A DNA stretch of 64,000 nucleotides, taken from contig NZ_CP049257.1 in assembly GCF_011046535.1 (NCBI RefSeq), positions 5,056,342 to 5,120,341 on the forward strand, read 5' to 3'. The position numbers and the translations under genes are program-made. Numbering within the stretch: position 1 is the first letter of the stretch; each line of letters opens with the position of its first letter. This DNA comes from Nocardioides anomalus (GTDB lineage: Bacteria; Actinomycetota; Actinomycetes; Propionibacteriales; Nocardioidaceae). Under the pieces are notes generated by a model. It was not told the DNA's origin. It did not search any database and saw only the letters and a program-made list of their open reading frames with translations. Below, piece after piece: positions 1 through 64,000 of the stretch.

Positions 1-766
1 GTACGGCGGCCAGGAACGCCGCGACGTCCGGGCGGCCGACGTACCACTCGGCGAACGGCGGCATCGTCATCACCACGTCCTCGGCCAGCAGCGCGACGAC
101 CGCGTCCACGTCGCTGCGCTCCCAGGCGGCGACGAACGCCGCGACCGTGGCGCGCACCTGGCGGTCGCCGACCTCGGCCAGCACCTCCTGCTGGCTGCGC
201 TGGGGCAGGTCGGCGCGCAGCGACCCGCGGGCCCGGGCCAGCGCGCTGGTCACCGCGTCGACCGTGGTGTCCAGGACCTCGGCGGTCTCGGCCGCGGAGA
301 AGGCCAGCACGTCGCGCAGGACCAGCACCGCCCGCTGGAGCGCCGGGAGGCGCTGGAGCGCGACCACGAAGGCCAGCTCCACCGCCTCCCGCTGCTCGTA
401 GACCGCCTCGGTCGGCGTCGCGCCCCAGCTGATGCCGGCGTCCGGGAGCGGCCCGAGCCACACCGTCTCGACCGGCGGCGCCAGCCCGACGGCCGGGTCC
501 GAGGAAGGGCCCAGGTCGACCGGGACCAGTCGCCGCCCGCGCCGCTCGATCTCACGCAGGCAGACGTTGGTGGCCACGGAGTAGAGCCAGGTCCGCAGCG
601 AGCTGCGGCCCTCGAACCGCTCGACCGCACGCCAGCCGCGCAGCAGGGTCTCCTGCACGGCGTCCTCGGCGTCGTGCGAGGAGCCGAGCATCCGGTAGCA
701 GTGCAGCAGCAGCCCGGGCCGCAGCGGCGCGACCTGCTCGGCGAACCCCTCCGCGGCCACGCTCAC
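1..766 (-). CDS. ECF sigma factor with SnoaL-like C-terminal domain (partial, runs off left edge)
   Basis: Starts at GTG 766 and 255 residues are visible before the window edge. Region 2 spans about residues 14-80, including the HDAEDAVQE and RTWLYSVATN signatures of sigma-70 family proteins. Region 4 spans about 128-185, with LPALQRAVLVLRDV and a helix-turn-helix. From about 203 a SnoaL-like fold begins (AAWERSDVDAVVALLAEDV, then MPPFAEWYVGR), which is typical of extended ECF factors that act without a classical membrane anti-sigma. The start forms a GTGA overlap with the stop of the upstream 98-residue gene, so it is translationally coupled and third in an MFS-small protein-sigma operon. 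The family is secure; the signal sensed is unknown. Confidence 0.9.
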   Translation of the reverse strand, partial: MSVAAEGFAEQVAPLRPGLLLHCYRMLGSSHDAEDAVQETLLRGWRAVERFEGRSSLRTWLYSVATNVCLREIERRGRRLVPVDLGPSSDPAVGLAPPVETVWLGPLPDAGISWGATPTEAVYEQREAVELAFVVALQRLPALQRAVLVLRDVLAFSAAETAEVLDTTVDAVTSALARARGSLRADLPQRSQQEVLAEVGDRQVRATVAAFVAAWERSDVDAVVALLAEDVVMTMPPFAEWYVGRPDVAAFLAAV

Positions 767-1059
767 CCGTCGTACCTCCCGACCAGCGTCATCCGGTGCA
801 GCTCGGGGGTGTCGGCGCACCGGTCCTCGATCAGCGTCGAGGTGAACCGCTGGAACGCCTCGGAGACCTCCAGCGCGCCGCCCTCGCCGTCCTCGTGCAC
901 GACGTGGAGGAAGGTGACGCCGTCCTCGAGCAGGTAGACCCGGTAGGCGACGCCCTCCGCGCCCCGCTGCGCCAGGTCGGCCATCACGTCGCGAACGTAC
1001 GCCGCGTTCTCCGCCGCGCGCCCCTCCTTGACCCGGTAGGTCACCATCCGGGCGCTCAC
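763..1059 (-). CDS. small conserved protein, possible dimeric alpha/beta-barrel fold
   Basis: A 98-residue protein starting at GTG 1059, which overlaps the MFS stop as GTGA; an in-frame ATG at 1047 is the alternative start. There is no signal peptide or membrane segment. The pattern is a beta strand (MVTYRVKEGRAAEN), a helix (YVRDVMADLAQ), paired strands (VAYRVYLLEDGVTFLHVVHE) and a second helix (SEAFQRFTSTLIEDRC). This order resembles the ferredoxin-like/antibiotic monooxygenase-type barrels, but I see no catalytic motif and assign no function. Its place between an exporter and an ECF sigma factor, overlapping both, suggests a sensor or detoxification partner of that regulon. Confidence 0.8.
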   Translation of the reverse strand: MSARMVTYRVKEGRAAENAAYVRDVMADLAQRGAEGVAYRVYLLEDGVTFLHVVHEDGEGGALEVSEAFQRFTSTLIEDRCADTPELHRMTLVGRYDG

Positions 1060-2477
1060 GCCGCCACCGCCGCGGGGGACGAGGCGGCCACGTCCGCAGG
1101 AGCCGGTACGCCGGGCCGTCGGGTCGGCAGGGTCGCTCCGGCCACCGCGCCGAGCGCCGAGAGCCCGGCCGCGGCCAGCACCGCCGCCCGGAAGCCGTCC
1201 ACGAACTCCGTGGGCGAGGCGTAGCCACCGCGGCTGGCGAAGACCGCCACGGTCACCGCGATCCCGAGCACGCCGCCCAGCTCGCGCATGGTCGCGTTCA
1301 CCCCGGACGCGGTGGCCACGTCGCGGTCGGCCACCGCGGCGACGACGGCGCTCTGGCCGCACGGGATGGCCAGCGAGACGCCGAAGCCGCCGACCACGAA
1401 CGGCCCGAGCATCGAGACGTAGGACGCGTCGGTGCCCACGGTGCTCGCGAACCAGACCATGGCCAGCGCCTGCACCGTGAGCCCGACGGTGACCAGGGGC
1501 CGCTCGCCGATCCGGTCGGCCAGCGCCCCCGCCGCGGGTGCGAAGACCAGGAAGGTCCCGGTCCAGGCCATGAGGCGCAGGCCGGCACCCAGCGGCGACT
1601 CGCCCTGCACCACCTGGAGCAGCTGGCCGTAGAAGAACACGGCCGAGAACAGCGCCGCGAAGGTCAGCGCGATCGCGGCGTTGCCGGCCACGAAGCCGCG
1701 GACCCGCAGCAGGCGTGGCGGCAGCAACGGCTGCACCGCGCGCCGCTCCCAGGCCACGAAGGCGCCCAGCAGCGCGAGGCCGCCGAGCCCGGCGCCGAGC
1801 ACCTCGGCCGACGTCCACCCGGCCGCGGAGCCGCGGACCAGCGCCCAGACCACGCCGAGCACCCCGCCGGCGAGCAGGCCCACGCCCGGCACGTCCAGCC
1901 GCGCACCGGCAACCCGCGCCTCCGGCACGTGGCGCAGCACGAGGGGCGCCGCGAGCAGCCCGACCGGCACGTTGAGCCAGAAGATCCACGGCCAGGCGAG
2001 GCCGTCCACCACCGCGCCGCCCACGAGCGGCCCGCTCGCCACCGCGACCCCCGTCACCGCGCTGAACAGCCCGAGCGCCGCACCCCGCTTCTCGGCCGGG
2101 AAGGCCGAGGTCAGCAGGGCCAGGCCCAGCGTCATCACCAGTGCGGCGCCGGCGCCCTGGACCACGCGCATCGCGATCAGCGCGCCCGCACCACCGGCCA
2201 GCGCGCAGCCGGCCGAGGCCAGCGCGAACAGCACCAGCCCGGCGGCGTACGTCCGCGCCCGGCCGAGCCGGTCGCCGAGCACCGCCGCCGGCACCAGGAG
2301 CACCGCGAAGCTCAGGTTGTAGGCGTTCACCGTCCACTCCAGCTCGGCCAGCGACGCGCCGAGGTCACGCTGGATCGTGCTCAGCGCCGAGGCCACCACC
2401 AGGGTGTCCAGGGCCGCCATGAACGATCCGGCCGCCGTCAGCACGACGACCCAGCGGAGCCGTCCCTTCCCGTCCAT
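1056..2477 (-). CDS. MFS drug exporter, DHA2 (EmrB/QacA) type
   Basis: A 473-residue integral membrane protein with about 14 hydrophobic helices, the number expected for the DHA2 family. The N-terminal FMAALDTLVVASALSTIQRDL is the conserved helix-1 region, LGDRLGRARTY is the MFS loop 2-3 motif, and ASGPLVGGAVVDGLAWPWIF is motif C, characteristic of proton-driven antiporters. The ATG at 2477 follows GAGGAG by a few bases; the frame is open further upstream but without a ribosome binding site. It is the first gene of the operon with the 98-residue protein and the ECF sigma factor. The substrate cannot be deduced. Confidence 0.9.
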   Translation of the reverse strand: MDGKGRLRWVVVLTAAGSFMAALDTLVVASALSTIQRDLGASLAELEWTVNAYNLSFAVLLVPAAVLGDRLGRARTYAAGLVLFALASAGCALAGGAGALIAMRVVQGAGAALVMTLGLALLTSAFPAEKRGAALGLFSAVTGVAVASGPLVGGAVVDGLAWPWIFWLNVPVGLLAAPLVLRHVPEARVAGARLDVPGVGLLAGGVLGVVWALVRGSAAGWTSAEVLGAGLGGLALLGAFVAWERRAVQPLLPPRLLRVRGFVAGNAAIALTFAALFSAVFFYGQLLQVVQGESPLGAGLRLMAWTGTFLVFAPAAGALADRIGERPLVTVGLTVQALAMVWFASTVGTDASYVSMLGPFVVGGFGVSLAIPCGQSAVVAAVADRDVATASGVNATMRELGGVLGIAVTVAVFASRGGYASPTEFVDGFRAAVLAAAGLSALGAVAGATLPTRRPGVPAPADVAASSPAAVAA

Positions 2478-2576
2478 CCACCACTCCTCACCAGTCCCGG
2501 ACCGGGGTCCGGCGGGCGGCCGCACGACCGCTCTCGTCTGGTGTGATCCGCGGGTGCGCCGGAACTGGTCGGTGCC

Positions 2577-2582
2577 TACGCT
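2577..2582 (+). promoter_or_regulatory. -10 element for a leaderless metallo-hydrolase mRNA
   Basis: TACGCT fits the actinobacterial TANNNT -10 consensus and ends 7 bases before the ATG at 2590. No Shine-Dalgarno sequence is present between them, so transcription probably begins at the start codon. Confidence 0.55.
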
Positions 2583-2589
2583 GCGGGGC

Positions 2590-3225
2590 ATGCGGATCAC
2601 CAAGTTCGGCCACGCCTGCGTCCGGATCGAGCACGAGGGCCAGGTCGTCGTCCTCGACCCCGGGGTCTTCACCGAACCCGAGGCGGTCGACGGGGCGACG
2701 GCCGTCCTCGTCACCCACCTGCACCCCGACCACCTGCACCCCGACAACCTGCGCGCCACCGACGCGCCGGTCTTCACCGTGGGCCAGGTGCACGACCAGC
2801 TGCGCGAGGACGCCCCCGACGTGGCCGAGCGCACCACCACGGTCGCGGTCGGCGCGGCCTTCGACGTCGGCCTGCCCGTGCGCGCGGTGGGCGAGCTCCA
2901 CAACATCATCCACCCCGAGCTGCCGCAGCCCTACAACTCCGGCTACCTCGTCACGGTCGGCGACCAGACCGTCTACCACCCGGGCGACGCCCTGGCCCTG
3001 CCCGAGGTGCCGGTCGACCTGCTGCTGTGCCCGGCCTCCGCGCCCTGGCTGCGCAGCGAGATGGCGGTGGAGTTCGTCCGCGGTGTCGGGGCGCCGCGCA
3101 ACCTGGCCATCCACGACCGGATCTACTCCGAGACCGGCCACCAGTTCCTGGCGATGCAGATGGAGCAGCTCGCCGGCCCGCGTGGCCTGGAGTGGGTGCG
3201 CCGAGGGGACGGCGAGGACCTCTAG
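2590..3225 (+). CDS. MBL-fold metal-dependent hydrolase
   Basis: A 211-residue single-domain protein. HLHPDH at residues 43-48 is the HxHxDH metal-binding motif of the metallo-beta-lactamase fold, D23 (VVLDPG) lies on the first strand, and HPGDAL (130-135) supplies the third-ligand aspartate region. Length and the MRITKFGHACVRIE opening fit the UlaG/UPF0173-like branch of small hydrolases. The ATG is chosen because a TANNNT element lies 7 bases upstream, suggesting a leaderless message. The next membrane-protein gene begins 2 bases after the stop, so the two are probably cotranscribed. The substrate is not predictable. Confidence 0.88.
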   Translation: MRITKFGHACVRIEHEGQVVVLDPGVFTEPEAVDGATAVLVTHLHPDHLHPDNLRATDAPVFTVGQVHDQLREDAPDVAERTTTVAVGAAFDVGLPVRAVGELHNIIHPELPQPYNSGYLVTVGDQTVYHPGDALALPEVPVDLLLCPASAPWLRSEMAVEFVRGVGAPRNLAIHDRIYSETGHQFLAMQMEQLAGPRGLEWVRRGDGEDL

Positions 3226-3227
3226 GG

Positions 3228-3998
3228 ATGACCGACCCGCCGGTCCCGTACGGCGACCCGGTCGACCCGGATCCGGATCGGGACGACGGCGCGCCGGCCT
3301 CGACCGAGCCGCTGCCGCGCTGGCTGCGGCCGCTGACCGAGGAGCCCGACGGCGGCGCGGCGCCGACCGGGTCGGTGCGGCTGTCCGGGCCGCCCCGGCG
3401 GGTGCCGCTGGCCTTCCGGCTGGCCGCGCTGGAGCTGCCCTTCTGGGGGCTCTTCGCGATCGGCCTCGCCGTCCTGGCGCCGCTGGCCCTGTGGATCCTG
3501 AGCCCGGTGGCCCGGGCCGTCGCGCTGCTCCTCGGCGTGCCGCTGCTGCTCTGGCTCGTGGCCCGTCGCGCGGCGTACCGGATCGGCCTGCTCCGCTGGG
3601 GCGCGGTCGCGACCGTCATCAGGGTCACGGCCGCGCCCGACGTCACGTCGTCCACCAACTGGCCGGTCCGCCGGGCGAGCGGGTGGGACGTCAGCACCGT
3701 GCTGGCCACCGGGCGCGGCACCCGCACGACGGTCCGCTACCGCCTGGACGGGCGCAGCGGGAAGGTGTACCTGCACGGCCTGCCCTACACCGACGGCGTC
3801 GTGCTCGCCGACTCCCGCGACCCTCAGCGCGCGCTGGTCGTGAGCCAGTTCGCGCACTCGGTCGAGCCCGGGGTCGACGGGCAGTACCGCGGTCGGCTCT
3901 CCGTCGTGCGCTGGCTGCTCCTTCTCCTCAGCCTGGCGGTCGAGCTGGGTCTCACCGCCCTGCTGGTCTGGACGCTGGCGCGGTTGTTCGTCGGCTGA
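3228..3998 (+). CDS. membrane protein, paralogue of the next gene (DUF3592-like)
   Basis: 256 residues. The N-terminus is a 65-residue Pro/Asp-rich segment; two hydrophobic helices follow at about 75-115, then a soluble beta-rich stretch (WDVSTVLATGRGTRTTVRYR, GVVLADSRDP), and one C-terminal helix at about 230-253. It shares PPRRVPL.FRLA, GWDVST and TDGVVLADSRDPxRAL with the protein encoded immediately downstream, so the pair arose by tandem duplication. The beta-rich part resembles DUF3592-type domains by pattern only. The ATG lies directly after the hydrolase stop (TAGGGATG). Function unknown. Confidence 0.8.
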   Translation: MTDPPVPYGDPVDPDPDRDDGAPASTEPLPRWLRPLTEEPDGGAAPTGSVRLSGPPRRVPLAFRLAALELPFWGLFAIGLAVLAPLALWILSPVARAVALLLGVPLLLWLVARRAAYRIGLLRWGAVATVIRVTAAPDVTSSTNWPVRRASGWDVSTVLATGRGTRTTVRYRLDGRSGKVYLHGLPYTDGVVLADSRDPQRALVVSQFAHSVEPGVDGQYRGRLSVVRWLLLLLSLAVELGLTALLVWTLARLFVG

Positions 3999-4040
3999 GC
4001 GTCCGAGGTCCATACTCACCCCGGAGGGGGAGGGGCGAGG

Positions 4041-5027
4041 ATGACGCAGGACCCGACGCCGGGCGCAGGCCTGAGCGCTGAGCACGTGAGCGAGCTGCAG
4101 CGACAGCTGGCGGAGGCGGCGGCCCAGGTGGCCCACGTGCAGGCCCAGCTCACCGTCGCCCAGGGCGGGGTGGCCCCGACCGCGGGGGCGCCACCGAGCA
4201 CTCCTGTCCCCGCGGTGCCGTACGGCGCCCCGCACGCGTTCACGGTCATGGGCCAGCCGGTCGACGTGTCGTCCTACCTCAGCCCGCAGGCCACCGAGCA
4301 GCTCCGCAGCTCGCTGCAGGCGCTCGGGCTCGGGCACAGCGCCCTCTTCGGCGGCATGGCCGGCCCGCCCGCGCCGCCCGAGCCTGTCGCGCCGCTGGCC
4401 GACCCGCCGCGCCGGGTGCCGCTGTCCTTCCGGCTCGCCACCTTCGACCTGAGCTGGTACGAGCTGTTCCTGCTCGTCATCCTCACCGCCGCGCCCATCG
4501 CGGTCTGGGTCTACTTCCCGGTCGTCGTGCCGGCCGCGCTGCTCCTGGCCGTCGCCGTCATCGCGGCGTTCCGCGGCCGCCGCTACGCCCGGCGCATCGG
4601 CATGCTGAAGTGGGGCAAGGCTGCCACCGTCACCCACTCCGAGGTGCTCACCCAGGGCACCTACTACGGCGGCCTGACCTACAACAACATGCGCAAGCGC
4701 ACCGCGCGCGGCTGGGACGTCTCGACGATCTGGTACAGCGGGCCGGCGTACACCAACAAGATCGACTACACCCTCGACGGCGTGGCCGGCAGCCTGACCT
4801 ACCGCGGGCTGCTCTACACCAACGGCGTGGTGCTGGCCGACTCGCGCGACCCCTCGCGGGCGCTGTGCGTGGTGGAGTACCCCTACTCCGTGAAGCCCGG
4901 CCCGGACGGTCAGCTCACCGGCGAGGTCTCCCTCGGGCGGTGGGTCGGGATCGCCGTCACCGTCTTCGTCGAGGCGCTGGTCGTGGTGCTGGCCGTCGAG
5001 GCCGTCGTCGAGCTCTGGCTCCGCTAG
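4041..5027 (+). CDS. membrane protein with N-terminal coiled coil, paralogue of the previous gene
   Basis: 328 residues. It differs from its upstream paralogue by an N-terminal heptad-like segment (EHVSELQRQLAEAAAQVAHV, about residues 14-35) and an Ala/Pro linker. After that come the same PPRRVPLSFRLATF block, two central helices, the GWDVSTIWYSG/TNGVVLADSRDP beta-rich domain and a C-terminal helix. The start ATG follows a purine-rich GGAGGGGGAGG stretch. Its stop shares the four bases CTAG with the convergent sulfotransferase-like gene. Function unknown; the added coiled coil suggests self-association or a partner that the shorter paralogue lacks. Confidence 0.82.
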   Translation: MTQDPTPGAGLSAEHVSELQRQLAEAAAQVAHVQAQLTVAQGGVAPTAGAPPSTPVPAVPYGAPHAFTVMGQPVDVSSYLSPQATEQLRSSLQALGLGHSALFGGMAGPPAPPEPVAPLADPPRRVPLSFRLATFDLSWYELFLLVILTAAPIAVWVYFPVVVPAALLLAVAVIAAFRGRRYARRIGMLKWGKAATVTHSEVLTQGTYYGGLTYNNMRKRTARGWDVSTIWYSGPAYTNKIDYTLDGVAGSLTYRGLLYTNGVVLADSRDPSRALCVVEYPYSVKPGPDGQLTGEVSLGRWVGIAVTVFVEALVVVLAVEAVVELWLR

Positions 5028-5755
5028 ATCCTCACCCGCCGCTCACGCAGCCTCTCGTACGCCGGGCGGCAGGCGTCGGCGACCGCCGCGTCGTGCTCGG
5101 AGAGCTCGACGGCCCGCGGCCGGTAGGGCTCGAAGCCGGTGGAGGCGAGCACCGCGTCGTACCAGTACGGCGCCCACACCCCGTCGGAGGCTCGCGGGCC
5201 CGGCGGCCAGGACAGCATCCGGTCGGTGAACGCGATGCCCAGCCAGTCGCACAGCCAGCGCAGGTGGGCCTCCGGGTCGCGCAGGAAGTCCGCGGAGTCG
5301 ATGACCGGGACGTCGGCGCCGAGCGCGTCCCAGCGGTCGAGCAGCCACTGCTCCTGCAGCAGCCCGATGTCGTCGGGCTCGCAGGCCTCACGGGAGCGGA
5401 CGTAGGACGCCACCACCTCGGCCGGGTCGCGCACGAGCAGCACGTTGCGGAAGTCGTCGGTCCAGTCCGCCTCCGCCTCGAGGTCGAGGTGGTGGGCCAT
5501 GTGCTTGGCGTAGTGCACGCCCTTGCCGCGCGGCAGCGGCGCGAGCAGGCCCTCGACGACCTCGGGCAGCCAGGTCGGCTGGGCCGCGACGACCTCGTCC
5601 CGGCCGGGGTGGTCGAGTCCGGTGCGCACGAGGTACTCCGCGTAGAGCGGCTCGTCCACGACGACCGTGTCCGGGCGGTTCTCCCAGGCCCGCATCATCG
5701 CGGTGGAGATGTTGCGCGGCCCGGACCACATCGCCACGCGGACCGGCTCGCTCAC
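5024..5755 (-). CDS. sulfotransferase-family P-loop protein
   Basis: A 243-residue protein starting at GTG 5755 in a GTGA overlap with the aminotransferase stop. SGPRNISTAMM (residues 11-21) is a sulfotransferase-like phosphate-binding loop, VVDEPLYAEYL follows, and FRNVLLVRDPAEVVASYVRSR is the second conserved nucleotide-contact region (R-x7-S type). LLQEQWLLDRW and VIDSADFLRDPEAHLRWLCDWLG complete the family pattern. Known members use PAPS, but this branch is often joined to class IV aminotransferases and its true substrate is not established. It is cytoplasmic, with no signal peptide. Confidence 0.82.
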   Translation of the reverse strand: MSEPVRVAMWSGPRNISTAMMRAWENRPDTVVVDEPLYAEYLVRTGLDHPGRDEVVAAQPTWLPEVVEGLLAPLPRGKGVHYAKHMAHHLDLEAEADWTDDFRNVLLVRDPAEVVASYVRSREACEPDDIGLLQEQWLLDRWDALGADVPVIDSADFLRDPEAHLRWLCDWLGIAFTDRMLSWPPGPRASDGVWAPYWYDAVLASTGFEPYRPRAVELSEHDAAVADACRPAYERLRERRVRI

Positions 5756-6690
5756 GGGCGGGTCCTCCCCGCCACGTCGCGGGCCGCCCAGTCGACGTAC
5801 AGCTCCTGGAGGCGGCGCACGACGGGACCGCGCTCGCCGGTGCCGATCGTGCGGCCGTCCACCGAGCGCACCGGAGCGACGCCGGCGAAGGTGCCGGTCA
5901 CGAAGGCCTCCTGCGCGGAGTAGACGTCGGTGAGGCTGAAGGTCAGCTCGCGCGCGGCGATGCCGTGGTGGCGCGCCATCGCCAGCACGTTGCCGCGGGT
6001 GATCCCGCCGAGGCAGAAGCGGCCGTCGGAGGTCCACAACTCCGGGTCCTCGGGGGTGCCCTTCACGAGGAAGAAGTGCGTGCTGTTGCACGTGGCCACG
6101 AAGCCGTGCGGGTCGAGCATCAGCGCCTCGTCCGCGCCGGCCTGGTAGGCCTGGATGCAGGCCAGGATGTCGTTGAGCTTGCTGTGCGCGTTGAGCTTGG
6201 GGTCGAGGGTGTCCGGGGTCGCGCGGCGCACGTGGGTCGTGAACAGCGCCAGCCCCTGCTCGACCGTCTCCGGCGTCGGCTCCTTGTGCTCGGCGATGAT
6301 GACGATCGTCGCCGGCCCGAGCGTCACCCGCGGGTCCTGGTAGGGCGTCGACTTCACCCCGCGCGTGCACATCAGGCGCACGTGCACCCCGTCGGTCATG
6401 CCGTTGGCGTCGAGGGTGTCGTACACCGCCCGGACCAGCTCCTCGCGGCTCACGCCGAGGTCGATCATCAGCGCCGCGGCGCCCTCCCACAGCCGGTCGA
6501 GGTGCTGGTCCACGAACGCCGGGTGCCCGTCGTGGATCCGCAGCCCCTCCCAGATCCCGTCGCCGAGCACGAACCCGGAGTCGAAGACCGACACCGTCGC
6601 CTCGGCCCGCGGCTTCAGCTCGCCGTTGACCCAGATCAGGATCTCGTCGTTGCGGGGGTCGCGGGCGTGGTCGTGGGCTCCGGAAGGCAC
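5752..6690 (-). CDS. PLP-dependent aminotransferase, class IV (branched-chain/D-amino-acid aminotransferase family)
   Basis: 312 residues, fold type IV. SVFDSGFVLGDGIWEGLRI is the conserved N-terminal region; LNAHSKLNDILACIQAY carries the likely Schiff-base lysine K171; EALMLDPHGFVATCNSTHFF and FVTGTFAGVAPV are the cofactor phosphate-binding loops. Transamination of a branched-chain or D-amino acid is the expected chemistry, but the specificity is open. The GTG at 6690 is chosen because TAGGCT lies 6 bases upstream, giving a leaderless promoter. The sulfotransferase-like gene overlaps its stop by 4 bases, so the two enzymes are made together. Confidence 0.88.
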   Translation of the reverse strand: MPSGAHDHARDPRNDEILIWVNGELKPRAEATVSVFDSGFVLGDGIWEGLRIHDGHPAFVDQHLDRLWEGAAALMIDLGVSREELVRAVYDTLDANGMTDGVHVRLMCTRGVKSTPYQDPRVTLGPATIVIIAEHKEPTPETVEQGLALFTTHVRRATPDTLDPKLNAHSKLNDILACIQAYQAGADEALMLDPHGFVATCNSTHFFLVKGTPEDPELWTSDGRFCLGGITRGNVLAMARHHGIAARELTFSLTDVYSAQEAFVTGTFAGVAPVRSVDGRTIGTGERGPVVRRLQELYVDWAARDVAGRTRP

Positions 6691-6696
6691 CTGGGG

Positions 6697-6702
6697 AGCC
6701 TA
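6697..6702 (-). promoter_or_regulatory. -10 element for the leaderless aminotransferase operon
   Basis: Read on the minus strand, TAGGCT is followed by CCCCAG and then GTG. The six-base gap places the transcription start on the start codon. Confidence 0.55.
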
Positions 6703-6772
6703 GGTCTCCGCCCGCTCCCGTCGGCGAACGTCCCCACCCTGGGTGATGTGGTGCGCGACAGGTCGACGTTGT

Positions 6773-6786
6773 CTGGTCTGGACCAG
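6773..6786. promoter_or_regulatory. palindrome upstream of the TIR gene
   Basis: CTGGTC-TG-GACCAG is a perfect inverted repeat with 6-base arms, 23 bases before the TIR start codon. It may be an operator for that gene; nothing else in the window repeats it. Confidence 0.35.
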
Positions 6787-6809
6787 GTTGCGCGACGGGG
6801 GAGGTAGGC

Positions 6810-7937
6810 ATGAGCCGGGTGTTCGTCAGCGCGGCCTACCGCGACCGGGACGCGGGTCGACGGGTCGGGGAGCTGCTCCGCGCAGCCGGGCACGAGCCGG
6901 TGGACGACACCGACGACGTGCGCGGGTCCGCGTGGTGGAACGAGGTCATCCGGCGCATCGACTCGTGCGAGGCGTTCGTGGCCGTGGTCTCGCCGGCGTA
7001 CGCCGAGGCGCACACCTGCCGGCTCGCGGCCAAGCGCGCGGTGGCCGCCGAGCTGCCCGTGGTCCGCCTCGAGCTCGACGGCGCGCGCCGGTTCGACCCG
7101 GACGACCGGCGCTCCGGGTCGGTGCTGGCCCGGGCGGTGGACCAGGCGCTGGGCAGCGAGCCGCCTGCGCCTGCGCCGGCGCCGCCCGCGCCGCCGCCCG
7201 CCACGTCGCGCGTTGACCCACCGACCGTCGAGCCGTCCGGGCCGGGTCGGAGCTGGACCAGGATCGACCTGCTCGTGGGGGCGGTGCTGCTGGCCGCGGC
7301 CGCCGGCCTGGTCCTGGTGGCGGTGCTGGCGAAGGGTGCCGACCAGGCGGCCTCCCCACCGCCCGCGGCGCCGTCCCCGTCCGCGACCGCGTCGGCCGCT
7401 CCGGCGGCGGCCGCCACGACCCCGGCCGCCGACGTGCTGGCCGCCATCGCCGCCGCGGCCTCCGCGCGGTTGCCGGCCGCCTCGTGCACGGCCGGCGCCG
7501 AGACCGTCACCTGCCGCGACCCGGCGCCGAGCATGGGGACCGTCGTGCTCACGCCGTACCCGACGACGCAGGCGCTGTACGACGCCTACGCGGACCAGGT
7601 CGCGGCGCTGGCGGGCGGCTCGGCCCCGGAGAACGTCGGCGACTGCAGCGGGACCTCCACCGAGGGCGAGCTGAGCTGGGACCTGGACCTCGGGCACGGC
7701 GACGCGGTGACGGTGGCCGAGCAGGAGGCCGGCGGCCTGGACCCGGTCGACGAGGCCGCGGGCCGGTTGTTCTGCACCGGCAACCAGGACGTGCTGAGGC
7801 TTGTGTGGACCCAGGACCCGGGGCTGCTGGTGACCGCGACCGGCCAGCCCGCCACCCTGACCATCGGCTGGTGGCACGACGTGCACCTGGCCCTGGCCTG
7901 CCCCGCCCTCGGCGGCGACGGAGCCGGTTGCGCCTAG
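6810..7937 (+). CDS. membrane-anchored TIR-domain protein with extracytoplasmic sensor-like domain
   Basis: 375 residues in three parts. Residues 1-90 follow the TIR pattern: RVFVSAAYRDRDA (strand A/box 1), a WW..VI.RIDSCEAFVAVVSPAY segment, then C70. The usual glutamate three residues after that cysteine, catalytic in NAD-cleaving TIRs, is Ala73, so NADase activity is doubtful. A Pro/Ala linker leads to one membrane helix at about 153-175. After an Ala/Pro/Ser stalk, residues 205-375 form a Cys-containing domain (six or so cysteines) whose spacing, ending RLFCTGNQ..LRLVWTQDP and IGWWHD, resembles extracytoplasmic sensor domains of actinobacterial Ser/Thr kinases. The start follows GGGGGAGG. 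No Thoeris partner is nearby. Confidence 0.72.
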   Translation: MSRVFVSAAYRDRDAGRRVGELLRAAGHEPVDDTDDVRGSAWWNEVIRRIDSCEAFVAVVSPAYAEAHTCRLAAKRAVAAELPVVRLELDGARRFDPDDRRSGSVLARAVDQALGSEPPAPAPAPPAPPPATSRVDPPTVEPSGPGRSWTRIDLLVGAVLLAAAAGLVLVAVLAKGADQAASPPPAAPSPSATASAAPAAAATTPAADVLAAIAAAASARLPAASCTAGAETVTCRDPAPSMGTVVLTPYPTTQALYDAYADQVAALAGGSAPENVGDCSGTSTEGELSWDLDLGHGDAVTVAEQEAGGLDPVDEAAGRLFCTGNQDVLRLVWTQDPGLLVTATGQPATLTIGWWHDVHLALACPALGGDGAGCA

Positions 7938-9211
7938 CCGCCGAGCGCGTCCCGCACCGGCACGAACTTGCCCTGCGTCTCGGCGAGCTCGGCCTCGGGG
8001 TCGGAGTCGGCGACGATGCCGCAGCCGGCGAAGAGCCGGACGGTGTCGCCCTCGATGGCGGCCGAGCGCAGGGCGATGCCCCACTCGCCGTCACCCGCGG
8101 CGTCCATCCAGCCGACCGGTCCGGCGTACCGGCCGCGGTCCATGCCCTCGAGCTCGGTGATGAGCGCCAGGGCGTCGCGCGTGGGCGTGCCGCCGACGGC
8201 CGCGGAGGGGTGCAGGGCGGCGGCCAGGTCGAGGGAGGTGATCTCCTCGGAGTCGTGCACCACGCCGGCCACGTCGGTGGCCAGGTGCATGACGTTGGGC
8301 AGGTGCAGGACGAACGGCGCCTCGGGCACGTTCATCGACGAGCAGTGCGGCTCGAGGGCCTCGGCGACCGAGCGGACGGCGTACTCGTGCTCCTCGAGGT
8401 CCTTCGACGAGCGGGCCAGGCGGGCGGCGAGGGTGAGGTCGCGGGCGTCGTCGCCGGTGCGGCGGATGGTGCCGGCCAGCACGCGGGAGGTGACCAGGCC
8501 GCGCTCGCGGCGGACCAGCAGCTCCGGGGTGGCGCCGAACATGCCGTCGACGTGGAAGGTCCAGCAGGTGGGGTAGTCCGCGGCCAGCCGGCGCAGTGGC
8601 CAGCGCACGTCGATCGGCTCCGCGGCGGTGGCTATCAGGTCGCGGGCCAGCACGACCTTCTCCAGGTCGCCGCGGTTGATGCGGCGCACGGCCTCGCCGA
8701 CGGCGGCCATCCACTCATCACCGTTCAGGGCGCCGTCGGTGAAGCTCACGCCGACCGGCGCGGGCGGGGTGGTGGCCAGCTCGAGGCGGCGGTCCAGCTG
8801 GTCCAGGCCGCCGACCGAGGAGACCGTGGTCAGCCAGGACACGTCGCCGCGGCGGCCGAGGATCACCTCGGGCACGACGAGGGTCGAGTCGCCCGGCTCG
8901 TCGGCGAAGGCGAAGGAGCCGAAGGCCACCAGGCCGCTGCCCGGCTCGTCGACGTCGCTGCGCACGATGGCGCGGCTGGTCAGCTGGCCCCACCACTCGT
9001 TGGCCTCGGCGAAGCGGCCCGGGCCGCGCGGGCGCAGCTCGGCGGCCACGCCGCAGCCGACCACGCCGTCGCCGCGCCGCAGCCAGGTGACCGGGTGGTC
9101 CTCGGGCAGCATCTCGATGAGCGAGGCCTCGCGCGGGATCTCCAGGCGGACCGTGCGGACGACGAGGGGTGCGCTGTCCGGGACGACTTCGCCCCTGGCG
9201 CCGCTGGTCAC
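7934..9211 (-). CDS. menF: isochorismate synthase
   Basis: 425 residues of the chorismate-utilising family, converting chorismate to isochorismate, the first committed step to menaquinone. Diagnostic stretches are RGDLEKVVLARDL, SRVLAGTIRRTG, the substrate-binding HPSAAVGGTPT, YAGPVGWMDAAGDGEWGIAL and AGCGIVADSDPEAELAET with the Mg-binding glutamates. It could in principle serve a siderophore, but no siderophore genes are near, and menG, nuo and the polyprenyl synthase lie just downstream. The GTG start has TAACCT 8 bases upstream and no Shine-Dalgarno, so the message is probably leaderless. Its stop shares CTAG with the TIR gene. Confidence 0.92.
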   Translation of the reverse strand: MTSGARGEVVPDSAPLVVRTVRLEIPREASLIEMLPEDHPVTWLRRGDGVVGCGVAAELRPRGPGRFAEANEWWGQLTSRAIVRSDVDEPGSGLVAFGSFAFADEPGDSTLVVPEVILGRRGDVSWLTTVSSVGGLDQLDRRLELATTPPAPVGVSFTDGALNGDEWMAAVGEAVRRINRGDLEKVVLARDLIATAAEPIDVRWPLRRLAADYPTCWTFHVDGMFGATPELLVRRERGLVTSRVLAGTIRRTGDDARDLTLAARLARSSKDLEEHEYAVRSVAEALEPHCSSMNVPEAPFVLHLPNVMHLATDVAGVVHDSEEITSLDLAAALHPSAAVGGTPTRDALALITELEGMDRGRYAGPVGWMDAAGDGEWGIALRSAAIEGDTVRLFAGCGIVADSDPEAELAETQGKFVPVRDALGG

Positions 9212-9216
9212 GAGGA

Positions 9217-9280
9217 TCGAGGTTACCCACGCGAGGGCCGGGGACCCGAAGCCGCGGCTGCGTGAGATCGGTAACCTCGA
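9217..9280. promoter_or_regulatory. mirror-image leaderless promoters between menF and the divergent gene
   Basis: The 11-mer GGTAACCTCGA occurs on the minus strand at 9227-9217 and on the plus strand at 9270-9280, forming a perfect inverted repeat with 42 bases between. On each side the -10 hexamer TAACCT ends exactly 8 bases before a GTGAC start (menF at 9211, the other gene at 9286). The repeat therefore gives two matching promoters, and it could also be a shared operator. Confidence 0.65.
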
Positions 9281-9285
9281 ACCCC

Positions 9286-9885
9286 GTGACTCCGCTGCGC
9301 CGCCTAGGTCTGCCCCTCGGTCTGGTCCTCGGGGTCGTCGGCCTCGCGGTGGTCGTGGCCTTCGGGGTCCTGCTGCCCGAGGCCTCCGGCTCGGACTCCG
9401 ACGCCGTCGACCTGCCCGACACCCTGCCGGGCGGCTGGACCGCGGTGGACCGGCCCACGGGGCTGGACGGCGACGACGCCGACCGGCAGGCCGACCGCGA
9501 GCGGGCCGTGCGCTACGTCGAGGACGTCTACGCCGAGGTGTACGACGCGCCGGTCGCGTTCCGCGCGTACGCCGACCAGGACCTCCAGGACTTCCTGGTC
9601 GTCACCGTCTTCACCGGCGAGGGCGGCGCCTTCGGCCCGCCCAGCGGGCTGGCCGACCCCGACGCCCAGGGGCTCGAGCGCGCCACCACCGAGCTGGTCC
9701 GCGAGGACGACACGGTCTGCATCGTCAACCAGCAGGCCGTGCCCCAGGGCCAGGACGCCAGTGGGCCGCCGCTGGCCGTCACCTGCCAGCTCGCCGCCGA
9801 CGGCCACACCGTCCAGCTGACCAGCAACGGCCACAGCGTCGACGACACCGTCGCGCTCACCCACGACGTGGCCGAGAAGATCTAG
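9286..9885 (+). CDS. membrane-anchored protein of unknown function
   Basis: A 199-residue protein starting at GTG 9286, with one N-terminal hydrophobic helix (residues 5-29, GLPLGLVLGVVGLAVVVAFGV) and an extracytoplasmic remainder. The outer part has two cysteines (TVCIVNQQAV and LAVTCQLAADG) about 22 residues apart that could form a disulfide. Nothing catalytic is visible, and I do not recognise the family. The start is supported by TAACCT 8 bases upstream. It is transcribed divergently from menF through a symmetrical promoter region, and its stop shares CTAG with the L,D-transpeptidase gene. Confidence 0.8.
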   Translation: MTPLRRLGLPLGLVLGVVGLAVVVAFGVLLPEASGSDSDAVDLPDTLPGGWTAVDRPTGLDGDDADRQADRERAVRYVEDVYAEVYDAPVAFRAYADQDLQDFLVVTVFTGEGGAFGPPSGLADPDAQGLERATTELVREDDTVCIVNQQAVPQGQDASGPPLAVTCQLAADGHTVQLTSNGHSVDDTVALTHDVAEKI

Positions 9886-10784
9886 CTCCAGTAGACGACG
9901 ACCTCGTCGCCCACCTCGACGTGGTCGTAGAGCCACGCGATCGCGTCGTGGTCGCGGACGTTGACGCACCCGTGCGAGGCCCCGTTGTAGCCGGTCGCCG
10001 CGAAGTCGCTGGAGTAGTGCACCGCCTGCCCACGCGAGAAGAACATGGCGTACGGCATCGAGCTGTCGTAGAGCGACGAGACGTGGTCGATGTCCTTGTA
10101 GTAGACGCTGAACACGCCCTCCCGGGTCGGCGTGTACTGCGAGCCGAACCGCACGTCCACGGTCTTGAGCACCCGGCCGTCGACGACCCAGCGCAGCGTG
10201 CGTGAGGTCTTGTCGATGCACAGGACGCGGCCCTTCTTGCACCGTGCGTCCAGCGGGCCGGGCCGGTTGTGCAGGCCCAGCTCGTCGCGGGTCGGCGTAC
10301 CGGTCATGGAGCGCAGGCGGTCCAGCGTGCGCTGGTCGACCGCGCCGGTGACGGGGATGCCCCGCTTGGCCTGGAAGCCGCGGACGGCCTCGACGGTCTC
10401 GTCGTCGTACCGGCCGTCCGGCGTGCTGAAGTACCACGCCAGCGCGCGCAGCCGGGCCTGCAGGTCGCGCACCCTCATGCCGTGGTCGCCCTGCTCGAGC
10501 AGGACCTTGCCCGGCTCCAGGCCGCGGATCGGGCGGACCTGCGAGCGCGGCTCGTACGTCGCGGGCTCGGCGCCCGGGTCGACGGCGGCCGGGGCGGGCG
10601 CCGGGGCGGTGGTGGGGGTCGGCTCCGCGGCGGCGTTGACCACCGGCGCGGGAGTGGCGGCGACGCTCGGGGCGCCGAGGTCGGGGCCGGTCGGCCGCTC
10701 GAGCGCGAACACCGCGCCGACGGCGAGGACGGCCAGCAGCAGCACGGTGAGCAGGCCGAGGCCGGCGCGACGCAACGCGGTCAT
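9882..10784 (-). CDS. L,D-transpeptidase (YkuD) with peptidoglycan-binding domain
   Basis: 300 residues. A signal anchor occupies residues 8-28 and a Pro/Ala stalk runs to about 80. A PG_binding_1-type domain lies at about 95-160 ([38 protein letters not shown]). The YkuD domain (about 185-298) contains H256 and the catalytic ASHGCVNVR motif with C273. It should form 3-3 cross-links or attach ligands in the cell wall, acting outside the membrane. The ATG at 10784 is preceded by CAGGAG at a normal distance. It converges on the unknown membrane-anchored gene and diverges from menG. Confidence 0.92.
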
Positions 10785-10866
10785 GTGGTGCGGGCTCCTG
10801 AGGGGAAGGGGAGTGGTCACCACAGTGACGCCCGGGGAAGGATTCGGGTTGCAGACGCGCCGCACC

Positions 10867-10872
10867 TATCTT
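10867..10872 (+). promoter_or_regulatory. -10 element for leaderless menG
   Basis: TATCTT is followed by six bases (TGCGGC) and then the GTG at 10879. There is no ribosome binding site in the gap. Confidence 0.6.
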
Positions 10873-10878
10873 TGCGGC

Positions 10879-11568
10879 GTGGCCCGCGCCGACCTCGACA
10901 AGCAGCCCGCCGACGTCCGGCGCATGTTCGATGCGGTCGCGAAGCGCTACGACCTCACCAACGACGTCTTGTCCCTCGGCCAGGACCGCCGCTGGCGCCA
11001 CGACGTGATCGAGGCGGTCGACCCCCGTCCCGGCGAGCGCGTCCTCGACCTGGCCGCCGGCACCGGCACCTCCAGCCAGCCCTTCGCCGACCGCGGCGCC
11101 ACCGTCGTCCCGTGCGACTTCTCGCTGGGCATGCTCCGCGTCGGCAAGCAGGCCAAGCCCGCGCTCCCCTTCACCGCGGGCGACGGCACCAGGCTGCCCT
11201 TCGCCGACGCCACCTTCGACGCCGTGACGATCTCCTTCGGGCTGCGCAACATCGTCGACCCCCTCGCCGGCCTGCGCGAGATGCGCCGCGTCACCCGCCC
11301 CGGCGGCCGGCTGGTCGTCTGCGAGTTCAGCCACCCGACCTGGGCGCCGTTCCGCACCGTGTACGTCGAGTACCTCATGCGCGCCCTGCCGCCCGTCGCC
11401 CGCGCCGTCAGCAGCTCGCCCGACGCCTACGTCTACCTCGCCGAGTCCATCCGTGCCTGGCCCGACCAGCAGGGCCTCGCGGACCTGATCGCCGAGGCCG
11501 GCTGGCAGCGCCCGGAGTGGCGCAACCTGTCCGGCGGGATCGTGGCCCTGCACCGCGCTGCGGCGTGA
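10879..11568 (+). CDS. menG: demethylmenaquinone methyltransferase
   Basis: 229 residues of the UbiE/MenG class I SAM methyltransferase family, catalysing the last methylation in menaquinone synthesis. [25 protein letters not shown] is the family opening (quoted here in part only by position, residues 16-40). DLAAGTGT (57-64) is the SAM-binding motif, [18 protein letters not shown] is the second signature, and [14 protein letters not shown] the third. The GTG at 10879 is taken as the start because a TATCTT -10 lies 6 bases ahead. It reads towards nuoA, 263 bases downstream, putting quinone synthesis beside the quinone-reducing complex. Confidence 0.93.
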
Positions 11569-11831
11569 CCCGAGGCGGGACCTCCCTCCAGGGCGAGGCC
11601 CACCGAGCGGGGCCGATTTAAGACATGCCGTTGTGACCTTATCCGCCCAGGTCAGAGAGGGTGTCCCCCCGGCGTGACGGTGTCCGGCCGGAGTGGCAGA
11701 CTGAGCGCTGCGGGACTTCGTGATTGCGTTCACAAACGCACAACTGAGACGTGCACCACACGCAACCGGGGTCCGCGGAGCGGCTGAGAGAGCCGAGCAG
11801 CAAGACTGCAACACGGAGAGAAGGCACAGCG
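11569..11831 (+). promoter_or_regulatory. nuo operon leader and control region
   Basis: This 263-base gap holds no open frame with a plausible start. It contains the CRP-type palindrome described separately, a purine-rich AGAGAAGG ribosome binding site just before nuoA, and AT-richer spots around 11615-11650 that might be promoter elements. I could not fix the -10 with confidence. Confidence 0.5.
11719..11734. promoter_or_regulatory. CRP/GlxR-type binding site upstream of nuoA
   Basis: CGTGATTGCGTTCACA differs at one base from the classical TGTGA-N6-TCACA consensus of cAMP receptor proteins. It lies about 98 bases before nuoA. An overlapping second palindrome, TGCGTT-CACA-AACGCA at 11725-11740, could be an alternative reading of the same operator. 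Confidence 0.5.
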
Positions 11832-12191
11832 GTGGAGCTCTACTACCCGGTCCTGGCGCTCGCGGCCCTGGCGTTCCTGTTCGCCGCCGGGTCGGTCGCG
11901 ATGAGCAGCCAGGTGGGCCCCAAGCGCTACAACCGGGCCAAGCTGGACAGCTACGAGTGCGGCATCGAGCCGACGCCGCAGCCCGTCGGAGGCGGCCGCT
12001 TCCCGGTGAAGTACTACATCACCGCGATGCTCTTCATCGTCTTCGACATCGAGATCATCTTCCTCTACCCCTGGGCCGTGCACTTCGACGCCATGGAGTG
12101 GTTCGGCCTCGCCGAGATGGTGGTCTTCATCCTCACCGTCTTCGTCGCCTACGCCTACGTCTGGCGTCGCGGCGGCCTGGACTGGGACTGA
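11832..12191 (+). CDS. nuoA: NADH-quinone oxidoreductase subunit A
   Basis: 119 residues with three transmembrane helices. YECGIEP (about residues 38-44) is the conserved loop at the quinone site, and FDIEIIFLYPWA is the conserved second-helix motif. It is part of the membrane arm of complex I. GTG 11832 follows AGAAGG by about 8 bases. It is the first gene of nuoABCDEFGHIJKLMN. Confidence 0.96.
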   Translation: MELYYPVLALAALAFLFAAGSVAMSSQVGPKRYNRAKLDSYECGIEPTPQPVGGGRFPVKYYITAMLFIVFDIEIIFLYPWAVHFDAMEWFGLAEMVVFILTVFVAYAYVWRRGGLDWD

Positions 12192-12221
12192 CGCGCACCA
12201 CCGAGACGTAGGGACAACGAA

Positions 12222-12776
12222 GTGGGTATCGAGGAGAAGCTGCCGAGCGGCGTCCTCCTGACGACCGTCGAGGGCGTCGCCGGCTACATGCGCAAGGCGT
12301 CGTTCTGGCCGGCGACGTTCGGGCTCGCCTGCTGCGCGATCGAGATGATGACCAGCGGCGGCCCGAAGTACGACCTCGCGCGGTTCGGCATGGAGGTCTT
12401 CCGGGCCAGCCCGCGCCAGGCCGACCTGATGATCGTCGCCGGGCGGGTGAGCCAGAAGATGGCACCGGTCCTGCGCCAGATCTACGACCAGATGCCCGAC
12501 CCGAAGTGGGTGCTGGCCATGGGCGTGTGCGCCTCCAGCGGCGGCATGTTCAACAACTACGCGATCGTCCAGGGCGTCGACCACGTCGTCCCGGTCGACA
12601 TGTACCTCCCCGGCTGCCCGCCGCGCCCGGAGATGCTCATCGACGCGATCCTCAAGCTGCACGACCAGGTCCAGCAGCGCCCGCTCGGCTCCAACATGGC
12701 CGACGCGATCGAGCACCGCGAGAACGACGCCCTCAAGGCGCTGCCGACCAGCGAGATGAAGGGGCTGCTGCGGTGA
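12222..12776 (+). CDS. nuoB: NADH-quinone oxidoreductase subunit B
   Basis: 184 residues. The N2 [4Fe-4S] cluster ligands are visible as C37-C38 ([10 protein letters not shown]), C103 (MGVCASSGG) and C132 (PGCPPRPE). This subunit passes electrons to menaquinone. The start is GTG 12222, 30 bases after nuoA, and the stop overlaps the nuoC start (GTGA). Confidence 0.97.
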
Positions 12777-13528
12777 GCGAGGGCCAGAAGGACGTCCTCC
12801 CCGAGCCGAAGGGCCCGACCCAGGACGCCGTCGACCAGAGCCCGGAGAACGCCCCCGCCACCCTCGAGCCCGAGGTGCACGCGGTGGGCGAGCGGCGCGG
12901 CATGTTCGGCGTCAGCGGCTCCGGCGACACCAGCGGGTACGGCGGGCTGCGCCAGCCCGTCGTGTTCCCCGCGCCCAGCCAGCGCCCGTTCGACGGCTGG
13001 CACGAGGAGGTCGCCTCCGCGCTCGACAGCGCGCTGCGCAGCGCCGGGGTCGAGCACGCCGTGGAGAGCGTGGTCATCCACCGCGGGGAGATCACCTTCC
13101 ACGTGCGCCGCGAGGACCTGGCCACGGTGGCCCAGCGGCTGCGCGACGACCCCGCGCTGAGCTTCGAGCTCTGCTCGGGCGTCAGCGGGGTGCACTACCC
13201 CGAGGACACCGGCCGCGAGCTGCACGCCGTCTACCACCTGGCGTCGCTGACCTACAACCGCCGGATCCGGCTCGAGGTGAGCTGCCCCGACGCCGACCCG
13301 CACGTCCCGTCCATCGTGGCGACGTACCCGACCAACGACTGGCACGAGCGCGAGACCTTCGACATGTTCGGGATCGTGTTCGACGGCCACCCCGCACTGA
13401 CGCGCATCCTCATGCCCGACGACTGGCCGGGCCACCCGCAGAGGAAGGACTACCCCCTCGGCGGAATCCCTGTGGAGTACAAGGGCGGCAGCATCCCGCC
13501 GCCCGACCAGCGACGGAGCTACAACTGA
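12773..13528 (+). CDS. nuoC: NADH-quinone oxidoreductase subunit C
   Basis: 251 residues. The core 30-kDa-subunit domain ends with the family signature [16 protein letters not shown] followed by [19 protein letters not shown]. About 70 residues of acidic, low-complexity sequence precede the core, giving a longer N-terminus than in enteric bacteria. The GTG start overlaps the nuoB stop, and the stop overlaps nuoD (TGATG). Confidence 0.95.
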
Positions 13529-14862
13529 TGAGCACCGACTACTACGCGAGCGACGCCGACACCTCCGACGGCAAGGTCTTCACCGTCAGCGGGCAGGACT
13601 GGGACTCGATCACCGAGGGGCTGGCCGAGGACGTCAGCGAGCGGGTCGTGGTCAACATGGGCCCGCAGCACCCGTCGACGCACGGCGTGCTCCGGCTGAT
13701 CCTCGAGCTCGAGGGCGAGACGGTCTCCGAGGCCCGCTGCGGCATCGGCTACCTGCACACCGGCATCGAGAAGAACATGGAGTACCGCTCCTGGGTGCAG
13801 GGCGTCACGTTCTGCACGCGCATGGACTACCTCTCGCCGTTCTACAACGAGATGACCTACTGCCTGGGCGTGGAGCGGCTGCTCGACATCGAGGACCAGA
13901 TCCCCGAGAAGGCCCAGGTCATGCGGGTCCTGCTCATGGAGCTCAACCGCATCTCCTCCCACCTGGTCTGCATCGCGACCGGCGGCATGGAGATCGGCGC
14001 ACTGACCGTCATGACCATCGGCTTCCGTGAGCGCGAGCTGGTCCTGGACCTGTTCGAGCTCATCACCGGCCTGCGCATGAACCACGCGTTCATCCGTCCC
14101 GGCGGCGTCGCGCAGGACCTCCCGCCCGGCGCCCTCGACGAGATCCGCGCGTTCATCGCCCTGATGAAGAAGCGCCTGCCCGAGTACGCCGCCCTGTGCA
14201 ACGCCAACCCGATCTTCAAGGGCCGGCTCGAGGGCGTCGGCCACCTCGAGCTCGACGGCTGCCTCGCGCTCGGGATGACCGGGCCGGTGCTGCGCAGCAC
14301 GGGCTACCCGTGGGACCTGCGCAAGACCCAGCCGTACTCCGGCTACGAGGACTACGACTTCGAGGTCCAGACCTGGGACACCTGCGACTCCTACGGCCGG
14401 TTCCGCATCCGGCTCAACGAGATGTGGGAGTCGCTCAAGATCGTCGAGCAGGCCGCCGACCGGCTGGCCGGGCTCGAGGGCGCCCCGGTGATGATCGGCG
14501 ACAAGAAGATCGCCTGGCCGAGCCAGCTGGCCATCGGCAGCGACGGGATGGGCAACAGCCTCGACCACATCCGCCACATCATGGGCGAGTCGATGGAGGC
14601 CCTGATCCACCACTTCAAGCTGGTCACCGAGGGCTTCCGGGTCCCGGCCGGCCAGGCCTACGTGCCGATCGAGTCGCCCCGCGGCGAGCTGGGCGCGCAC
14701 GTCGTCTCCGACGGCGGCACCCGCCCGTTCCGCGCGCACTTCCGCGACCCGTCGTTCACCAACCTGCAGGCCACCAGCGTGATGAGCGAGGGCGGCATGG
14801 TCGCCGACGTGATCGTGGCGATCGCCAGCATCGACCCGGTGATGGGAGGCGTGGACCGGTGA
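13528..14862 (+). CDS. nuoD: NADH-quinone oxidoreductase subunit D
   Basis: 444 residues of the 49-kDa subunit. [15 protein letters not shown] contains the quinone-site histidines, [15 protein letters not shown] follows, and the C-terminal end is the hydrogenase-like [26 protein letters not shown] region (positions about 419-444). With nuoB it forms the quinone chamber. The ATG overlaps the nuoC stop and the stop overlaps the nuoE start. Confidence 0.97.
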
Positions 14863-15650
14863 CGGCCCTGACCCAGGAGACGCTCAGCGAGCTCGAGGAG
14901 ATCGCCGCGCGCTACCCCGAGGCCCGCAGCGGCCTGCTGCCGATGCTCCACCTGGTGCAGTCGGTCGAGGGCCGCGTGACGCCCGAGGGGATCGAGGCCT
15001 GCGCCGAGATCCTCGGCATCTCCGCCGCCGAGGTGAGCGGCGTGGCCACGTTCTACACGATGTACAAGCGCAAGCCCGTCGGCGACTACCTCGTCGGCGT
15101 GTGCACCAACACCCTGTGCGCGGTGATGGGCGGCGACCAGATCTTCGAGCGGCTCAAGGACCACCTCGACGTCGGCAACGACGAGACCACCGAGGACGGC
15201 AAGATCACGCTCGAGCACGTCGAGTGCAACGCGGCCTGCGACTACGCCCCGGTGATGATGGTCAACTGGGAGTTCATGGACAACATGACCCCGCAGTCGG
15301 CCGTCCAGCTGGTCGACGACCTGCGCGCCGGCACCGAGGTCAGCTCCACCCGCGGCCCGCGGCTGTGCACCTGGCGCGAGGCCGAGCGCGTGCTGGCGGG
15401 CTACCCCGACGGCCGCGTCGACGAGGGCCCGGGCGCGGGTCCGTCGTCCCTGGTCGGCCTGAGCATCGCCCGCGAGCGCGGGTGGACCGCGCCGGAGAGC
15501 GACGCGAAGCCGCAGGACGACGGCAAGAGCCTCGGCGCCGCCGCAGGCTCCCCGGCCGACGAGGCCGACTCCAACCCCACCGAGGCCGCTGCCGTCGACG
15601 AGAGCAGCTCCGCGACCGAGCGCGGCGCCGAGAAGGACGAGGCGAAGTGA
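14859..15650 (+). CDS. nuoE: NADH-quinone oxidoreductase subunit E, with extended acidic tail
   Basis: 263 residues. The thioredoxin-like [2Fe-2S] domain has ligands in CTNTLC (C-x4-C) and ECNAAC (C-x3-C), the N1a cluster pattern. After about residue 165 comes a tail of some 95 residues: a short conserved-looking part ([17 protein letters not shown]), then a disordered Asp/Glu/Ala/Ser-rich end. Typical NuoE proteins are about 160-180 residues. The GTG start overlaps nuoD and the stop overlaps nuoF, so the tail is genuinely translated within the operon. Confidence 0.94.
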
Positions 15651-16963
15651 GCGAGATCAGCACCCTCACCCCGGTGCTCACCGACATCTGGGACGCCGAG
15701 CAGTCCTGGAAGCTGGCGACGTACGCCGACCGCGGTGGCTACGAGGCGCTCAAGACGGCGCTGACCATGGCCCCCGACGACATCATCACCGCCGTCAAGG
15801 ACTCCGGCCTCCGCGGTCGCGGCGGCGCGGGCTTCCCGACCGGCATGAAGTGGTCGTTCATCCCGCAGGACAACCCGAACCCGAAGTACCTCGTCGTCAA
15901 CGCCGACGAGTCCGAGCCGGGCACCTGCAAGGACATCCCGCTCATGATGGCCAACCCCCACGTGCTCGTGGAGGGCGTCATCATCAGCTCGTTCGCGATC
16001 CGGGCGAACCAGGCCTTCATCTACATCCGCGGCGAGGTCCTGCACGTCATCCGCCGGGTCCAGGCCGCGGTCGCCGAGGCGTACGCCGCGGGTCACCTCG
16101 GCCGGGACATCCACGGCTCCGGCTACGACCTCGACATCGTGGTGCACGCCGGTGCGGGCGCCTACATCTGCGGCGAGGAGACCGCGCTGCTCGAGGGTCT
16201 CGAGGGCCGTCGCGGCCAACCGCGCCTGCGCCCGCCGTTCCCCGCGGTGGCCGGGCTCTACGCCAGCCCCACGGTCATCAACAACGTCGAGTCCATCGCC
16301 TCGGTGCCGAGCATCATCGGCAACGGCGCGGAGTGGTTCGCCTCGATGGGCACCGAGAAGTCCAAGGGCTTCGGCATCTTCAGCCTGTCCGGCCACGTCA
16401 CCACCCCGGGTCAGTACGAGGCGCCGCTCGGCATCACGCTGCGCGAGCTCATCGACCTCGCGGGCGGGATGCGCGAGGGGCACGAGCTGAAGTTCTGGAC
16501 CCCGGGCGGCTCCTCGACCCCGCTGCTGACCGCCGAGCACCTCGACGTGCCCCTCGACTTCGAGGGTGTCGGCGCGGCCGGCTCGATGCTCGGCACCCGC
16601 GCGCTCCAGCTGTTCGACGAGACCACGTGCGTGGTCCGGGCGGTGCTGCGCTGGACGGAGTTCTACAAGCACGAGTCGTGCGGCAAGTGCACCCCGTGCC
16701 GCGAGGGCACGTGGTGGCTGGTGCAGACCCTGGCCAACCTCGAGAAGGGGATCGGCCAGGAGAGCGACCTGGACCTGCTGCTCGACCAGTGCGACAACAT
16801 CCTGGGCCGCTCGTTCTGCGCGCTCGGCGACGGTGCGACCAGCCCGATCTCGAGCTCGATCCAGTACTTCCGCCAGGAGTACCTCGACCACCTCACCCAG
16901 GGCGGCTGCCCGTTCGACCCGATGAAGGCGACCCTGTTCGCCGACGAGCTGGAGATGGCATGA
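15647..16963 (+). CDS. nuoF: NADH-quinone oxidoreductase subunit F (NADH/FMN subunit)
   Basis: 438 residues. [15 protein letters not shown] binds [19 protein letters not shown] and [21 protein letters not shown] sequence (here [13 protein letters not shown]) complete the nucleotide site, and [12 protein letters not shown] plus the later RSFCALGD cysteine ligate the N3 [4Fe-4S] cluster. It is the entry point for electrons from NADH in the cytoplasm. Start GTG 15647 overlaps nuoE; the stop overlaps nuoG as ATGA. Confidence 0.97.
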
Positions 16964-19419
16964 CGACGGCTCCGGAGAAGCCCGCGACCGGAGAGGTCGA
17001 GACGGTCAAGACGGTCTCGCTCACCATCGACGGCATCCAGGTCGAGGTCCCCGAGAACACCCTGGTGATCCGCGCGGCCGAGCAGGTCGGCGTGCAGATC
17101 CCGCGCTTCTGCGACCACCCGCTGCTGGCGCCGGTCGGCGCCTGCCGCCAGTGCCTGGTCGACATCCCCGACGCCGGCAACGGCCGCGGCTTCCCCAAGC
17201 CGCAGGCCTCCTGCACCCTGCCGGTCGCCGAGGGCATGGTCGTCAACAGCCAGGTCACCAGCGAGGTCGCGGACAAGGCGCAGCAGGGCGTGATGGAGTT
17301 CCTGCTCATCAACCACCCGCTGGACTGCCCGGTCTGCGACAAGGGCGGCGAGTGCCCGCTGCAGAACCAGGCGATGTCCAACGGCCGCGGCGAGTCGCGC
17401 TTCTTCGAGTCCGGCGGGCTCAAGCGGACCTTCCCCAAGCCGATCAACATCTCCGCGCAGGTGCTGCTCGACCGCGAGCGCTGCGTGCTGTGCGCGCGCT
17501 GCACCCGCTTCTCCTCCCAGATCTCCGGCGACCCGTTCATCGAGCTGGTCGAGCGCGGGGCGCTGCAGCAGGTCGGCATCTACGAGAACGAGCCGTACGA
17601 CAGCTACTTCTCCGGCAACGTCATCCAGATCTGCCCGGTCGGCGCGCTCACCTCGGCGGAGTACCGCTTCCGCTCGCGCCCCTTCGACCTGGTCTCCACG
17701 CCCTCGATCGCCGAGCACGACGCGTGCGGCTCCGCGATCCGCGTCGACCACCGCCGCGGCAAGGTCATGCGGCGCCTCTCGGGCAACGACCCCGAGGTCA
17801 ACGAGGAGTGGATCACCGACAAGGACCGCTTCGCGTTCCACTACACGACCGCCCCGGACCGGCTGACCTACCCGCAGGTCCGTGACTCCGACGGCTCCCT
17901 GCGCCCGGCGTCGTGGACCGAGGCGTTCGCCGTGGCCGCGCGCGGCCTGGCCGCGGCCCGCACGGCGGGCGGCGTCGGGGTGCTGCCCGGTGGCCGGGTC
18001 ACCGCCGAGGACGCCTTCGCCTACAGCAAGTTCGCGCGCGTGGGCCTCGGCACCAACGACATCGACTTCCGCTCCCGGCCGCTCTCGGCCGAGGAGACGT
18101 CGTTCCTGGCCGCGTACGTCGTGCTGCACGGCCCCGGTGACGGGGCCGCCACCTTCGGCGACCTGGAGCGCGCCGGCACCGTGGTGCTGGTCGGCTTCGA
18201 GCCCGAGGACGAGGCCGGCGCGGTGTTCCTGCGGCTGCGCAAGGCCAACCGCGCCAAGGGCACCAAGGTCGTCGCCATCGCGCCGTACGCCACCCGCGGG
18301 CTGCGCAAGGCCGGCGGCGTCCTGGTCCCCACCGTCCCGGGCGAGGAGGCCGCGGCGCTCGACGCGCTCGGCCTCACCGGCGACCATCCGGTCGACGGCA
18401 CCTCGGTGATCCTGGTCGGCGAGCGGCTCGCCACCTCGCCGGGTGCGCTGTCCTCCGCGGCCGGGCTGGCCTCGCGCACCGGCGCCAAGCTGGCCTGGGT
18501 CCCGCGCCGGGCCGGCGACCGCGGTGCGGTCGAGACCGGCTGCCTGCCCAACCTGCTGCCCGGCGGCCGCCCGGTCGACGACGCCCGCGCCCGCGTGGAC
18601 GTCGCCACCGCCTGGGGGCTCGAGGGCTCGCTGCCCGGCGTGCCCGGCCGCGACGCCGACGAGATCGTGGCCGCGGTGCTGACCGGCGAGCTCAACGGGC
18701 TCGTCGTCGGCGGCGTCGACCCGGACGACACCGCGGACCCCGCGGCGTTCCGCACGGCGCTGGCGCAGGCGGACTTCGTCGTCGCGCTGGAGCTGCGCGA
18801 GACCGACGTGACCCGCGCGGCCGACGTGGTCTTCCCGGTCGCCGCGGTGACCGACAAGGCCGGCCTGTTCGTGACCTGGGAGGGCCGGCCGCGCTGGTTC
18901 GACGCGGTCTTCACCAACCCGCAGGCGCTGCCCGACAGCCGGGTGCTGGCCGGGATCGCGGAGGAGCTGGACCGCCCGCTCGGCTTCCGCACCGTGCCCG
19001 AGGTCCGCGCCCAGATGGAGGAGCTCGGTCCGTGGGACGGCGAGCGCGCCGCCTTCGGCGCGGTCACCGCCAGCCCGAGCGGCACCACCAGCGGCCGGGG
19101 CACGGGCGAGGGCCTGGTGCTGTCGACCTGGAAGCAGCTGATCGACCTGGGCACGATGCAGGACGGCGACGACAACCTGCGCGCCACCGCCCGCACGACG
19201 CTCGCCCGGGTCAGCCCCGCGACGTACGCCGCGCTCGGGGGCGAGCCGGCCACGGTCACCCTCACCGGCGACCGCGGCTCCTGGACGCTGCCCGTCGAGG
19301 TGGCGCCGGACCTGGTCGAGGGTGTGGTCTGGGTCCCGACCCACAACACCGGCCGTGGCGTCTGGGCCGACCTGGCCTCGCCCGGCAGCCGCGTCACCGT
19401 GGAGGGAGCGCAGTCATGA
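16960..19419 (+). CDS. nuoG: NADH-quinone oxidoreductase subunit G
   Basis: 819 residues. The N-terminal [2Fe-2S] domain has [20 protein letters not shown] and SCTLPV. The His/Cys cluster follows in [19 protein letters not shown], then CVLCARC with CPVGALT. The large C-terminal half is molybdopterin-oxidoreductase-like but serves only structural roles in complex I. The ATG overlaps nuoF and the stop overlaps nuoH. Confidence 0.96.
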
Positions 19420-20726
19420 GCAGCCTCATCGCGCCGATGGCGCTCGAGCAGTTCGGTCACGACACGTGGTGGATCGTGATCATCAAGACGCTGATGATCT
19501 TCGTGGTCCTGGTGCTGCTCACGCTGTTCAACATCTGGTGGGAGCGCCGCGTGGTGGCCCGGATGCAGCACCGCATCGGCCCCAACGTGCACGGCCCCTT
19601 CGGCCTGCTGCAGTCCCTCGCGGACGGCGTGAAGCTGGCGCTGAAGGAGGACATCATCCCCAAGGCCGCCGACCGGGTGGTCTTCCTCATCGCGCCGGTC
19701 ATCGCGGCCACCACGGCGTTCGTGACCTTCGCGGTCATCCCGTTCGGCCCGACGGTGAGCATGTTCGGCGAGCGCACCCCGCTGCAGCTGACCGACATGC
19801 CCGTCGCCGTGCTGTTCGTGATGGCCATCGCCTCGATCGGCATCTACGGCATCGTGCTCGGCGGCTGGGCCAGCGGCTCGACGTACGCCCTGCTCGGCGG
19901 CCTGCGCTCCAGCGCCCAGATGATCTCCTACGAGGTCGCGATGGGCCTCGCGCTCGTCGCGGTCTTCCTCTACGCCGGGTCGCTGTCGACCTCGGAGATC
20001 GTCGCGGCCCAGGACGACCTCTGGTACGGCCTGATCCTGGCGCCGTCCTTCGTCATCTACGTGATCTCGATGGTCGGCGAGACCAACCGCGCGCCGTTCG
20101 ACCTGCCCGAGGCCGAGGGCGAGCTGGTCGGCGGCTTCCACACCGAGTACAGCTCGCTGAAGTTCGCGCTGTTCTTCCTGGCCGAGTACATCAACATGGC
20201 CACGGTCTCCGCGCTGGCCACGACGCTGTTCCTCGGCGGCTGGCACGCGCCGTTCTGGATCGACCACCTCTACGGCGGGTTCAACGAGGGCTACTGGCCG
20301 CTGCTGTGGTTCTTCGGCAAGGTGCTCGCCTTCATCTTCTTCTTCATCTGGCTGCGCGGCACCCTGCCCCGGCTGCGCTACGACCAGTTCATGGCCCTCG
20401 GCTGGAAGTGGCTGATCCCGATCTCGCTCGGCTGGATCGTCGCCGTGGCCACCATCCGCGCGATCTCGCTGGACGGCGGCATCGACCGCGACAAGCTGCT
20501 CATGGTGATCGGCGCGCTGCTCGTCGTCCTGCTGGCCTTCTCGTTCTGGCCGGCCCGCTCCGACGAGGAGTCCGACCGCGACCAGGCCGACGGTGCGACC
20601 GGGGGCTTCCCCGTCCCGCCGATGCCGGCCGGCGGCGCGGTGCGCGGTGCCGCCCAGCCCCTGACCTTCAAGACCAGCAGCCGGACCGTGGCTGCCGGGA
20701 CCACTGCGGGCACTGGAGAGGACTGA
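19416..20726 (+). CDS. nuoH: NADH-quinone oxidoreductase subunit H
   Basis: 436 residues with about eight transmembrane helices. [15 protein letters not shown] and [20 protein letters not shown] are the two conserved cytoplasmic loops lining the quinone tunnel. A hydrophilic tail of some 60 residues after the last helix is a common actinobacterial extension. The start overlaps nuoG and nuoI begins 2 bases after the stop. Confidence 0.97.
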
Positions 20727-20728
20727 CC

Positions 20729-21352
20729 ATGCCCACGCTCAAGGAACAGTTCTGGGACCCGGTCGCCGGGTTCGGCGTGACCTTCCGGACGATGTTCAAG
20801 AAGGTCGTGACCGAGCAGTACCCCTTCGAGAAGCTGCCGACGGCGCCGCGCTTCCACGGCCGGCACCAGCTCAACCGCTGGCCCGACGGGCTGGAGAAGT
20901 GCATCGGCTGCGAGCTCTGCGCGTGGGCCTGCCCGGCCGACGCCATCTACGTCGAGGGTGCCTCCAACACCGATGGCCCTGATGGAGATGGCCGCTTCAG
21001 CCCCGGCGAGCGCTACGGCCGCGTCTACCAGATCAACTACCTGCGCTGCATCCTGTGCGGGCTGTGCATCGAGGCGTGCCCGACCCGCGCGCTCACGATG
21101 ACCAACGAGTACGAGCTGGCCGACGACAACCGCGCCGACCTCATCTACACCAAGAACGAGCTGCTCGCCCCGCTGCTGCCGGGCATGGAGCGTCCGCCGC
21201 ACGCGATGCGGCTCGGTGACGACGAGGGCGACTACTACCGCGGCCAGTTCAAGCAGCCCGCCGCGGAGCAGCCCGAGTTCCACCTCGAGGAGTCCGCGCT
21301 GCGCGACCTGGCCCAGGGCGAGCAGCTCGTCGAGGACGGGGACCAGCGGTGA
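20729..21352 (+). CDS. nuoI: NADH-quinone oxidoreductase subunit I
   Basis: 207 residues with two [4Fe-4S] ferredoxin motifs, [12 protein letters not shown] and [12 protein letters not shown], carrying clusters N6a and N6b to nuoB. A Gly/Asp-rich insertion ([16 protein letters not shown]) sits between the motifs. The ATG follows GGAGAGG, and the stop overlaps nuoJ (GTGA). Confidence 0.96.
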
Positions 21353-22236
21353 TCGCGTTCTACGTGCTCAGCCCGATCATGGTGCTGGCCGCGCTGGGCA
21401 TCCTGTTCGTCCGCAAGGCCGTGCACGCCGCGCTGCTGCTGGCCGTCGTGATGATCTCGCTGGCCGTCCTGTACGCCGCCCTGGAGGCGCCGTTCCTCTT
21501 CGCGGTGCAGATCATCGTCTACACCGGCGCGATCCTCATGCTCTTCCTCTTCGTGCTGATGCTGGTCGGCGTCGACGCCTCCGACTCGGTGGTCGAGACG
21601 ATCCGCGGTCAGCGGCTGCTGGCCATCGCCGGCGGCCTGGCCCTGGGCGTCGTGCTCGTCGTCGGCCTCAGCCAGATCTCGCTCGGCACGGTCGTCGGCC
21701 TGTCGGACACCAACCAGCCGGGCAACATCGAGGCGCTGGCCAACGTGCTGTTCTCGAAGTACGTCTTCGCCTTCGAGGTCACCTCGGCGCTGCTCATCAC
21801 CGCCGCGGTCGGCGCGATGGTGCTGGCCCACCGCGAGCGCCTCACGCCCAAGCCGACCCAGGCCGACCTGGCCGCCCAGCGCGTCCGGCACTACGCCGAG
21901 CGCGGCGAGCACCTCGGTCCGCTGCCCCCTCCCGGCGTCTTCGCCCGGCACAACGCGGTCGGCACGCCGGCGCTGCTGCCGGACGGCTCGGTGGCCGAGT
22001 CCTCGATCTCGCGGGTGCTGGCCGCCCGCGGCACGGTCCGCACCGTCGTGCCGCACGACGTCGACTCGGTCCAGCGCTCCATCGACCTGCACGCCGACGG
22101 GACGCCGGTCTCCACCACCTCGCCCGAGGTCCGCAGCAGCGCCTCGGCGCGTGGCCCGGGCTCCTCGAGCGGCCCCGACACCAGTGCGGAGACCATCACC
22201 GCCCCCGGCGACACCTCGACGAAGGGCGGTGAGTGA
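21349..22236 (+). CDS. nuoJ: NADH-quinone oxidoreductase subunit J
   Basis: 295 residues. The first 165 or so hold five transmembrane helices, including the conserved [20 protein letters not shown]. The remaining 130 residues are hydrophilic, with Ser/Thr/Gly-rich ends, and are absent from shorter NuoJ proteins. Start GTG 21349 overlaps nuoI. Confidence 0.94.
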
Positions 22237-22239
22237 GTC

Positions 22240-22542
22240 GTGGACAGCGTGACGCCGTTCATCGTGCTCTCCACGATCCTGTTCACCATCGGTGCCACCG
22301 GCGTGCTCGTGCGCCGCAACGCGATCGTGGTGTTCATGTGCGTCGAGCTCATGCTCAACGCCTGCAACCTCGCGCTCGTCGCGTTCGCCAAGCAGCACGG
22401 TGACCTCGACGGCCAGATCGCGGCGTTCTTCGTGATGGTGGTGGCCGCGGCCGAGGTCGTCGTGGGCCTCGCGATCATCATGACCATCTTCCGCACCCGG
22501 CGCTCGGCCTCGGTCGACGACGCCAGCCTGCTGAAGTACTGA
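22240..22542 (+). CDS. nuoK: NADH-quinone oxidoreductase subunit K
   Basis: 100 residues with three helices. The membrane glutamates needed for proton pumping are in [13 protein letters not shown] and [14 protein letters not shown] 22240 lies three bases after the nuoJ stop, and nuoL follows after a 22-base gap. Confidence 0.96.
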
Positions 22543-22564
22543 CCGGACGGGACAGACCCACACG

Positions 22565-24505
22565 ATGTTCACACTCCACGAAGGAGGCATCCCGGTCGTC
22601 GACCCGACGACCGCGGACGGTGTCTTCTCCCTGGCCTGGCTGGTCATCGCGCTGCCGGCGGCCGGTGCGGCGATCCTGCTGATCGGCGGGGCGCTCGCGC
22701 CCAAGCCCTTCGCGGCGTTCGGCCACTTCCTCGGCACGCTGATGCCGATCGGCTCCTTCGCGATCAGCCTGGCGATGTTCGTGACGCTGCTCGGCCGCGA
22801 CGAGGGCGACCGCCAGGTCAGCCAGCACCTCTACGACTGGATCGACGTCGGCGGGCTGCACGTCGGGGCGGACCTGCTCTACGACCCGCTGACGGCGCTG
22901 TTCCTGCTGCTGATCACCGGGGTGGGCTCGCTCATCCACGTCTACTCCATCGGCTACATGGAGCACGACCCGCGGCGGGTGCGGTTCTTCGGCTACCTCA
23001 ACCTGTTCGTGGCCGCGATGCTCACGCTGGTGCTGAGCGAGAACTACCTCGGGCTGTTCCTCGGCTGGGAGGGCGTCGGCCTCGCGTCGTACCTCCTCAT
23101 CGGCTTCTGGCAGCACAAGCACTCCGCGGCGGCGGCGGCCAAGAAGGCCTTCGTCATCAACCGCGTCGGTGACATGGGCATCTCCACCGCGATCATGCTG
23201 GCCTTCGTCACCTTCGGCTCGACCAGCTTCACGGTCATCAGCGCGAACGCCGACGGCGCCAGCGACAAGACCATGACCGCCCTCGGGCTGCTGCTGCTCC
23301 TGGGCGCGTGCGGCAAGTCCGCCCAGGTGCCGCTGCAGGCCTGGCTGCTCGACGCGATGGAGGGCCCGACCCCGGTCTCGGCCCTGATCCACGCGGCGAC
23401 CATGGTCACCGCGGGCGTCTACCTGATCGTCCGCTCGAACTTCATCTTCGAGCGGGCCCCCGACGCGCAGACGGTCGTGGTCATCGTCGCCACGGTCACG
23501 CTGCTGTGGGGTGCGGTCATCGGGTGCGCCAAGGACGACATCAAGAAGGCGCTGGCCGGCTCGACCATGAGCCAGATCGGCTACATGATGCTCGGCGCCG
23601 GGCTGGGTGTCGGCGGCTACGCGTTCGCGATCTTCCACCTGCTCACCCACGGCTTCTTCAAGGCCAACATGTTCCTCGGCGCCGGCTCGGTGATGCACGG
23701 CATGAACGACGACGTGGACATGCGCCACTACGGCGCACTGCGCAAGGCGATGCCGATCACCTTCATCACCTTCGCGCTGGGCTACCTCGCGATCATCGGC
23801 ATCCCGCCGTTCGCCGGCTTCTGGTCCAAGGACAAGATCATCGAGGTCGCGCTGGAGCACAACTGGATCGTCGGGATCTGCGCCCTGCTCGGGGCCGGCG
23901 TCACGGGCTTCTACATGACCCGACTGATGCTGCTCACCTACTTCGGCAAGGAGCGCTGGGACGAGGACGTGCACCCGCACGAGTCGCCCGCGGTCATGAC
24001 CTTCCCGCTGATGGTGCTGGCCGCGCTCTCCGCGCTCGGTGGGCTGATGCTCGCCGGTGGCTGGATCCACGACTGGCTCGGGCCGGTCACCGGGTTCGAG
24101 GAGGCCGCCGACCCGCCGCTGGCACCGATCGTGGTGACCGTGCTCGCGCTGGTCGTCGTGGTCATCGGCGTGGCCGTCGCGGTCGTCTTCGTCGGGCAGC
24201 GTGACGTGCCCCGCGAGGCGCCGCAGGACGTCTCCTTCGTGACCCGTGCGGCCCGTCGCGACATCTACGGCGACGCGATCAACGACGAGCTCGTGGTCAA
24301 GCCCGGCAAGCGGCTGACCGGTGGCCTGCTGGTCTTCGACCGGAGCGTCGTGGACGGCCTGTTCCGCGGTGGGGCGCTGACCGTCAACGGGGTGGGCACG
24401 CTCGTGCGCCGCGCACAGAACGGCTTCGTCCGCTCCTACGCCCTGTCCCTGCTCGGCGGCGTGCTCCTCGTCGTCCTCGCGCTGCTGGCGGTGAACCTGG
24501 CATGA
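22565..24505 (+). CDS. nuoL: NADH-quinone oxidoreductase subunit L
   Basis: 646 residues of the antiporter-like proton-pumping subunit. [46 protein letters not shown] and [12 protein letters not shown] are its signature helices with the pumping lysine and glutamate. Its C-terminus holds the lateral helix region. The stop overlaps nuoM (ATGA). Confidence 0.96.
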
Positions 24506-26055
24506 ACGACTTCCCGATCCTGACCATCCTCTGGGTGGTCCCCCTGGTGGGCGCGCTGGCGGTGGCCTTCGGCCCGCGCGGCGCGCTGGCCAAGCAGACC
24601 GCCGTGGTCGCCTCGCTGGTGACCCTGGTCGTGGCCATCGTCGCGGCCACGCAGTTCGACCGCGACGGCTCCGGCTTCCAGCTCGACGAGACCCACGACT
24701 GGATCACGGCCTTCGGGGTGCACTACGCCCTGGGGCTCGACGGGCTGGGACTGCTCCTGGTCCTGCTCACCGTGGTGCTCACGCCGATCGTGCTGGTCGC
24801 GGCCTGGAACGACGCCCCCGAGGAGGACGCCAAGCGCTGGTTCGCCTGGGCCCTGGCCCTCGAGGCGCTCTCGCTGGTCGTCTTCCTGGCCACCGACGTG
24901 TTCCTCTTCTACGTCGTCTTCGAGGCCACGCTGATCCCGGCGTACTTCCTCATCGGCGGCTTCGGTCGCGCCAAGCGCTCGGCGGCCGCGCTGAAGTTCC
25001 TGATGTTCCAGCTCGGCGGCGGACTGGTGCTGCTCGGCTCGGTCATCGGGCTCTACGTCGTCTCGGCCGACGCCGGCTCCCCGTCGTACCTCTACGACGA
25101 CCTGGCCCAGCTCGACATCTCGACCAGCGCCGGTCGGTGGCTGTTCGCCGGGTTCTTCATCGCGTTCGCGGTCAAGGCGCCGCTGTTCCCGGTGCACACC
25201 TGGCTGGCCGACACCACCGAGCAGGCCACGCCGGCCACGTCGGTGCTGCTGGTCTGCGTGCTGGACAAGATCGGCACCTTCGGGATGCTGCGCTTCTGCC
25301 TCGGGCTCTTCCCCGAGGCCAGCGACTGGGCCACGCCGTTCGTGGTCGTGCTCGCGCTGATCTCGATCGTCTACGGCGCGATCGTGGCCATCGGCCAGGA
25401 CGACGTGCTGCGGCTGATCGGCCTGACCTCGCTGAGCCACTTCGGGTTCATCACCCTGGGCATCTTCGTCTTCACCACCCAGGGCGCGAGCGGCTCGATC
25501 CTCTACATGGTCAACCACGGCATCGCGACGGCCGCGCTGTTCCTCATCGCGGGCTTCCTCATCCGCCGCCGCGGCACCACGCTCATCTCGCGGATGGGCG
25601 GGCTGGAGAAGGTCACCCCGGTGACCGCCGGGCTGTTCCTGGTGGCGGCGCTGGCCACCGCCGGGCTGCCGGGGCTCAGCCAGTTCGTCTCCGAGATGCT
25701 GGTGCTGATCTCGGCCTTCGACTACCGCTGGTACGTCGGCGCGATCGCCGTGACCGGCATCGTGCTGGCCGCGATCTACATGCTCTGGGCCTACCAGAAG
25801 ATGTTCACCGGCCCGAACCCCGAGTCGCTGGACACCGACGTGGCCGCCGGCGGCGCGGGCGTGGCCGACCTGGGCCGCCGCGAGGTGCTGGTCCTGGTCC
25901 CGCTCATGCTGGCGCTGGTGTTCTTCGGGTTCGTGCCCGGCCCGCTGCTCGACGTGAGCAACCCGTTCTCCGAGCAGCTGCTCCAGCAGACCGGCGTACC
26001 CGACGACGGACCCCGGGTCCCCGTCGACGCCGCCTCCAGCGAGGGTGACCACTGA
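24502..26055 (+). CDS. nuoM: NADH-quinone oxidoreductase subunit M
   Basis: 517 residues, second antiporter-like subunit. [19 protein letters not shown] has the key glutamate, and [20 protein letters not shown] is the conserved lysine-containing loop. The ATG overlaps nuoL. The reading frame of nuoN begins about at its stop. Confidence 0.96.
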
Positions 26056-26056
26056 C

Positions 26057-27643
26057 ATGTTCGACAAGCCCACCATCCAGTACGCCGAGCTCTGGCCGAT
26101 GCTCGTGGTCTTCGGCGTCGCCGCGCTCGGCGTGGTCGTCGAGGCCTTCGTCCCGCGCGAGCGCCGGTACCTCACCCAGGCCGGGCTAGCCACCGCCGGC
26201 CTCGTGGTCGCCCTCGGCGGCTCGATCTACGTCGGCTCCGGCCTCGGCGAGCTCGGCAAGGGCGTGGCCCGCGGCAAGCTCGCCGTCGAGGGCACGCTCG
26301 CCGTCGACGGCCCCGCGGTCTACCTCTGGGGCCTGGTCCTGGTCTTCGCCATCGGCGGCGTGCTCCTCTTCGCCGAGCGCCGACTCGAGGCGGGCGTCTC
26401 GGCGTTCGCCGGCCAGGCCGCGGCGCTGCCCGGCACCGAGGCCGAGCGCGAGGCCTCGACCCGCGGGCTCGACCACACCGAGGTCTACCCGCTGCTGATG
26501 TTCGCGGTCGGCGGCATGATGCTCTTCCCGACGGCCAACGACCTGCTCACCATGTTCGTGGCCCTCGAGGTGCTGTCGCTGCCGCTCTACCTGCTGTGCG
26601 GGCTCGCCCGCCGGCGCCGGCTGCTCTCGCAGGAGGCCGCGCTCAAGTACTTCCTGCTCGGCGCGTTCTCCTCCGGCTTCTTCCTCTACGGCGTCGCGCT
26701 GATCTACGGCTTCGCCGGCTCCATGCAGTTCGCCGACATCAACGAAGCCGTGCGCAACGACGCCTCCAACGACACCCTGCTGCTCATCGGCATGGGCATG
26801 CTGGCCGTCGGGCTGCTGTTCAAGGTGGGCGCGGTGCCGTTCCAGTCGTGGACGCCGGACGTCTACCAGGGCGCGCCCACCGCGGTCACGGCGTTCATGG
26901 CCGCCTGCACCAAGATCGCCGCCTTCGGCGCGCTGCTGCGGTTGTTCTACGTCGCCTTCGGCGCCGACCGCTGGGACTGGCAGCCGATGCTGTGGATCAT
27001 CGCGATCCTCACCATGCTCGTCGGCGCGATCCTCGCGGTCGTCCAGACCGACGTGAAGCGCATGCTGGCCTACTCCTCGGTGGCCCACACCGGCTTCCTG
27101 CTCACCGGGCTGCTCGGCGTCCAGGCCGCCTCGGCGCTCGGCACCGACGAGATCACCTCGCTGCAGGCGGTGCTGTTCTACCTCGCGACGTACGGCCCGG
27201 CCACGGTCGGCACCTTCGCCATCGTCACCCTGGTCCGCGACGCCGGCGGCGAGGCCACGGCCTTCGACAAGTGGCGCGGGCTCGGCAAGCGCTCGCCGCT
27301 GGTGGCCGGCGCGTTCGGCTTCCTGTTGCTGTCGATGGCGGGCATCCCGCTCACCGGTGGCTTCGTCGGCAAGTGGGCGGTCTTCGCGGTCGCCCTGTCG
27401 GCCGGCGCGTGGCCGGTGGTGCTCGTGGCCATCGCGGCCAGCATCGTCTCGGTGTTCTTCTACGTCCGCGTGATCCTGCTGATGTTCTTCGACGAGCCCT
27501 CGGCCGAGCCGGCGGCCGTGACGACCCCGTCGCTGCTGACCACCGCCACCATCGGCGTCTGCGTCGTGCTGACGCTGGCCCTGGGCATCGTTCCCGGTCC
27601 GGTTCTCGACCTGGCCGGAAATGCGGGATCATTCATCAGGTGA
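26057..27643 (+). CDS. nuoN: NADH-quinone oxidoreductase subunit N
   Basis: 528 residues, third antiporter-like subunit. FVALEVLSLPLYLLCGLARR and KVGAVPFQSWTPDVYQGAPT are diagnostic. ATG 26057 is chosen because GAGGGTG lies about 9 bases upstream; an in-frame GTG at 26045 would add four residues. The stop overlaps the GTG of the polyprenyl synthase. Confidence 0.95.
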   Translation: MFDKPTIQYAELWPMLVVFGVAALGVVVEAFVPRERRYLTQAGLATAGLVVALGGSIYVGSGLGELGKGVARGKLAVEGTLAVDGPAVYLWGLVLVFAIGGVLLFAERRLEAGVSAFAGQAAALPGTEAEREASTRGLDHTEVYPLLMFAVGGMMLFPTANDLLTMFVALEVLSLPLYLLCGLARRRRLLSQEAALKYFLLGAFSSGFFLYGVALIYGFAGSMQFADINEAVRNDASNDTLLLIGMGMLAVGLLFKVGAVPFQSWTPDVYQGAPTAVTAFMAACTKIAAFGALLRLFYVAFGADRWDWQPMLWIIAILTMLVGAILAVVQTDVKRMLAYSSVAHTGFLLTGLLGVQAASALGTDEITSLQAVLFYLATYGPATVGTFAIVTLVRDAGGEATAFDKWRGLGKRSPLVAGAFGFLLLSMAGIPLTGGFVGKWAVFAVALSAGAWPVVLVAIAASIVSVFFYVRVILLMFFDEPSAEPAAVTTPSLLTTATIGVCVVLTLALGIVPGPVLDLAGNAGSFIR

Positions 27644-28647
27644 GCTCTTCCAGCGGTGCTGGGCTGGCCCTGCCCGTCACCGATCCCGACCTCGAGGCGC
27701 GGCTGCGCGCCCGCATGGACGAGGTCGAGAAGGCGCTGTACGGCCACGTGCAGAGCCGCTTCCCGTTCGTCACCGGCGCGGCCTCGCACCTGCTGGACGC
27801 CGGCGGCAAGCGGTTCCGCCCGCTGCTCGTGCTGCTGGCGGCTGAGGCCGGCCCGCACCCGCTGGCCGACGAGGTCGTCACCGCCGCCTGCGTCGTGGAG
27901 ATCACCCACGTCGGCTCGCTCTACCACGACGACGTGATGGACGAGGCCGCCCTGCGCCGCGGGGCCGCCTCGGCCAACGCCCGCTGGGACAACCTGGTCG
28001 CGATCCTCACCGGCGACTTCCTCTTCGCCAAGTCCTCCGAGCTCACCGCCACCCTCGGCCCCGACGCCGTCCGCATCCAGGCCGAGACCTTCTCCCGCCT
28101 GGTCGAGGGCCAGATCCTCGAGACCGTCGCCCCCGGCCCCGACGACGACCCGCTCCAGCACTACCTCGAGGTCGTGGCCGGCAAGACCGGCTCGCTCATC
28201 GCCACCTCCGCGCGCTACGGCGCCCGCTTCGGCGGTGCCCCCACCGAGGTCGAGGAGGCCCTCGCGGCGTACGGCGAGATCGTCGGCTCCGCCTTCCAGC
28301 TCTCCGACGACATCCTCGACATCGCCTCGGACTCGGTCGAGTCCGGCAAGACGCCAGGCACCGACTTGCGCGAGGGCGTCCCCACGCTCCCCTCGCTCAT
28401 GGCCGCCGCCTCGACCGACCCCGCCGACGAGCGCCTCCGCTCGCTGCTCGGCCGCCCGCTCACCGACGACGCCGAGCACGCCGAGGCCCTGGCCCTGCTG
28501 CGTGCCCACCCGGCCATGGCCCAGGCCAGCGCCTACGTCGTCGACCGCGCCGCCGAGGCCAAGGCGCTGCTCACCGCCCTGCCGCCCGGCCCCGTCCGCG
28601 ACGCGCTCGAGGCCTTCGCCGACGCGGTCGCGACGCGCTCGAGCTGA
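27640..28647 (+). CDS. polyprenyl diphosphate synthase (menaquinone side chain)
   Basis: 335 residues of the trans-isoprenyl diphosphate synthase family. The two aspartate-rich motifs that bind Mg-diphosphate are DDVMD (97-101) and DDILD (223-227), and GGKRFRPLLVLL (55-66) precedes the first. The residues before the first motif (GSLY) suggest a long-chain product, fitting the side chain of menaquinone, but the exact length cannot be read. The GTG start overlaps the nuoN stop (GTGA), so the enzyme is translated as the last gene of the nuo operon. Confidence 0.92.
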   Translation: MSSSSGAGLALPVTDPDLEARLRARMDEVEKALYGHVQSRFPFVTGAASHLLDAGGKRFRPLLVLLAAEAGPHPLADEVVTAACVVEITHVGSLYHDDVMDEAALRRGAASANARWDNLVAILTGDFLFAKSSELTATLGPDAVRIQAETFSRLVEGQILETVAPGPDDDPLQHYLEVVAGKTGSLIATSARYGARFGGAPTEVEEALAAYGEIVGSAFQLSDDILDIASDSVESGKTPGTDLREGVPTLPSLMAAASTDPADERLRSLLGRPLTDDAEHAEALALLRAHPAMAQASAYVVDRAAEAKALLTALPPGPVRDALEAFADAVATRSS

Positions 28648-28657
28648 CGGCGCACGT

Positions 28658-28671
28658 CACCCCCTGGGGTG
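28658..28671 (+). terminator. weak hairpin after the nuo/polyprenyl synthase operon
   Basis: CACCCC-CT-GGGGTG could fold 10 bases after the polyprenyl synthase stop. The stem is short and has no T-run, so it is only a possible terminator. Confidence 0.25.
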
Positions 28672-28682
28672 GTCAGGTGCCC

Positions 28683-28688
28683 TAGGGT
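28683..28688 (+). promoter_or_regulatory. -10 element for the leaderless secreted beta-helix gene
   Basis: TAGGGT is followed by CCTCCC and the GTG at 28695, again a six-base gap without a Shine-Dalgarno sequence that could act on this start. Confidence 0.5.
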
Positions 28689-28694
28689 CCTCCC

Positions 28695-29966
28695 GTGCAG
28701 ACCCGGTCGCTCCTCGTCGCCCCGCTCCTCGCCCTCGGTGCCCTCGTCGTGCTGCCGGCGCCCGCCGCCCACGCCGCGGGAGTGCTCTACGCCTCGCCGT
28801 CGGGGGTCGGGCTCCTGGACTGCGGTACGCCGGCCACGGCCTGCAACATCGAGAAGGCGGTCGGGTCCGCGGGAGCGGGCGATCAGGTCGTCCTCGCGCC
28901 AGGCACCTACGCGACCACGACCCAGCTGAGCAACGCCAACGGGATCTACCTGCACGGCACAGCGGGCCAGGCGCGGCCGGTGATCTCGAGCAACGTCGCC
29001 TTCCCGCTGCAGCTGTCGGGCGATGCGCCCGGCACGCCGGCCCGGGTGAGCGACCTGAGCATCGTGCACTCCGCCAACGCAGGTCAGGGGCTGCGCGTCA
29101 GCTCCAGCGGGATCGTCGAGCGGGTCGATGTCCGCTCGAGCAGCGGCACTGCGTGCGAGTTCGCGCTCAACAACACCGTCCGGGACACCCTGTGCGTGGC
29201 CACCGGCGCCGATGCGATCGCCATCTCCGCCGGTGGCTCCGCCGGCGCCATGGCCAACCTCACCTGGCGCCTGCGCAACGTCACGGCCATCGCCACCGGA
29301 CCGCTCGGCACCGGCGTGGCCGCCAGCCTCAGCGGCGGCGGCAAGCTCACGGTCGACCTGCGCAACGTCATCGCCTCAGGCGGCGGTGAGGACATCGCCG
29401 CGTCCACGCCGGACGCCACCACCGTGACGGTCGTGGCCCAGAGCTCCAACTACGACAAGGTGACCACCAGCGGTGCCGGCACCGTGACCCCGGCCGGCTC
29501 GGGCACCAACCAGACCGCCGCGCCGGTCTTCACCGACGCCACGACCTACCACGAGGCCGCGACCTCGCCGACGGTCGACGCCGGCACGAGCGACGGCTAC
29601 GTCGGCGCCACCGACCTCGACGGACAGGCCCGGCTCCAGGGCCCGGCGGTGGACATCGGCGCCGACGAGACGGCCCGCCCGGTCCCGCCGCCGCTCGACA
29701 CCGCGGCGCCCGACACGGCACTCGGCCAGACGCCCAAGAAGCGCACGACCAAGCGGAAGGCGCGCTTCACCTTCACCGCGAGCGAGGCCGGCGCCACCTT
29801 CACCTGCCGGGTGGATAAGAAGGCAGCCCGGCCCTGCACCTCGCCGTTCACGGTCAAGGTCAGGCCCGGCAAGCACACGCTGAGCGTCGCCGCCCGCGAC
29901 GCCGCGGGCAACGTCGACGCCACACCGGCGACGTGCACCTGGAAGGTGCGGAAGAAGCGCCGCTAG
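28695..29966 (+). CDS. secreted beta-helix-like protein with C-terminal Ig-like domain
   Basis: 423 residues. A signal peptide (residues 1-27, ending AAHA) leads into VLYASPSGVG..DCGTPATACNIEKAV, the usual opening of right-handed parallel beta-helix proteins. Repeating short hydrophobic strands run to about 310 (SSNVAFPLQLSG, RLRNVTAIATG, DLRNVIASGG), ending with TDLDGQARLQGPAVDIGADE. The last 75 residues form a bacterial Ig-like domain (TFTCRVDKKAARPCTSPFTV, then LSVAARDAAGNVDATPAT). It is probably a surface or matrix-binding protein; no polysaccharide-cleaving residues are evident. Start chosen from the promoter spacing. The stop shares CTAG with rarD. Confidence 0.8.
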   Translation: MQTRSLLVAPLLALGALVVLPAPAAHAAGVLYASPSGVGLLDCGTPATACNIEKAVGSAGAGDQVVLAPGTYATTTQLSNANGIYLHGTAGQARPVISSNVAFPLQLSGDAPGTPARVSDLSIVHSANAGQGLRVSSSGIVERVDVRSSSGTACEFALNNTVRDTLCVATGADAIAISAGGSAGAMANLTWRLRNVTAIATGPLGTGVAASLSGGGKLTVDLRNVIASGGGEDIAASTPDATTVTVVAQSSNYDKVTTSGAGTVTPAGSGTNQTAAPVFTDATTYHEAATSPTVDAGTSDGYVGATDLDGQARLQGPAVDIGADETARPVPPPLDTAAPDTALGQTPKKRTTKRKARFTFTASEAGATFTCRVDKKAARPCTSPFTVKVRPGKHTLSVAARDAAGNVDATPATCTWKVRKKRR

Positions 29967-30871
29967 GCCGCGGACGCCAGCGCCGCCAGCCGCAGCTGCC
30001 GGCGCCGGTGCGAGGTCGCCTCGACGGTGAAGACGGCGAGGGCGGCCCAGACCAGGACGAAGCCGGCCCAGCGGCCGGGGGTCATGTCCTCGTGGAAGTA
30101 CAGGACGCCGAGGGCGAACTGGATGACGGGGGCGAGGTACTGCAGGAGCCCGAGGGTGACCATCGAGACGCGGGTGGCGGCGGCGCCGAAGCAGATGAGC
30201 GGCACGGCGGTGATCAGCCCGGACGAGGCGAGCAGGAGCGCGTGGCCGACGCCGTGGCTGCCGAAGTTCGAGGCGCCGGTGGCGGTCAGCCAGACGACGT
30301 ACGCCGCGGCGAAGGGCGCGATGAACGTCGTCTCCAGGGCCAGGGACTCCACGGCGCCGACGTTGGCGGACTTCTTGCACAGGCCGTAGGTGCCGAAGGA
30401 GAAGGCCAGGACGAGCGCGACCCACGGTGGGTGGCCGTAGTCGACGGTGAGCACGACGACGGCCAGGGTGGCCACGCCGATGGCCGCCCACTGCAGCGGC
30501 CGCAGCCGCTCGCCGAGGATGAGCACGCCCATGAGCACGGTGACGAGCGGGTTCACGAAGTAGCCGAGCGAGGTCTCCACGACCCGGTCGTTGTTCACGC
30601 CCCAGATGTAGGTCGCCCAGTTCACGGTGATGGTCAGCGCGGCCACGGCGAGCAGGAGCACGGTGCGCCGGGACTCGAAGAGGGCACGGAAGTGCCGAGT
30701 GCGCCGCAGCACGACGAGCAGGACGCCCATGGTCACCAGCGACCAGAGGACCCGGTGGGCGAGGATCTCCAGAGCGCCCGCGGGCTCGAGGTGGGGCCAG
30801 TAGAGCGGGAACCCGCCCCACATGGCGTACGCCGCGACGCCGAGCAGCAGCCCGCGTCGCTGGTCCGTCAC
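29963..30871 (-). CDS. rarD: EamA-family transporter RarD
   Basis: 302 residues with ten hydrophobic helices. The opening RGLLLGVAAYAMWGGFPLYW and the mid-protein VNWATYIWGVNNDRVVETSLGYFVNPL are the RarD signatures within the drug/metabolite transporter superfamily. The GTG start has TAGCCT six bases upstream, so it is probably leaderless. The physiological substrate of RarD proteins is not settled. Confidence 0.9.
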   Translation of the reverse strand: MTDQRRGLLLGVAAYAMWGGFPLYWPHLEPAGALEILAHRVLWSLVTMGVLLVVLRRTRHFRALFESRRTVLLLAVAALTITVNWATYIWGVNNDRVVETSLGYFVNPLVTVLMGVLILGERLRPLQWAAIGVATLAVVVLTVDYGHPPWVALVLAFSFGTYGLCKKSANVGAVESLALETTFIAPFAAAYVVWLTATGASNFGSHGVGHALLLASSGLITAVPLICFGAAATRVSMVTLGLLQYLAPVIQFALGVLYFHEDMTPGRWAGFVLVWAALAVFTVEATSHRRRQLRLAALASAA

Positions 30872-30877
30872 GACCGA

Positions 30878-30883
30878 AGGCTA
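30878..30883 (-). promoter_or_regulatory. -10 element for leaderless rarD
   Basis: On the minus strand TAGCCT is followed by TCGGTC and then the GTG start at 30871. Confidence 0.5.
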
Positions 30884-30945
30884 GTAGGGCTCCGAGGTGG
30901 ACCAGAGGGCACCCCCGGAGGCGTTTGGGCATGCCCCAGGAGGGA

Positions 30946-30951
30946 TAAGGT
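30946..30951 (+). promoter_or_regulatory. -10 element upstream of the small secreted lysine-rich gene
   Basis: TAAGGT matches TANNNT and stands 36 bases before the ATG at 30988, leaving a short leader that contains GGGAGGAA as ribosome binding site. Confidence 0.4.
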
Positions 30952-30987
30952 TCAGCCAGTCAGCACCCGGACAGTGGGAGGAACTCC

Positions 30988-31371
30988 ATGCGGCTCGCTC
31001 GCACCATCGGCGCCCTCGTCGCCTTGATCATGGCCGTCACCATGGGCCAGGCCCTCGTCTCGCCCTCGCAGGCGGCCAAGGCCACCAAGCACCAGATCAC
31101 GGCGCAGGGGTACGAGAAGGGCAACACCAACAAGTTCTACGTCAAGGGCAAGATCGCCACCGCCCCCAAGACCAAGGTCAAGGTCCTGCGCAACGTCTCC
31201 GGTGGCCCGTTCAAGGCCTACAAGACGTTCAAGACCAAGAGCTCGGGCAAGTTCAACGTCAAGATCGACCAGGTCGGCAACAAGAAGACCTGCTTCAAGA
31301 TCCAGGTCCCGGCCAAGAACGGCTACAAGAAGACCACCAGCCCGAACCTCGGCTGCATCACCACGTACTGA
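30988..31371 (+). CDS. small secreted lysine-rich protein
   Basis: 127 residues. A signal peptide occupies residues 1-29 (cleavage near SPSQA). The mature part of about 98 residues is very basic, with over 20 lysines, short beta-prone repeats (VKGKIATAPKTKVKVLRN, KTFKTKSSGKFNVKID) and two cysteines (TCFKIQ and LGCITTY) that may pair. High lysine rather than arginine is unusual for so GC-rich a genome. The layout resembles a small beta-sandwich, but I do not recognise the family. A strong hairpin terminator follows. Confidence 0.82.
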   Translation: MRLARTIGALVALIMAVTMGQALVSPSQAAKATKHQITAQGYEKGNTNKFYVKGKIATAPKTKVKVLRNVSGGPFKAYKTFKTKSSGKFNVKIDQVGNKKTCFKIQVPAKNGYKKTTSPNLGCITTY

Positions 31372-31399
31372 TCCAGCACTGAGGCGGCCAGGAGCCGAC

Positions 31400-31431
31400 G
31401 AGGGCCCCCACCGCGTGCGGTGGGGGCCCTC
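31400..31431. terminator. strong hairpin between convergent genes
   Basis: A perfect 15-bp stem (31400-31414 pairing with 31417-31431, core GGGCCCCCACCGC) closes on a two-base centre. It sits between the lysine-rich gene and the convergent korB stop and could serve both strands. Confidence 0.75.
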
Positions 31432-31454
31432 GCTCTGTCCGGGTGGGGCGTGCC

Positions 31455-32537
31455 TCAGACGACGGTCCAGGTGTCGCCGCCGCCGATGAGCGCGGCGAGG
31501 CGGTCCTGGCGGGTGCCGGCGACGCTCTCCTGGGCCGTGGCGACCTGGACGCGCGCCTGGTCGTCGTACGTCGGGCGCTCGACCTGGCGGAAGATGCCGA
31601 TCGGCGCCTGGTGCAGGTAGCCCGCGTCGGTCAGCCGCGACAGCGCGAACGCCACCGTCGGGTCGGGATTGTGCGCGTCGTGCACCAGGACGGCGTCCTC
31701 GCCGACGTCGGCCACCAACGCGACCTTCACGCCGCCGGTCTCGGAGTCGCGGACGATCCCCTTGGCACCGTCCAGACCGAAGCGGATCGGCTGGCCGTGC
31801 TCGAGCGGGATGATCGCGTCGGCCTTGGTGTCGGCGCCCTTGATCGCGTCGAAGGCGCCGTCGTTGAAGATCGGGCAGTTCTGGTAGATCTCGACCAGCG
31901 ACGTGCCGCGGTGCGCGGCGGCCGCGGACAGCACCGCGGTGAGGTGCTTGCGGTCGGAGTCGATGGTGCGGGCCACGAAGCTCGCCTCGGCGCCCAGCGC
32001 CAGCGAGACCGGGTTGAACGGGTGGTCGACCGAGCCCATCGGGGTGGACTTGGTGACCTTGCCGGCCTCGGAGGTGGGGGAGTACTGGCCCTTGGTCAGC
32101 CCGTAGATCCGGTTGTTGAACAACAGGATCGTCATGTTGACGTTGCGGCGCAGGGCGTGGATGAGGTGGTTGCCGCCGATCGACAGCGCGTCGCCGTCAC
32201 CGGTGACCACCCACACCGACAGGTCCTCGCGCGCGGTGGCGATGCCGGTCGCGATCGACGGCGCGCGACCGTGGATCGAGTGCATGCCGTAGGTGTCGAG
32301 GTAGTAGGGGAACCGCGAGCTGCAGCCGATGCCGGAGACGAAGACGATGTTCTCCCGGCGCAGTCCCAGCTGGGGCAGGAAGCCCTGGACCGCCTTGAGC
32401 ACGGCGTAGTCGCCGCACCCGGGGCACCAGCGGACCTCCTGGTCGGAGGTGTACTCCTTGGCGTTCTGCGGGCCGTCGAAGGTGGGGACGCCCTCGATGC
32501 CGGAGCGCTGGCCGGGCAGGCCGAGATCGATGCTCAT
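31455..32537 (-). CDS. korB: 2-oxoglutarate:ferredoxin oxidoreductase, beta subunit
   Basis: 360 residues. The thiamine-diphosphate site is seen as VVTGDGDALSIGGNHLIHAL (GDG at 113-115) with NNRIYGLTKGQ after it. WCPGCGD (C38, C41) and GIGCSSRF supply the cysteines of the single [4Fe-4S] cluster. It oxidatively decarboxylates 2-oxoglutarate to succinyl-CoA, reducing ferredoxin, in the TCA cycle. The ATG overlaps the korA stop as ATGA, so the two subunits are coupled. Confidence 0.94.
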   Translation of the reverse strand: MSIDLGLPGQRSGIEGVPTFDGPQNAKEYTSDQEVRWCPGCGDYAVLKAVQGFLPQLGLRRENIVFVSGIGCSSRFPYYLDTYGMHSIHGRAPSIATGIATAREDLSVWVVTGDGDALSIGGNHLIHALRRNVNMTILLFNNRIYGLTKGQYSPTSEAGKVTKSTPMGSVDHPFNPVSLALGAEASFVARTIDSDRKHLTAVLSAAAAHRGTSLVEIYQNCPIFNDGAFDAIKGADTKADAIIPLEHGQPIRFGLDGAKGIVRDSETGGVKVALVADVGEDAVLVHDAHNPDPTVAFALSRLTDAGYLHQAPIGIFRQVERPTYDDQARVQVATAQESVAGTRQDRLAALIGGGDTWTVV

Positions 32538-34516
32538 GCGTCTGCTTCCTGGGTGGCGGTGGTCAGGGAGACCTCGATGCCCTCGGCCTCGGCCACCAGG
32601 TGCCCGATGGCGTCGGCCAGGACGGCGGCCTTGATCGGCATGCCGTTGACCTGGTTGTAGCCGATGGCGTCGACGAGGTACTTGCCGCGCAGCAGCAGCG
32701 CGAGCTGGCCGAGGTTCATCTCGGGCACGAGCACCTTGTCGTAGCGCTTGAGGATCTCCCCGAGGTCCTGGGGGAAGGGGTTGAGGTGGCGCAGGTGAGC
32801 CTGGGCGACCCGGTAGCCGGCCTTGCGGACCCGGCGCACCCCGGCGCCGATCGGCCCGTACGTCGAGCCCCAGCCGATGACGAGGACCTTGGCGTGCTCC
32901 CCGTCGGGCCCGACCGGGTCGTCGACCTGCAGCGGCGGCAGCGACTCGGCGATCCGGTCCACCTTGGCCTGGCGGGTGCGGACCATGAGGTCGTGGTTGG
33001 CCGGGTCGTAGGAGATGTTGCCGTGGCCCTCGCCCTTCTCCAGCCCGCCGATGCGGTGCTCGAGGCCGGGCGTGCCGGGCACGGCCCACGGCCGCGCCAG
33101 GGTCTCCTCGTCGCGGAGGTAGGGCCAGAACTCGGGGTCGCCCTGGGCGGTCTCGTGGTTGGGCTCGGTGGCGAACGCCGGGTCGATCGTGGGCAGGTCG
33201 TCGACCTCGGGGATGCGCCAGGGCTCGGAGCCGTTGGCCAGGTAGCCGTCGGAGAGCAGCATCACCGGGGTGCGGTAGGTGACCGCGATCCGGACCGCCT
33301 CGAGCGCGGCGTCGAAGCAGTCGCCGGGTGACTGCGGCGCCACGATCGGGACCGGGGCCTCGCCGTTGCGCCCGAACATGGCCTGGAGCAGGTCGGCCTG
33401 CTCGGTCTTGGTCGGCAACCCGGTCGACGGGCCGCCGCGCTGCACGTCGACCACGACCAGCGGGAGCTCGGTCATGACCGCGAGCCCGATGGCCTCCGAC
33501 TTGAGCGCGATGCCGGGCCCGGAGGTCGAGGTGACCCCGAGCTTGCCGGCGAACGACGCGCCGATCGCGGCGCCGATGCCCGCGATCTCGTCCTCGGCCT
33601 GGAACGTCGTCACGCCGAACGCCTTGTGCTTGCTCAGCTCGTGGAGGATGTCGGAGGCCGGGGTGATCGGGTAGGTGCCGAGCACGATGTCGAGCCCGGA
33701 CTGCACCCCGCCGGCCACCAGCCCGTAGGCCAGGGCCAGGTTGCCCGAGATGTTGCGGTAGGTGCCGGCCGCCATGGGGGCCGGCTTCACCTCGTACTGC
33801 ACCGAGAACGCTTCGGTGGTCTCCCCGAAGTTCCAGCCGGCCTTGAACGCCGCGATGTTGGCGTCGCGGATCGCCTCGACCTTGGCGAACCGCTTGGCCA
33901 GGAACGCCGTGGTGGTCTCGGTCGGGCGGCCGTACATCCACGACAGCAGCCCGAGGGCGAACATGTTCTTGGCCCGCGAGGCGTCCTTGCGGGACAGGCC
34001 GAACTCCTTCACCGCCGCCACGGTCATCCCGGTCAGGTCGACGGTGTGCAACGCGAACTCGGCCAACGAGGTGTCGTCCTCGTCGAGAGGGTTGGAGGCG
34101 TAGCCGGCCTTGGTCAGGTTGCGGTCGGTGAAGTCGGCGGTGTCCACGATGATCGTGGCGCCCTTGGGCAGGTCGCCCACGTTGGCCTTGAGCGCGGCCG
34201 GGTTCATGGCCACCAGCACGTCCGGAGCGTCGCCCGCGGTGAGGATGTCGTGGTCGGCGAAGTGGACCTGGAACGACGAGACGCCGGGCAGGGTCCCCTG
34301 TGGCGCGCGGATCTCGGCGGGGAAGTTCGGCAGCGTCACCAGGTCGTTGCCGAACGCCGCGGACTCCGCGGTGAACCGGTCACCCGTCAGCTGCATCCCG
34401 TCACCGGAGTCGCCCGCGAACCGGATGATGACCCGGTCGAGCTGCTTGACCTGCTTGGACAACGTCCTGCCACTTCCTCGTGCCTCGACGACCGCGCGCT
34501 CGAGAGCCGGGCGCAC
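32534..34516 (-). CDS. korA: 2-oxoglutarate:ferredoxin oxidoreductase, alpha subunit (gamma-alpha fusion)
   Basis: 660 residues. The N-terminal gamma-type domain begins VIIRFAGDSGDGMQLTGDRF; the pyrimidine-binding alpha domain follows from about 225 (GTYPITPASDILHELSKHK, FQAEDEIAGIGAAIGASFAG) and ends with the transketolase-C-like part. GTG 34516 is preceded by TACCCT at 8 bases and so could be a leaderless start; a TTG at 34462 with GAGGAAG upstream would give a 642-residue form closer to usual homologues. The gene is cotranscribed with korB. Confidence 0.93.
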   Translation of the reverse strand: MRPALERAVVEARGSGRTLSKQVKQLDRVIIRFAGDSGDGMQLTGDRFTAESAAFGNDLVTLPNFPAEIRAPQGTLPGVSSFQVHFADHDILTAGDAPDVLVAMNPAALKANVGDLPKGATIIVDTADFTDRNLTKAGYASNPLDEDDTSLAEFALHTVDLTGMTVAAVKEFGLSRKDASRAKNMFALGLLSWMYGRPTETTTAFLAKRFAKVEAIRDANIAAFKAGWNFGETTEAFSVQYEVKPAPMAAGTYRNISGNLALAYGLVAGGVQSGLDIVLGTYPITPASDILHELSKHKAFGVTTFQAEDEIAGIGAAIGASFAGKLGVTSTSGPGIALKSEAIGLAVMTELPLVVVDVQRGGPSTGLPTKTEQADLLQAMFGRNGEAPVPIVAPQSPGDCFDAALEAVRIAVTYRTPVMLLSDGYLANGSEPWRIPEVDDLPTIDPAFATEPNHETAQGDPEFWPYLRDEETLARPWAVPGTPGLEHRIGGLEKGEGHGNISYDPANHDLMVRTRQAKVDRIAESLPPLQVDDPVGPDGEHAKVLVIGWGSTYGPIGAGVRRVRKAGYRVAQAHLRHLNPFPQDLGEILKRYDKVLVPEMNLGQLALLLRGKYLVDAIGYNQVNGMPIKAAVLADAIGHLVAEAEGIEVSLTTATQEADA

Positions 34517-34524
34517 CCCTTCTC

Positions 34525-34530
34525 AGGGTA
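34525..34530 (-). promoter_or_regulatory. -10 element for korAB
   Basis: TACCCT on the minus strand lies 8 bases before GTG 34516. A perfect palindrome, GCGCGT-G-ACGCGC at 34571-34583, stands about 60 bases upstream of that start. Confidence 0.4.
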
Positions 34531-34621
34531 GTCAGCGCCGGCCTGGGACCCCACTCGTCTCTGTCCCTGGGCGCGTGACGCGCGACACGTGGCGGGCATT
34601 TGCCACCAACCCTGCTAAGTC

Positions 34622-34644
34622 CAGTAGTCTGCTTCAGATTACTG
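34622..34644. promoter_or_regulatory. operator-like palindrome ahead of the sulfate transport operon
   Basis: CAGTAGTCTG-CTT-CAGATTACTG is an inverted repeat with 9 of 10 matching arm positions. It contains TAGTCT (34625-34630), a TANNNT -10 candidate with TTGCCA 19 bases upstream, so a bound protein would block the promoter. Sulfate uptake is usually repressed when sulfur is ample. Confidence 0.5.
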
Positions 34645-34696
34645 AGTCAATGGTCGCGGTCCGGGACGCGGCTCCGGGTGCACAGAAGAGGAAGAC

Positions 34697-35722
34697 ATGA
34701 ACAAGACGCTCAAGGTCGCGGCGGTCGTCGCCCTCACCGGCAGCCTCGCGCTCACCGCCTGCGGAGACGACTCCGACAGCGGTTCGGGCAGCGGTGGCAG
34801 CGGGACCACGCTCAACATCGTCGGCTACTCCGTGCTGGAGCAGGCGAACAAGGGCGTCATCAGCGCCTTCCAGAAGACCGACGCCGGCAAGGACGTGGAG
34901 TTCAAGGAGTCCTACGGCGCCTCGGGCGACCAGTCCCGCGCCGTGGTCGCCGGGGCCAAGGCCGACGAGGTCCACCTCTCCCTCGAGCCCGACGTGACCC
35001 GTCTGGTCGACGAGGGCCTCGTGGCCGACGACTGGAAGGACGACGACACCAAGGGCATCTGCACCAGCTCCGTCGTCGTCTTCGTGGTCCAGAAGGGCAA
35101 CCCCAAGGGCATCGAGAGCTGGGACGACCTGATCCAGCCGGGCGTCGGAATCGTCACCCCGAACCCGGCCTCCTCGGGCTCGGCCAAGTGGAACCTCCTC
35201 GCGGCGTACGGCGCGGCGAAGGACGAGGGTGGCAGCGACGAGGCCGCCCAGGACTACATGACCAAGTTCTTCGGCAACGTCGCCGCGCTGCCCGACAGCG
35301 GCCGCGACGCCACCACCGCCTTCACCAGCGGCACCGGCGACGTGCTGCTCTCCTACGAGAACGAGGCGATCCTCGCCCGCCAGAGCGGCCAGGACTTCGA
35401 CTACGTGATCCCGGACGAGACCCTCTCGATCGAGAACCCGTGCGCCGTCCTCAAGGACGCGCCCCAGGCGGCGACCGACTTCCTGGACTTCCAGAAGTCC
35501 GAGGACGGCCAGAAGCTGTACGCCGAGACCGGCTACCGCCCGCTCGTCGACGTCCCCGACCTCGAGGTCGAGGGCGCCAATGACCCGAGCGACCCGTTCC
35601 CGGCCCCGGGCACGCTGCTGACGATCGACGACGACTTCGGTGGCTGGGCGGACGCCAACACGAAGTTCTTCGACGAGAACGACGGGATCCTGACCAAGAT
35701 CCAGGCCGACGCGGGTCAGTAG
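34697..35722 (+). CDS. sulfate ABC transporter, substrate-binding lipoprotein
   Basis: 341 residues. The lipoprotein signal ends LALTAC with C22 as the lipid-attachment site, followed by a Ser/Gly linker. The Sbp/CysP-like mature protein shows GASGDQSRAVVAGAKADEVH, VFVVQKGNPKGIESWDDLI and NPASSGSAKWNLLAAYGAA, the family regions that contact sulfate. It lies outside the membrane and is followed at 6 bases by cysT, so it founds a standard four-gene importer. Confidence 0.93.
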   Translation: MNKTLKVAAVVALTGSLALTACGDDSDSGSGSGGSGTTLNIVGYSVLEQANKGVISAFQKTDAGKDVEFKESYGASGDQSRAVVAGAKADEVHLSLEPDVTRLVDEGLVADDWKDDDTKGICTSSVVVFVVQKGNPKGIESWDDLIQPGVGIVTPNPASSGSAKWNLLAAYGAAKDEGGSDEAAQDYMTKFFGNVAALPDSGRDATTAFTSGTGDVLLSYENEAILARQSGQDFDYVIPDETLSIENPCAVLKDAPQAATDFLDFQKSEDGQKLYAETGYRPLVDVPDLEVEGANDPSDPFPAPGTLLTIDDDFGGWADANTKFFDENDGILTKIQADAGQ

Positions 35723-35728
35723 CGACCG

Positions 35729-36580
35729 ATGTCGACTGCGACCACGAGTGTCGCGGGAGGCCGGCCGGCGCGCGTGCGCCGGTCGGCCTCGCGGCACAAC
35801 CTGACGAAGGGCTCCGCCCTCGGTCTGGGCGTCGCGCTGATCTGGTTCAGCCTCCTGGTCCTGATCCCCCTCTGTGCCGTCGTCGCGACGGCCGGCGAGG
35901 ACGGGTTCGGGGTCTTCAAGGACGCGCTGACCAACCGGCAGACGCTCAACGCCCTCAAGCTGACCGTCTTCAGCTCCCTCGGTGTCACCGCGGTGAACAT
36001 CGTGATGGGGACGATCATCGCCTGGGTCCTGGTCCGGGACCGGTTCCCGGGCAAGTCCCTCATCGACCTGGTCATCGACATCCCGTTCGCGATGCCGACG
36101 ATCGTCGCCGGTCTGGTCCTGCTCTCCCTGTACGGCGCTCAGAGCCCGCTCGGCCTGGAGTGGAACAACACCCGCAAGGCGGTGTTCCTGGCCCTGGCCT
36201 TCGTGACCGTCCCGTTCGTGGTGCGCACGGTTCAGCCGGTGCTGGAGGAGATGGACACCGACGTGGAGGACGCGGCCGCGTCCCTCGGGGCGAGCCGCGC
36301 GACGACGTTCCGCCGGATCATCCTGCCGACCCTGGCGCCGGCGATCTTCGCGGGCGCGACGCTGTCGTTCGCGCGCGCCATCAGCGAGTACGGCTCGCTG
36401 GTCCTGCTCAGCGGCAACCTGCCCAACCGCACCGAGGTCGCGTCGGTCCGGGTCTACAGCGCGATCGAGGGCGGCAACCAGCAGTCGGCGGCCGCCGTCG
36501 CGACCATCTTGCTCTTGGTGGCGCTGGTCGCGATCGTGGTCTTCGACCTGATCCAGAGGAGGTTGGCGCGTCGTGGCTAG
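35729..36580 (+). CDS. cysT: sulfate ABC transporter permease CysT
   Basis: 283 residues with six transmembrane helices. The EAA loop contacting CysA is EEMDTDVEDAAASLGASRATT, and IPFAMPTIVAGLVLLSLYG is typical of CysT. The gene overlaps cysW by 8 bases. Confidence 0.94.
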   Translation: MSTATTSVAGGRPARVRRSASRHNLTKGSALGLGVALIWFSLLVLIPLCAVVATAGEDGFGVFKDALTNRQTLNALKLTVFSSLGVTAVNIVMGTIIAWVLVRDRFPGKSLIDLVIDIPFAMPTIVAGLVLLSLYGAQSPLGLEWNNTRKAVFLALAFVTVPFVVRTVQPVLEEMDTDVEDAAASLGASRATTFRRIILPTLAPAIFAGATLSFARAISEYGSLVLLSGNLPNRTEVASVRVYSAIEGGNQQSAAAVATILLLVALVAIVVFDLIQRRLARRG

Positions 36581-37445
36581 CACCCGGTCCACCGTCGTCG
36601 GCTCCGGCAGCCCCGCGCTCAAGTGGGTGCTGCGCCTGGTCGTCGTCGGCTACCTGTTCTTCCTCGTGGCCTGGCCCACCGGGCTCATCGCCCGGCGTAC
36701 GTTCGAGGGCGGCACGCAGGCCTTCCAGGACGCGCTGAGCGACCCCGACGTCACCCACGCGCTCAAGCTGAGCATCACCGTGGCGATCGTCGCGGTGCTG
36801 ATCAACCTGGTCTTCGGCGTGGGCATGTCGCTGCTGCTGGTGCGCTACGAGTTCCCCGGCAAGCGGGTGCTCTCGGCGCTCATCGACCTGCCGCTGGCGG
36901 TCTCGCCGATCGTGGTCGGCCTCGCGCTGATCCTGGTCTACAACGGCCGCTACGGCTGGTTCGGGCCCACGCTCGAGGACCACGGGCTGCAGATCGTCTT
37001 CGCCAAGCCGGGCATGATCATGGCCACCGCCTTCGTGGCGCTGCCACTGGTCATCCGCGAGGTCGTGCCCGTCCTGGAGGACATGGGCGACGACCAGGAG
37101 CAGGCCGCGAACAGCCTCGGCGCCAACGCCTGGCAGACCTTCTGGCGGATCACGCTGCCGGGCATCAAGTGGGCCGTCGTGTACGGCGTCGTGCTCAGCC
37201 TGGCCCGGTCGCTCGGTGAGTTCGGCGCCGTCAAGGTCGTGGCCGGCAACGTCAGCGGCGAGACCACCACCGCTCCGGTCCTGGTGCAGCAGAAGTACCA
37301 GAACTTCGAGCAGCAGACGGCCTACGCCGTCTCGTTCATCCTCGTCGCCGTAGCGGTCGTCTGCTTGATCGTCGTCGCGCTGCTGCGGCCCAAGGACCAC
37401 AAGACCCCGGCCGCCGCGGCGGCCCCCCAGGGAGAGAAAGCATGA
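36573..37445 (+). CDS. cysW: sulfate ABC transporter permease CysW
   Basis: 290 residues with six helices. [20 protein letters not shown] is the EAA loop, and [21 protein letters not shown] is a CysW signature. GTG 36573 lies inside the end of cysT after GGAGG, and the stop overlaps cysA. Confidence 0.94.
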
Positions 37446-38413
37446 GCATCGACGTCTCCGGTCTGACCAAGACCTTCGGTGACTTCGTCGCGCTCGACGA
37501 CGTCACCGTCTCGCTGCCCACCGGGCAGCTCACCGCCCTGCTCGGCCCCTCGGGCGGCGGCAAGTCCACGCTGCTGCGTGTCATCGCCGGGCTCGACACC
37601 GCCGACCGCGGCACGGTCACCATCGAGGGCCGCGAGGCCACCAACCTGCCGGCGCGCAAGCGCAACGTCGGCTTCGTGTTCCAGCACTACGCCGTCTTCA
37701 AGCACATGACGGTGGCCAAGAACGTCGCCTTCGGCCTGGAGATCCGCAAGCGGCCCAAGGCCGAGATCGCCCAGCGGGTCGACGAGCTGCTCGAGCTGGT
37801 GCACCTGTCGCAGTTCCGCGACCGGATGCCCAGCCAGCTCTCCGGCGGTCAGCGCCAGCGCATGGCGCTGGCCCGGGCCCTGGCCGTGGAGCCCACCGTG
37901 CTGCTGCTCGACGAGCCGTTCGGCGCGCTGGACGCCAAGGTCCGCAAGGAGCTGCGCGACTGGCTGCGACGCCTGCACGACGAGGTGCACACCACGACGA
38001 TCTTCGTGACCCACGACCAGGAGGAGGCCCTCGAGGTCGCCGACGAGATCGTGGTCATCAACGAGGGTCGGGTGGAGCAGATCGGCAGCCCGGACGAGCT
38101 CTACGACAACCCGGCCAACGACTTCGTGATGCGCTTCCTCGGCGAGACCACCGACCTCGGCGACCAGACCGTGCGGCCGCACGACATCGACGTCTCCACC
38201 CAGCCGGTGCCGGGCGCGGTCCAGGGCACGGTGACCCGGATCCTGCGGGTCGGCTTCGAGGTGCGGGTCACGGTCACCGCCACGGACGGCTCGGACGTGC
38301 TGGTCACCATGACCCGCACCCTGGCCCGCAACGTCGGTGTGGTCGAGGGCGCCACGGTCTGGCTCAGCGCGGCCAAGGGCGCCACGAGCGTCCGCAGCAT
38401 GGCGACCGCCTGA
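37442..38413 (+). CDS. cysA: sulfate ABC transporter ATP-binding protein
   Basis: 323 residues. Walker A is GPSGGGKST (35-43), the ABC signature LSGGQRQR (133-140), Walker B VLLLDEP (153-159) and the switch histidine H191. A short TOBE-type C-terminal domain follows (about 235-320). It powers sulfate or thiosulfate import through CysT/CysW. The start overlaps the cysW stop as ATGA. Confidence 0.94.
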
Positions 38414-38430
38414 CCTCCCCGGGCTGCGTC

Positions 38431-38436
38431 TAGCGT
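38431..38436 (+). promoter_or_regulatory. -10 element for the leaderless flavoprotein gene
   Basis: TAGCGT is followed by seven bases and the GTG at 38444. It lies only 18 bases after the cysA stop, so the flavoprotein gene probably has its own promoter. Confidence 0.5.
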
Positions 38437-38443
38437 CGGCTCC

Positions 38444-39568
38444 GTGGAGGAGTACGACGTCGCGGTGCTCGGCGCGGGGCCGGCCGGGTCGTCCGCGGCC
38501 CGGGCGGCCGCGCAGGCCGGCGCCCGCGTGGTCGTCCTCGACCGGGCGGCGTTCCCGCGCTACAAGACCTGCGGCGGCGGGCTGATCGGCCCGTCGCTGC
38601 GGGCGCTGCCGGGGGCGCCGCCGGTCCGCGCGGCCATCACCCGCGTCTCGCTCTCCCTGGACGGCCGGCGCCGGCGCACGCGGGTGGTCGACGAGCCGTG
38701 CCTGCAGATGGTCACCCGCCCCGAGCTGGACGTCTGGCTGCTGGACCGGGCGGCCGCCGCCGGCGCCGAGGTGCGGGTGCCGTGCCGGTTCGTGTCCCTC
38801 GACGACGACGTCGTGACCACCGACGCGGGCTCGTTCCGGGCCGGTGTGGTCGTCGCGGCCGACGGCACGTCCAGCCGGCTGGCCCGCGAGGTCGGCGTAC
38901 GACTGGGACACGTGGACCTCGGCCTCGAGCTGGAGCTGGAGGCGGGGCCCCAGGCCGAGCGGTGGGCGGACCGGGTGCACCTGGACTGGGGGCCGCTGCC
39001 CGGCTCCTACGCCTGGGTCTTCCCGAAGGGCGACACGCTCACCGTCGGCGTCATCGCGGCGCGCGGACTCGGCGACGCCACCCGCCGCTACCTGCGCGAC
39101 GTGGTCACCCGCCTCGGCCTGGACGGCCTCCGCGTGGTGCACGACTCCGGCCACCTGACCCGCTGCCGGACGCCGGACTCGCCGCTGGGCCGCGGCCGGG
39201 TGCTGCTGGCCGGCGACGCGGCCGGGCTGCTCGAGCCCTGGACGCGCGAGGGCATCTCCTTCGCCACCCGCTCCGGCGCCCTGGCCGGGGCGGCCGCGGC
39301 CGGCGGGCCGGACGGAGCGGTCGAGCGCTACCGGGCGGGGCTCGCGGTCGAGCTGCTGCCGGAGATGGCCGCGGGGGAGCGGTGCCTGCGGGCGTTCGAG
39401 CGCCGGCCCTGGGCGTTCCACGAGCTGATCCGCTCCACGTCGGTGGGGTGGCACCAGTTCGCCCGCATCACCCGCGGCGACACCACGCTGGCCCGGGCGG
39501 TCGAGCGCCGGCCGGTGCGGGCGGGCCTGGGGCTGCTCAGCCTCCCGGACCGCCCGCTGCTGTCCTAG
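38444..39568 (+). CDS. geranylgeranyl-reductase-family FAD-dependent oxidoreductase
   Basis: 374 residues. The N-terminal dinucleotide fold is VAVLGAGPAGSSAARAAA (GAGPAG at 10-15), PRYKTCGGGLIGPSL (38-52) is the family-specific substrate loop, and VLLAGDAAGLLEPWTREGI is the second FAD motif. The family saturates isoprenoid double bonds. In mycobacteria the related MenJ reduces one isoprene of menaquinone, which fits the menaquinone genes 10-30 kb away, but a lipid-reducing role is equally possible. The GTG start is supported by the upstream -10. It converges on and overlaps the LanC-like gene by 32 bases. Confidence 0.83.
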   Translation: MEEYDVAVLGAGPAGSSAARAAAQAGARVVVLDRAAFPRYKTCGGGLIGPSLRALPGAPPVRAAITRVSLSLDGRRRRTRVVDEPCLQMVTRPELDVWLLDRAAAAGAEVRVPCRFVSLDDDVVTTDAGSFRAGVVVAADGTSSRLAREVGVRLGHVDLGLELELEAGPQAERWADRVHLDWGPLPGSYAWVFPKGDTLTVGVIAARGLGDATRRYLRDVVTRLGLDGLRVVHDSGHLTRCRTPDSPLGRGRVLLAGDAAGLLEPWTREGISFATRSGALAGAAAAGGPDGAVERYRAGLAVELLPEMAAGERCLRAFERRPWAFHELIRSTSVGWHQFARITRGDTTLARAVERRPVRAGLGLLSLPDRPLLS

Positions 39569-40658
39569 GGCCCGGCGCCCGCGCGGCGTACCGCAGGAGC
39601 TCGAGGAGGATCCCGGCGTTGCCCATGGCCCAGCCGCTGCGCGGCTCGAGGTCGGGCGGGTCGGCGCGGTGCTCGTGGTTGGACCACCGGACGCCCGCCT
39701 CGTCGTGGAGGGCGCGGGCGCGCAGGTCCTCGACCAGGACCTCGGCGAAGGCCAGGTCGCCGCGGTCCAGAGCCAGCGCCAGCACCCCGGCCGTCCCGCA
39801 GCAGCGCCCGTGGTTGTCCCAGAACCCCGGCCGCAGCCGGCGCGGCAGTCCCGAGGTGGTGACCGTGTGCCAGCAGGCGTCCGCCCGCGCCGTCCACGCG
39901 TCGTCGCCCGTGACGTCGCGCAGCGCCGCGAAGACCTGCGCGTCCCCCGTCGGGCCGTTGCACCAGCCCAGGCTCCAGCGCTCGATCAGCTCGGGCCGGT
40001 GCGGCGGGTCGGAGTGCGGCACGAGGAAGCCGTCCGGACCGGCCTCGTTGCGCGCGACCACGTCGGCTGCCCCCGCCAGCGCCAGGTCCACCAGGTCGTC
40101 CCGGCCGGTGGCCGCGCCCACCCGGGCCAGGGCCAGCACGATGCCCAGGGTCCCGTGGGCCACGTGGTGCGAGCGGGCCGGTGACGGGCGTACCGCCCAG
40201 TTCACGCCGCCCGGCGTGCGGTCCGCCGTGGCGACGTACGGCGTCACCGCGGCGAGCGCGAGGTCGACGTCGCCCACGCGCAAGGCGCTCAGCGCGATGC
40301 CGGCGTTGCCGCCCAGCAGCTCGAACACCGGGCCCCACCGCTCCCCGTCGAACCGCGCTCGCACGTGGTCCAGGGCCCGCGCAGCGTCCTCGGGCCGCCC
40401 CGCGGCGTCCAGCGCGACCGCGTGGCCGGTCAGCCCGAAGAACAGCGACGAGTCCTCGGTCCGGTCCACGGACTCGGCGAGCTCCTTAGCCAGGACGTCC
40501 GCCCGCGACCGGTAGCGCTCGTCAGAGAGTGCCTGCGCCGCGTCCAGCAGGGCGAGGAGGACGCCGGCCCGCCCGTGGTACAGCGAGTCGCCCTGGGGTG
40601 GCTGCCCCAGCAGCCACTCGGCCGCGCCGCGGACGAGCGCGTCCACCGCGCGGGCCAC
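39537..40658 (-). CDS. stand-alone LanC-like protein with Cys-Cys zinc motif
   Basis: 373 residues. Seven GxxG-type repeats (YHGRAG, FFGLTG, LGGNAG, AHGTLG, CNGPTG, CCGTAG, AMGNAG) mark the alpha/alpha toroid of lanthionine cyclases. The zinc ligands read WCNG (C233) and CCG (C286, C287). Most LanC proteins have CHG at the second site, whereas Cys-Cys occurs in ProcM-type cyclases. There is no dehydratase or kinase domain and no precursor peptide gene nearby, so ring formation is unproven. The start is set at GTG 40658, 7 bases after the yajQ stop; the frame is open further upstream inside yajQ, so this is uncertain. Confidence 0.8.
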   Translation of the reverse strand: MARAVDALVRGAAEWLLGQPPQGDSLYHGRAGVLLALLDAAQALSDERYRSRADVLAKELAESVDRTEDSSLFFGLTGHAVALDAAGRPEDAARALDHVRARFDGERWGPVFELLGGNAGIALSALRVGDVDLALAAVTPYVATADRTPGGVNWAVRPSPARSHHVAHGTLGIVLALARVGAATGRDDLVDLALAGAADVVARNEAGPDGFLVPHSDPPHRPELIERWSLGWCNGPTGDAQVFAALRDVTGDDAWTARADACWHTVTTSGLPRRLRPGFWDNHGRCCGTAGVLALALDRGDLAFAEVLVEDLRARALHDEAGVRWSNHEHRADPPDLEPRSGWAMGNAGILLELLRYAARAPGPRTAAGGPGG

Positions 40659-40665
40659 CGCTGGC

Positions 40666-41157
40666 TCAGCGGTAGTTGGTGAACTGCACCGCGAAGTCGT
40701 AGTCCTGCTCGCGCACGAGCCGCTGGACCTCCTGGAGGTCGTCGCGCTTCTTCGACGACACCCGCAGCTCGTCACCCTGGATCTGGGCCTTGACGCCCTT
40801 GGGGCCGTCGTCGCGGATCAGCTTGGTGATCTTCTTGGCGTCCTCGGAGCTGATCCCCTCCTTGAGGGTGATCCCGATCTTGGACTGCTGGCCCGACGGC
40901 CGCGGCTCGGAGGCGTCCAGCACCTTGAGGGACACGTCGCGCTTGATCAGCTTCTGCTTGAACACGTCGAGCACCGCGGTCGCGCGGTCGTCGGCGGAGG
41001 CGCTGATCTCGATCGCCTGCTCGCCCTGCCACTCGATCGCGGCCCCGGTCCCCTTGAAGTCGAACCGCGTGGAGATCTCCCGCGCGGTCTGCCCCAGCGC
41101 GTTGTCCACCTCCTGGCGGTCGATCTTGCTCACGATGTCGAACGACGAGTCAGCCAT
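40666..41157 (-). CDS. yajQ: YajQ-family nucleotide-binding protein
   Basis: 163 residues, the usual length. The opening [19 protein letters not shown], then [17 protein letters not shown] and the C-terminal VRKKDDLQEV-like segment ([21 protein letters not shown]) identify the UPF0234/YajQ family. Some members bind cyclic di-GMP. ATG 41157 follows GGGAG. The LanC-like gene begins immediately after it. Confidence 0.93.
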
Positions 41158-41249
41158 CTCTCAGCTCCCTGCGATTCTTCCGCGCCGTCTGCGCTGCGCT
41201 ATTGTTTCGCTCCGTTGTCGACCCGCCAACCCGGGTCCGGCGGCACCCA

Positions 41250-41330
41250 GGCAGGTTGCCCGAGCGGCCAATGGGAGCGGACTGTAAATCCGTCGCGAAA
41301 GCTTCGCAGGTTCGAATCCTGCACCTGCCA
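41250..41330 (+). tRNA. tRNA-Tyr (anticodon GTA)
   Basis: An 81-base class II tRNA. The acceptor stem pairs GGCAGGT (41250-41256) with ACCTGCC (41323-41329), the discriminator is A, and CCA is not encoded. The anticodon loop CTGTAAA gives GTA at 41284-41286. A long variable arm follows (around CGCGAAAGCTTCG), and the T loop is TTCGAAT. A strong hairpin lies 10 bases downstream. Confidence 0.95.
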
Positions 41331-41340
41331 CGTGGTTGCT

Positions 41341-41380
41341 GATGGCGGCACACCTCGGCTCGTCCAGGTGTGCCGCCATC
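41341..41380 (+). terminator. terminator hairpin of tRNA-Tyr
   Basis: GATGGCGGCACACCT (41341-41355) pairs perfectly with 41366-41380 across a 10-base loop. No T-run follows, as is common in these genomes. Confidence 0.7.
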
Positions 41381-41432
41381 GTCGCGCTCACGACAGGATG
41401 GCAGGGCGCACGTCCGCGGGCTGCAGACCGGC

Positions 41433-41993
41433 TCAGAAATAGGCGTTGCCGGGGAACGGCGCTCCGTTGACGTGGTGATCACCGACCGCGGATGCCTTGA
41501 GGAAGGTCGGGTTGTGGGTCGAAGCCACCCGAGCGTTGCGCCAGTGCCGGTCGAGGTTGTGGACCTTCTGCGTCGCCGAAGCGCCGCCGACGTCGAAGAG
41601 CTTGGCGGCGGTCGCATACGAGAACCGGTCGATCGCGATCTTGGCCTGCGCGGCAGCGAGCTGGGCGGCTTCGGCCGCCGTCGGGTCAGGTGCGCCGTCG
41701 ACGACCGAGTCGAAGGCCACCTGGATGGCGTCTGCGGCAGCGAGGACGATGGCTTCGGCCGCGAAGGCATCCGCGGAGATCTCGCCGACGACCTGCAGGA
41801 CCTGTCGGTCGTCGGCTGCTGAACCGCTCGAGGCGTGGCTGAAGTTGCGGGCGCGCCGCTGGACGAGTGACACGGCGTCGTTGCGCACGCTGCGCAGGAT
41901 GCCGGCCGTGACCGCCTGCAGGTAGAGCTGCAGGAAGGCGCCCATGTAGCCGGTCGGCTGGTCGTCTGGGTCGCCCAGGTCGAAGAACTCCTC
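41433..41993 (-). pseudogene. acyl-CoA-dehydrogenase-fold monooxygenase remnant (DszC/SfnB type), N-terminal half missing
   Basis: About 187 residues of C-terminal sequence, starting upstream of any good start codon with EEFFDLGDPDDQPTGYMGAF. VTAGILRSVRNDAVSLVQRR, GEISADAFAAEAIVLAAADA and NLDRHWRNARVASTHNP are the helices and the RHWRN-type end found in the DszC/SfnB branch of acyl-CoA dehydrogenases, which includes FMNH2-dependent monooxygenases. Full-length members are around 400 residues, so roughly the first half is absent. The 5' side stops making sense at about 41993, where the opposite-strand flavin reductase remnant begins. Confidence 0.75.
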
Positions 41994-41999
41994 GCGTCT

Positions 42000-42241
42000 G
42001 CCGCCGGCTGGCCGGGCCGGTCGAGCACCGCTTCGACGACGTCCCGGTCACCTCCTCCGAGGACGGTGCCATCACGCTCGACGAGGGACTGGCCCGGTTC
42101 GACTGCACGATCTACAACGAGGTCGAGGCCGGTGACCACACGATCGTGATCCTCCAGCTGCACGCCGTGGAGCACACCGACACGTCGCTGCCGCTCGTCT
42201 TCCACCGCAGCGCCTTCGGCAGCCTCTCCGAGCCCGCCTGA
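42000..42241 (+). pseudogene. flavin reductase remnant, N-terminal part missing
   Basis: The frame ending at TGA 42239-42241 encodes about 80 residues: HRFDDVPVTSSEDGAITLDE, LARFDCTIYNEVEAGDHTIV, then LPLVFHRSAFGSL. This is the C-terminal half of DIM6/NTAB-type flavin reductases, where xDH.IVI.xV and PLVFHR are hallmarks. No start or N-terminal flavin-binding region is present; upstream in-frame sequence is arginine-rich nonsense read across the other remnant. Its partner would be the adjacent monooxygenase fragment. A perfect hairpin follows the stop. Confidence 0.72.
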
Positions 42242-42258
42242 TCCGCTCCCCCATCCCT

Positions 42259-42291
42259 TGGCGCCGCAACCCGCACCCGGTTGCGGCGCCA
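42259..42291 (+). terminator. hairpin after the flavin reductase remnant
   Basis: A 13-bp stem, TGGCGCCGCAACC (42259-42271) with 42279-42291, with a 7-base loop, 17 bases after the stop. It looks like the original terminator retained after the gene decayed. Confidence 0.7.
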
Positions 42292-42341
42292 GGTCTCATC
42301 GCCGAGCTGTGACCACGTCGCGGGGCCACTCGCGCAGACGG

Positions 42342-42361
42342 CCCCCACCGATCGGTGGGGG
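42342..42361. terminator. second hairpin in tandem
   Basis: CCCCCACCGATCGGTGGGGG is a perfect 20-base palindrome followed by TCTTCTC. It stands 50 bases after the first hairpin with no gene between, so it may end a short unrecognised transcript. Confidence 0.5.
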
Positions 42362-42426
42362 TCTTCTCGTGTCGTCGCCCTCCGGCCGGCCCGGTCGTTC
42401 TGTCGCACGAGAGGACCGCGGGACGC

Positions 42427-42458
42427 TAGCGTGCGGCCACCTCTTCGAAAGGCTTTCG
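42427..42458 (+). promoter_or_regulatory. promoter and hairpin-forming ribosome binding site of the secreted protein gene
   Basis: TAGCGT (42427-42432) is a good -10. The short leader ends in CGAAAG-G-CTTTCG (42446-42458), a perfect palindrome directly before the ATG at 42460 that contains the GAAAGG ribosome binding site. Confidence 0.45.
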
Positions 42459-42459
42459 C

Positions 42460-43554
42460 ATGCACCTCTCACGCGCCGCGCGGATCGCGGCCCTCACCAC
42501 GACCTCGGCCCTGGCCGCGGCGACGCTCGTCGCCATGGCGCCCGCCGCGCAGGCGGCGGTCATCACCGGGACCACCATGGTCGGCCTCGGCTCCACCAAG
42601 GACGCCGCCTGCACCGACTCCGCGGCGGACACCTCGCCGGACCAGACCGTGCCGCTGGCGGCCGACGGCGCCGCCAAGACCGCGAGCCTGTCGTACGCGA
42701 ACACCGTCACCAAGGCCGGCTCTCCCGGCGAGGTCACCACGGTGACGGCGTCCGCGACGAGCACCGTGACGGCGACCCAGGCGGCGGGGCAGCTGAGCCA
42801 GGTCGTCATCGACACCAGCTACTCCGCCTCGGTGAACGCCGCCCTGGGTGCCGCTCAGACGTGCAAGGTCTCCGCGAACATCGGTGGCCAGACGACGTAC
42901 CAGTTCGACCTGGTCGCCCCGGCCTACGTCACCGTGACCACCGAGGCGCGGGGCGGGGTCGTGCAGAGCATCACCGCGAACTCCCTCTCCTCCCTCAGCA
43001 CCGTCAGGCTCGTCGGCAACTTCGTCGGCGGACCGCACAGTGTGGGCACGGCGTCGGCGCTGCTGCCGGCCGGTGTCAACTACATCACCCAGTACGTCCA
43101 CCAGGACCAGGTCGATGCGGCCAGCCCGACCAACACGCGTACGTCGACCACCGGCTCGGCCAAGACCACCATCACCCTGCAGACGCCCGGCATCGCCCAG
43201 GGCGCCGCCACCGGCGACGGCGGCAAGTACCTCACCCTGGCTGCGGGTCGCGACTGCACGGCGGGCACCCTCGCCGGGACCTGGACCAAGGCCGTCGGCA
43301 AGGGCAAGAAGAGCAAGATCAAGAAGGCGCAGTTCTTCGTCAACGGCACGCAGGTCGCCACGGTGAAGAAGCCGAAGAAGGCCACCACCACGACCCTGAC
43401 CGGGCTCGACCCGAGCAAGGCCGCAGCGGTCGAGGTGAAGCTCACGCTCGTCAAGAAGAAGCCCGCGAAGAAGCACCACGCGCATCGCGCGGACAAGCCC
43501 ACCAAGGGTGGCGGCACCGCGACGGTGGAGCAGTCGTACCTGCCCTGCTCCTGA
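42460..43554 (+). CDS. secreted protein of unknown function with lysine-rich tail
   Basis: 364 residues. A Sec signal peptide covers 1-32 (cleavage after AAQA). The mature N-terminal 230 residues are Thr/Ser/Ala-rich and beta-prone with scattered cysteines (DAACTDSAAD, AAQTCKVSANI, GRDCTAGTL, LPCS at the end). Residues 275-345 are lysine-rich (GKGKKSKIKKAQFFVNG, VKKPKKATTTTLTG), including an FVNGTQVATVKKPKK segment that resembles Ig-like/cadherin-type surface repeats. I do not recognise the family. It may be a cell-surface protein. A strong hairpin follows. Confidence 0.8.
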   Translation: MHLSRAARIAALTTTSALAAATLVAMAPAAQAAVITGTTMVGLGSTKDAACTDSAADTSPDQTVPLAADGAAKTASLSYANTVTKAGSPGEVTTVTASATSTVTATQAAGQLSQVVIDTSYSASVNAALGAAQTCKVSANIGGQTTYQFDLVAPAYVTVTTEARGGVVQSITANSLSSLSTVRLVGNFVGGPHSVGTASALLPAGVNYITQYVHQDQVDAASPTNTRTSTTGSAKTTITLQTPGIAQGAATGDGGKYLTLAAGRDCTAGTLAGTWTKAVGKGKKSKIKKAQFFVNGTQVATVKKPKKATTTTLTGLDPSKAAAVEVKLTLVKKKPAKKHHAHRADKPTKGGGTATVEQSYLPCS

Positions 43555-43578
43555 CGTCCCAGCGACGCACGACCTGAG

Positions 43579-43610
43579 CCGAGCCCGGCACCGCGAGGTG
43601 CCGGGCTCGG
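43579..43610. terminator. bidirectional hairpin terminator
   Basis: A 14-bp perfect stem, CCGAGCCCGGCACC (43579-43592) with 43597-43610, and a GCGA tetraloop, between the secreted protein gene and the convergent regulator. Confidence 0.75.
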
Positions 43611-43615
43611 TGCGT

Positions 43616-45403
43616 TCAGGCGCCGGTGCGCAGGGCGTGCAGCCGCAGCGCGACCTGCAGCGGCAACCCGTGGTCGGGAGTGCGCCAGTCGTCGCCGAGG
43701 ACACTGTCGACGCGCTCGAGCCGCTTGAGCAGCGTGTTGAGGTGCACGTGCAGCGCGGCGGCGGTGCGGGTCAGGTTCCCCCCGTGCTGGAAGTACGCCG
43801 TGAGCGTGGCGACCAGCTGCGTCGAGCGGCGGGTGTCGTAGGCGAGGAGCGGGGCGAGGGAGTCGGCGAAGAAGCGGTCGAGGTCGTCGGCGCGGTCGGG
43901 GTCGAAGAGCAGGGCGAACATGGCGTACTGCTCGGCGGTGGCGCCCTGGTCGGTGACGCCGAGGGTGGCCATCAGGTCGCAGCAGCGGCTGGCGCGGTCG
44001 AAGGCGCGGCCCCACGCGCCGTCGACGACGCTCTCGGCGACGACCCGCACGGGGGTGCCGAGCTCGCGGCGCAGCCGGGCGTGGACGGTCTCGGCGGTGG
44101 TCTCGGCGTCGCCGCCGGCGAGGAGGAGGGTGGCTCGACCGAGGTGCTCGCCGGCCAGGCCGCCGTGGGAGGTCGACAGGGCGTGCAGGCGGCGGCTGAC
44201 CTCGGACAGGGTGCGCCCCGTGGACTCGGCGACGACGAGGGTGTCGAGGGCGGTGATGTCGACGCCGCGGGCCTGGGCGCGGGCGCGGCGGGTCGGGTTG
44301 GTCGGGGTGGTGGAGACCAGCAGCTCGGTGAGCAGCTCGCCACTCACGCGCTCCTCGGCCTCCGCGACCGCGGTCTCCTTGAGGATGAGCAGCCCCATGA
44401 TCTGGGCGGCCCGCTCGAGGGTGCGCACGTCGATCGGCGCCGGCTCGTGCTCGCGGGTGAGCAGCAGCGCGCCCAGGTGGGTGTCGCCGGCCTGGATGGT
44501 GGCGGCGCTGTGCCACAGGCCGGTGCTGTCGGTGGTGGTCGCCCACCGCCCCGAGCGGCGGGCCTGCTCGACGGCGTCCGGCGAGGGCCGCCGGTCCGGC
44601 TGCTTCACGCCGCCCTCGTGCCGGCCCTGGGCGATGACCGCGCCGGTGCGGTCGAAGACCGTCACCGCGCCCTGCAGGTGGTCCACGAGCAGCTGGGCGA
44701 CCTCGGCAGCGCCACCGCCCTTGAGCACGACGCCGGTCAGGGACTCGTGCACCGACTGCGCGCGCTCCACGACGGCGACCTGCTGCTCGATGGTGCGGTA
44801 CGCCGCCTGCAGTTCGGCGAGCGCGGAGCGGCTCTCGGCGTACAGCCGGGCGTTGTTGAGGGCGACGGCGGCGTGGTCGGCGAACGCGCTCAGCAGCGCC
44901 ACCTCGTCGTGCTCGAAGGGCCGCTCGGTGCGGTCGGCCGCGAACAGCGCACCGACCACCTCCTCGCCGACCAGCAGCGGCACGCCGAGCAGCGCGACCA
45001 TCCCCTCGGGCAGCACCAGGTCGTCGAACGCGTCGTGGTGCGGGACGTCCTGGGTGGCCAGGTAGTTGCTCACCCAGGCCGGGGCCCCGGTCGCGATCAC
45101 GCGCCCGCCCACGCCGGTCCCGGCCGGCACCCGGGCCGCGCTGAACGAGGACGAGATCAGGCCCTCCGAGGCCTGCAGGACCAGCTCGCCGTCGTCGTCG
45201 AGCAGCGAGAGGTAGGTGAAGTCGGTGCCGATCAGCTCGTGCGCCTGCCGCACGATCGAGTCGAGGACCACGTCGATCTCCCCGAGCGCGGTCAGCGACC
45301 GGGCGGTGGCGTAGAGGGAGCTCAGCTCGCGCTCGCGGCGGATCCGGTACGACGCGAGGTCGGGGCTGGCGGTCCGGTACCGGTCGTCGTCGGTCGTCGT
45401 CAC
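43616..45403 (-). CDS. GAF-domain transcriptional regulator, PucR/CdaR type
   Basis: 595 residues. A GAF domain occupies about 40-185 (DVVLDSIVRQAHELIGTDFT, GTGVGGRVIATGAPAWV, LGVPLLVGEEVVGALFAADR). A short helical linker leads to a middle domain with a second ligand-type region. The C-terminal 60 residues carry the PucR helix-turn-helix: LTAYFQHGGNLTRTAAALHV then HLNTLLKRLERV. GTG 45403 is chosen because CAGACT lies 6 bases upstream. A palindrome at 45423-45441 covers the -35 region, suggesting autoregulation. Divergent from the transport and catabolism operon, it is the obvious candidate regulator. Confidence 0.87.
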   Translation of the reverse strand: MTTTDDDRYRTASPDLASYRIRRERELSSLYATARSLTALGEIDVVLDSIVRQAHELIGTDFTYLSLLDDDGELVLQASEGLISSSFSAARVPAGTGVGGRVIATGAPAWVSNYLATQDVPHHDAFDDLVLPEGMVALLGVPLLVGEEVVGALFAADRTERPFEHDEVALLSAFADHAAVALNNARLYAESRSALAELQAAYRTIEQQVAVVERAQSVHESLTGVVLKGGGAAEVAQLLVDHLQGAVTVFDRTGAVIAQGRHEGGVKQPDRRPSPDAVEQARRSGRWATTTDSTGLWHSAATIQAGDTHLGALLLTREHEPAPIDVRTLERAAQIMGLLILKETAVAEAEERVSGELLTELLVSTTPTNPTRRARAQARGVDITALDTLVVAESTGRTLSEVSRRLHALSTSHGGLAGEHLGRATLLLAGGDAETTAETVHARLRRELGTPVRVVAESVVDGAWGRAFDRASRCCDLMATLGVTDQGATAEQYAMFALLFDPDRADDLDRFFADSLAPLLAYDTRRSTQLVATLTAYFQHGGNLTRTAAALHVHLNTLLKRLERVDSVLGDDWRTPDHGLPLQVALRLHALRTGA

Positions 45404-45409
45404 CGGCGC

Positions 45410-45441
45410 AGTCTGCCGCAGCGGTGGAGGGTTCTTCCACC
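45410..45441 (-). promoter_or_regulatory. -10 and operator of the GAF/PucR regulator gene
   Basis: CAGACT (45415-45410 on the minus strand) lies 6 bases before GTG 45403. The inverted repeat GGTGGA-N7-TCCACC at 45423-45441 is centred near -29 relative to that start. Confidence 0.45.
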
Positions 45442-45495
45442 CTCGTGCCCGGAACAGTGGCAGGACCGTCCCTCTCCTGGGGCCGCGCTCCGCAC

Positions 45496-45534
45496 TTGAC
45501 TCTGCGTCAGCACGAGGTGTGGCGGGCGCCACAC
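45496..45534 (+). promoter_or_regulatory. promoter and palindromic operator of the catabolic operon
   Basis: TTGACT (45496-45501) is a good -35. At the -10 distance stands GTGTGGCG-GG-CGCCACAC (45517-45534), a perfect palindrome with 8-base arms and no TANNNT, as expected for a promoter controlled by a protein bound there. The lipoprotein ATG is 34 bases further on. Confidence 0.5.
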
Positions 45535-45567
45535 GCAGCCGATCCGGTGTCGATCCCAGGAGTCCCG

Positions 45568-46623
45568 ATGTCCACGTCCCGTTCCCTGCTCCCCACCACC
45601 CGGCGCCGGAGCACCCCGCTCCGCCTCGGCGCGGCCGTCCTCGGGCTGGCGCTCGCCGCCGCCGCGTGCGGTGGCTCCGGCGACGACGACGACAAGGCGA
45701 GCGCGAGCGGAGGCGGTGGTGGCGGCCTGGACGGCAAGACCGTCGACTTCGTCGGCTACGGCGCCGACAACCCGTGGGGCGCGCACTTCAACAAGGTCTT
45801 CACCGACAAGCTGGAGGGCCAGGGGGTCGAGATCCGCGACCTGACGACCATGGACCCGGGCACCGCGGTGACCAACTTCAACCAGGCCATCTCCAACAAG
45901 CCGGACCTCATCGTGGCGGCCCTGCTCGACACCTCCTCGATGGTCGTGCCGATCGAGAAGGCCAAGCAGGCGGGCATCCCGGTCCTGGTGTTCGACGGCC
46001 GCCCCGACCCCTCGGTCGACGGCGACGTCATGCAGGTCCTCTCCGACAGCGAGGCGCTGGGCGTCGCGGCGGCGCAGAACCTGGTCGAGGGGCTCCAGGC
46101 CCAGGGCAAGGACTCCGGCGACATCATCGTCATCACCGGGACCAAGTCCGGCTTCGCCGCCCAGGACCGGATGAAGGGCTTCGACGCCGAGATGGCCAAG
46201 AACCCGTCGTATGAGGTGATCGAGACCGAGGACGGCAACTGGGACCCGGCCCTCACCGGCAAGATCGCCACCCAGCTGATCGCCAAGCACGGCTGCGACG
46301 GCATCCAGGGCGCCTACGGCATGGCCGACTACCAGGCCGTCGCGATCATCGCCTCCGCCGAGCAGGCCGGCTGCCAGGTCGGCGGCGCCGACGGGATGGT
46401 CGTGACCGGCAGCAACTGCTTCAAGGCCGGCATCGAGGCGATCAAGGCCGGCACGCTCTACGGCACCGCGACCGAGGACCCGGGGACCATCGCCGAGCAG
46501 ACGGCGGACTACATCGAGCGCTACTTCAACGGCGAGGAGCCGCCGGCCACCGAGGTGGTCAAGGAGGAGCGCGTGACCGCTGCGAACGTCGCCGACTTCG
46601 AGGCGCAGTGCAGCAACGCGTGA
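45568..46623 (+). CDS. sugar-type ABC transporter substrate-binding lipoprotein
   Basis: 351 residues. The lipoprotein signal ends with AAAC (C34). The mature part is a periplasmic-binding type 4 (ribose/xylose class) protein: VDFVGYGADNPWGAHFNKVF, AISNKPDLIVAALLDTSSMV, GIPVLVFDGRPDP, GYNAMADYQA-like (GAYGMADYQAVAIIASAEQ) and the Cys pair around GCQVGGADGMV/GSNCF. The ligand cannot be named; the operon context (acyl-CoA ligase) argues for something other than a plain sugar. ATG follows CAGGAG. The stop overlaps the ATPase gene (GTGA). Confidence 0.9.
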   Translation: MSTSRSLLPTTRRRSTPLRLGAAVLGLALAAAACGGSGDDDDKASASGGGGGGLDGKTVDFVGYGADNPWGAHFNKVFTDKLEGQGVEIRDLTTMDPGTAVTNFNQAISNKPDLIVAALLDTSSMVVPIEKAKQAGIPVLVFDGRPDPSVDGDVMQVLSDSEALGVAAAQNLVEGLQAQGKDSGDIIVITGTKSGFAAQDRMKGFDAEMAKNPSYEVIETEDGNWDPALTGKIATQLIAKHGCDGIQGAYGMADYQAVAIIASAEQAGCQVGGADGMVVTGSNCFKAGIEAIKAGTLYGTATEDPGTIAEQTADYIERYFNGEEPPATEVVKEERVTAANVADFEAQCSNA

Positions 46624-48152
46624 GCGAGGCCCCCGTCGCCACGCGGACCAGCGAGGGGCTGGTCCGCGTGGAGGGGCTGAGCAAGAGCTTCGGAAGCACC
46701 CAGGCGGTGCGGGCCGCGTCCTTCGGCATCGCCCGCGGGGAGATCCACGCCCTGTGCGGCCACAACGGCGCGGGCAAGAGCACGGTCGTCAAGATGCTGT
46801 CGGGCCAGGAGGCCCCGGACGACGGGCTGATCCGCATCGGCGAGGAGGCGCTCGACCTCCGCAGCCGCCAGGTCGCGCAGAGGTACGGCGTCGCCCTGGT
46901 CGACCAGGAGCTCAGCGTCGTCCCCTCGCTGACGGTGGCGGAGAACCTCATGCTGGGCGACGCCCGCACGGGGTGGCTCAACCGCGGGCGCTCGTCGGCC
47001 GCCCGCTTCCGGGCCCTGCTCGACGGCGTCGGCCTGGACCACGTCGGCCTGCGCCAACCGCTCTCCGAGCTCGGGATCGGCGAGCGGCAGCTCGTCGAGG
47101 TCGCGCGGGCCCTGGGCCAGGACGCGCGGCTGCTCATCCTCGACGAGCCGACCGCCACGCTCAGCGACGTCGAGAGCCAGTACGTCTACGCCTCGGTGCG
47201 GAAGGTCGCCGCCGCGGGCTGCGCGATCCTCTTCGTCTCCCACCGGCTCGGCGAGGTGCTGGACCTCTGCGACCGGGTCACGGTCATGCGCGACGGCGCG
47301 GTCGTGGCGACCACGCCGGCCGCGGAGCTGACCGTGGACACGCTGATCCACCAGATGCTCGGGGAGGCGCCGCAGCGGCTGGCCGAGTCGGCGCGCGGAC
47401 AGGCCGGCGACGTCGTGCTCGACGTGGAGGGCCTGTCCGTCCCGGCGCGCCTCCACGGGCTCGACCTCGAGCTCCGCTCCGGCCAGGTGTACGCCGTCGC
47501 GGGCCAGCTCGGCTCGGGCGCCTCGGAGGCGCTCCGCGCGCTGGCCGGGCTGGTGCCCGACGCGACCGGGCGGGTCCGGGTCGACGGTCGGGAGGTCCGG
47601 CTCGGCCGGTCCACCGCGTCGGTGCGGGCCGGCGTGGCGTTCGTCTCCAACGACCGCAAGTCCGAGGGGCTCTTCCTGGACAAGCCGATCGGCTGGAACC
47701 TGCTGGCCACCCGGCTCGGTGCGCTCACGCGCGGCGGCGTGGTGGTGTCCCGCCGCTGGAGCGCAGCGCTCGACGCGCTCGTCGACCTGTGCGGCCTGGA
47801 GCGCCGGCGCGTCGGTCACGACGTGCGGACGCTGAGCGGCGGCAACCAGCAGAAGGTCTTCGTCGGCCGCGGCCTGGCCCGCGACGACGTGCGGGTGCTG
47901 CTGCTCGACGAGCCGACGCGCGGCGTCGACGTCGGGGGCCGCGCCGCCATCCACCGGCTGCTGCGCGACGCGGCCGAGCAGGGGCTCGCCGTGCTGTTCT
48001 CCTCCACCGAGCTCGAGGAGCTCCAGGACCTCGCCGACGTCGTGGTCACCCTGCACCAGGGTCACGTCGTGCAGCGCCACGACGGACCGACCCCGGGCGC
48101 GGTGCTGCTGCGGGAGATGACGCACGGCGCCTTCGAGGAGGTGCGGCGGTGA
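46620..48152 (+). CDS. sugar-type ABC transporter ATPase (two nucleotide-binding domains)
   Basis: 510 residues in two ABC domains, as in RbsA/XylG. The first has Walker A GHNGAGKST (47-55) and Walker B LLILDEPTATL. The second has a degenerate Walker A, GQLGSGASE, with a good signature LSGGNQQKVFVGRGLARD and LLLDEPTRGVD; a degenerate second P-loop is normal in this family. GTG 46620 overlaps the lipoprotein stop and the stop overlaps the first permease. Confidence 0.93.
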   Translation: MSEAPVATRTSEGLVRVEGLSKSFGSTQAVRAASFGIARGEIHALCGHNGAGKSTVVKMLSGQEAPDDGLIRIGEEALDLRSRQVAQRYGVALVDQELSVVPSLTVAENLMLGDARTGWLNRGRSSAARFRALLDGVGLDHVGLRQPLSELGIGERQLVEVARALGQDARLLILDEPTATLSDVESQYVYASVRKVAAAGCAILFVSHRLGEVLDLCDRVTVMRDGAVVATTPAAELTVDTLIHQMLGEAPQRLAESARGQAGDVVLDVEGLSVPARLHGLDLELRSGQVYAVAGQLGSGASEALRALAGLVPDATGRVRVDGREVRLGRSTASVRAGVAFVSNDRKSEGLFLDKPIGWNLLATRLGALTRGGVVVSRRWSAALDALVDLCGLERRRVGHDVRTLSGGNQQKVFVGRGLARDDVRVLLLDEPTRGVDVGGRAAIHRLLRDAAEQGLAVLFSSTELEELQDLADVVVTLHQGHVVQRHDGPTPGAVLLREMTHGAFEEVRR

Positions 48153-49123
48153 CTGCGCTGGCCGCCCCCGCCCGCGAGGCCGCCGCCGCCCGGCGTACCC
48201 GGGCCGAGCTCGCCACCGACGGCGTCGTGGTGGTCGTGGTGGTCGCGGTGCTGCTCGCCGGCCTGTCCACCGACCGCTTCGTCAGCGTCGCCAACGCCAA
48301 GGCGATCCTCACCTCGGCGAGCCTGGTCGGCGTCTGCGCACTCGGGCTGACGCTCATCATGATCGGTGGCTCCGCCGTCTCGCTGGCCATCTCCCAGACC
48401 GTCGCCGCGGTGGGGATGGTCTTCTTGTCGGCGCAGTCGCTCGGCCTGGTCCCTGCACTGCTGCTGGCCGTCGTGGTCGGCGCGCTGGTCACCGGCGTGC
48501 AGGGCGCGGTCGTCGGCCACGCCGGCGCCAACCCGGTGGTCCTCACCATCGCCGCCAGCTTCGCCATCGCCGGGGTCGCGACCGGCGTCACCGACGGTGT
48601 CTCGGTCTCGCCGTCGGGCACCGGCTACGACCACCTCAACGCGACGCCGGCGGGACTGCCGCTGAGCGTCTACGTCCTGGTGGCCCTCACCCTGGGCGTC
48701 GAGTGGACGCTGCGCCGCACCGGCTTCGGCCGGTCGCTCTACCTGGTGGGCGAGAACCGCCGTGCGGCCCGCGCCGCCGGGCTGGCGGTGGGCCGGACCA
48801 CGACGCTCGCCTGGCTCGGGGCCGGCGCCCTGTTCGCCGTCACCGCGGCGTTCACCGCGGCCTTCAACACCTCGGCCAACGTCAACCTGGGCGGGACGCT
48901 GACCTTCGACGCCATCGCCGCGGTCCTCGCCGGGGGTACGCCGATCACCGGCGGCCGGGGCTCGGCCGTGCGGACCTTCCTGGGCGCGGTGCTCATCGCC
49001 GCGGTCTCCGACATCCTGCTGCTGCGGGGCTACTCGACCGGAGTGCAGGTGCTGGTCAAGGGGCTGATCGTGCTCGGGGTCGTCGTCCTCGTCCACCTGC
49101 GGACGCGGAGCCGGCAGGCATGA
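48149..49123 (+). CDS. sugar-type ABC transporter permease 1
   Basis: 324 residues with 8-10 hydrophobic helices of the RbsC/BPD_transp_2 family. VCALGLTLIMIGGSAVSLAI is the usual opening motif, here with ISGGDLS replaced by IGGSAVSLAIS. GRSLYLVGENRRAARAAGL is the cytoplasmic EAA-like loop, and IAAVLAGGTPITGGRGS the conserved late segment. It overlaps its neighbours by 4 bases on both sides. Confidence 0.92.
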   Translation: MTALAAPAREAAAARRTRAELATDGVVVVVVVAVLLAGLSTDRFVSVANAKAILTSASLVGVCALGLTLIMIGGSAVSLAISQTVAAVGMVFLSAQSLGLVPALLLAVVVGALVTGVQGAVVGHAGANPVVLTIAASFAIAGVATGVTDGVSVSPSGTGYDHLNATPAGLPLSVYVLVALTLGVEWTLRRTGFGRSLYLVGENRRAARAAGLAVGRTTTLAWLGAGALFAVTAAFTAAFNTSANVNLGGTLTFDAIAAVLAGGTPITGGRGSAVRTFLGAVLIAAVSDILLLRGYSTGVQVLVKGLIVLGVVVLVHLRTRSRQA

Positions 49124-50124
49124 GGCGGCTGCGACTCGCCCGGCCGGAGCTCCTGCTCCCGCTGACGGCGTTCGGGCTCACCCTGGTCGTGTTCCTGCTG
49201 ACCCCGACGTGGGCCGACGTGGAGCTGTCCAGCTTCGACGTCTACAACACCTTGCAGATCCTCGCCCGCCTCGGCCCGCTGGCCCTCGCGCTCGGGCTCA
49301 CGATGATCGCCGGCGAGTTCGACCTCTCCGTGGTCGGCACCTACGCGCTGGGCGGCATGCTGACCGTCCAGCTCGGTCAGGACGACTGGCGCGTGGGGCT
49401 GCTGGCGGCGGTCGGCACCGGCGCGGCCATCGGGCTCGTCCAGGGGGCGCTCATCGCGGGGCTGCGGCTGCCGTCGATGCCGGTCACGCTCGCGACGTAC
49501 ATCGCGCTGCTCGGGCTGACCAGCGCCCTCTCCGACGGGCTGACCAAGACCTACAGCAACATCGACGTCACGCTCTGGGTCGACCAACCGGTGCTGACCG
49601 TCTTCTCGCCGCGCAGCCTCATCACGCTCGGGCTCTTCGCGCTCGCCGCCCTGCTGCTGGCCGGCAGCCGGTGGGGTCGCGAGCTGCGCGCCATCGGGGG
49701 TGACCGGCGGGCCAGCCGGGTGGCCGGCGTCCGCGTCGGCCGGCTGCTCGTCGCCACCTTCGCCGCCTCGGGCGCACTGTCCGGGCTAGGCGGGGCGCTG
49801 CTCAGCTTCAGCCTCGGCTCGGCCAACCCCGACCCCGGCGTCCAGCCCCTCATCCTCGCGGCCGCGGCCGCCCTGCTCGGCGGGGTGTCGCTGGCCGGCG
49901 GTCGCGGCGCACCGCTCGGGCTGCTCGCCGGGATCCTCGCCGTCGCGCTCCTCGCCGAGGTCGCGACGGTCGCGGCGCTGCCCAGCTACGTCACCCAGCT
50001 GTTCTACGCCGCCCTGCTCGGCGTGATCGTCGTCGTCGACGCCCCCGACCTGCACGCCGGGGTGACCCGGTTGCGCACGCACCTGCGCCCCCCACCCGTT
50101 CCCCCCGCCGAGGAGACCCCGTGA
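49120..50124 (+). CDS. sugar-type ABC transporter permease 2
   Basis: 334 residues of the same family. ALALGLTMIAGEFDLSVVGT is the conserved IAGE.DLSVG motif, GRELRAIGGDRRASRVAGV the cytoplasmic loop, and LLGGVSLAGGRGAPLG the late motif. A permease heterodimer is thus likely. The ATG overlaps permease 1 and the stop overlaps the SMP-30-like gene. Confidence 0.92.
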   Translation: MRRLRLARPELLLPLTAFGLTLVVFLLTPTWADVELSSFDVYNTLQILARLGPLALALGLTMIAGEFDLSVVGTYALGGMLTVQLGQDDWRVGLLAAVGTGAAIGLVQGALIAGLRLPSMPVTLATYIALLGLTSALSDGLTKTYSNIDVTLWVDQPVLTVFSPRSLITLGLFALAALLLAGSRWGRELRAIGGDRRASRVAGVRVGRLLVATFAASGALSGLGGALLSFSLGSANPDPGVQPLILAAAAALLGGVSLAGGRGAPLGLLAGILAVALLAEVATVAALPSYVTQLFYAALLGVIVVVDAPDLHAGVTRLRTHLRPPPVPPAEETP

Positions 50125-50975
50125 GCCAGCCGTCCCTGATCTTCTCCGACCTCCGCTTCCCGGAGGGCGCGCGCTGGCACGACGACCGGCTGTGGTTCTC
50201 CGACATGCACACGGGCCAGGTCTTCAAGGCCAACCCCGCGGCCCGCACGCTCGAGGAGGTGGCCGTCGTCGACGACCAGCCCTCGGGTCTCGGCTGGCTC
50301 CCCGACGGCTCCCTGCTGGTCAGCGCGATGCTGCAGCGCCAGGTCCGGCGGGTCACCCCGGACGGGCGGGTGGACGTCTTCGCGGACCTGTCCGAGCACA
50401 CCGACGCGCCCACCAACGACCTGGTCGTCGACGGCCACGGACGGACCTTCGTCGGCGGCTTCGGCTACGACCTGTACGCCGACGCGCCCCGGCGCCCCGG
50501 TCCGGTCTTCCGCCTCGACCCCGACGGCGCCGCGACGGTCGTGGCCGACGACCTGGTCTTCCCGAACGGGATGGTGGTGCTGCCCGGGACCTCGACGCTG
50601 GTCGTCGCCGAGACCTGGGCCGCCCGGCTGCGGGCCTTCGACGTCGACACCGACGGCGCGCTGGTGGACGGTCGCGTCTGGGCCGAGCTGCCGCCGGGCT
50701 CGACCCCGGACGGGATCTGCGTCGACTCCGCCGGCGGCGTCTGGGTCTCCTCGATCAGCACCTCGCAGTTCCTCCGCGTGGAGGCGGGCGGCCGGGTGAC
50801 CCAGACCATCGAGGTCCCCGGTCGGTGTGCGACCGACTGCGTGCTCGGCGGACCCGGGGGCACCACCCTGTTCCTGCTCACGTCGAACAGCTGGCAGCCC
50901 GACGACACCCACGTCCGCGAGGGCCGCATCGAGGCGGTCGAGGTCACGGTGCCGGCCGAGGGGTACGCCCGGTGA
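50121..50975 (+). CDS. SMP-30/gluconolactonase-like beta-propeller enzyme
   Basis: 284 residues. FPEGARWHDDRLWFSDMHTG carries the metal-binding glutamate E15; VFPNGMVVLPG and TPDGICVDSAGGVWVSS supply the Asn and Asp ligands. The family is Ca/Zn-dependent lactonases and related hydrolases. In this operon it may open a lactone or ester of the imported compound. GTG 50121 overlaps permease 2, and the stop overlaps the acyl-CoA ligase start. Confidence 0.88.
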   Translation: MSQPSLIFSDLRFPEGARWHDDRLWFSDMHTGQVFKANPAARTLEEVAVVDDQPSGLGWLPDGSLLVSAMLQRQVRRVTPDGRVDVFADLSEHTDAPTNDLVVDGHGRTFVGGFGYDLYADAPRRPGPVFRLDPDGAATVVADDLVFPNGMVVLPGTSTLVVAETWAARLRAFDVDTDGALVDGRVWAELPPGSTPDGICVDSAGGVWVSSISTSQFLRVEAGGRVTQTIEVPGRCATDCVLGGPGGTTLFLLTSNSWQPDDTHVREGRIEAVEVTVPAEGYAR

Positions 50976-52606
50976 TGCGCGGTCTCATGCAGGACCGTCC
51001 GCTGACCGTGCCCACCCTGCTGACCCGGGCCGAGACGAGCTTCCCGCACAAGCGGGTCGTCACCGGCGGCACGGGCAGCGCAGGGGAGAGCGTCGCGACC
51101 TGGGCCGAGGTCGCGCCCCGCGTGCGCCGGCTCGCGCACGCCCTCGACGCGCTCGGCGTGCCCCCCGGCGCGTGCGTCGGGACCTTCGCCTGGAACAGCC
51201 AGCGCCACGTCGAGCTCTACCTCGCCGTGCCCAGCTCGGGTCGGGTCCTGCACACGGTCAACCACCGGCTGTACGCCGAGCAGGTGAGCTTCATCGTGAA
51301 CGACGCCGCCGACGACGTGCTGTTCGTGGACCGCACCATCCTGCCGGTCGTCTGGCCGCTGGTCGCGTCGTTCCGGACCGTGCGGCACGTGGTCGTGATG
51401 GACGACGGTGGCGACGCGCCGCTGCCCGACGACCCACGGGTGCTGGACTACGAGGATCTCCTGGCCCAGCAGGCGGACCGCCCGATCGCGGCCGTGGTCG
51501 ACGACGAGGACGCCGCGGCCTCGCTCTGCTACACCTCCGGCACCACCGGCCACCCCAAGGGCGTGCTCTACAGCCACCGCTCGGTGGTGCTGCACAGCCT
51601 GCTGCTGCTGGCCGCCGACGTCTTCGCGCTCAGCGAGCGCGACGTCGTCGCGCCGATCGTGCCGATGTTCCACGTGAACGCGTGGGGCCTGCCGTACGCA
51701 GCCCTCCAGTGCGGCGCCGACCTGGTGCTGCCCGGTCCGGCGACCGGCCCGGCCGAGCTGGCCGCGCTGCTGTCCCGGCACCGCGCCACCTTCAGCGCGG
51801 CGGTGGCGACGGTCTGGCGCGACATGGTCCCGGTCCTGCGGCACCACGACCTGAGCAGCCTGCGCCACGTCGCGTGCGGCGGCGGGCCGGTCGACGACGC
51901 GCTGTCCAGCGCCTGGGAGGACGCCGTCGGCATCCCGCTCACCAACGCCTGGGGGATGACCGAGACCAGCCCGGTGGTGACGTCGGCGTTCGTGCCGACG
52001 GTCCACGAGGACGTCACCGGCGACGACCGGCGGCGGCTGCTCGGCACGCCCGGCCCCGCCGTACCCCTCACCGAGATCCGGGTCGTCTCCGACGAGGGGC
52101 ACGTGCAGCCCCGCGACGGCCGCACGCCCGGTGAGCTCCAGGTGGCGGGCGCGACCATCGCCAGTGCCTACTTCGGCTCCGACGCCGGCACCGACGCGTT
52201 CACCGCCGACGGGTGGCTGCGCACCGGCGACGTCGGCACCATCGACCCGTGGGGGTTCCTGCGCATCGTCGACCGCACCAAGGACCTGGTGAAGTCCGGC
52301 GGGGAGTGGATCTCCTCGGCCGAGCTGGAGGGCGCGATCATGGCCGACCCCCGCGTGCGGGAGGCCGCGGTGATCGGGGTGAGCGACGAGCGCTGGGGCG
52401 AGCGTCCGATGGCCTGCGTCGTGCCCGTCGACGGTGCGGTGCTCACCGCCGACGACGTCCGCGAGCACCTGCGCGGCCGGGTGGCGTCCTGGTGGATCCC
52501 CGAGCGGGTCGAGATGCTGGCCGAGCTGCCCAAGACGGCCACCGGCAAGTGGTCGAAGCAGACGCTGCGGCAGCAGTTCGCCGACCCGGCGCCCGAGCCG
52601 GCCTGA
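50975..52606 (+). CDS. acyl-CoA synthetase (AMP-forming)
   Basis: 543 residues of the ANL family, medium/long-chain branch. YTSGTTGHPKG (187-197) is the phosphate-binding loop; NAWGMTETSP is motif A5; GWLRTGDVGTIDPWGFLRIVDRTKDLVKSGGEWIS contains the hinge (position about 420-455); and PKTATGKWSK holds the catalytic lysine. It activates a carboxylic acid to its CoA thioester. ATG 50975 overlaps the previous stop (TGATG); GTG 50972 is directly in front and would give GTGA coupling. A ligase inside a ribose-type importer operon is unusual. Confidence 0.92.
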   Translation: MRGLMQDRPLTVPTLLTRAETSFPHKRVVTGGTGSAGESVATWAEVAPRVRRLAHALDALGVPPGACVGTFAWNSQRHVELYLAVPSSGRVLHTVNHRLYAEQVSFIVNDAADDVLFVDRTILPVVWPLVASFRTVRHVVVMDDGGDAPLPDDPRVLDYEDLLAQQADRPIAAVVDDEDAAASLCYTSGTTGHPKGVLYSHRSVVLHSLLLLAADVFALSERDVVAPIVPMFHVNAWGLPYAALQCGADLVLPGPATGPAELAALLSRHRATFSAAVATVWRDMVPVLRHHDLSSLRHVACGGGPVDDALSSAWEDAVGIPLTNAWGMTETSPVVTSAFVPTVHEDVTGDDRRRLLGTPGPAVPLTEIRVVSDEGHVQPRDGRTPGELQVAGATIASAYFGSDAGTDAFTADGWLRTGDVGTIDPWGFLRIVDRTKDLVKSGGEWISSAELEGAIMADPRVREAAVIGVSDERWGERPMACVVPVDGAVLTADDVREHLRGRVASWWIPERVEMLAELPKTATGKWSKQTLRQQFADPAPEPA

Positions 52607-52631
52607 ACGACCACCGAGGAGAGGAACGCCC

Positions 52632-53168
52632 ATGTCCATCCAGCCCCGCCTGATCGTCACCGGCCACGACGCCGACGGGAAGGCCGTCTTCGTGCGCGAC
52701 GAGCCGCCCGCGCCCACCCGGGTCGCGCTGCTGCCGGGCTCGGACTTCTTCCTGCTGTGGGGCACGCCCGACGGCGCGGCCCGGGTCGGCGAGCGGGACC
52801 CCGAGCCGGTGCTCCGCCCGTACTTCCCGGGTCTCGGCGGCAGCCGTGCGCTGTTCCTGCGCTGGGCTCCGCACTCCGCCGAGCCCGAGGTCCACGACCC
52901 CGACGAGGTCGCGCGGGAGGTGGACGAGAAGCTGCCCGGCCTGATGGACCCGTTCGACCCCGGTGGCGAGGGCATGCACACCACCGACACCGTCGACTAC
53001 GGCATCTGCCTCGAGGGCGAGCTCTGCCTGACCCTCGACGACGAGGCCGAGGTGACCCTCACGCCCGGCACGTGCGTCGTGCAGCTCGGCACCCGGCACC
53101 GGTGGGTCAACCGCAGCGACCGGCCCGCGCTCATGTGCTACGTGCAGATCGGCGCCGCCCGGGTCTGA
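52632..53168 (+). CDS. cupin-domain protein
   Basis: 178 residues. The C-terminal half is a cupin barrel: GMHTTDTVDYGICLEGELCL (H116, then D and E positions of motif 1) and PGTCVVQLGTRHRWVN (H156 of motif 2), giving a plausible metal site. The N-terminal half begins IQPRLIVTGHDADGKAVFVRD. Small cupins of this sort are dioxygenases, isomerases or sensors in degradative operons. The ATG follows GAGGAGAGG, 25 bases after the ligase, and the gene closes the operon. Confidence 0.87.
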   Translation: MSIQPRLIVTGHDADGKAVFVRDEPPAPTRVALLPGSDFFLLWGTPDGAARVGERDPEPVLRPYFPGLGGSRALFLRWAPHSAEPEVHDPDEVAREVDEKLPGLMDPFDPGGEGMHTTDTVDYGICLEGELCLTLDDEAEVTLTPGTCVVQLGTRHRWVNRSDRPALMCYVQIGAARV

Positions 53169-53186
53169 CCCCGGCCGGTCCAGACC
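53162..53186 (+). terminator. hairpin overlapping the cupin stop codon
   Basis: GGTCTGACC (53162-53170) pairs with GGTCCAGACC (53177-53186) around a CCGGCC loop with one bulged base. It includes the TGA of the cupin gene and probably ends the catabolic operon. Confidence 0.4.
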
Positions 53187-53222
53187 ACGGTTGGCGCCCG
53201 GGCGACTCGGGCAACATCTGTT

Positions 53223-53238
53223 CACTGGGGGGCCAGTG
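53223..53238. promoter_or_regulatory. palindrome upstream of the glycosyltransferase gene
   Basis: CACTGG-GGGG-CCAGTG lies 32 bases before GTG 53270, where an operator or part of the promoter would be expected. Confidence 0.3.
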
Positions 53239-53269
53239 GGGGACCCTCCGTGCGTGTCAGGGGGGCACC

Positions 53270-54103
53270 GTGCGCAGCCGCGAGCGCAGGTACTGGCGCC
53301 GTCGGGCCGTGACGCCGACGCTCAGCGTCGTCGTCCCGACGCTCAACGAGGCGCAGAACCTCGAGGTCGTCCTGCCGGAGCTGGCTGAGGTCCTCGACGA
53401 GCTGCCCGGCGACCACGAGGTGATCGTGGTCGACGGCGGGTCGGTGGACGGCACGGTCGAGACCGCGCGGAGGGTGCTCCCGGACGCCGAGGTGGTCGAG
53501 CAGGCCCGCAGCGGCAAGGGGAACGCCGTGGCCACGGGCATCGAGCAGGCCAGCGGCGACGTCGTGGTCATGTTCGACGCCGACGGCAGCGCGGACCCCG
53601 CGGAGATCCCGCACTTCGTGGAGGCGCTGACCGACGGCGCGGACTTCGCCAAGGGCAGCCGGTTCGCCGAGGGCGGGGGGAGCGCGGACATCACGCCGGT
53701 CCGCATGCTCGGCAACGCCTTCCTCAACCAGACCGCGAACGCCGCCTTCGGGACCCGCTTCACCGACCTCTGCTACGGCTACAACGCGTTCTGGGCCGAC
53801 ATGGCGCCGGTGCTCGACCTGCCCGACGCCGACGCACCCCCGACCGACGACAGCACGGTCGAGTGGGGTGACGGCTTCGAGATCGAGACCGTCATCAACG
53901 TGCGCATGGCCGCGGCGGGCGCCGAGATCGCCGAAGTGCCGAGCGTCGAGCGCGAGCGGCTGTACGGCGAGAGCAACCTGCACGCCGTGCGCGACGGCCT
54001 GCGGGTGCTGCGCACCATCGTCGTCGAGCGGCTGCGCCTGCGGGCGGCCCGTCGGGTCAGCGGCGCTCGCGCCGCCACCGAGCAGTCGAGCGCGGCCGCC
54101 TGA
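53270..54103 (+). CDS. family 2 glycosyltransferase (polyprenol-phosphate sugar transferase type)
   Basis: 277 residues. SVVVPTLNEAQNLEVVLPEL is the GT-A start, VIVVDGGSVDGTVETAR and GKGNAVATGIEQASGDVVVM follow, and FDADGSADPAEIP is the DxD-type metal site. GFEIETVINVRMAAAGAEIA with SVERERLYGESNL is typical of dolichol-phosphate-mannose-synthase-like enzymes. No membrane helix is present. GTG 53270 is chosen because AGGGGGG stands 5 bases ahead; a GTG at 53309 is the alternative and would remove 13 basic residues. Confidence 0.86.
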   Translation: MRSRERRYWRRRAVTPTLSVVVPTLNEAQNLEVVLPELAEVLDELPGDHEVIVVDGGSVDGTVETARRVLPDAEVVEQARSGKGNAVATGIEQASGDVVVMFDADGSADPAEIPHFVEALTDGADFAKGSRFAEGGGSADITPVRMLGNAFLNQTANAAFGTRFTDLCYGYNAFWADMAPVLDLPDADAPPTDDSTVEWGDGFEIETVINVRMAAAGAEIAEVPSVERERLYGESNLHAVRDGLRVLRTIVVERLRLRAARRVSGARAATEQSSAAA

Positions 54104-54109
54104 GCCGGG

Positions 54110-54205
54110 TCAGGAGAACCACCGCTCCACCACCGTCACCGTCGCCAACACCAGCAGCCAGACGGCGCTGATGGTCATGCCTGCCACCGTGATGAACCTG
54201 TCCAC
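54110..54205 (-). CDS. possible 31-residue single-helix membrane peptide
   Basis: A short frame from GTG 54205 (preceded by GGGGAG at 6 bases) to TGA 54110. It encodes one hydrophobic helix, MTISAVWLLVLATVTVVE, between a short N-terminus with Asp and Arg and a C-terminal RWFS. The length, the clean helix and the well-placed ribosome binding site favour a real small membrane protein. No homologue is known to me. It converges on the glycosyltransferase gene. Confidence 0.4.
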   Translation of the reverse strand: MDRFITVAGMTISAVWLLVLATVTVVERWFS

Positions 54206-54329
54206 AGCGCACTCCCCGTGAGGTGCTCGGATGTCGTCCTTCGCTTGACGTCGTACCCCCAGGTCCACCAGGGTCATGCGCCCGACCGTCCGATTTGGTC
54301 CTTCCGGGTGGCTTGCGGTCGTGGTGGCC

Positions 54330-54827
54330 TCACAGCACGTGGGTGCCGTACATCTCGCCGAGCGGGTCGGAGATGAGCTCGATGCGGGCGCCGTCGGGGT
54401 CGCGGAAGTACATCGAGACCTCGCTGTGCACCTCGAACGGCACGCCGGCGTCCTCGAGCCGGCCGCGCAGCTCGCCCCAGCGGTCCGGGGCGACGGAGAT
54501 GGCCAGGTGGTGCAGCCCGCCCAGCACCTCGGCGTACGGACCGACGTCGAGGCCGGGGAAGTCGAAGAAGGCCAGCAGGTTGCCGTGGCCGATGTCGAAG
54601 AAGAAGTGCGAGGAGCCGGCGTAGTCGCGGTTCTCGATGAGCTCGGTCAGCGGGAAGCCGAGCACGTCCTGGTAGAACCGCACGGTCCGCTCGACGTCGC
54701 TGCTGATGAGCGCGGTGTGGTGCAGCCCGCGCGCGGTGGACGCCGGCCGGTCGGCGGGCTCCCTCAGGTGCACGGCGCGCAGCCGTGCGCGCTCGGCCTC
54801 GTGGTGGTCGGCTCCGGTCTCGCTCAC
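54330..54827 (-). CDS. VOC-family (glyoxalase/dioxygenase-fold) protein
   Basis: 165 residues. The domain begins at about 36, GLHHTALISSDVERTVRFYQ, with the first metal-ligand histidine. LGGLHHLAISVAP gives the second histidine, and SMYFRDPDGARIELISDP the glutamate, so the usual 2-His-1-Glu site is complete. About 35 charged residues precede the domain. Start GTG 54827 has CACACT 6 bases upstream, a weak -10. A KstR-type palindrome at 54857-54870 lies between it and the divergent hydrolase and may control both. Confidence 0.87.
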   Translation of the reverse strand: MSETGADHHEAERARLRAVHLREPADRPASTARGLHHTALISSDVERTVRFYQDVLGFPLTELIENRDYAGSSHFFFDIGHGNLLAFFDFPGLDVGPYAEVLGGLHHLAISVAPDRWGELRGRLEDAGVPFEVHSEVSMYFRDPDGARIELISDPLGEMYGTHVL

Positions 54828-54856
54828 CCCTGAAGTGTGACGCACGACGAGCGGGG

Positions 54857-54870
54857 TAGAACCTGTTCTA
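54857..54870. promoter_or_regulatory. KstR-type operator between the VOC and hydrolase genes
   Basis: TAGAACCTGTTCTA is a perfect palindrome that matches the 14-base TAGAAC-NN-GTTCTA motif bound by KstR, the TetR-family repressor of sterol/lipid catabolism in mycobacteria. It ends 10 bases before the hydrolase -10 candidate CAGACT (54881-54886), itself 7 bases before ATG 54894. Confidence 0.6.
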
Positions 54871-54893
54871 GTCCTCGTGCCAGACTGCCGACG

Positions 54894-55832
54894 ATGCGCC
54901 TCGCCCGACCGGCCCTGCGCGGCCCGGTGGCCGCGGCCCGGTTCCTGGTCCGGCGGGTGGTCACGCTGCCGCCCGTCGAGACGGTCCCCGTCGGCCGGAT
55001 GCTCGACGTGCCCGGCGGTCGCACGTTCGTGGTCGACGTGGCCGGGCCGACCCCGGACGCGCCATGCGTCGTGCTGCTGCACGCGCTCGGCTGCACGGCC
55101 TACCTCACCTGGTTCGGCGTCCTCGCCGAGCTGTCGCGCACCCACCGCGTCATCGCGCTGGACCAGCGCTGGCACGGCCGGGGCATCAAGAGCGAGCGGT
55201 TCCGGATCGCCGACTGCGCCGACGACGCGGTGGGCGTGCTGGACGCGCTCGGCGTCGCCTCGGCCACCGTGGCCGGCTACTCCCTCGGCGGCGCGGTCGC
55301 CCAGGAGACCTGGCACCGCCACCCCGAGCGGGTGAGCGGGCTCGTGCTGGCCTCGACGGCCCGCCTCTTCCGCGGGCACGCGGGAGAGAGGCTCTTCTTC
55401 CCGGTCATGACCCTGGCGATGCACCTGCTCTCGCGGATCGCGCTGACCCAGGTCGAGCGGCTCGCCGCGGCGCTGCCCGAGCTGCCGTCGGTCGAGCTGA
55501 CCGACGCCACCCGCTGGGGCGCCTCGGAGTTCCGCTCCACCTCCGCCTGGTCGATGCCCGAGGTGCTCAGCGAGCTCGGCCGCTTCAACTCCGCGCCGTG
55601 GACGTCGACCATCGACGTGCCCACCGCCGTGGTCGTCACCGGCCGCGACCAGGCCGTCCCGGCCCGCCGCCAGCGCAGGCTCGCGGCCTCGGTCCCCGGC
55701 GCCACGGTCTTCGACGCCCCCGGCGGCCACGCCTCCGTCGTCCTCGACGCCGAGCGCTGGACGCCGGTGCTCCTCGAGGCCGTCGCGGACGTCACGCGTC
55801 GCGCCCGGGGGCACCGGCGGCTCGCCGGGTAG
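54894..55832 (+). CDS. alpha/beta-fold hydrolase
   Basis: 312 residues. The oxyanion-hole region is VVLLHALGCTAYLTW, the nucleophile elbow GYSLGG places Ser130, VVVTGRDQAVPARRQ contains the acid region, and PGGHASVVLDAERW the catalytic histidine. The first 30 residues are basic and amphipathic (RPALRGPVAAARFLVRRVV) and may bind membrane. ATG 54894 fits the -10 spacing after the KstR-type operator, so regulation with lipid catabolism is likely. Confidence 0.88.
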   Translation: MRLARPALRGPVAAARFLVRRVVTLPPVETVPVGRMLDVPGGRTFVVDVAGPTPDAPCVVLLHALGCTAYLTWFGVLAELSRTHRVIALDQRWHGRGIKSERFRIADCADDAVGVLDALGVASATVAGYSLGGAVAQETWHRHPERVSGLVLASTARLFRGHAGERLFFPVMTLAMHLLSRIALTQVERLAAALPELPSVELTDATRWGASEFRSTSAWSMPEVLSELGRFNSAPWTSTIDVPTAVVVTGRDQAVPARRQRRLAASVPGATVFDAPGGHASVVLDAERWTPVLLEAVADVTRRARGHRRLAG

Positions 55833-55835
55833 TGG

Positions 55836-56783
55836 CTACTGGTCGACCTGGGGTGTCGGCAGTCGGTGGCTCTCGCCGGCGTTGTTGAAGTCGGAGTCCT
55901 TGCGGGCGAACATGTCGTGGCGCTCCTCCGCGCTCAGCGCCTCGACCTGTGCGCGCACGTCGGAGGGGTAGCCGGTGATCTCGGGGACGTCGCCCAGCGG
56001 CACCACGGTGTTGACCAGCCGGTCGGCGTACACGTGGGTCATCGTGAACGACTGGTGGCCGTCCACGCCCGAGATGAAGCGCTCGAGCGGCGCCGGGTCG
56101 GAGGTGTAGCAGGACGCCGACGCCACGCTGACCGGTACGCCGGCGAACGTGCTGTAGGACGAGTAGTGGAAGTGCCCGCCGAGGATCTGGCGCACGTCGG
56201 TGCCCTCGACCACCGCGGCCAGCCGGTGCTGGTCGTGCAGCTCGATGACGGCCGCTGCCTCCATCAGCGGCACCGGGATCGGCGGGTGGTGCATGGCCAG
56301 CACGGTCCCGAGCTCGGCCGGCGTGGCCAGCTGCTCGGCCAGCCAGTCCAGCTGCACGTCGTCGAGCTCGCCGTGGTGCCAGCCGGGCACGCTGGTGTCG
56401 AGGGCGATCACCCGCAGTCCGCGCACGTCGTGCACGCGGTCCTGGAGGCCGTCGTCGTCGGAGTCGAAGAGAGCCCGGGCGTACGCCGCACGCTCGTCGT
56501 GGTTGCCCATGACCCAGACCAGCTGGGCGCCGAGCGCCGCCACGGCCGGCTCGACCACCTCCCGCAGCCGCACGTAGGCCTCGGGCTCCCCGCGGTCGGC
56601 CAGGTCGCCGGTGAAGACCAGGACGTCCGGCTTGCGCTCCAGTCGCGAGAGCCGTTCGAGGGCCAGGCGCAGCCCGGCCTCGGGGTCGACCACGCCGTAC
56701 TGGCGCAGCCCGCCGCCGAGCAGGTGGACATCGCTGAGGTGAGCGATCGTGACGTCGGGTGCGGGGTGCTGGCCGTACTGCAC
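55836..56783 (-). CDS. class III 3',5'-cyclic-nucleotide phosphodiesterase (calcineurin-like)
   Basis: 315 residues with a complete dinuclear metal site: D18 and H20 (HLSDVHL), D60 (FTGDLADRG), N94 and H95 (MGNHDER), H165 (AMHHPPIP), H204 and H206 (GGHFHYSS). This order and length match the CpdA/Rv0805 enzymes, which hydrolyse cAMP. GTG 56783 is supported by TAGAGT 6 bases upstream (leaderless). It ends 3 bases from the convergent hydrolase. It may tune the cAMP signal read by a CRP protein at the nuo promoter. Confidence 0.88.
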   Translation of the reverse strand: MQYGQHPAPDVTIAHLSDVHLLGGGLRQYGVVDPEAGLRLALERLSRLERKPDVLVFTGDLADRGEPEAYVRLREVVEPAVAALGAQLVWVMGNHDERAAYARALFDSDDDGLQDRVHDVRGLRVIALDTSVPGWHHGELDDVQLDWLAEQLATPAELGTVLAMHHPPIPVPLMEAAAVIELHDQHRLAAVVEGTDVRQILGGHFHYSSYSTFAGVPVSVASASCYTSDPAPLERFISGVDGHQSFTMTHVYADRLVNTVVPLGDVPEITGYPSDVRAQVEALSAEERHDMFARKDSDFNNAGESHRLPTPQVDQ

Positions 56784-56789
56784 GCGCAG

Positions 56790-56795
56790 ACTCTA
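56790..56795 (-). promoter_or_regulatory. -10 element for the leaderless phosphodiesterase gene
   Basis: TAGAGT on the minus strand is followed by CTGCGC and then the GTG start at 56783. Confidence 0.55.
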
Positions 56796-56818
56796 GGACC
56801 CGGCCGACACCGCCGCGA

Positions 56819-57292
56819 CTAGGACGTGCGGGCGAGTCGGAAGACCGGGATGAGCCGGTCCGTGCGCTCCTCGTACGTCGCGAAGTTGGGCCAGGTCTCG
56901 AGCATGTGCGCCCAGGCGCGGGCGCGGGCCTCGCCCTCGAGCTCGGTGGCGTGCACGGGGAACCTCTGGCCGCCGTAGCCGACCCTGGCCGCGCCGTCGG
57001 CCGCGCGCAGGTTGTGCACCCACAGCGGCATCGTCGGGCCGCCGAAGTAGGACCCGGCGATGAGGATCGTGTCGCCGTCCGGCACGCACAGCAGCGGGGT
57101 CGACCGCTCCACGCCGCTCTTGCGACCCCGGACGGTGAAGGTGAGGTTGGGCAGCCCGGCGATGTCGAGGACGCTGACCCGGCCGCGGGTCAGCCGCTGC
57201 AGGGTCTTGTCGCTCCACACGATCTGGGGCAGCAGCTTCGGCATCCACGGGAGCGCGCCGATGCGGACGGCGAGGGGAGTCAGCAGACCCAT
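56819..57292 (-). CDS. nitroreductase-family deazaflavin (F420)-dependent oxidoreductase
   Basis: 157 residues, the size of the Ddn family. FTVRGRKSGVERSTPLLCVPDGDTILIAGS (about 52-81) is the F420-binding core with RGRKSG and TPL, and YFGGPTMPLWVHNLRA continues it (P-x-W-xx-NL). DDN relatives reduce quinones, nitro groups or unsaturated lipids using F420H2. ATG 57292 has TAGGAT 6 bases upstream, and a KstR-type palindrome lies 8 bases before that, so repression by a lipid-responsive TetR protein is likely. Confidence 0.88.
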   Translation of the reverse strand: MGLLTPLAVRIGALPWMPKLLPQIVWSDKTLQRLTRGRVSVLDIAGLPNLTFTVRGRKSGVERSTPLLCVPDGDTILIAGSYFGGPTMPLWVHNLRAADGAARVGYGGQRFPVHATELEGEARARAWAHMLETWPNFATYEERTDRLIPVFRLARTS

Positions 57293-57298
57293 GGCCGG

Positions 57299-57326
57299 AT
57301 CCTACCGAGAAGTAGAACAGGTTCTA
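57299..57326 (-). promoter_or_regulatory. leaderless promoter with KstR-type operator for the nitroreductase
   Basis: On the minus strand the palindrome TAGAACAGGTTCTA (57326-57313) is followed after 8 bases by the -10 TAGGAT (57304-57299), then 6 bases and the ATG. The palindrome also contains the TAG stop of the upstream DUF3224-like gene. Confidence 0.6.
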
Positions 57327-57701
57327 GGTGAGGTCGAAGGTGAAGAACGCGCCCTCGTCGTCGTGGCCGATCCGCGCCGTCCCGCTCCACCCGCTCCAGT
57401 CGTCGGTGCCCGTGCCGGGCACGACGTGACCGAACGCGACGTCGGGGTCGGACTCGAGGGCGCCGTGGTGCACCGTGACGCTGCCCGAGCGGCCGTCGTC
57501 GGTGGTGCCGGTGATGTGCTCGGCCGCGAGGTAGCCGCGCTGACCTTCGTCGCCGCTGGCGACGAACAGAGCGACCGAGGTGCCGGCGATGCCGGCGGTG
57601 AACCGCTTCGACAGCCGGGCCGCGCCGACCCAGTCGTCGATCCCCTCGATGCTCCGCTCGTCCCAGCCGTCGACCGCGAACCGGGCGATGAGTGTCGTCA
57701 T
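57324..57701 (-). CDS. DUF3224-like small protein
   Basis: 125 residues with no signal or membrane segment. The pattern is of alternating beta strands: LIARFAVDGWDER, SKRFTAGIAGTSVALFVASG, YLAAEHITGTTDDGRSGSVT and HHGALESDPDVAFGHVVPG, ending in TARIGHDDEGAFFTFDLT. This layout fits the DUF3224 beta-barrel family. ATG 57701 has TACGCT 7 bases upstream, giving a leaderless start. Function unknown. Confidence 0.82.
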   Translation of the reverse strand: MTTLIARFAVDGWDERSIEGIDDWVGAARLSKRFTAGIAGTSVALFVASGDEGQRGYLAAEHITGTTDDGRSGSVTVHHGALESDPDVAFGHVVPGTGTDDWSGWSGTARIGHDDEGAFFTFDLT

Positions 57702-57708
57702 GTCCCGC

Positions 57709-57714
57709 AGCGTA
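57709..57714 (-). promoter_or_regulatory. -10 element for the leaderless DUF3224-like gene
   Basis: TACGCT on the minus strand, then GCGGGAC, then ATG 57701. The arrangement is identical in hexamer and nearly in spacer to the promoter at 2577. Confidence 0.55.
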
Positions 57715-57736
57715 GGGCGCAACACCGACGCCGGCC

Positions 57737-58723
57737 TCAGACCACGGAGGTCGGCCCCGCGTCGTGCAGCTCGGCGCGGAGCGTGGCCACGGCCTGCGCG
57801 ACCGCGGCCCGGGCCGGCGGCATGTCGTGCAGGGAGTTCAGCATGACGAAGTCGTGGATGACGCCCTGGTAGCGCACCGCGACCGTCGGCACCCCGGCCT
57901 GGCGCAGCTTGGCGGCGTACGCCTCGCCCTCGTCGCGCAGCACGTCGGCCTCGCCGGTGATGACCAGCGCCGGCGGCAGGCCGCGGAGCTGCTCGACCGA
58001 GGCGCGCAGCGGGGAGGCGGTGACCTGGGCGCGCTCGTCGGGGTCGGTCGTGTACTGGTCCCAGAACCAGTGCATGCCGGTGCGCGAGAGGAAGTAGCCG
58101 TCGGCGAACTGCTCGTACGACGCGGTGTCGAACGACGCGTCGGTGACGGGGTAGAAGAGCACCTGCTGCACGAAGGAGACCGTGCCGCGGTCCTTGGCCA
58201 TCAGCGTCAGCGCGGCCGACATGTTGCCGCCCACCGAGTCACCGACCACGGCCATCCGCGAGCCGTCGAGCAGGTTGGCGGCGCCCTCGCGGACGACCCA
58301 CTCCGCCACGGCCCACGCCTGCTCGAGCTGGGTCGGGTAGCGGTGCTCGGGCGCGCGGTCGTACTCCGGGAAGACGACGGCCGCGTGGGCGCCGACGGCC
58401 AGGTCGCGGACCAGTCGGTCGTGGGTGTGGGCGTCACCGAACACCCAGCCGGCGCCGTGCACGTAGAGCACGACGGGCAGGGTGCCCGCGGCGTCCGGCG
58501 GCCGCACGATCCGGACCTTGACGCTGCCGGTCGGACCGCCCTCGACGGTCGTCCACTCCTCGTGCACGTCGGGCTTGGTGATCTCCGAGCTCTGCACCTC
58601 GTCCACCGCCTCCCGCCCCTTCTCGGGTCCGAGGTCGTAGAGGTACGGCGGCTCCGCGGTCGCCTCGGCGAAGGCCTGGGCGGCGGGCTCGAGCGGCAGG
58701 CCGTGGGGGTTGGCGGCGGGCAT
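57737..58723 (-). CDS. hormone-sensitive-lipase-type alpha/beta hydrolase
   Basis: 328 residues. YVHGAGWVFGD (88-97) is the HGGG-type oxyanion motif, here HGAG; GDSVGGN places the nucleophile Ser163; the acid lies in TGEADVLRDEG and the histidine in GVIHDFVML. It is cytoplasmic and probably an esterase/lipase or lactonase. ATG 58723 follows CAGGAGGAG. It is divergent from the LAL regulator, with the shared palindrome at 58796-58807 about 43 bases before its probable transcription start. Confidence 0.9.
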   Translation of the reverse strand: MPAANPHGLPLEPAAQAFAEATAEPPYLYDLGPEKGREAVDEVQSSEITKPDVHEEWTTVEGGPTGSVKVRIVRPPDAAGTLPVVLYVHGAGWVFGDAHTHDRLVRDLAVGAHAAVVFPEYDRAPEHRYPTQLEQAWAVAEWVVREGAANLLDGSRMAVVGDSVGGNMSAALTLMAKDRGTVSFVQQVLFYPVTDASFDTASYEQFADGYFLSRTGMHWFWDQYTTDPDERAQVTASPLRASVEQLRGLPPALVITGEADVLRDEGEAYAAKLRQAGVPTVAVRYQGVIHDFVMLNSLHDMPPARAAVAQAVATLRAELHDAGPTSVV

Positions 58724-58764
58724 GGACTCCTCCTGGGGACGCGGTCGGTGGTGACTACGCTGCG

Positions 58765-58807
58765 ACGCTAGGGAGACCCGCCTGCGGGCGGCATCAGTCG
58801 AGTGACT
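58765..58807. promoter_or_regulatory. LAL-regulator operator and promoter of the HSL-type hydrolase
   Basis: AGTC-GAGT-GACT (58796-58807) is a palindrome with 4-base arms. Reading on the minus strand, 25 bases separate it from the -10 TAGCGT (58770-58765). The flank CGAGTCACTCGACTGATGCC recurs upstream of the second hydrolase with only two differences. Confidence 0.55.
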
Positions 58808-58829
58808 CGGATGCGTCCTGGGGAGGGCG

Positions 58830-61586
58830 ATGGCACAGGGCTGGAGCGGGTCGGACCACGGACTGGTCGCCCGCGACGACGAGCTCCGGTCCGTACGCCG
58901 CCACCTCACCTCCGGCGGCCGGGTGCTGACCGTGCTGGGCATGGCCGGCGCCGGCAAGACCGCGCTGCTCACCGCGGCCGCGGCCGGCGCCGCCGCCGAG
59001 GGCTGGCTCGTGCTGCGGCTGCGTGGCCGCGCCACCGAGGCCAAGCTCGGCTTCGCCACCCTGCTCGACCTGCTGGACGCCGCGGACGCGCCGGACCCCG
59101 AGACGGCGGCGCTCGCCGGGTCGGTCCGGGAGCGGGTGCTGGGCGGTGGCACGCCGGACGCGCTGCGGCTGCGCCGCGACGTGCACCAGTGGCTGCTCGC
59201 GCTGGCGCCCGACGAGCTGGTGCTGGTGCTGGTCGACGACGCGCAGTGGGTCGATCCGGCCTCGTGGCTGGTGCTGTCCTTCGTGGCCAACCGGCTGGCG
59301 GACTCGACGGTCTCGGTGCTGCTCGCGTCGCGCACCGACGCGCCCGCGGCCGGGCTCGAGGACCAGCCCGTCCTGCACCTCGCCCCGCTGGTGCCGGCCG
59401 CGGCCGCCGAGCTGCTCGAGCGCGTCGGGCTGGCCACCGACCCGGTGGTGCGCTCCGCGGTCGTGCAGCAGGCCGCCGGCAACCCGCTGGCGCTGCTGGA
59501 GCTGGCCCGGGTCGGGAGCGGCGCCGTGCCCAGCGCGACCAGGGTCCACCCGACCGTGCCCGCCGCGATCGAGGCGGCGTTCGCGGCGGAGCTGCCCGCC
59601 CTGCCCGACGACACCCGGTGGGTGCTGCTGCTCGCTGCCGCCGGCGGCACCGACCTGGCCGTGCTGGCCCGGGCGGTCGGCGACACCGGCGACGTCATGG
59701 CCCTGCTCGAGCCGGCCGAGCGTGCCGACCTGGTCCGGGTGGGCGACGCGCAGGTGTCGTTCCGGCACCCGCTGGTCGAGGCCGCGGTCTACGGCCTGGC
59801 CGGCGCCCGTCAGCGGCGCCGGGCGCACGCGAGGCTCGCCGACCTGTTCCCGGTCGAGGACGACCGGCACGTGTGGCACCTCGCCGCCGCGACCGAGGGG
59901 CCGGACGAGGCCGTCGCGACCGCGCTGCTCGCCAGTGCGGAGCGGATGCGGGACCGCGGCGCCCAGGAGGAGGCCGCCGACGCGGTGGTGCGCGCCGCGG
60001 AGCTGACCGCCGACCCCGACCTGCGCGACGAGCGGATGCTCAACGGGCTCAGCCTGTCCACGGCCGTCGGACACGTGCACCGGCTGTCCGCGCTCGCCGC
60101 CCACTTCCGCCGCCGCTCGACCCACCCGGTCGTCCGCGCCAAGGCCGCGCAGCTGCACGCCTACGTGCTCGCGCAGACCATGCAGCAGGCCTCGGCGCAG
60201 GACATGCTCCAGGTCGCGCTGGAGGAGATGATCAAGGTCGACGACGTGGGCGGGTGGGCCTCGCTCACCACGCTCGCCTCCCTGACCTACCAGACCTGTC
60301 GCCGGCGCGAGGTGCTGGCGCACTGGCTCGAGCGCTACGAGGCGATCACGCCCCACGACTTCGACGACCAGCCGCTGAACGCCGCGGCGCGGCTGTGGAT
60401 CATCGCCGCCCTCGACCCGGTGGCGCCGCCGGCGGAGGTGCGGCAGCGGCTCCGCACCGCACCGGACCTGCCGTCCGGAGCGCCGGCGCACCTCGCCGCC
60501 CCCTACGAGATGCTCCTCGGCGCGACCGCGTGGGTGCTCGACGACCCGGGCACGGCCCTGCAGCGGCTGGGCCGGTCCGGCGACCTGATGCGGCTCAGCG
60601 GGGCCGTCCAGCAGCTCCCGCAGAACGTGATGACGCTCGGCCAGGTGCAGTTCGACACCGGCCGCTACGACGACGCGGACCGCTCCGGGCGCCAGCTCGT
60701 GGACCTCAGCGAGGCCTACGGGCTGCCGTACTACCGAGCGGCCGGTCGCGAGCTGCGGGCCCGCGTGGCGGCGGTGCGCGGCGAGCCGGACGCGGTCGCG
60801 ACGCTGGACGCGCTGCTCACGGGCACCGAGCCCGGTCAGTCGGTCTCGCTGGAGGCCAACCTGCTCGCCGGTCGCGCCCTCGCGCTGAGCGCGCAGCGCG
60901 AGCACGAGGCGGCCTACCAGCAGTGGCGCGGCCTGTTCGACGCGGACGGCACGCCGCTGCACCCCCACGTCTCCCTCCGCAGTCTCGGCGAGCTGGCGGC
61001 CGCGGCGGACCGGGTCGACCGGCTCGACGACGTCGTCGCGATCGTCCGGGGCGCCGAGGGACAGCTGACCGATCTCCCCGGCCAGCGGCTGACGCGCGTG
61101 CTGGCCCGGGCCAAGGCGCACCTGGCCGGGGACGCCGCCGGCCCGCTCTACGAGCGGGCGGTGCACGAGGGCGGTGCCGCGGACTTCCCCTTCGAGCGGG
61201 CCGGCGCCCAGCTCGAGTACGGCGGCTGGCTGCGCCGGCAGCGCCGCGCCACCGACGCGCGCGACCACCTCCGCTCGGCCCACCAGACGTTCACCAGGAT
61301 CGGCGCGACGGCGTGGGCCGCGATGGCCGAGGCCGAGCTGCGAGCGGCCGGGGTCCGCGCCGACGGCGACCACCACGCCGCGCGCTGGGCCGCGCTGACC
61401 GCGCAGGAGCGCGAGATCGTGCGCCTCGCCGCGACCGGGCTGAGCAACAAGGAGATCGGGCAGGCGCTGTTCTTGTCGCCGCGGACCGTGGGCGCGCACC
61501 TCTACCACGCGTTCCCGAAGCTCGGCGTGACCGCCCGCAGCCAGCTGCGCGACGTCGTCGACGGCGGATCTGAGTCACGCGACTGA
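58830..61586 (+). CDS. large ATP-binding LuxR-family regulator (LAL)
   Basis: 918 residues. An N-terminal AAA-type ATPase has Walker A GMAGAGKT (37-44) and Walker B region LVLVLVDDAQWVD. The middle 500 residues are helical TPR-like repeats. The C-terminal LuxR helix-turn-helix is LTAQEREIVRLAATGLSNKE followed by IGQALFLSPRTVGAHLYHAF. LAL proteins are usually activators that bind small ligands, as MalT does. ATG 58830 follows GGGGAGG. It sits between two alpha/beta hydrolases, each preceded by the same palindrome; the second copy overlaps its own stop codon. Confidence 0.92.
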   Translation: MAQGWSGSDHGLVARDDELRSVRRHLTSGGRVLTVLGMAGAGKTALLTAAAAGAAAEGWLVLRLRGRATEAKLGFATLLDLLDAADAPDPETAALAGSVRERVLGGGTPDALRLRRDVHQWLLALAPDELVLVLVDDAQWVDPASWLVLSFVANRLADSTVSVLLASRTDAPAAGLEDQPVLHLAPLVPAAAAELLERVGLATDPVVRSAVVQQAAGNPLALLELARVGSGAVPSATRVHPTVPAAIEAAFAAELPALPDDTRWVLLLAAAGGTDLAVLARAVGDTGDVMALLEPAERADLVRVGDAQVSFRHPLVEAAVYGLAGARQRRRAHARLADLFPVEDDRHVWHLAAATEGPDEAVATALLASAERMRDRGAQEEAADAVVRAAELTADPDLRDERMLNGLSLSTAVGHVHRLSALAAHFRRRSTHPVVRAKAAQLHAYVLAQTMQQASAQDMLQVALEEMIKVDDVGGWASLTTLASLTYQTCRRREVLAHWLERYEAITPHDFDDQPLNAAARLWIIAALDPVAPPAEVRQRLRTAPDLPSGAPAHLAAPYEMLLGATAWVLDDPGTALQRLGRSGDLMRLSGAVQQLPQNVMTLGQVQFDTGRYDDADRSGRQLVDLSEAYGLPYYRAAGRELRARVAAVRGEPDAVATLDALLTGTEPGQSVSLEANLLAGRALALSAQREHEAAYQQWRGLFDADGTPLHPHVSLRSLGELAAAADRVDRLDDVVAIVRGAEGQLTDLPGQRLTRVLARAKAHLAGDAAGPLYERAVHEGGAADFPFERAGAQLEYGGWLRRQRRATDARDHLRSAHQTFTRIGATAWAAMAEAELRAAGVRADGDHHAARWAALTAQEREIVRLAATGLSNKEIGQALFLSPRTVGAHLYHAFPKLGVTARSQLRDVVDGGSESRD

Positions 61587-61614
61587 TGCCCTCGAGGGGA
61601 CCGCTCCCCAGGAT
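61573..61614 (+). promoter_or_regulatory. LAL-regulator operator and promoter of the second hydrolase
   Basis: AGTC-ACGC-GACT (61573-61584) overlaps the LAL stop codon. After 24 bases comes CAGGAT (61609-61614), a -10 candidate, and then six bases to a GTG at 61621. The operator centre is 42.5 bases before that position, the classical distance for LuxR-type activators. Confidence 0.55.
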
Positions 61615-61653
61615 CGGGGCGTGCCGCCCGGCACACCTCCCGAAGGAGCACCC

Positions 61654-62376
61654 ATGTCCGACACCCCCACCGTGGTCCTGGTCCACGGAGCGTTCGCCGA
61701 CGCCGCCAGCTTCGCCCGCGTCGTACCCCTCCTGCTCGACGACGGCATCGCGGTGCGCGTGCCGGCCGTCCCGAACCGCAGCCTGTCCGGCGACGCGGCG
61801 TACATCGCCTCCGTGGTCCGCCAGATCGACGGACCGGTCCTGCTGGTCGGCCACTCCTACGGCGGCGCGGTGATCACCGTGGCCGGCGCCGAGGCGAACG
61901 TCGCCGGGCTCGTCTACCTGGCCGGCTACGCGCTCGACGAGGGCGAGAGCCTCGGTGAGCTGCAGGGCCGCTTCCCCGACTCGCCGCTGGCCCAGGCGCT
62001 GGTCTACACCCAGTTCCCGGTCGAGGGCTCCGACGAGCCCGGCACCGACGTGTCGGTCGACGTGGAGAAGCTGCCCGAGATCTTCGCCGCCGACGTCGAG
62101 CCCGAGCTGGCCCGGGTCCTCGCCGTCTCGCAGCGGCCGCTGGCCGGCGCGGCGTTCGGCGAGCCCGCGAGCACCGCGGCCTGGAAGACCAAGCCGGCCT
62201 GGGGGATCGTCTCCTCCTCCGACCGGACCATCAACCCCGACGTGGAGCGGTTCGGCTACGAGCGGGCCGGCATGACCGTGACGGAGATCGACTCCTCCCA
62301 CCTCGTGATGCTCTCGCACCCGCAGGAGGTCGCCGACGTGATCCGCACGGCCCTGGCCTCCGTCGTCCAGGCCTAG
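61654..62376 (+). CDS. alpha/beta-fold hydrolase (esterase type)
   Basis: 240 residues. VVLVHGAFADAASF (7-20) is the oxyanion strand, VGHSYGG gives the nucleophile Ser68, SSSDRTINPD the acid and DSSHLVMLSHPQ the histidine. The family includes small esterases and salicylate-methylesterase-like enzymes. ATG 61654 follows GAAGGAG; an in-frame GTG at 61621, at the predicted transcription start, would add 11 residues. It lies directly downstream of the LAL regulator with its own operator. Confidence 0.9.
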   Translation: MSDTPTVVLVHGAFADAASFARVVPLLLDDGIAVRVPAVPNRSLSGDAAYIASVVRQIDGPVLLVGHSYGGAVITVAGAEANVAGLVYLAGYALDEGESLGELQGRFPDSPLAQALVYTQFPVEGSDEPGTDVSVDVEKLPEIFAADVEPELARVLAVSQRPLAGAAFGEPASTAAWKTKPAWGIVSSSDRTINPDVERFGYERAGMTVTEIDSSHLVMLSHPQEVADVIRTALASVVQA

Positions 62377-62386
62377 GCAAGAACAC

Positions 62387-63415
62387 CTAGGGCCCAGCCG
62401 GGTCGTCGTGGAAGGTCACGTCGACCTCCTCGAAGCCCTTGTGCCGCTGGGCCCGCGCGTACCCCGTGTAGGCCCGGCGGTCGGCGTCGGTCAGCGACAC
62501 CGAGTCGGTGAACGGCGTGAGCAGGGCGCGCGGCCAGAGGTGGCGGTGCAGCACGACGTTCAGCTGGACGCCGAACACGAGAGCGAGCGAGGCGACGTAG
62601 GTCACCGCCACCAACCCGAGGACCAGGCCGAAGGTCTGGTTCATCGACGAGGTCTCGGTCAGGTTGCGCTGCACCAGCACGGTGCTGCCCAGCTGCACGC
62701 CCTGCCAGGCCGCGGCGATGAGCAGCGCGCCGGGCCAGGCGGCGCGCAGCGGGTGGCGCCGGCCGACGCCGGCCCAGGTGAGCACGGCCACGATGACGGT
62801 GACGACGAGCAGGCTGACCAGTGGCAGCACGACCCAGCGGACCGCGTCACCCAGGTCGGCGGCCAGTCCGGTGGCCACCTGGGCGACGGTCGAGACGGTG
62901 GACACGGCGACCAGGGACAGGCCGCCGGCCACCAGCAGGCCGAGGCTGCGCAGTCGCAGCAGGAACGGGTTGGGCCGGCTGTTGCGCGGCACGGACCAGG
63001 CCACGTGCAGCGCGTTCTGGAGCGCGGTGCCCAGGCCGAGCGAGCCGTAGAGCGCGATGAGCGTCCCGATGACGACGGCGCCGACCGAGCCCTGGAGCCC
63101 CTCGGGGCGACCCAGCTGGTCGCCGACGACCGGGAAGCCGGCCACCGCCGAGCTCAGCACCTCCGCGCGCAGCTCGGGGTTGCCGTCGAGCAGGAAGCCC
63201 AGGACGGCGGTGGCGAGCAGCATGACCGGGACGATCGAGACGAACGCGTAGTAGGTCATGATCACGGCGAGGTAGACGCCTTGGTCGTCGACGAACTTGT
63301 AGACCACCGCGAGCGGAACGCCGACGACCGGGTGCCGCCGCTGCCAGGCGTCGGCCCGGCTCAGCGGCAGCTCCTCGTCGACCGTCCGGTCGGCGTCGGG
63401 GTCCACGAGGCTCAC
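62387..63415 (-). CDS. YihY/BrkB-family inner membrane protein
   Basis: 342 residues with six helices. YLAVIMTYYAFVSIVPVMLL is the conserved opening of the family, GTLIALYGSLGLGTALQNAL and the tail GLVLGLVAVTYVASLALVFG are also characteristic. The role is unsettled (once called ribonuclease BN; now considered a membrane transporter-like protein). GTG 63415 overlaps the TerC stop (GTGA), so the two membrane proteins are coupled. Confidence 0.9.
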   Translation of the reverse strand: MSLVDPDADRTVDEELPLSRADAWQRRHPVVGVPLAVVYKFVDDQGVYLAVIMTYYAFVSIVPVMLLATAVLGFLLDGNPELRAEVLSSAVAGFPVVGDQLGRPEGLQGSVGAVVIGTLIALYGSLGLGTALQNALHVAWSVPRNSRPNPFLLRLRSLGLLVAGGLSLVAVSTVSTVAQVATGLAADLGDAVRWVVLPLVSLLVVTVIVAVLTWAGVGRRHPLRAAWPGALLIAAAWQGVQLGSTVLVQRNLTETSSMNQTFGLVLGLVAVTYVASLALVFGVQLNVVLHRHLWPRALLTPFTDSVSLTDADRRAYTGYARAQRHKGFEEVDVTFHDDPAGP

Positions 63416-64000
63416 CCGACCACGCTCCGCTCCTCCTCGGGCTCGCGACCCGCCGGAGAGCCGGCGGCCTCGGCGCGCCGGGAGGCGATCAGGCTGGTGG
63501 TCGTGGTGACGGCGAGGATGCCGACGATGACGCCGAGCGAGGCCAGCGTCGGGATCTCGGGCACCGACGGCCACACCAGGTGCGCCCAGTGCAGCACCAG
63601 CTTGACGCCGATGAAGCCGAGGATGGCCGCGAGGCCGAAGCCGAGGTGGACCAGCTTGCTCAGCGCCCCGCGCAGCACGAAGTAGAGCGCGCGCAGGCCC
63701 AGCAGGGCGAAGGCGTTGGTCGCGAAGACCAGGTAGGGGTCGCCGGTGATGCCGTAGACGGCGGGCACCGAGTCGATGGCGAAGACGATGTCGGTGGCGA
63801 GCACCGCGACGGTGACCACGGCGAACGGCGTCAGCGCGCGGGCGCCCCCGACGCGGGTGAGCAGCCGCGGGCCGTCGTACTCGTCGGCGACGGGCATGAC
63901 CCGGCGCAGCAGCCGGACCGTGCGCATCGACGAGACGTCCTTCTCGGCGTGGTCGTCGCCGCTGAGCGCGTCCTTGAGCAGCTTGACACCGGTGACCAGC
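63412..64000 (-). CDS. TerC-family membrane protein (partial, runs off right edge)
   Basis: The last 195 residues are visible. FAVVTVAVLATDIVFAIDSVPAVYGITGDP is the diagnostic region, spanning about two helices and including the D..FAIDSVPA metal-site motif. FATNAFALLGLRALYFVLRG and HLGFGLAAILGFIGVKLVLH follow. TerC proteins are linked to metal (Mn) export and tellurite resistance. The start lies beyond the window. Confidence 0.92.
   Translation of the reverse strand, partial: LVTGVKLLKDALSGDDHAEKDVSSMRTVRLLRRVMPVADEYDGPRLLTRVGGARALTPFAVVTVAVLATDIVFAIDSVPAVYGITGDPYLVFATNAFALLGLRALYFVLRGALSKLVHLGFGLAAILGFIGVKLVLHWAHLVWPSVPEIPTLASLGVIVGILAVTTTTSLIASRRAEAAGSPAGREPEEERSVVG

Follow-up and report, generated by a model that had tools for sequence, protein, structure and literature searches.

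A candidate operator shared by two hydrolase genes that flank a LAL regulator gene in Nocardioides anomalus

In Nocardioides anomalus, a LAL regulator gene lies between two hydrolase genes that carry a similar short block upstream, which raises the question of whether the three genes form a self-contained regulon with a shared operator, as a first-pass annotation of this DNA had proposed. The window (the whole 64,000-nucleotide stretch that was analysed) contains the following features at this locus:

57737 to 58723, minus strand: HSL hydrolase, 328 aa, Abhydrolase_3 of the hormone-sensitive-lipase type (Pfam PF07859, E 1.2e-70)
58765 to 58770, minus strand: TAGCGT, –10 candidate of the HSL gene, 20 nt past the 16-mer GTC...GATGC
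58790 to 58815, minus strand: operator block 1 in its extended 26-nt form, paired with block 2 as inverted repeat I6 (88% complementary)
58791 to 58806, minus strand: GTC-ACTC-GAC-T-GATGC, core of operator 1, upstream of HSL and kept in relative G030
58830 to 61586, plus strand: LAL regulator, 918 aa (Pfam PF13191 at 12–159, PF00196 at 855–907)
61565 to 61590, plus strand: extended 26-nt operator block 2, inverted-repeat pair I6
61574 to 61589, plus strand: GTC-ACGC-GAC-T-GATGC, core of operator 2, upstream of EST and overlapping the LAL stop codon, kept in G030
61609 to 61614, plus strand: CAGGAT, –10 candidate of the EST gene, 19 nt past the 16-mer GTC...GATGC
61654 to 62376, plus strand: EST hydrolase, 240 aa, small Abhydrolase_6 (Pfam PF12697, E 9.5e-25)

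The N-terminal half of the regulator is an AAA ATPase (Walker A GMAGAGKT at 37, Walker B LVLVLVDDAQW at 130) and its C-terminal end is a LuxR/GerE HTH containing RTVGAHLYHAFPKLG, so that both domains that define a LAL, the PF13191 ATPase and a C-terminal PF00196 (855–907 of 918 aa), are present. Its own genome holds 16 matches to it at E <= 0.001, a count that may include HTH-only proteins. In HSL, we found the motifs HGAGW, GDSVGG, ADVLRDEG and VIHDF, which we take to be the HGGGW-type and GDSAG-type motifs with the Asp and His of a family IV esterase; together with PF07859 they place the protein in the hormone-sensitive-lipase family, and its score against NCBIfam LipP1 HSL (294.9 bits) lies under the curated cut-off of 350. 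EST carries GHSYGG, SSDRTIN and SSH. The two hydrolases belong to different Pfam families although they share a fold.

The best 60 of the 115 PDB matches of HSL are to esterases and lipases (among them 7yc0, E 3.3e-104), and those of EST are weak only (pyrethroid hydrolase and SABP2, 6 sequences), so we do not retain the first-pass label of a quorum-quenching-like unit. Hydrolases of this fold can open lactones and the regulator has a LuxR-type HTH, and the two enzymes could thus be imagined to destroy a signal that LAL senses. However, Pfam found no autoinducer-binding domain in LAL (nor a receiver or SARP domain), and no listed match of either hydrolase in Pfam, NCBIfam or PDB (for HSL, the best 60 of 115 PDB matches) is named as an AHL lactonase. 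We therefore consider quorum quenching very unlikely.

The 19-base block upstream of the hydrolases reads GAGTCACTCGACTGATGCC at 58790–58808 (minus strand) and GAGTCACGCGACTGATGCC at 61572–61590 (plus strand), and each copy is directed toward its own hydrolase, HSL and EST, respectively. When up to 3 mismatches were allowed, we found 2 matches in the window as compared to 0.11 expected, and none of 100 shuffles gave 2. In the 5.12 Mb genome, the same two places were the only ones at up to 2 mismatches; two extra places appear at 3 mismatches, and up to that limit the reversed control gives 2 places as well. These shuffles and the genome scan rule out chance as the source of the 19-mer and bear out the claim of a common block in the same orientation. 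The bare palindrome AGTC-N4-GACT, which had been proposed as the operator, is not cleared in this way, since it is found twice in the window against 0.85 expected and 20 of 100 shuffles reach 2. Among relatives, its outer A and T vary, and what is conserved is GTC-N4-GAC with a 3' tail, N-GATGC; the idea of a shared operator thus stands, with a different recognised sequence. On the opposite strand, operator block 1 reads GTC-GAGT-GAC-TCG-GATGC, which puts GATGC on both arms with unequal spacing. Coding constraint at the 3' end of the LAL gene does not explain operator 2, because in G030 its counterpart lies directly after the LAL stop codon, and other relatives also have the site outside the LAL frame.

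To see how the site is kept in the genus, we used the 13 LAL loci found at E <= 1e-120, which come from 10 of 215 genomes. All 13 have the site at an end of the LAL gene, either as GTC-N4-GAC-N-GATGC or as the variant GTC-N4-GTC-N-GATAC, so the predicted conservation near LAL genes was found, in this form and not as AGTC-N4-GACT. Every one of the 13 scores 14 or 15 of 15; when these zones were Markov-shuffled 1300 times in total, a score of 13 was reached in 12. The 15-position consensus was merged from the same loci, and the score is therefore partly fitted. Across the 215 genomes, GTCACNCGACTGATGC has 5 matches without mismatch, in 3 genomes and all at the LAL locus. At 1 mismatch, the 16-mer is matched in 75 of the 215 genomes, with many control matches as well, and none of five such places that we inspected (L168–L172) is at a LAL.

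In 11 of the 13 loci, the site is present at one end only, each time with a spaced –10-like hexamer. This largely contradicts the notion that the two blocks bound a mobile or invertible unit with the LAL gene inside; they do form 26-nt inverted repeats (88%) that flank this gene, but there is also no recombinase among the seven window proteins scanned by Pfam, and we regard a mobile unit as extremely unlikely. The whole two-operator arrangement is repeated in one relative. In three others, the order is LAL, site, HSL and EST, so that a single site precedes both hydrolases. Duplication of the operator when the HSL–EST pair was split may therefore have given rise to the second copy here, and the earlier statement that the shared sequence is not a duplication relic is not borne out.

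We then compared loci that have the hydrolases with and without the LAL of interest; the HSL–EST pair itself occurs in seven genus loci, of which five have this LAL and two do not. At 30 loci with HSL homologues, the site with a –10 hexamer is present in 5/5 with the LAL and 0/25 without it (the –10 test also accepted AAGGCT, which was added for G076); in five of the 25 loci without this LAL, the 16-mer is matched, bare or with one mismatch, and in no case together with a –10. At 12 loci with EST homologues, the site is present in 5/5 with the LAL and 0/7 without. Since relatives that have the hydrolases and not this LAL lack the site, and LALs in other actinobacterial families carry it beside genes for other enzymes (see below), the operator appears to belong to LAL. 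The best reading is that it is the dedicated operator of a LAL subfamily, which would switch on adjacent hydrolase genes from about –43.

The position of the site relative to the promoter is nearly fixed. Among 15 genus sites, [TC]AG..T lies at +20 in 10 and at +19 in 2, as compared to a mean of 0.04 at other offsets, and mean pairwise identity is 0.78 within the site as compared to 0.36 for the spacer and 0.34 for the upstream sequence. The –10 candidate that had been placed 24–25 bases on, counted from the end of the palindrome, is the same hexamer that we place 19–20 nt after the 16-mer. If this hexamer occupies –12 to –7, the palindrome centre falls near –43, as first proposed. In several loci, the start codon is 6–7 nt past the –10, a leaderless-like spacing that agrees with the assumed transcription start. 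By consensus, we found no sigma-70-like promoter pairs and no terminators at 58600–61750. With starts inferred in this way, the spacing of the 15 sites agrees with a centre at –42/–43; a good –35 hexamer is absent there, and LAL most likely recruits polymerase in class II fashion.

The same geometry bears on whether LAL could instead be a repressor or autorepressor that blocks the hydrolase promoters (and its own where divergent) until a ligand releases it. Operator 1 stops 23 nt short of the LAL start codon on its far side, a layout that is similar in G030 and G008:C1, and SCO6993, a studied LAL, is described in the available text as repressing and as binding its own promoter (PMC9628970). 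In contrast, at the 15 genus sites the –10 is preceded by the operator at a nearly fixed distance and is not covered by it, and this position, together with the lack of a sigma-70-like pair, is the geometry of an activator. We consider repression unlikely, though it keeps some weight.

To look beyond the genus, we searched for a composite of site plus promoter hexamer in overlapping sets of 394 class genomes (16 places; reversed control 0) and 391 order genomes (13 places; reversed control 1). Of the 28 distinct places in both sets, 13 are within 100 nt of a LAL-family gene. These are partly non-independent (G373, G293 and G276 are one genus; G047, G042 and G044 another), and four are from the genus of the window (G000, G030, G228 and G205); in G205, the protein adjoining the site lacks an HTH and the overlapping next LAL has one. 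The other places include 14 with no LAL in the surrounding 7–11 kb, which may be distal targets or chance. When up to 2 mismatches are allowed, the composite matches one extra place in N. anomalus itself, some 440 nt ahead of another LAL frame; as the reversed control has 4 at the same stringency, we left this place out of the counts.

Among 100 LALs picked by protein similarity, a site score of at least 13 was found in 9 of the 29 with an HLY-[FY]P-LG recognition helix, where shuffles give an expectation of 0.25, and in none of the 71 without it (0.85 expected), where the nine include two near-duplicate pairs and the helix signature was settled after some loci had been seen. At score 12, the contrast is weak (10/29 with 2.90 expected, 7/71 with 7.30 expected). 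On the tree, the link between helix and site amounts to 3 independent pairs, too few for a test, and 2 of 31 site-bearing LALs are without the signature. When 79 distant loci were first surveyed with the strict pattern, allowing for at most 1 mismatch, the enrichment was weak: 6 matches lay close to LAL ends (95 per Mb) and 26 lay elsewhere (31 per Mb), while a spacer-5 control had 4 close to LAL ends. The strict pattern became informative only once the –10 was added and LALs were sorted by recognition helix. A match in Labedella (L108) is probably chance, as it is directed into the LAL, whose helix is of another type.

The survey also bears on whether the element is the promoter of an alternative sigma factor, or the site of another regulator, that is merely linked to LAL genes. 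The GATGC tail and the TAGCGT hexamer at nearly fixed spacing do resemble two promoter boxes, and half of the composite places have no LAL in the surrounding 7–11 kb. However, a global factor would have many copies, whereas the genome has two and exact genus copies are found only at LAL; site presence tracks LAL and not the target genes, and among the LALs picked by similarity it accompanies a single helix type. We judge this alternative to be decidedly improbable. Somewhat better than even, in our view, are the odds of an operator-promoter module of a LAL subfamily across Actinomycetes, mostly of HLY-[FY]P-LG LALs, with the form GTC-N4-GAC-N-GATGC-N20-TAGCGT (variant GTC-N4-GTC-N-GATAC), kept beside LAL while the driven gene swaps. 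The genes next to the proposed module encode HSL, small esterases, other alpha/beta hydrolases, a RibD-type reductase, an FMN reductase, SnoaL-like and DsbA-like proteins and a BTAD regulator.

Taken together, conservation, tracking of LAL, –10 spacing and recurrence at LALs in other families support the first proposal of a self-contained LAL regulon well, and we put at roughly 0.8 the probability that LAL binds both operators, recruits polymerase and activates HSL and EST. LAL, an ATP-binding STAND-type sensor with a LuxR-type HTH, would sense a small molecule, which may be an ester or the product of one; a dimer or oligomer would bind GTC-N4-GAC-N-GATGC and bring RNA polymerase to the TAGCGT and CAGGAT –10 elements, turning on both hydrolases. 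The site, its conservation, its spacing and its segregation with LAL are read from sequence; binding by LAL is suggested by co-occurrence, and activation, the ligand and any effect on expression of LAL itself are what we infer.

LAL regulators are numerous in actinobacteria and their operators are little known; the available text of a 2022 study says that prediction of a LAL consensus was not possible (PMC9628970). With a clear operator at a nearly constant distance from the promoter, targets of a LAL subfamily would become predictable from genomes, and the site probably marks the genes that each LuxR-type switch turns on. Such an operator would also connect hydrolases and reductases that are now orphans with a sensor, the operator-promoter gives ready reporter constructs for ligand finding, and HSL and EST are a concrete enzyme pair for joint assay. 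If the subfamily module is true, regulons of a poorly understood regulator family could be read from sequence.

In LuxR/FixJ-type class II activation, an operator near –43 that overlaps the –35 region is typical; the predicted position is alike here, but the sensor half of this LAL is an ATPase in place of an autoinducer or receiver domain. MalT, PikD, SCO0877/SCO7173 and SCO6993 are likewise large LAL regulators with an N-terminal ATPase and a C-terminal LuxR HTH. SARP-LAL regulators (PimR type) are alike in the LAL C-terminal half; the available accounts describe DNA binding via the SARP domain or heptameric direct repeats (PMC5930380, PMC3367932), and Pfam found no SARP domain in the LAL here. 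Our literature searches of open-licence papers found no published LAL operator of this form. The known precedent, as far as the available descriptions go, is LipR–lipA (the lipAR operon) of Streptomyces exfoliatus and S. coelicolor, where a LuxR/LAL-family activator gene lies beside the hydrolase gene that it controls. That adjacency is present here and control is suggested by the shared operator; however, LipR–lipA is one operon with the lipase first, whereas here the LAL gene lies between two other hydrolase genes, each with its own site. For SCO6993, palindromic sites and no consensus are given in the available text (PMC9628970), in contrast to the one clear operator that we find common to a LAL group, at a nearly fixed promoter spacing.

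The window, the final 64 kb of a 5.12-Mb single-contig genome, carries a large LuxR-type regulator (LAL) between two hydrolases, and a shared block, GAGTCAC(T/G)CGACTGATGCC, points to each of them:

57737-58723, minus strand: HSL, Abhydrolase_3 hydrolase, divergent from LAL
58790-58808, minus strand: shared block, copy 1, pointing to HSL
58830-61586, plus strand: LAL regulator, 918 aa, between HSL and EST
61572-61590, plus strand: shared block, copy 2, pointing to EST
61654-62376, plus strand: EST, Abhydrolase_6 hydrolase, downstream of LAL

Walker motifs are kept in LAL and serine-hydrolase motifs in both HSL and EST. The likeness of the two block copies reaches 26 nt (88%), and there was no third match in the whole genome at up to two mismatches. 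The first-pass annotation had read the palindrome AGTC-N4-GACT as the operator of a LAL and two-hydrolase regulon; taken alone, this palindrome does no better than chance. We speak below of the longer 16-mer core GTC-N4-GAC-N-GATGC (the site), which in the window's divergent copy has GATGC in both arms, and of the composite, which is the site plus a spaced -10 hexamer.

When we searched 215 genus genomes, our own included, with the LAL protein (E <= 1e-120), we found 14 matches in 10 genomes, which include one tandem pair and thus represent 13 loci. In a DNA scan of the same genomes, exact matches to GTCACNCGACTGATGC were present at five places in three genomes, all at the LAL locus; with up to one mismatch, 75/215 genomes had matches, and going by the control columns and the places that we inspected, most of these are chance. 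The window's arrangement as a whole, with HSL divergent from LAL, EST downstream and a site before each hydrolase, is repeated in G030, where the hydrolases are 86% and 83% identical to the window's. Three loci (G076 contig 3, G152 and G008 contig 32) have LAL, a single site, HSL and EST in one direction; in G228 and G076 contig 2 the site precedes other alpha/beta hydrolases, and in G008 contig 1 a divergent BTAD-domain regulator (L175 9950-10902) and no hydrolase lies behind the operator. A composite in G354 (L204 5221-5262) also precedes a protein that appears to resemble this BTAD regulator. In the five remaining genus loci, the variant GTC-N4-GTC-N-GATAC directly follows LAL, with an Abhydrolase_1-type gene after it in G102 and G203 (Pfam on G102 only). 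Against a merged consensus, each of the 13 loci has a score of 14 or 15 (maximum 15), a count that is partly fitted because the consensus was built from the same loci; 12/1300 shuffled zones score 13 or higher, and one locus gives 12 with the motif reversed.

Some features of these loci stand apart. The LAL of G203 (L166 6673-9389) is broken into two reading frames of 285 and 611 aa, through decay or assembly error. In G150, G152 and G010 (L164, L165, L174), an open frame beginning MDL follows the variant site opposite to an EST-like gene; it may encode a small protein, correspond to an antisense transcript or be open by chance. In the window, genes for DUF3224, an F420H2-dependent quinone reductase and a metallophosphoesterase come after HSL on its strand (55836-57698). 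No match to any of them was found in 18 kb around the G030 locus, so they probably lie outside the conserved unit.

Across 15 genus sites, pairwise identity is 0.78 in the site, 0.36 in the spacer and 0.34 upstream. A [TC]AG..T hexamer starts 20 nt after the 16-mer in 10/15 sites and 19 nt after it in 2/15 (mean at other offsets, 0.04); TACCGT, AAGGCT and GAGCGT occupy this position in the remaining three. Upstream of the site, A at -6 (14/15) and T at -3 (12/15) are also conserved. In several loci the start codon lies 6-7 nt past the hexamer, with alternative starts possible in some; this spacing is as expected for leaderless transcripts. The palindrome centre would lie at about -43.5.

We found EST homologues (E <= 1e-55) at 12 places in 10/215 genomes. 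The site is present at 5/5 places adjoining this LAL type and at 0/7 places without it, one of the seven being near a weak LAL-like match (60.8 bits). HSL homologues (E <= 1e-100) occur in 27/215 genomes, with 31 places listed, and 30 loci were examined together with flanks of at most 1.5 kb. Site and -10 are present in 5/5 HSL loci with this LAL type, one only through admitting AAGGCT, and the site with a -10 in 0/25 loci without it; of these 25, five contain a bare or one-mismatch 16-mer, and a different LAL-like gene lies near three. G205 and G147 keep an EST-HSL pair without LAL and without the site. The G205 pair (L242 5737-9549) is preceded by what look, from the sequence, like a gene for a DyP-type peroxidase and one for an encapsulin shell protein.

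Outside the genus, we found the composite GTCN4GACNGATGC-N20-TANNGT at 16 places in 15 of 394 class genomes (reversed control, 0) and at 13 places in 12 of 391 order genomes (control, 1); the two sets overlap and share one place, giving 28 distinct places. A LAL-family gene lies within 100 nt at 13/28 (our own genome, G030, G228, G583, G373, G293, G276, G495, G444, G047, G042, G044 and G205), which represent fewer events because several share genera. In G205 the gene at the composite lacks an HTH and the next, overlapping LAL has the signature HTH described below; in G584, not counted among the 13, a LAL follows one gene further away. In G583, which belongs to another family, LAL and an Abhydrolase_3 gene (42% identity to HSL) are transcribed divergently, as in the window. 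The other genes behind composites that we scanned with Pfam encode RibD_C, SnoaL_2, FMN_red and DSBA proteins. At the remaining 14/28 places, no LAL was found in the sequence fetched; in G364 and G416 the composite precedes genes resembling LAL-linked RibD_C genes, and the others may be distal targets or chance. In five genomes of family f23 (L195, L196, L197, L198, L199), a RibD_C-type reductase (Pfam on one of five) lies behind the composite, with the LAL end 27-29 nt before the site in 3/5 and no LAL found in the stretch in 2/5. G645 has two composites on opposite strands 1.3 kb apart (L225 4809-4850, 6154-6195), which by eye precede methyltransferase-like and sigma-factor-like genes, with no LAL in the 11 kb fetched.

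Of 100 LAL ORFs selected only for their protein similarity (loci L011-L115), the recognition-helix signature RT[VI]..HLY..[FY]P.LG is present in 29; this signature was fixed after some of the loci had been viewed. Site scores of at least 13 occur in 9/29 signature LALs (0.25 expected from shuffles), two near-duplicate pairs included, as compared to 0/71 others (0.85 expected). Scores of at least 14 occur in 5/29 (0.00 expected) as compared to 0/71 (0.10 expected), and scores of at least 12 in 10/29 (2.90 expected) as compared to 7/71 (7.30 expected). On a tree of 128 LALs, built with the HTH excluded and taking in loci selected for having the site, 29/31 site-bearing LALs have the signature, with only 3 independent pairs. 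The link between helix and site is a strong lead, short of proof. Another LAL in our own genome (L274 2234-5579; G000:C1 about 2985733-2989078) is 46% identical to the G495 LAL and has the helix SHRTVGTHLHRLFPKLG; a small hydrolase-like frame (HGAFADGSGW) begins 175 nt after it, and no GTC-N4-GAC-N-GATGC consensus site was found there. This makes a second LAL-hydrolase neighbourhood, perhaps with a different operator.

Taken together, these data are best explained by an operator that is dedicated to LAL and placed at class II distance, from which LAL would activate the adjoining hydrolase genes; we infer LAL binding, activation and ligand response. The term-matched passages of PMC3282765 and PMC3466318 contain no operator. 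SCO6993 shows that LALs may repress too (PMC9628970), and the nearest known case is LipR-lipA in Streptomyces (PMC12134079).
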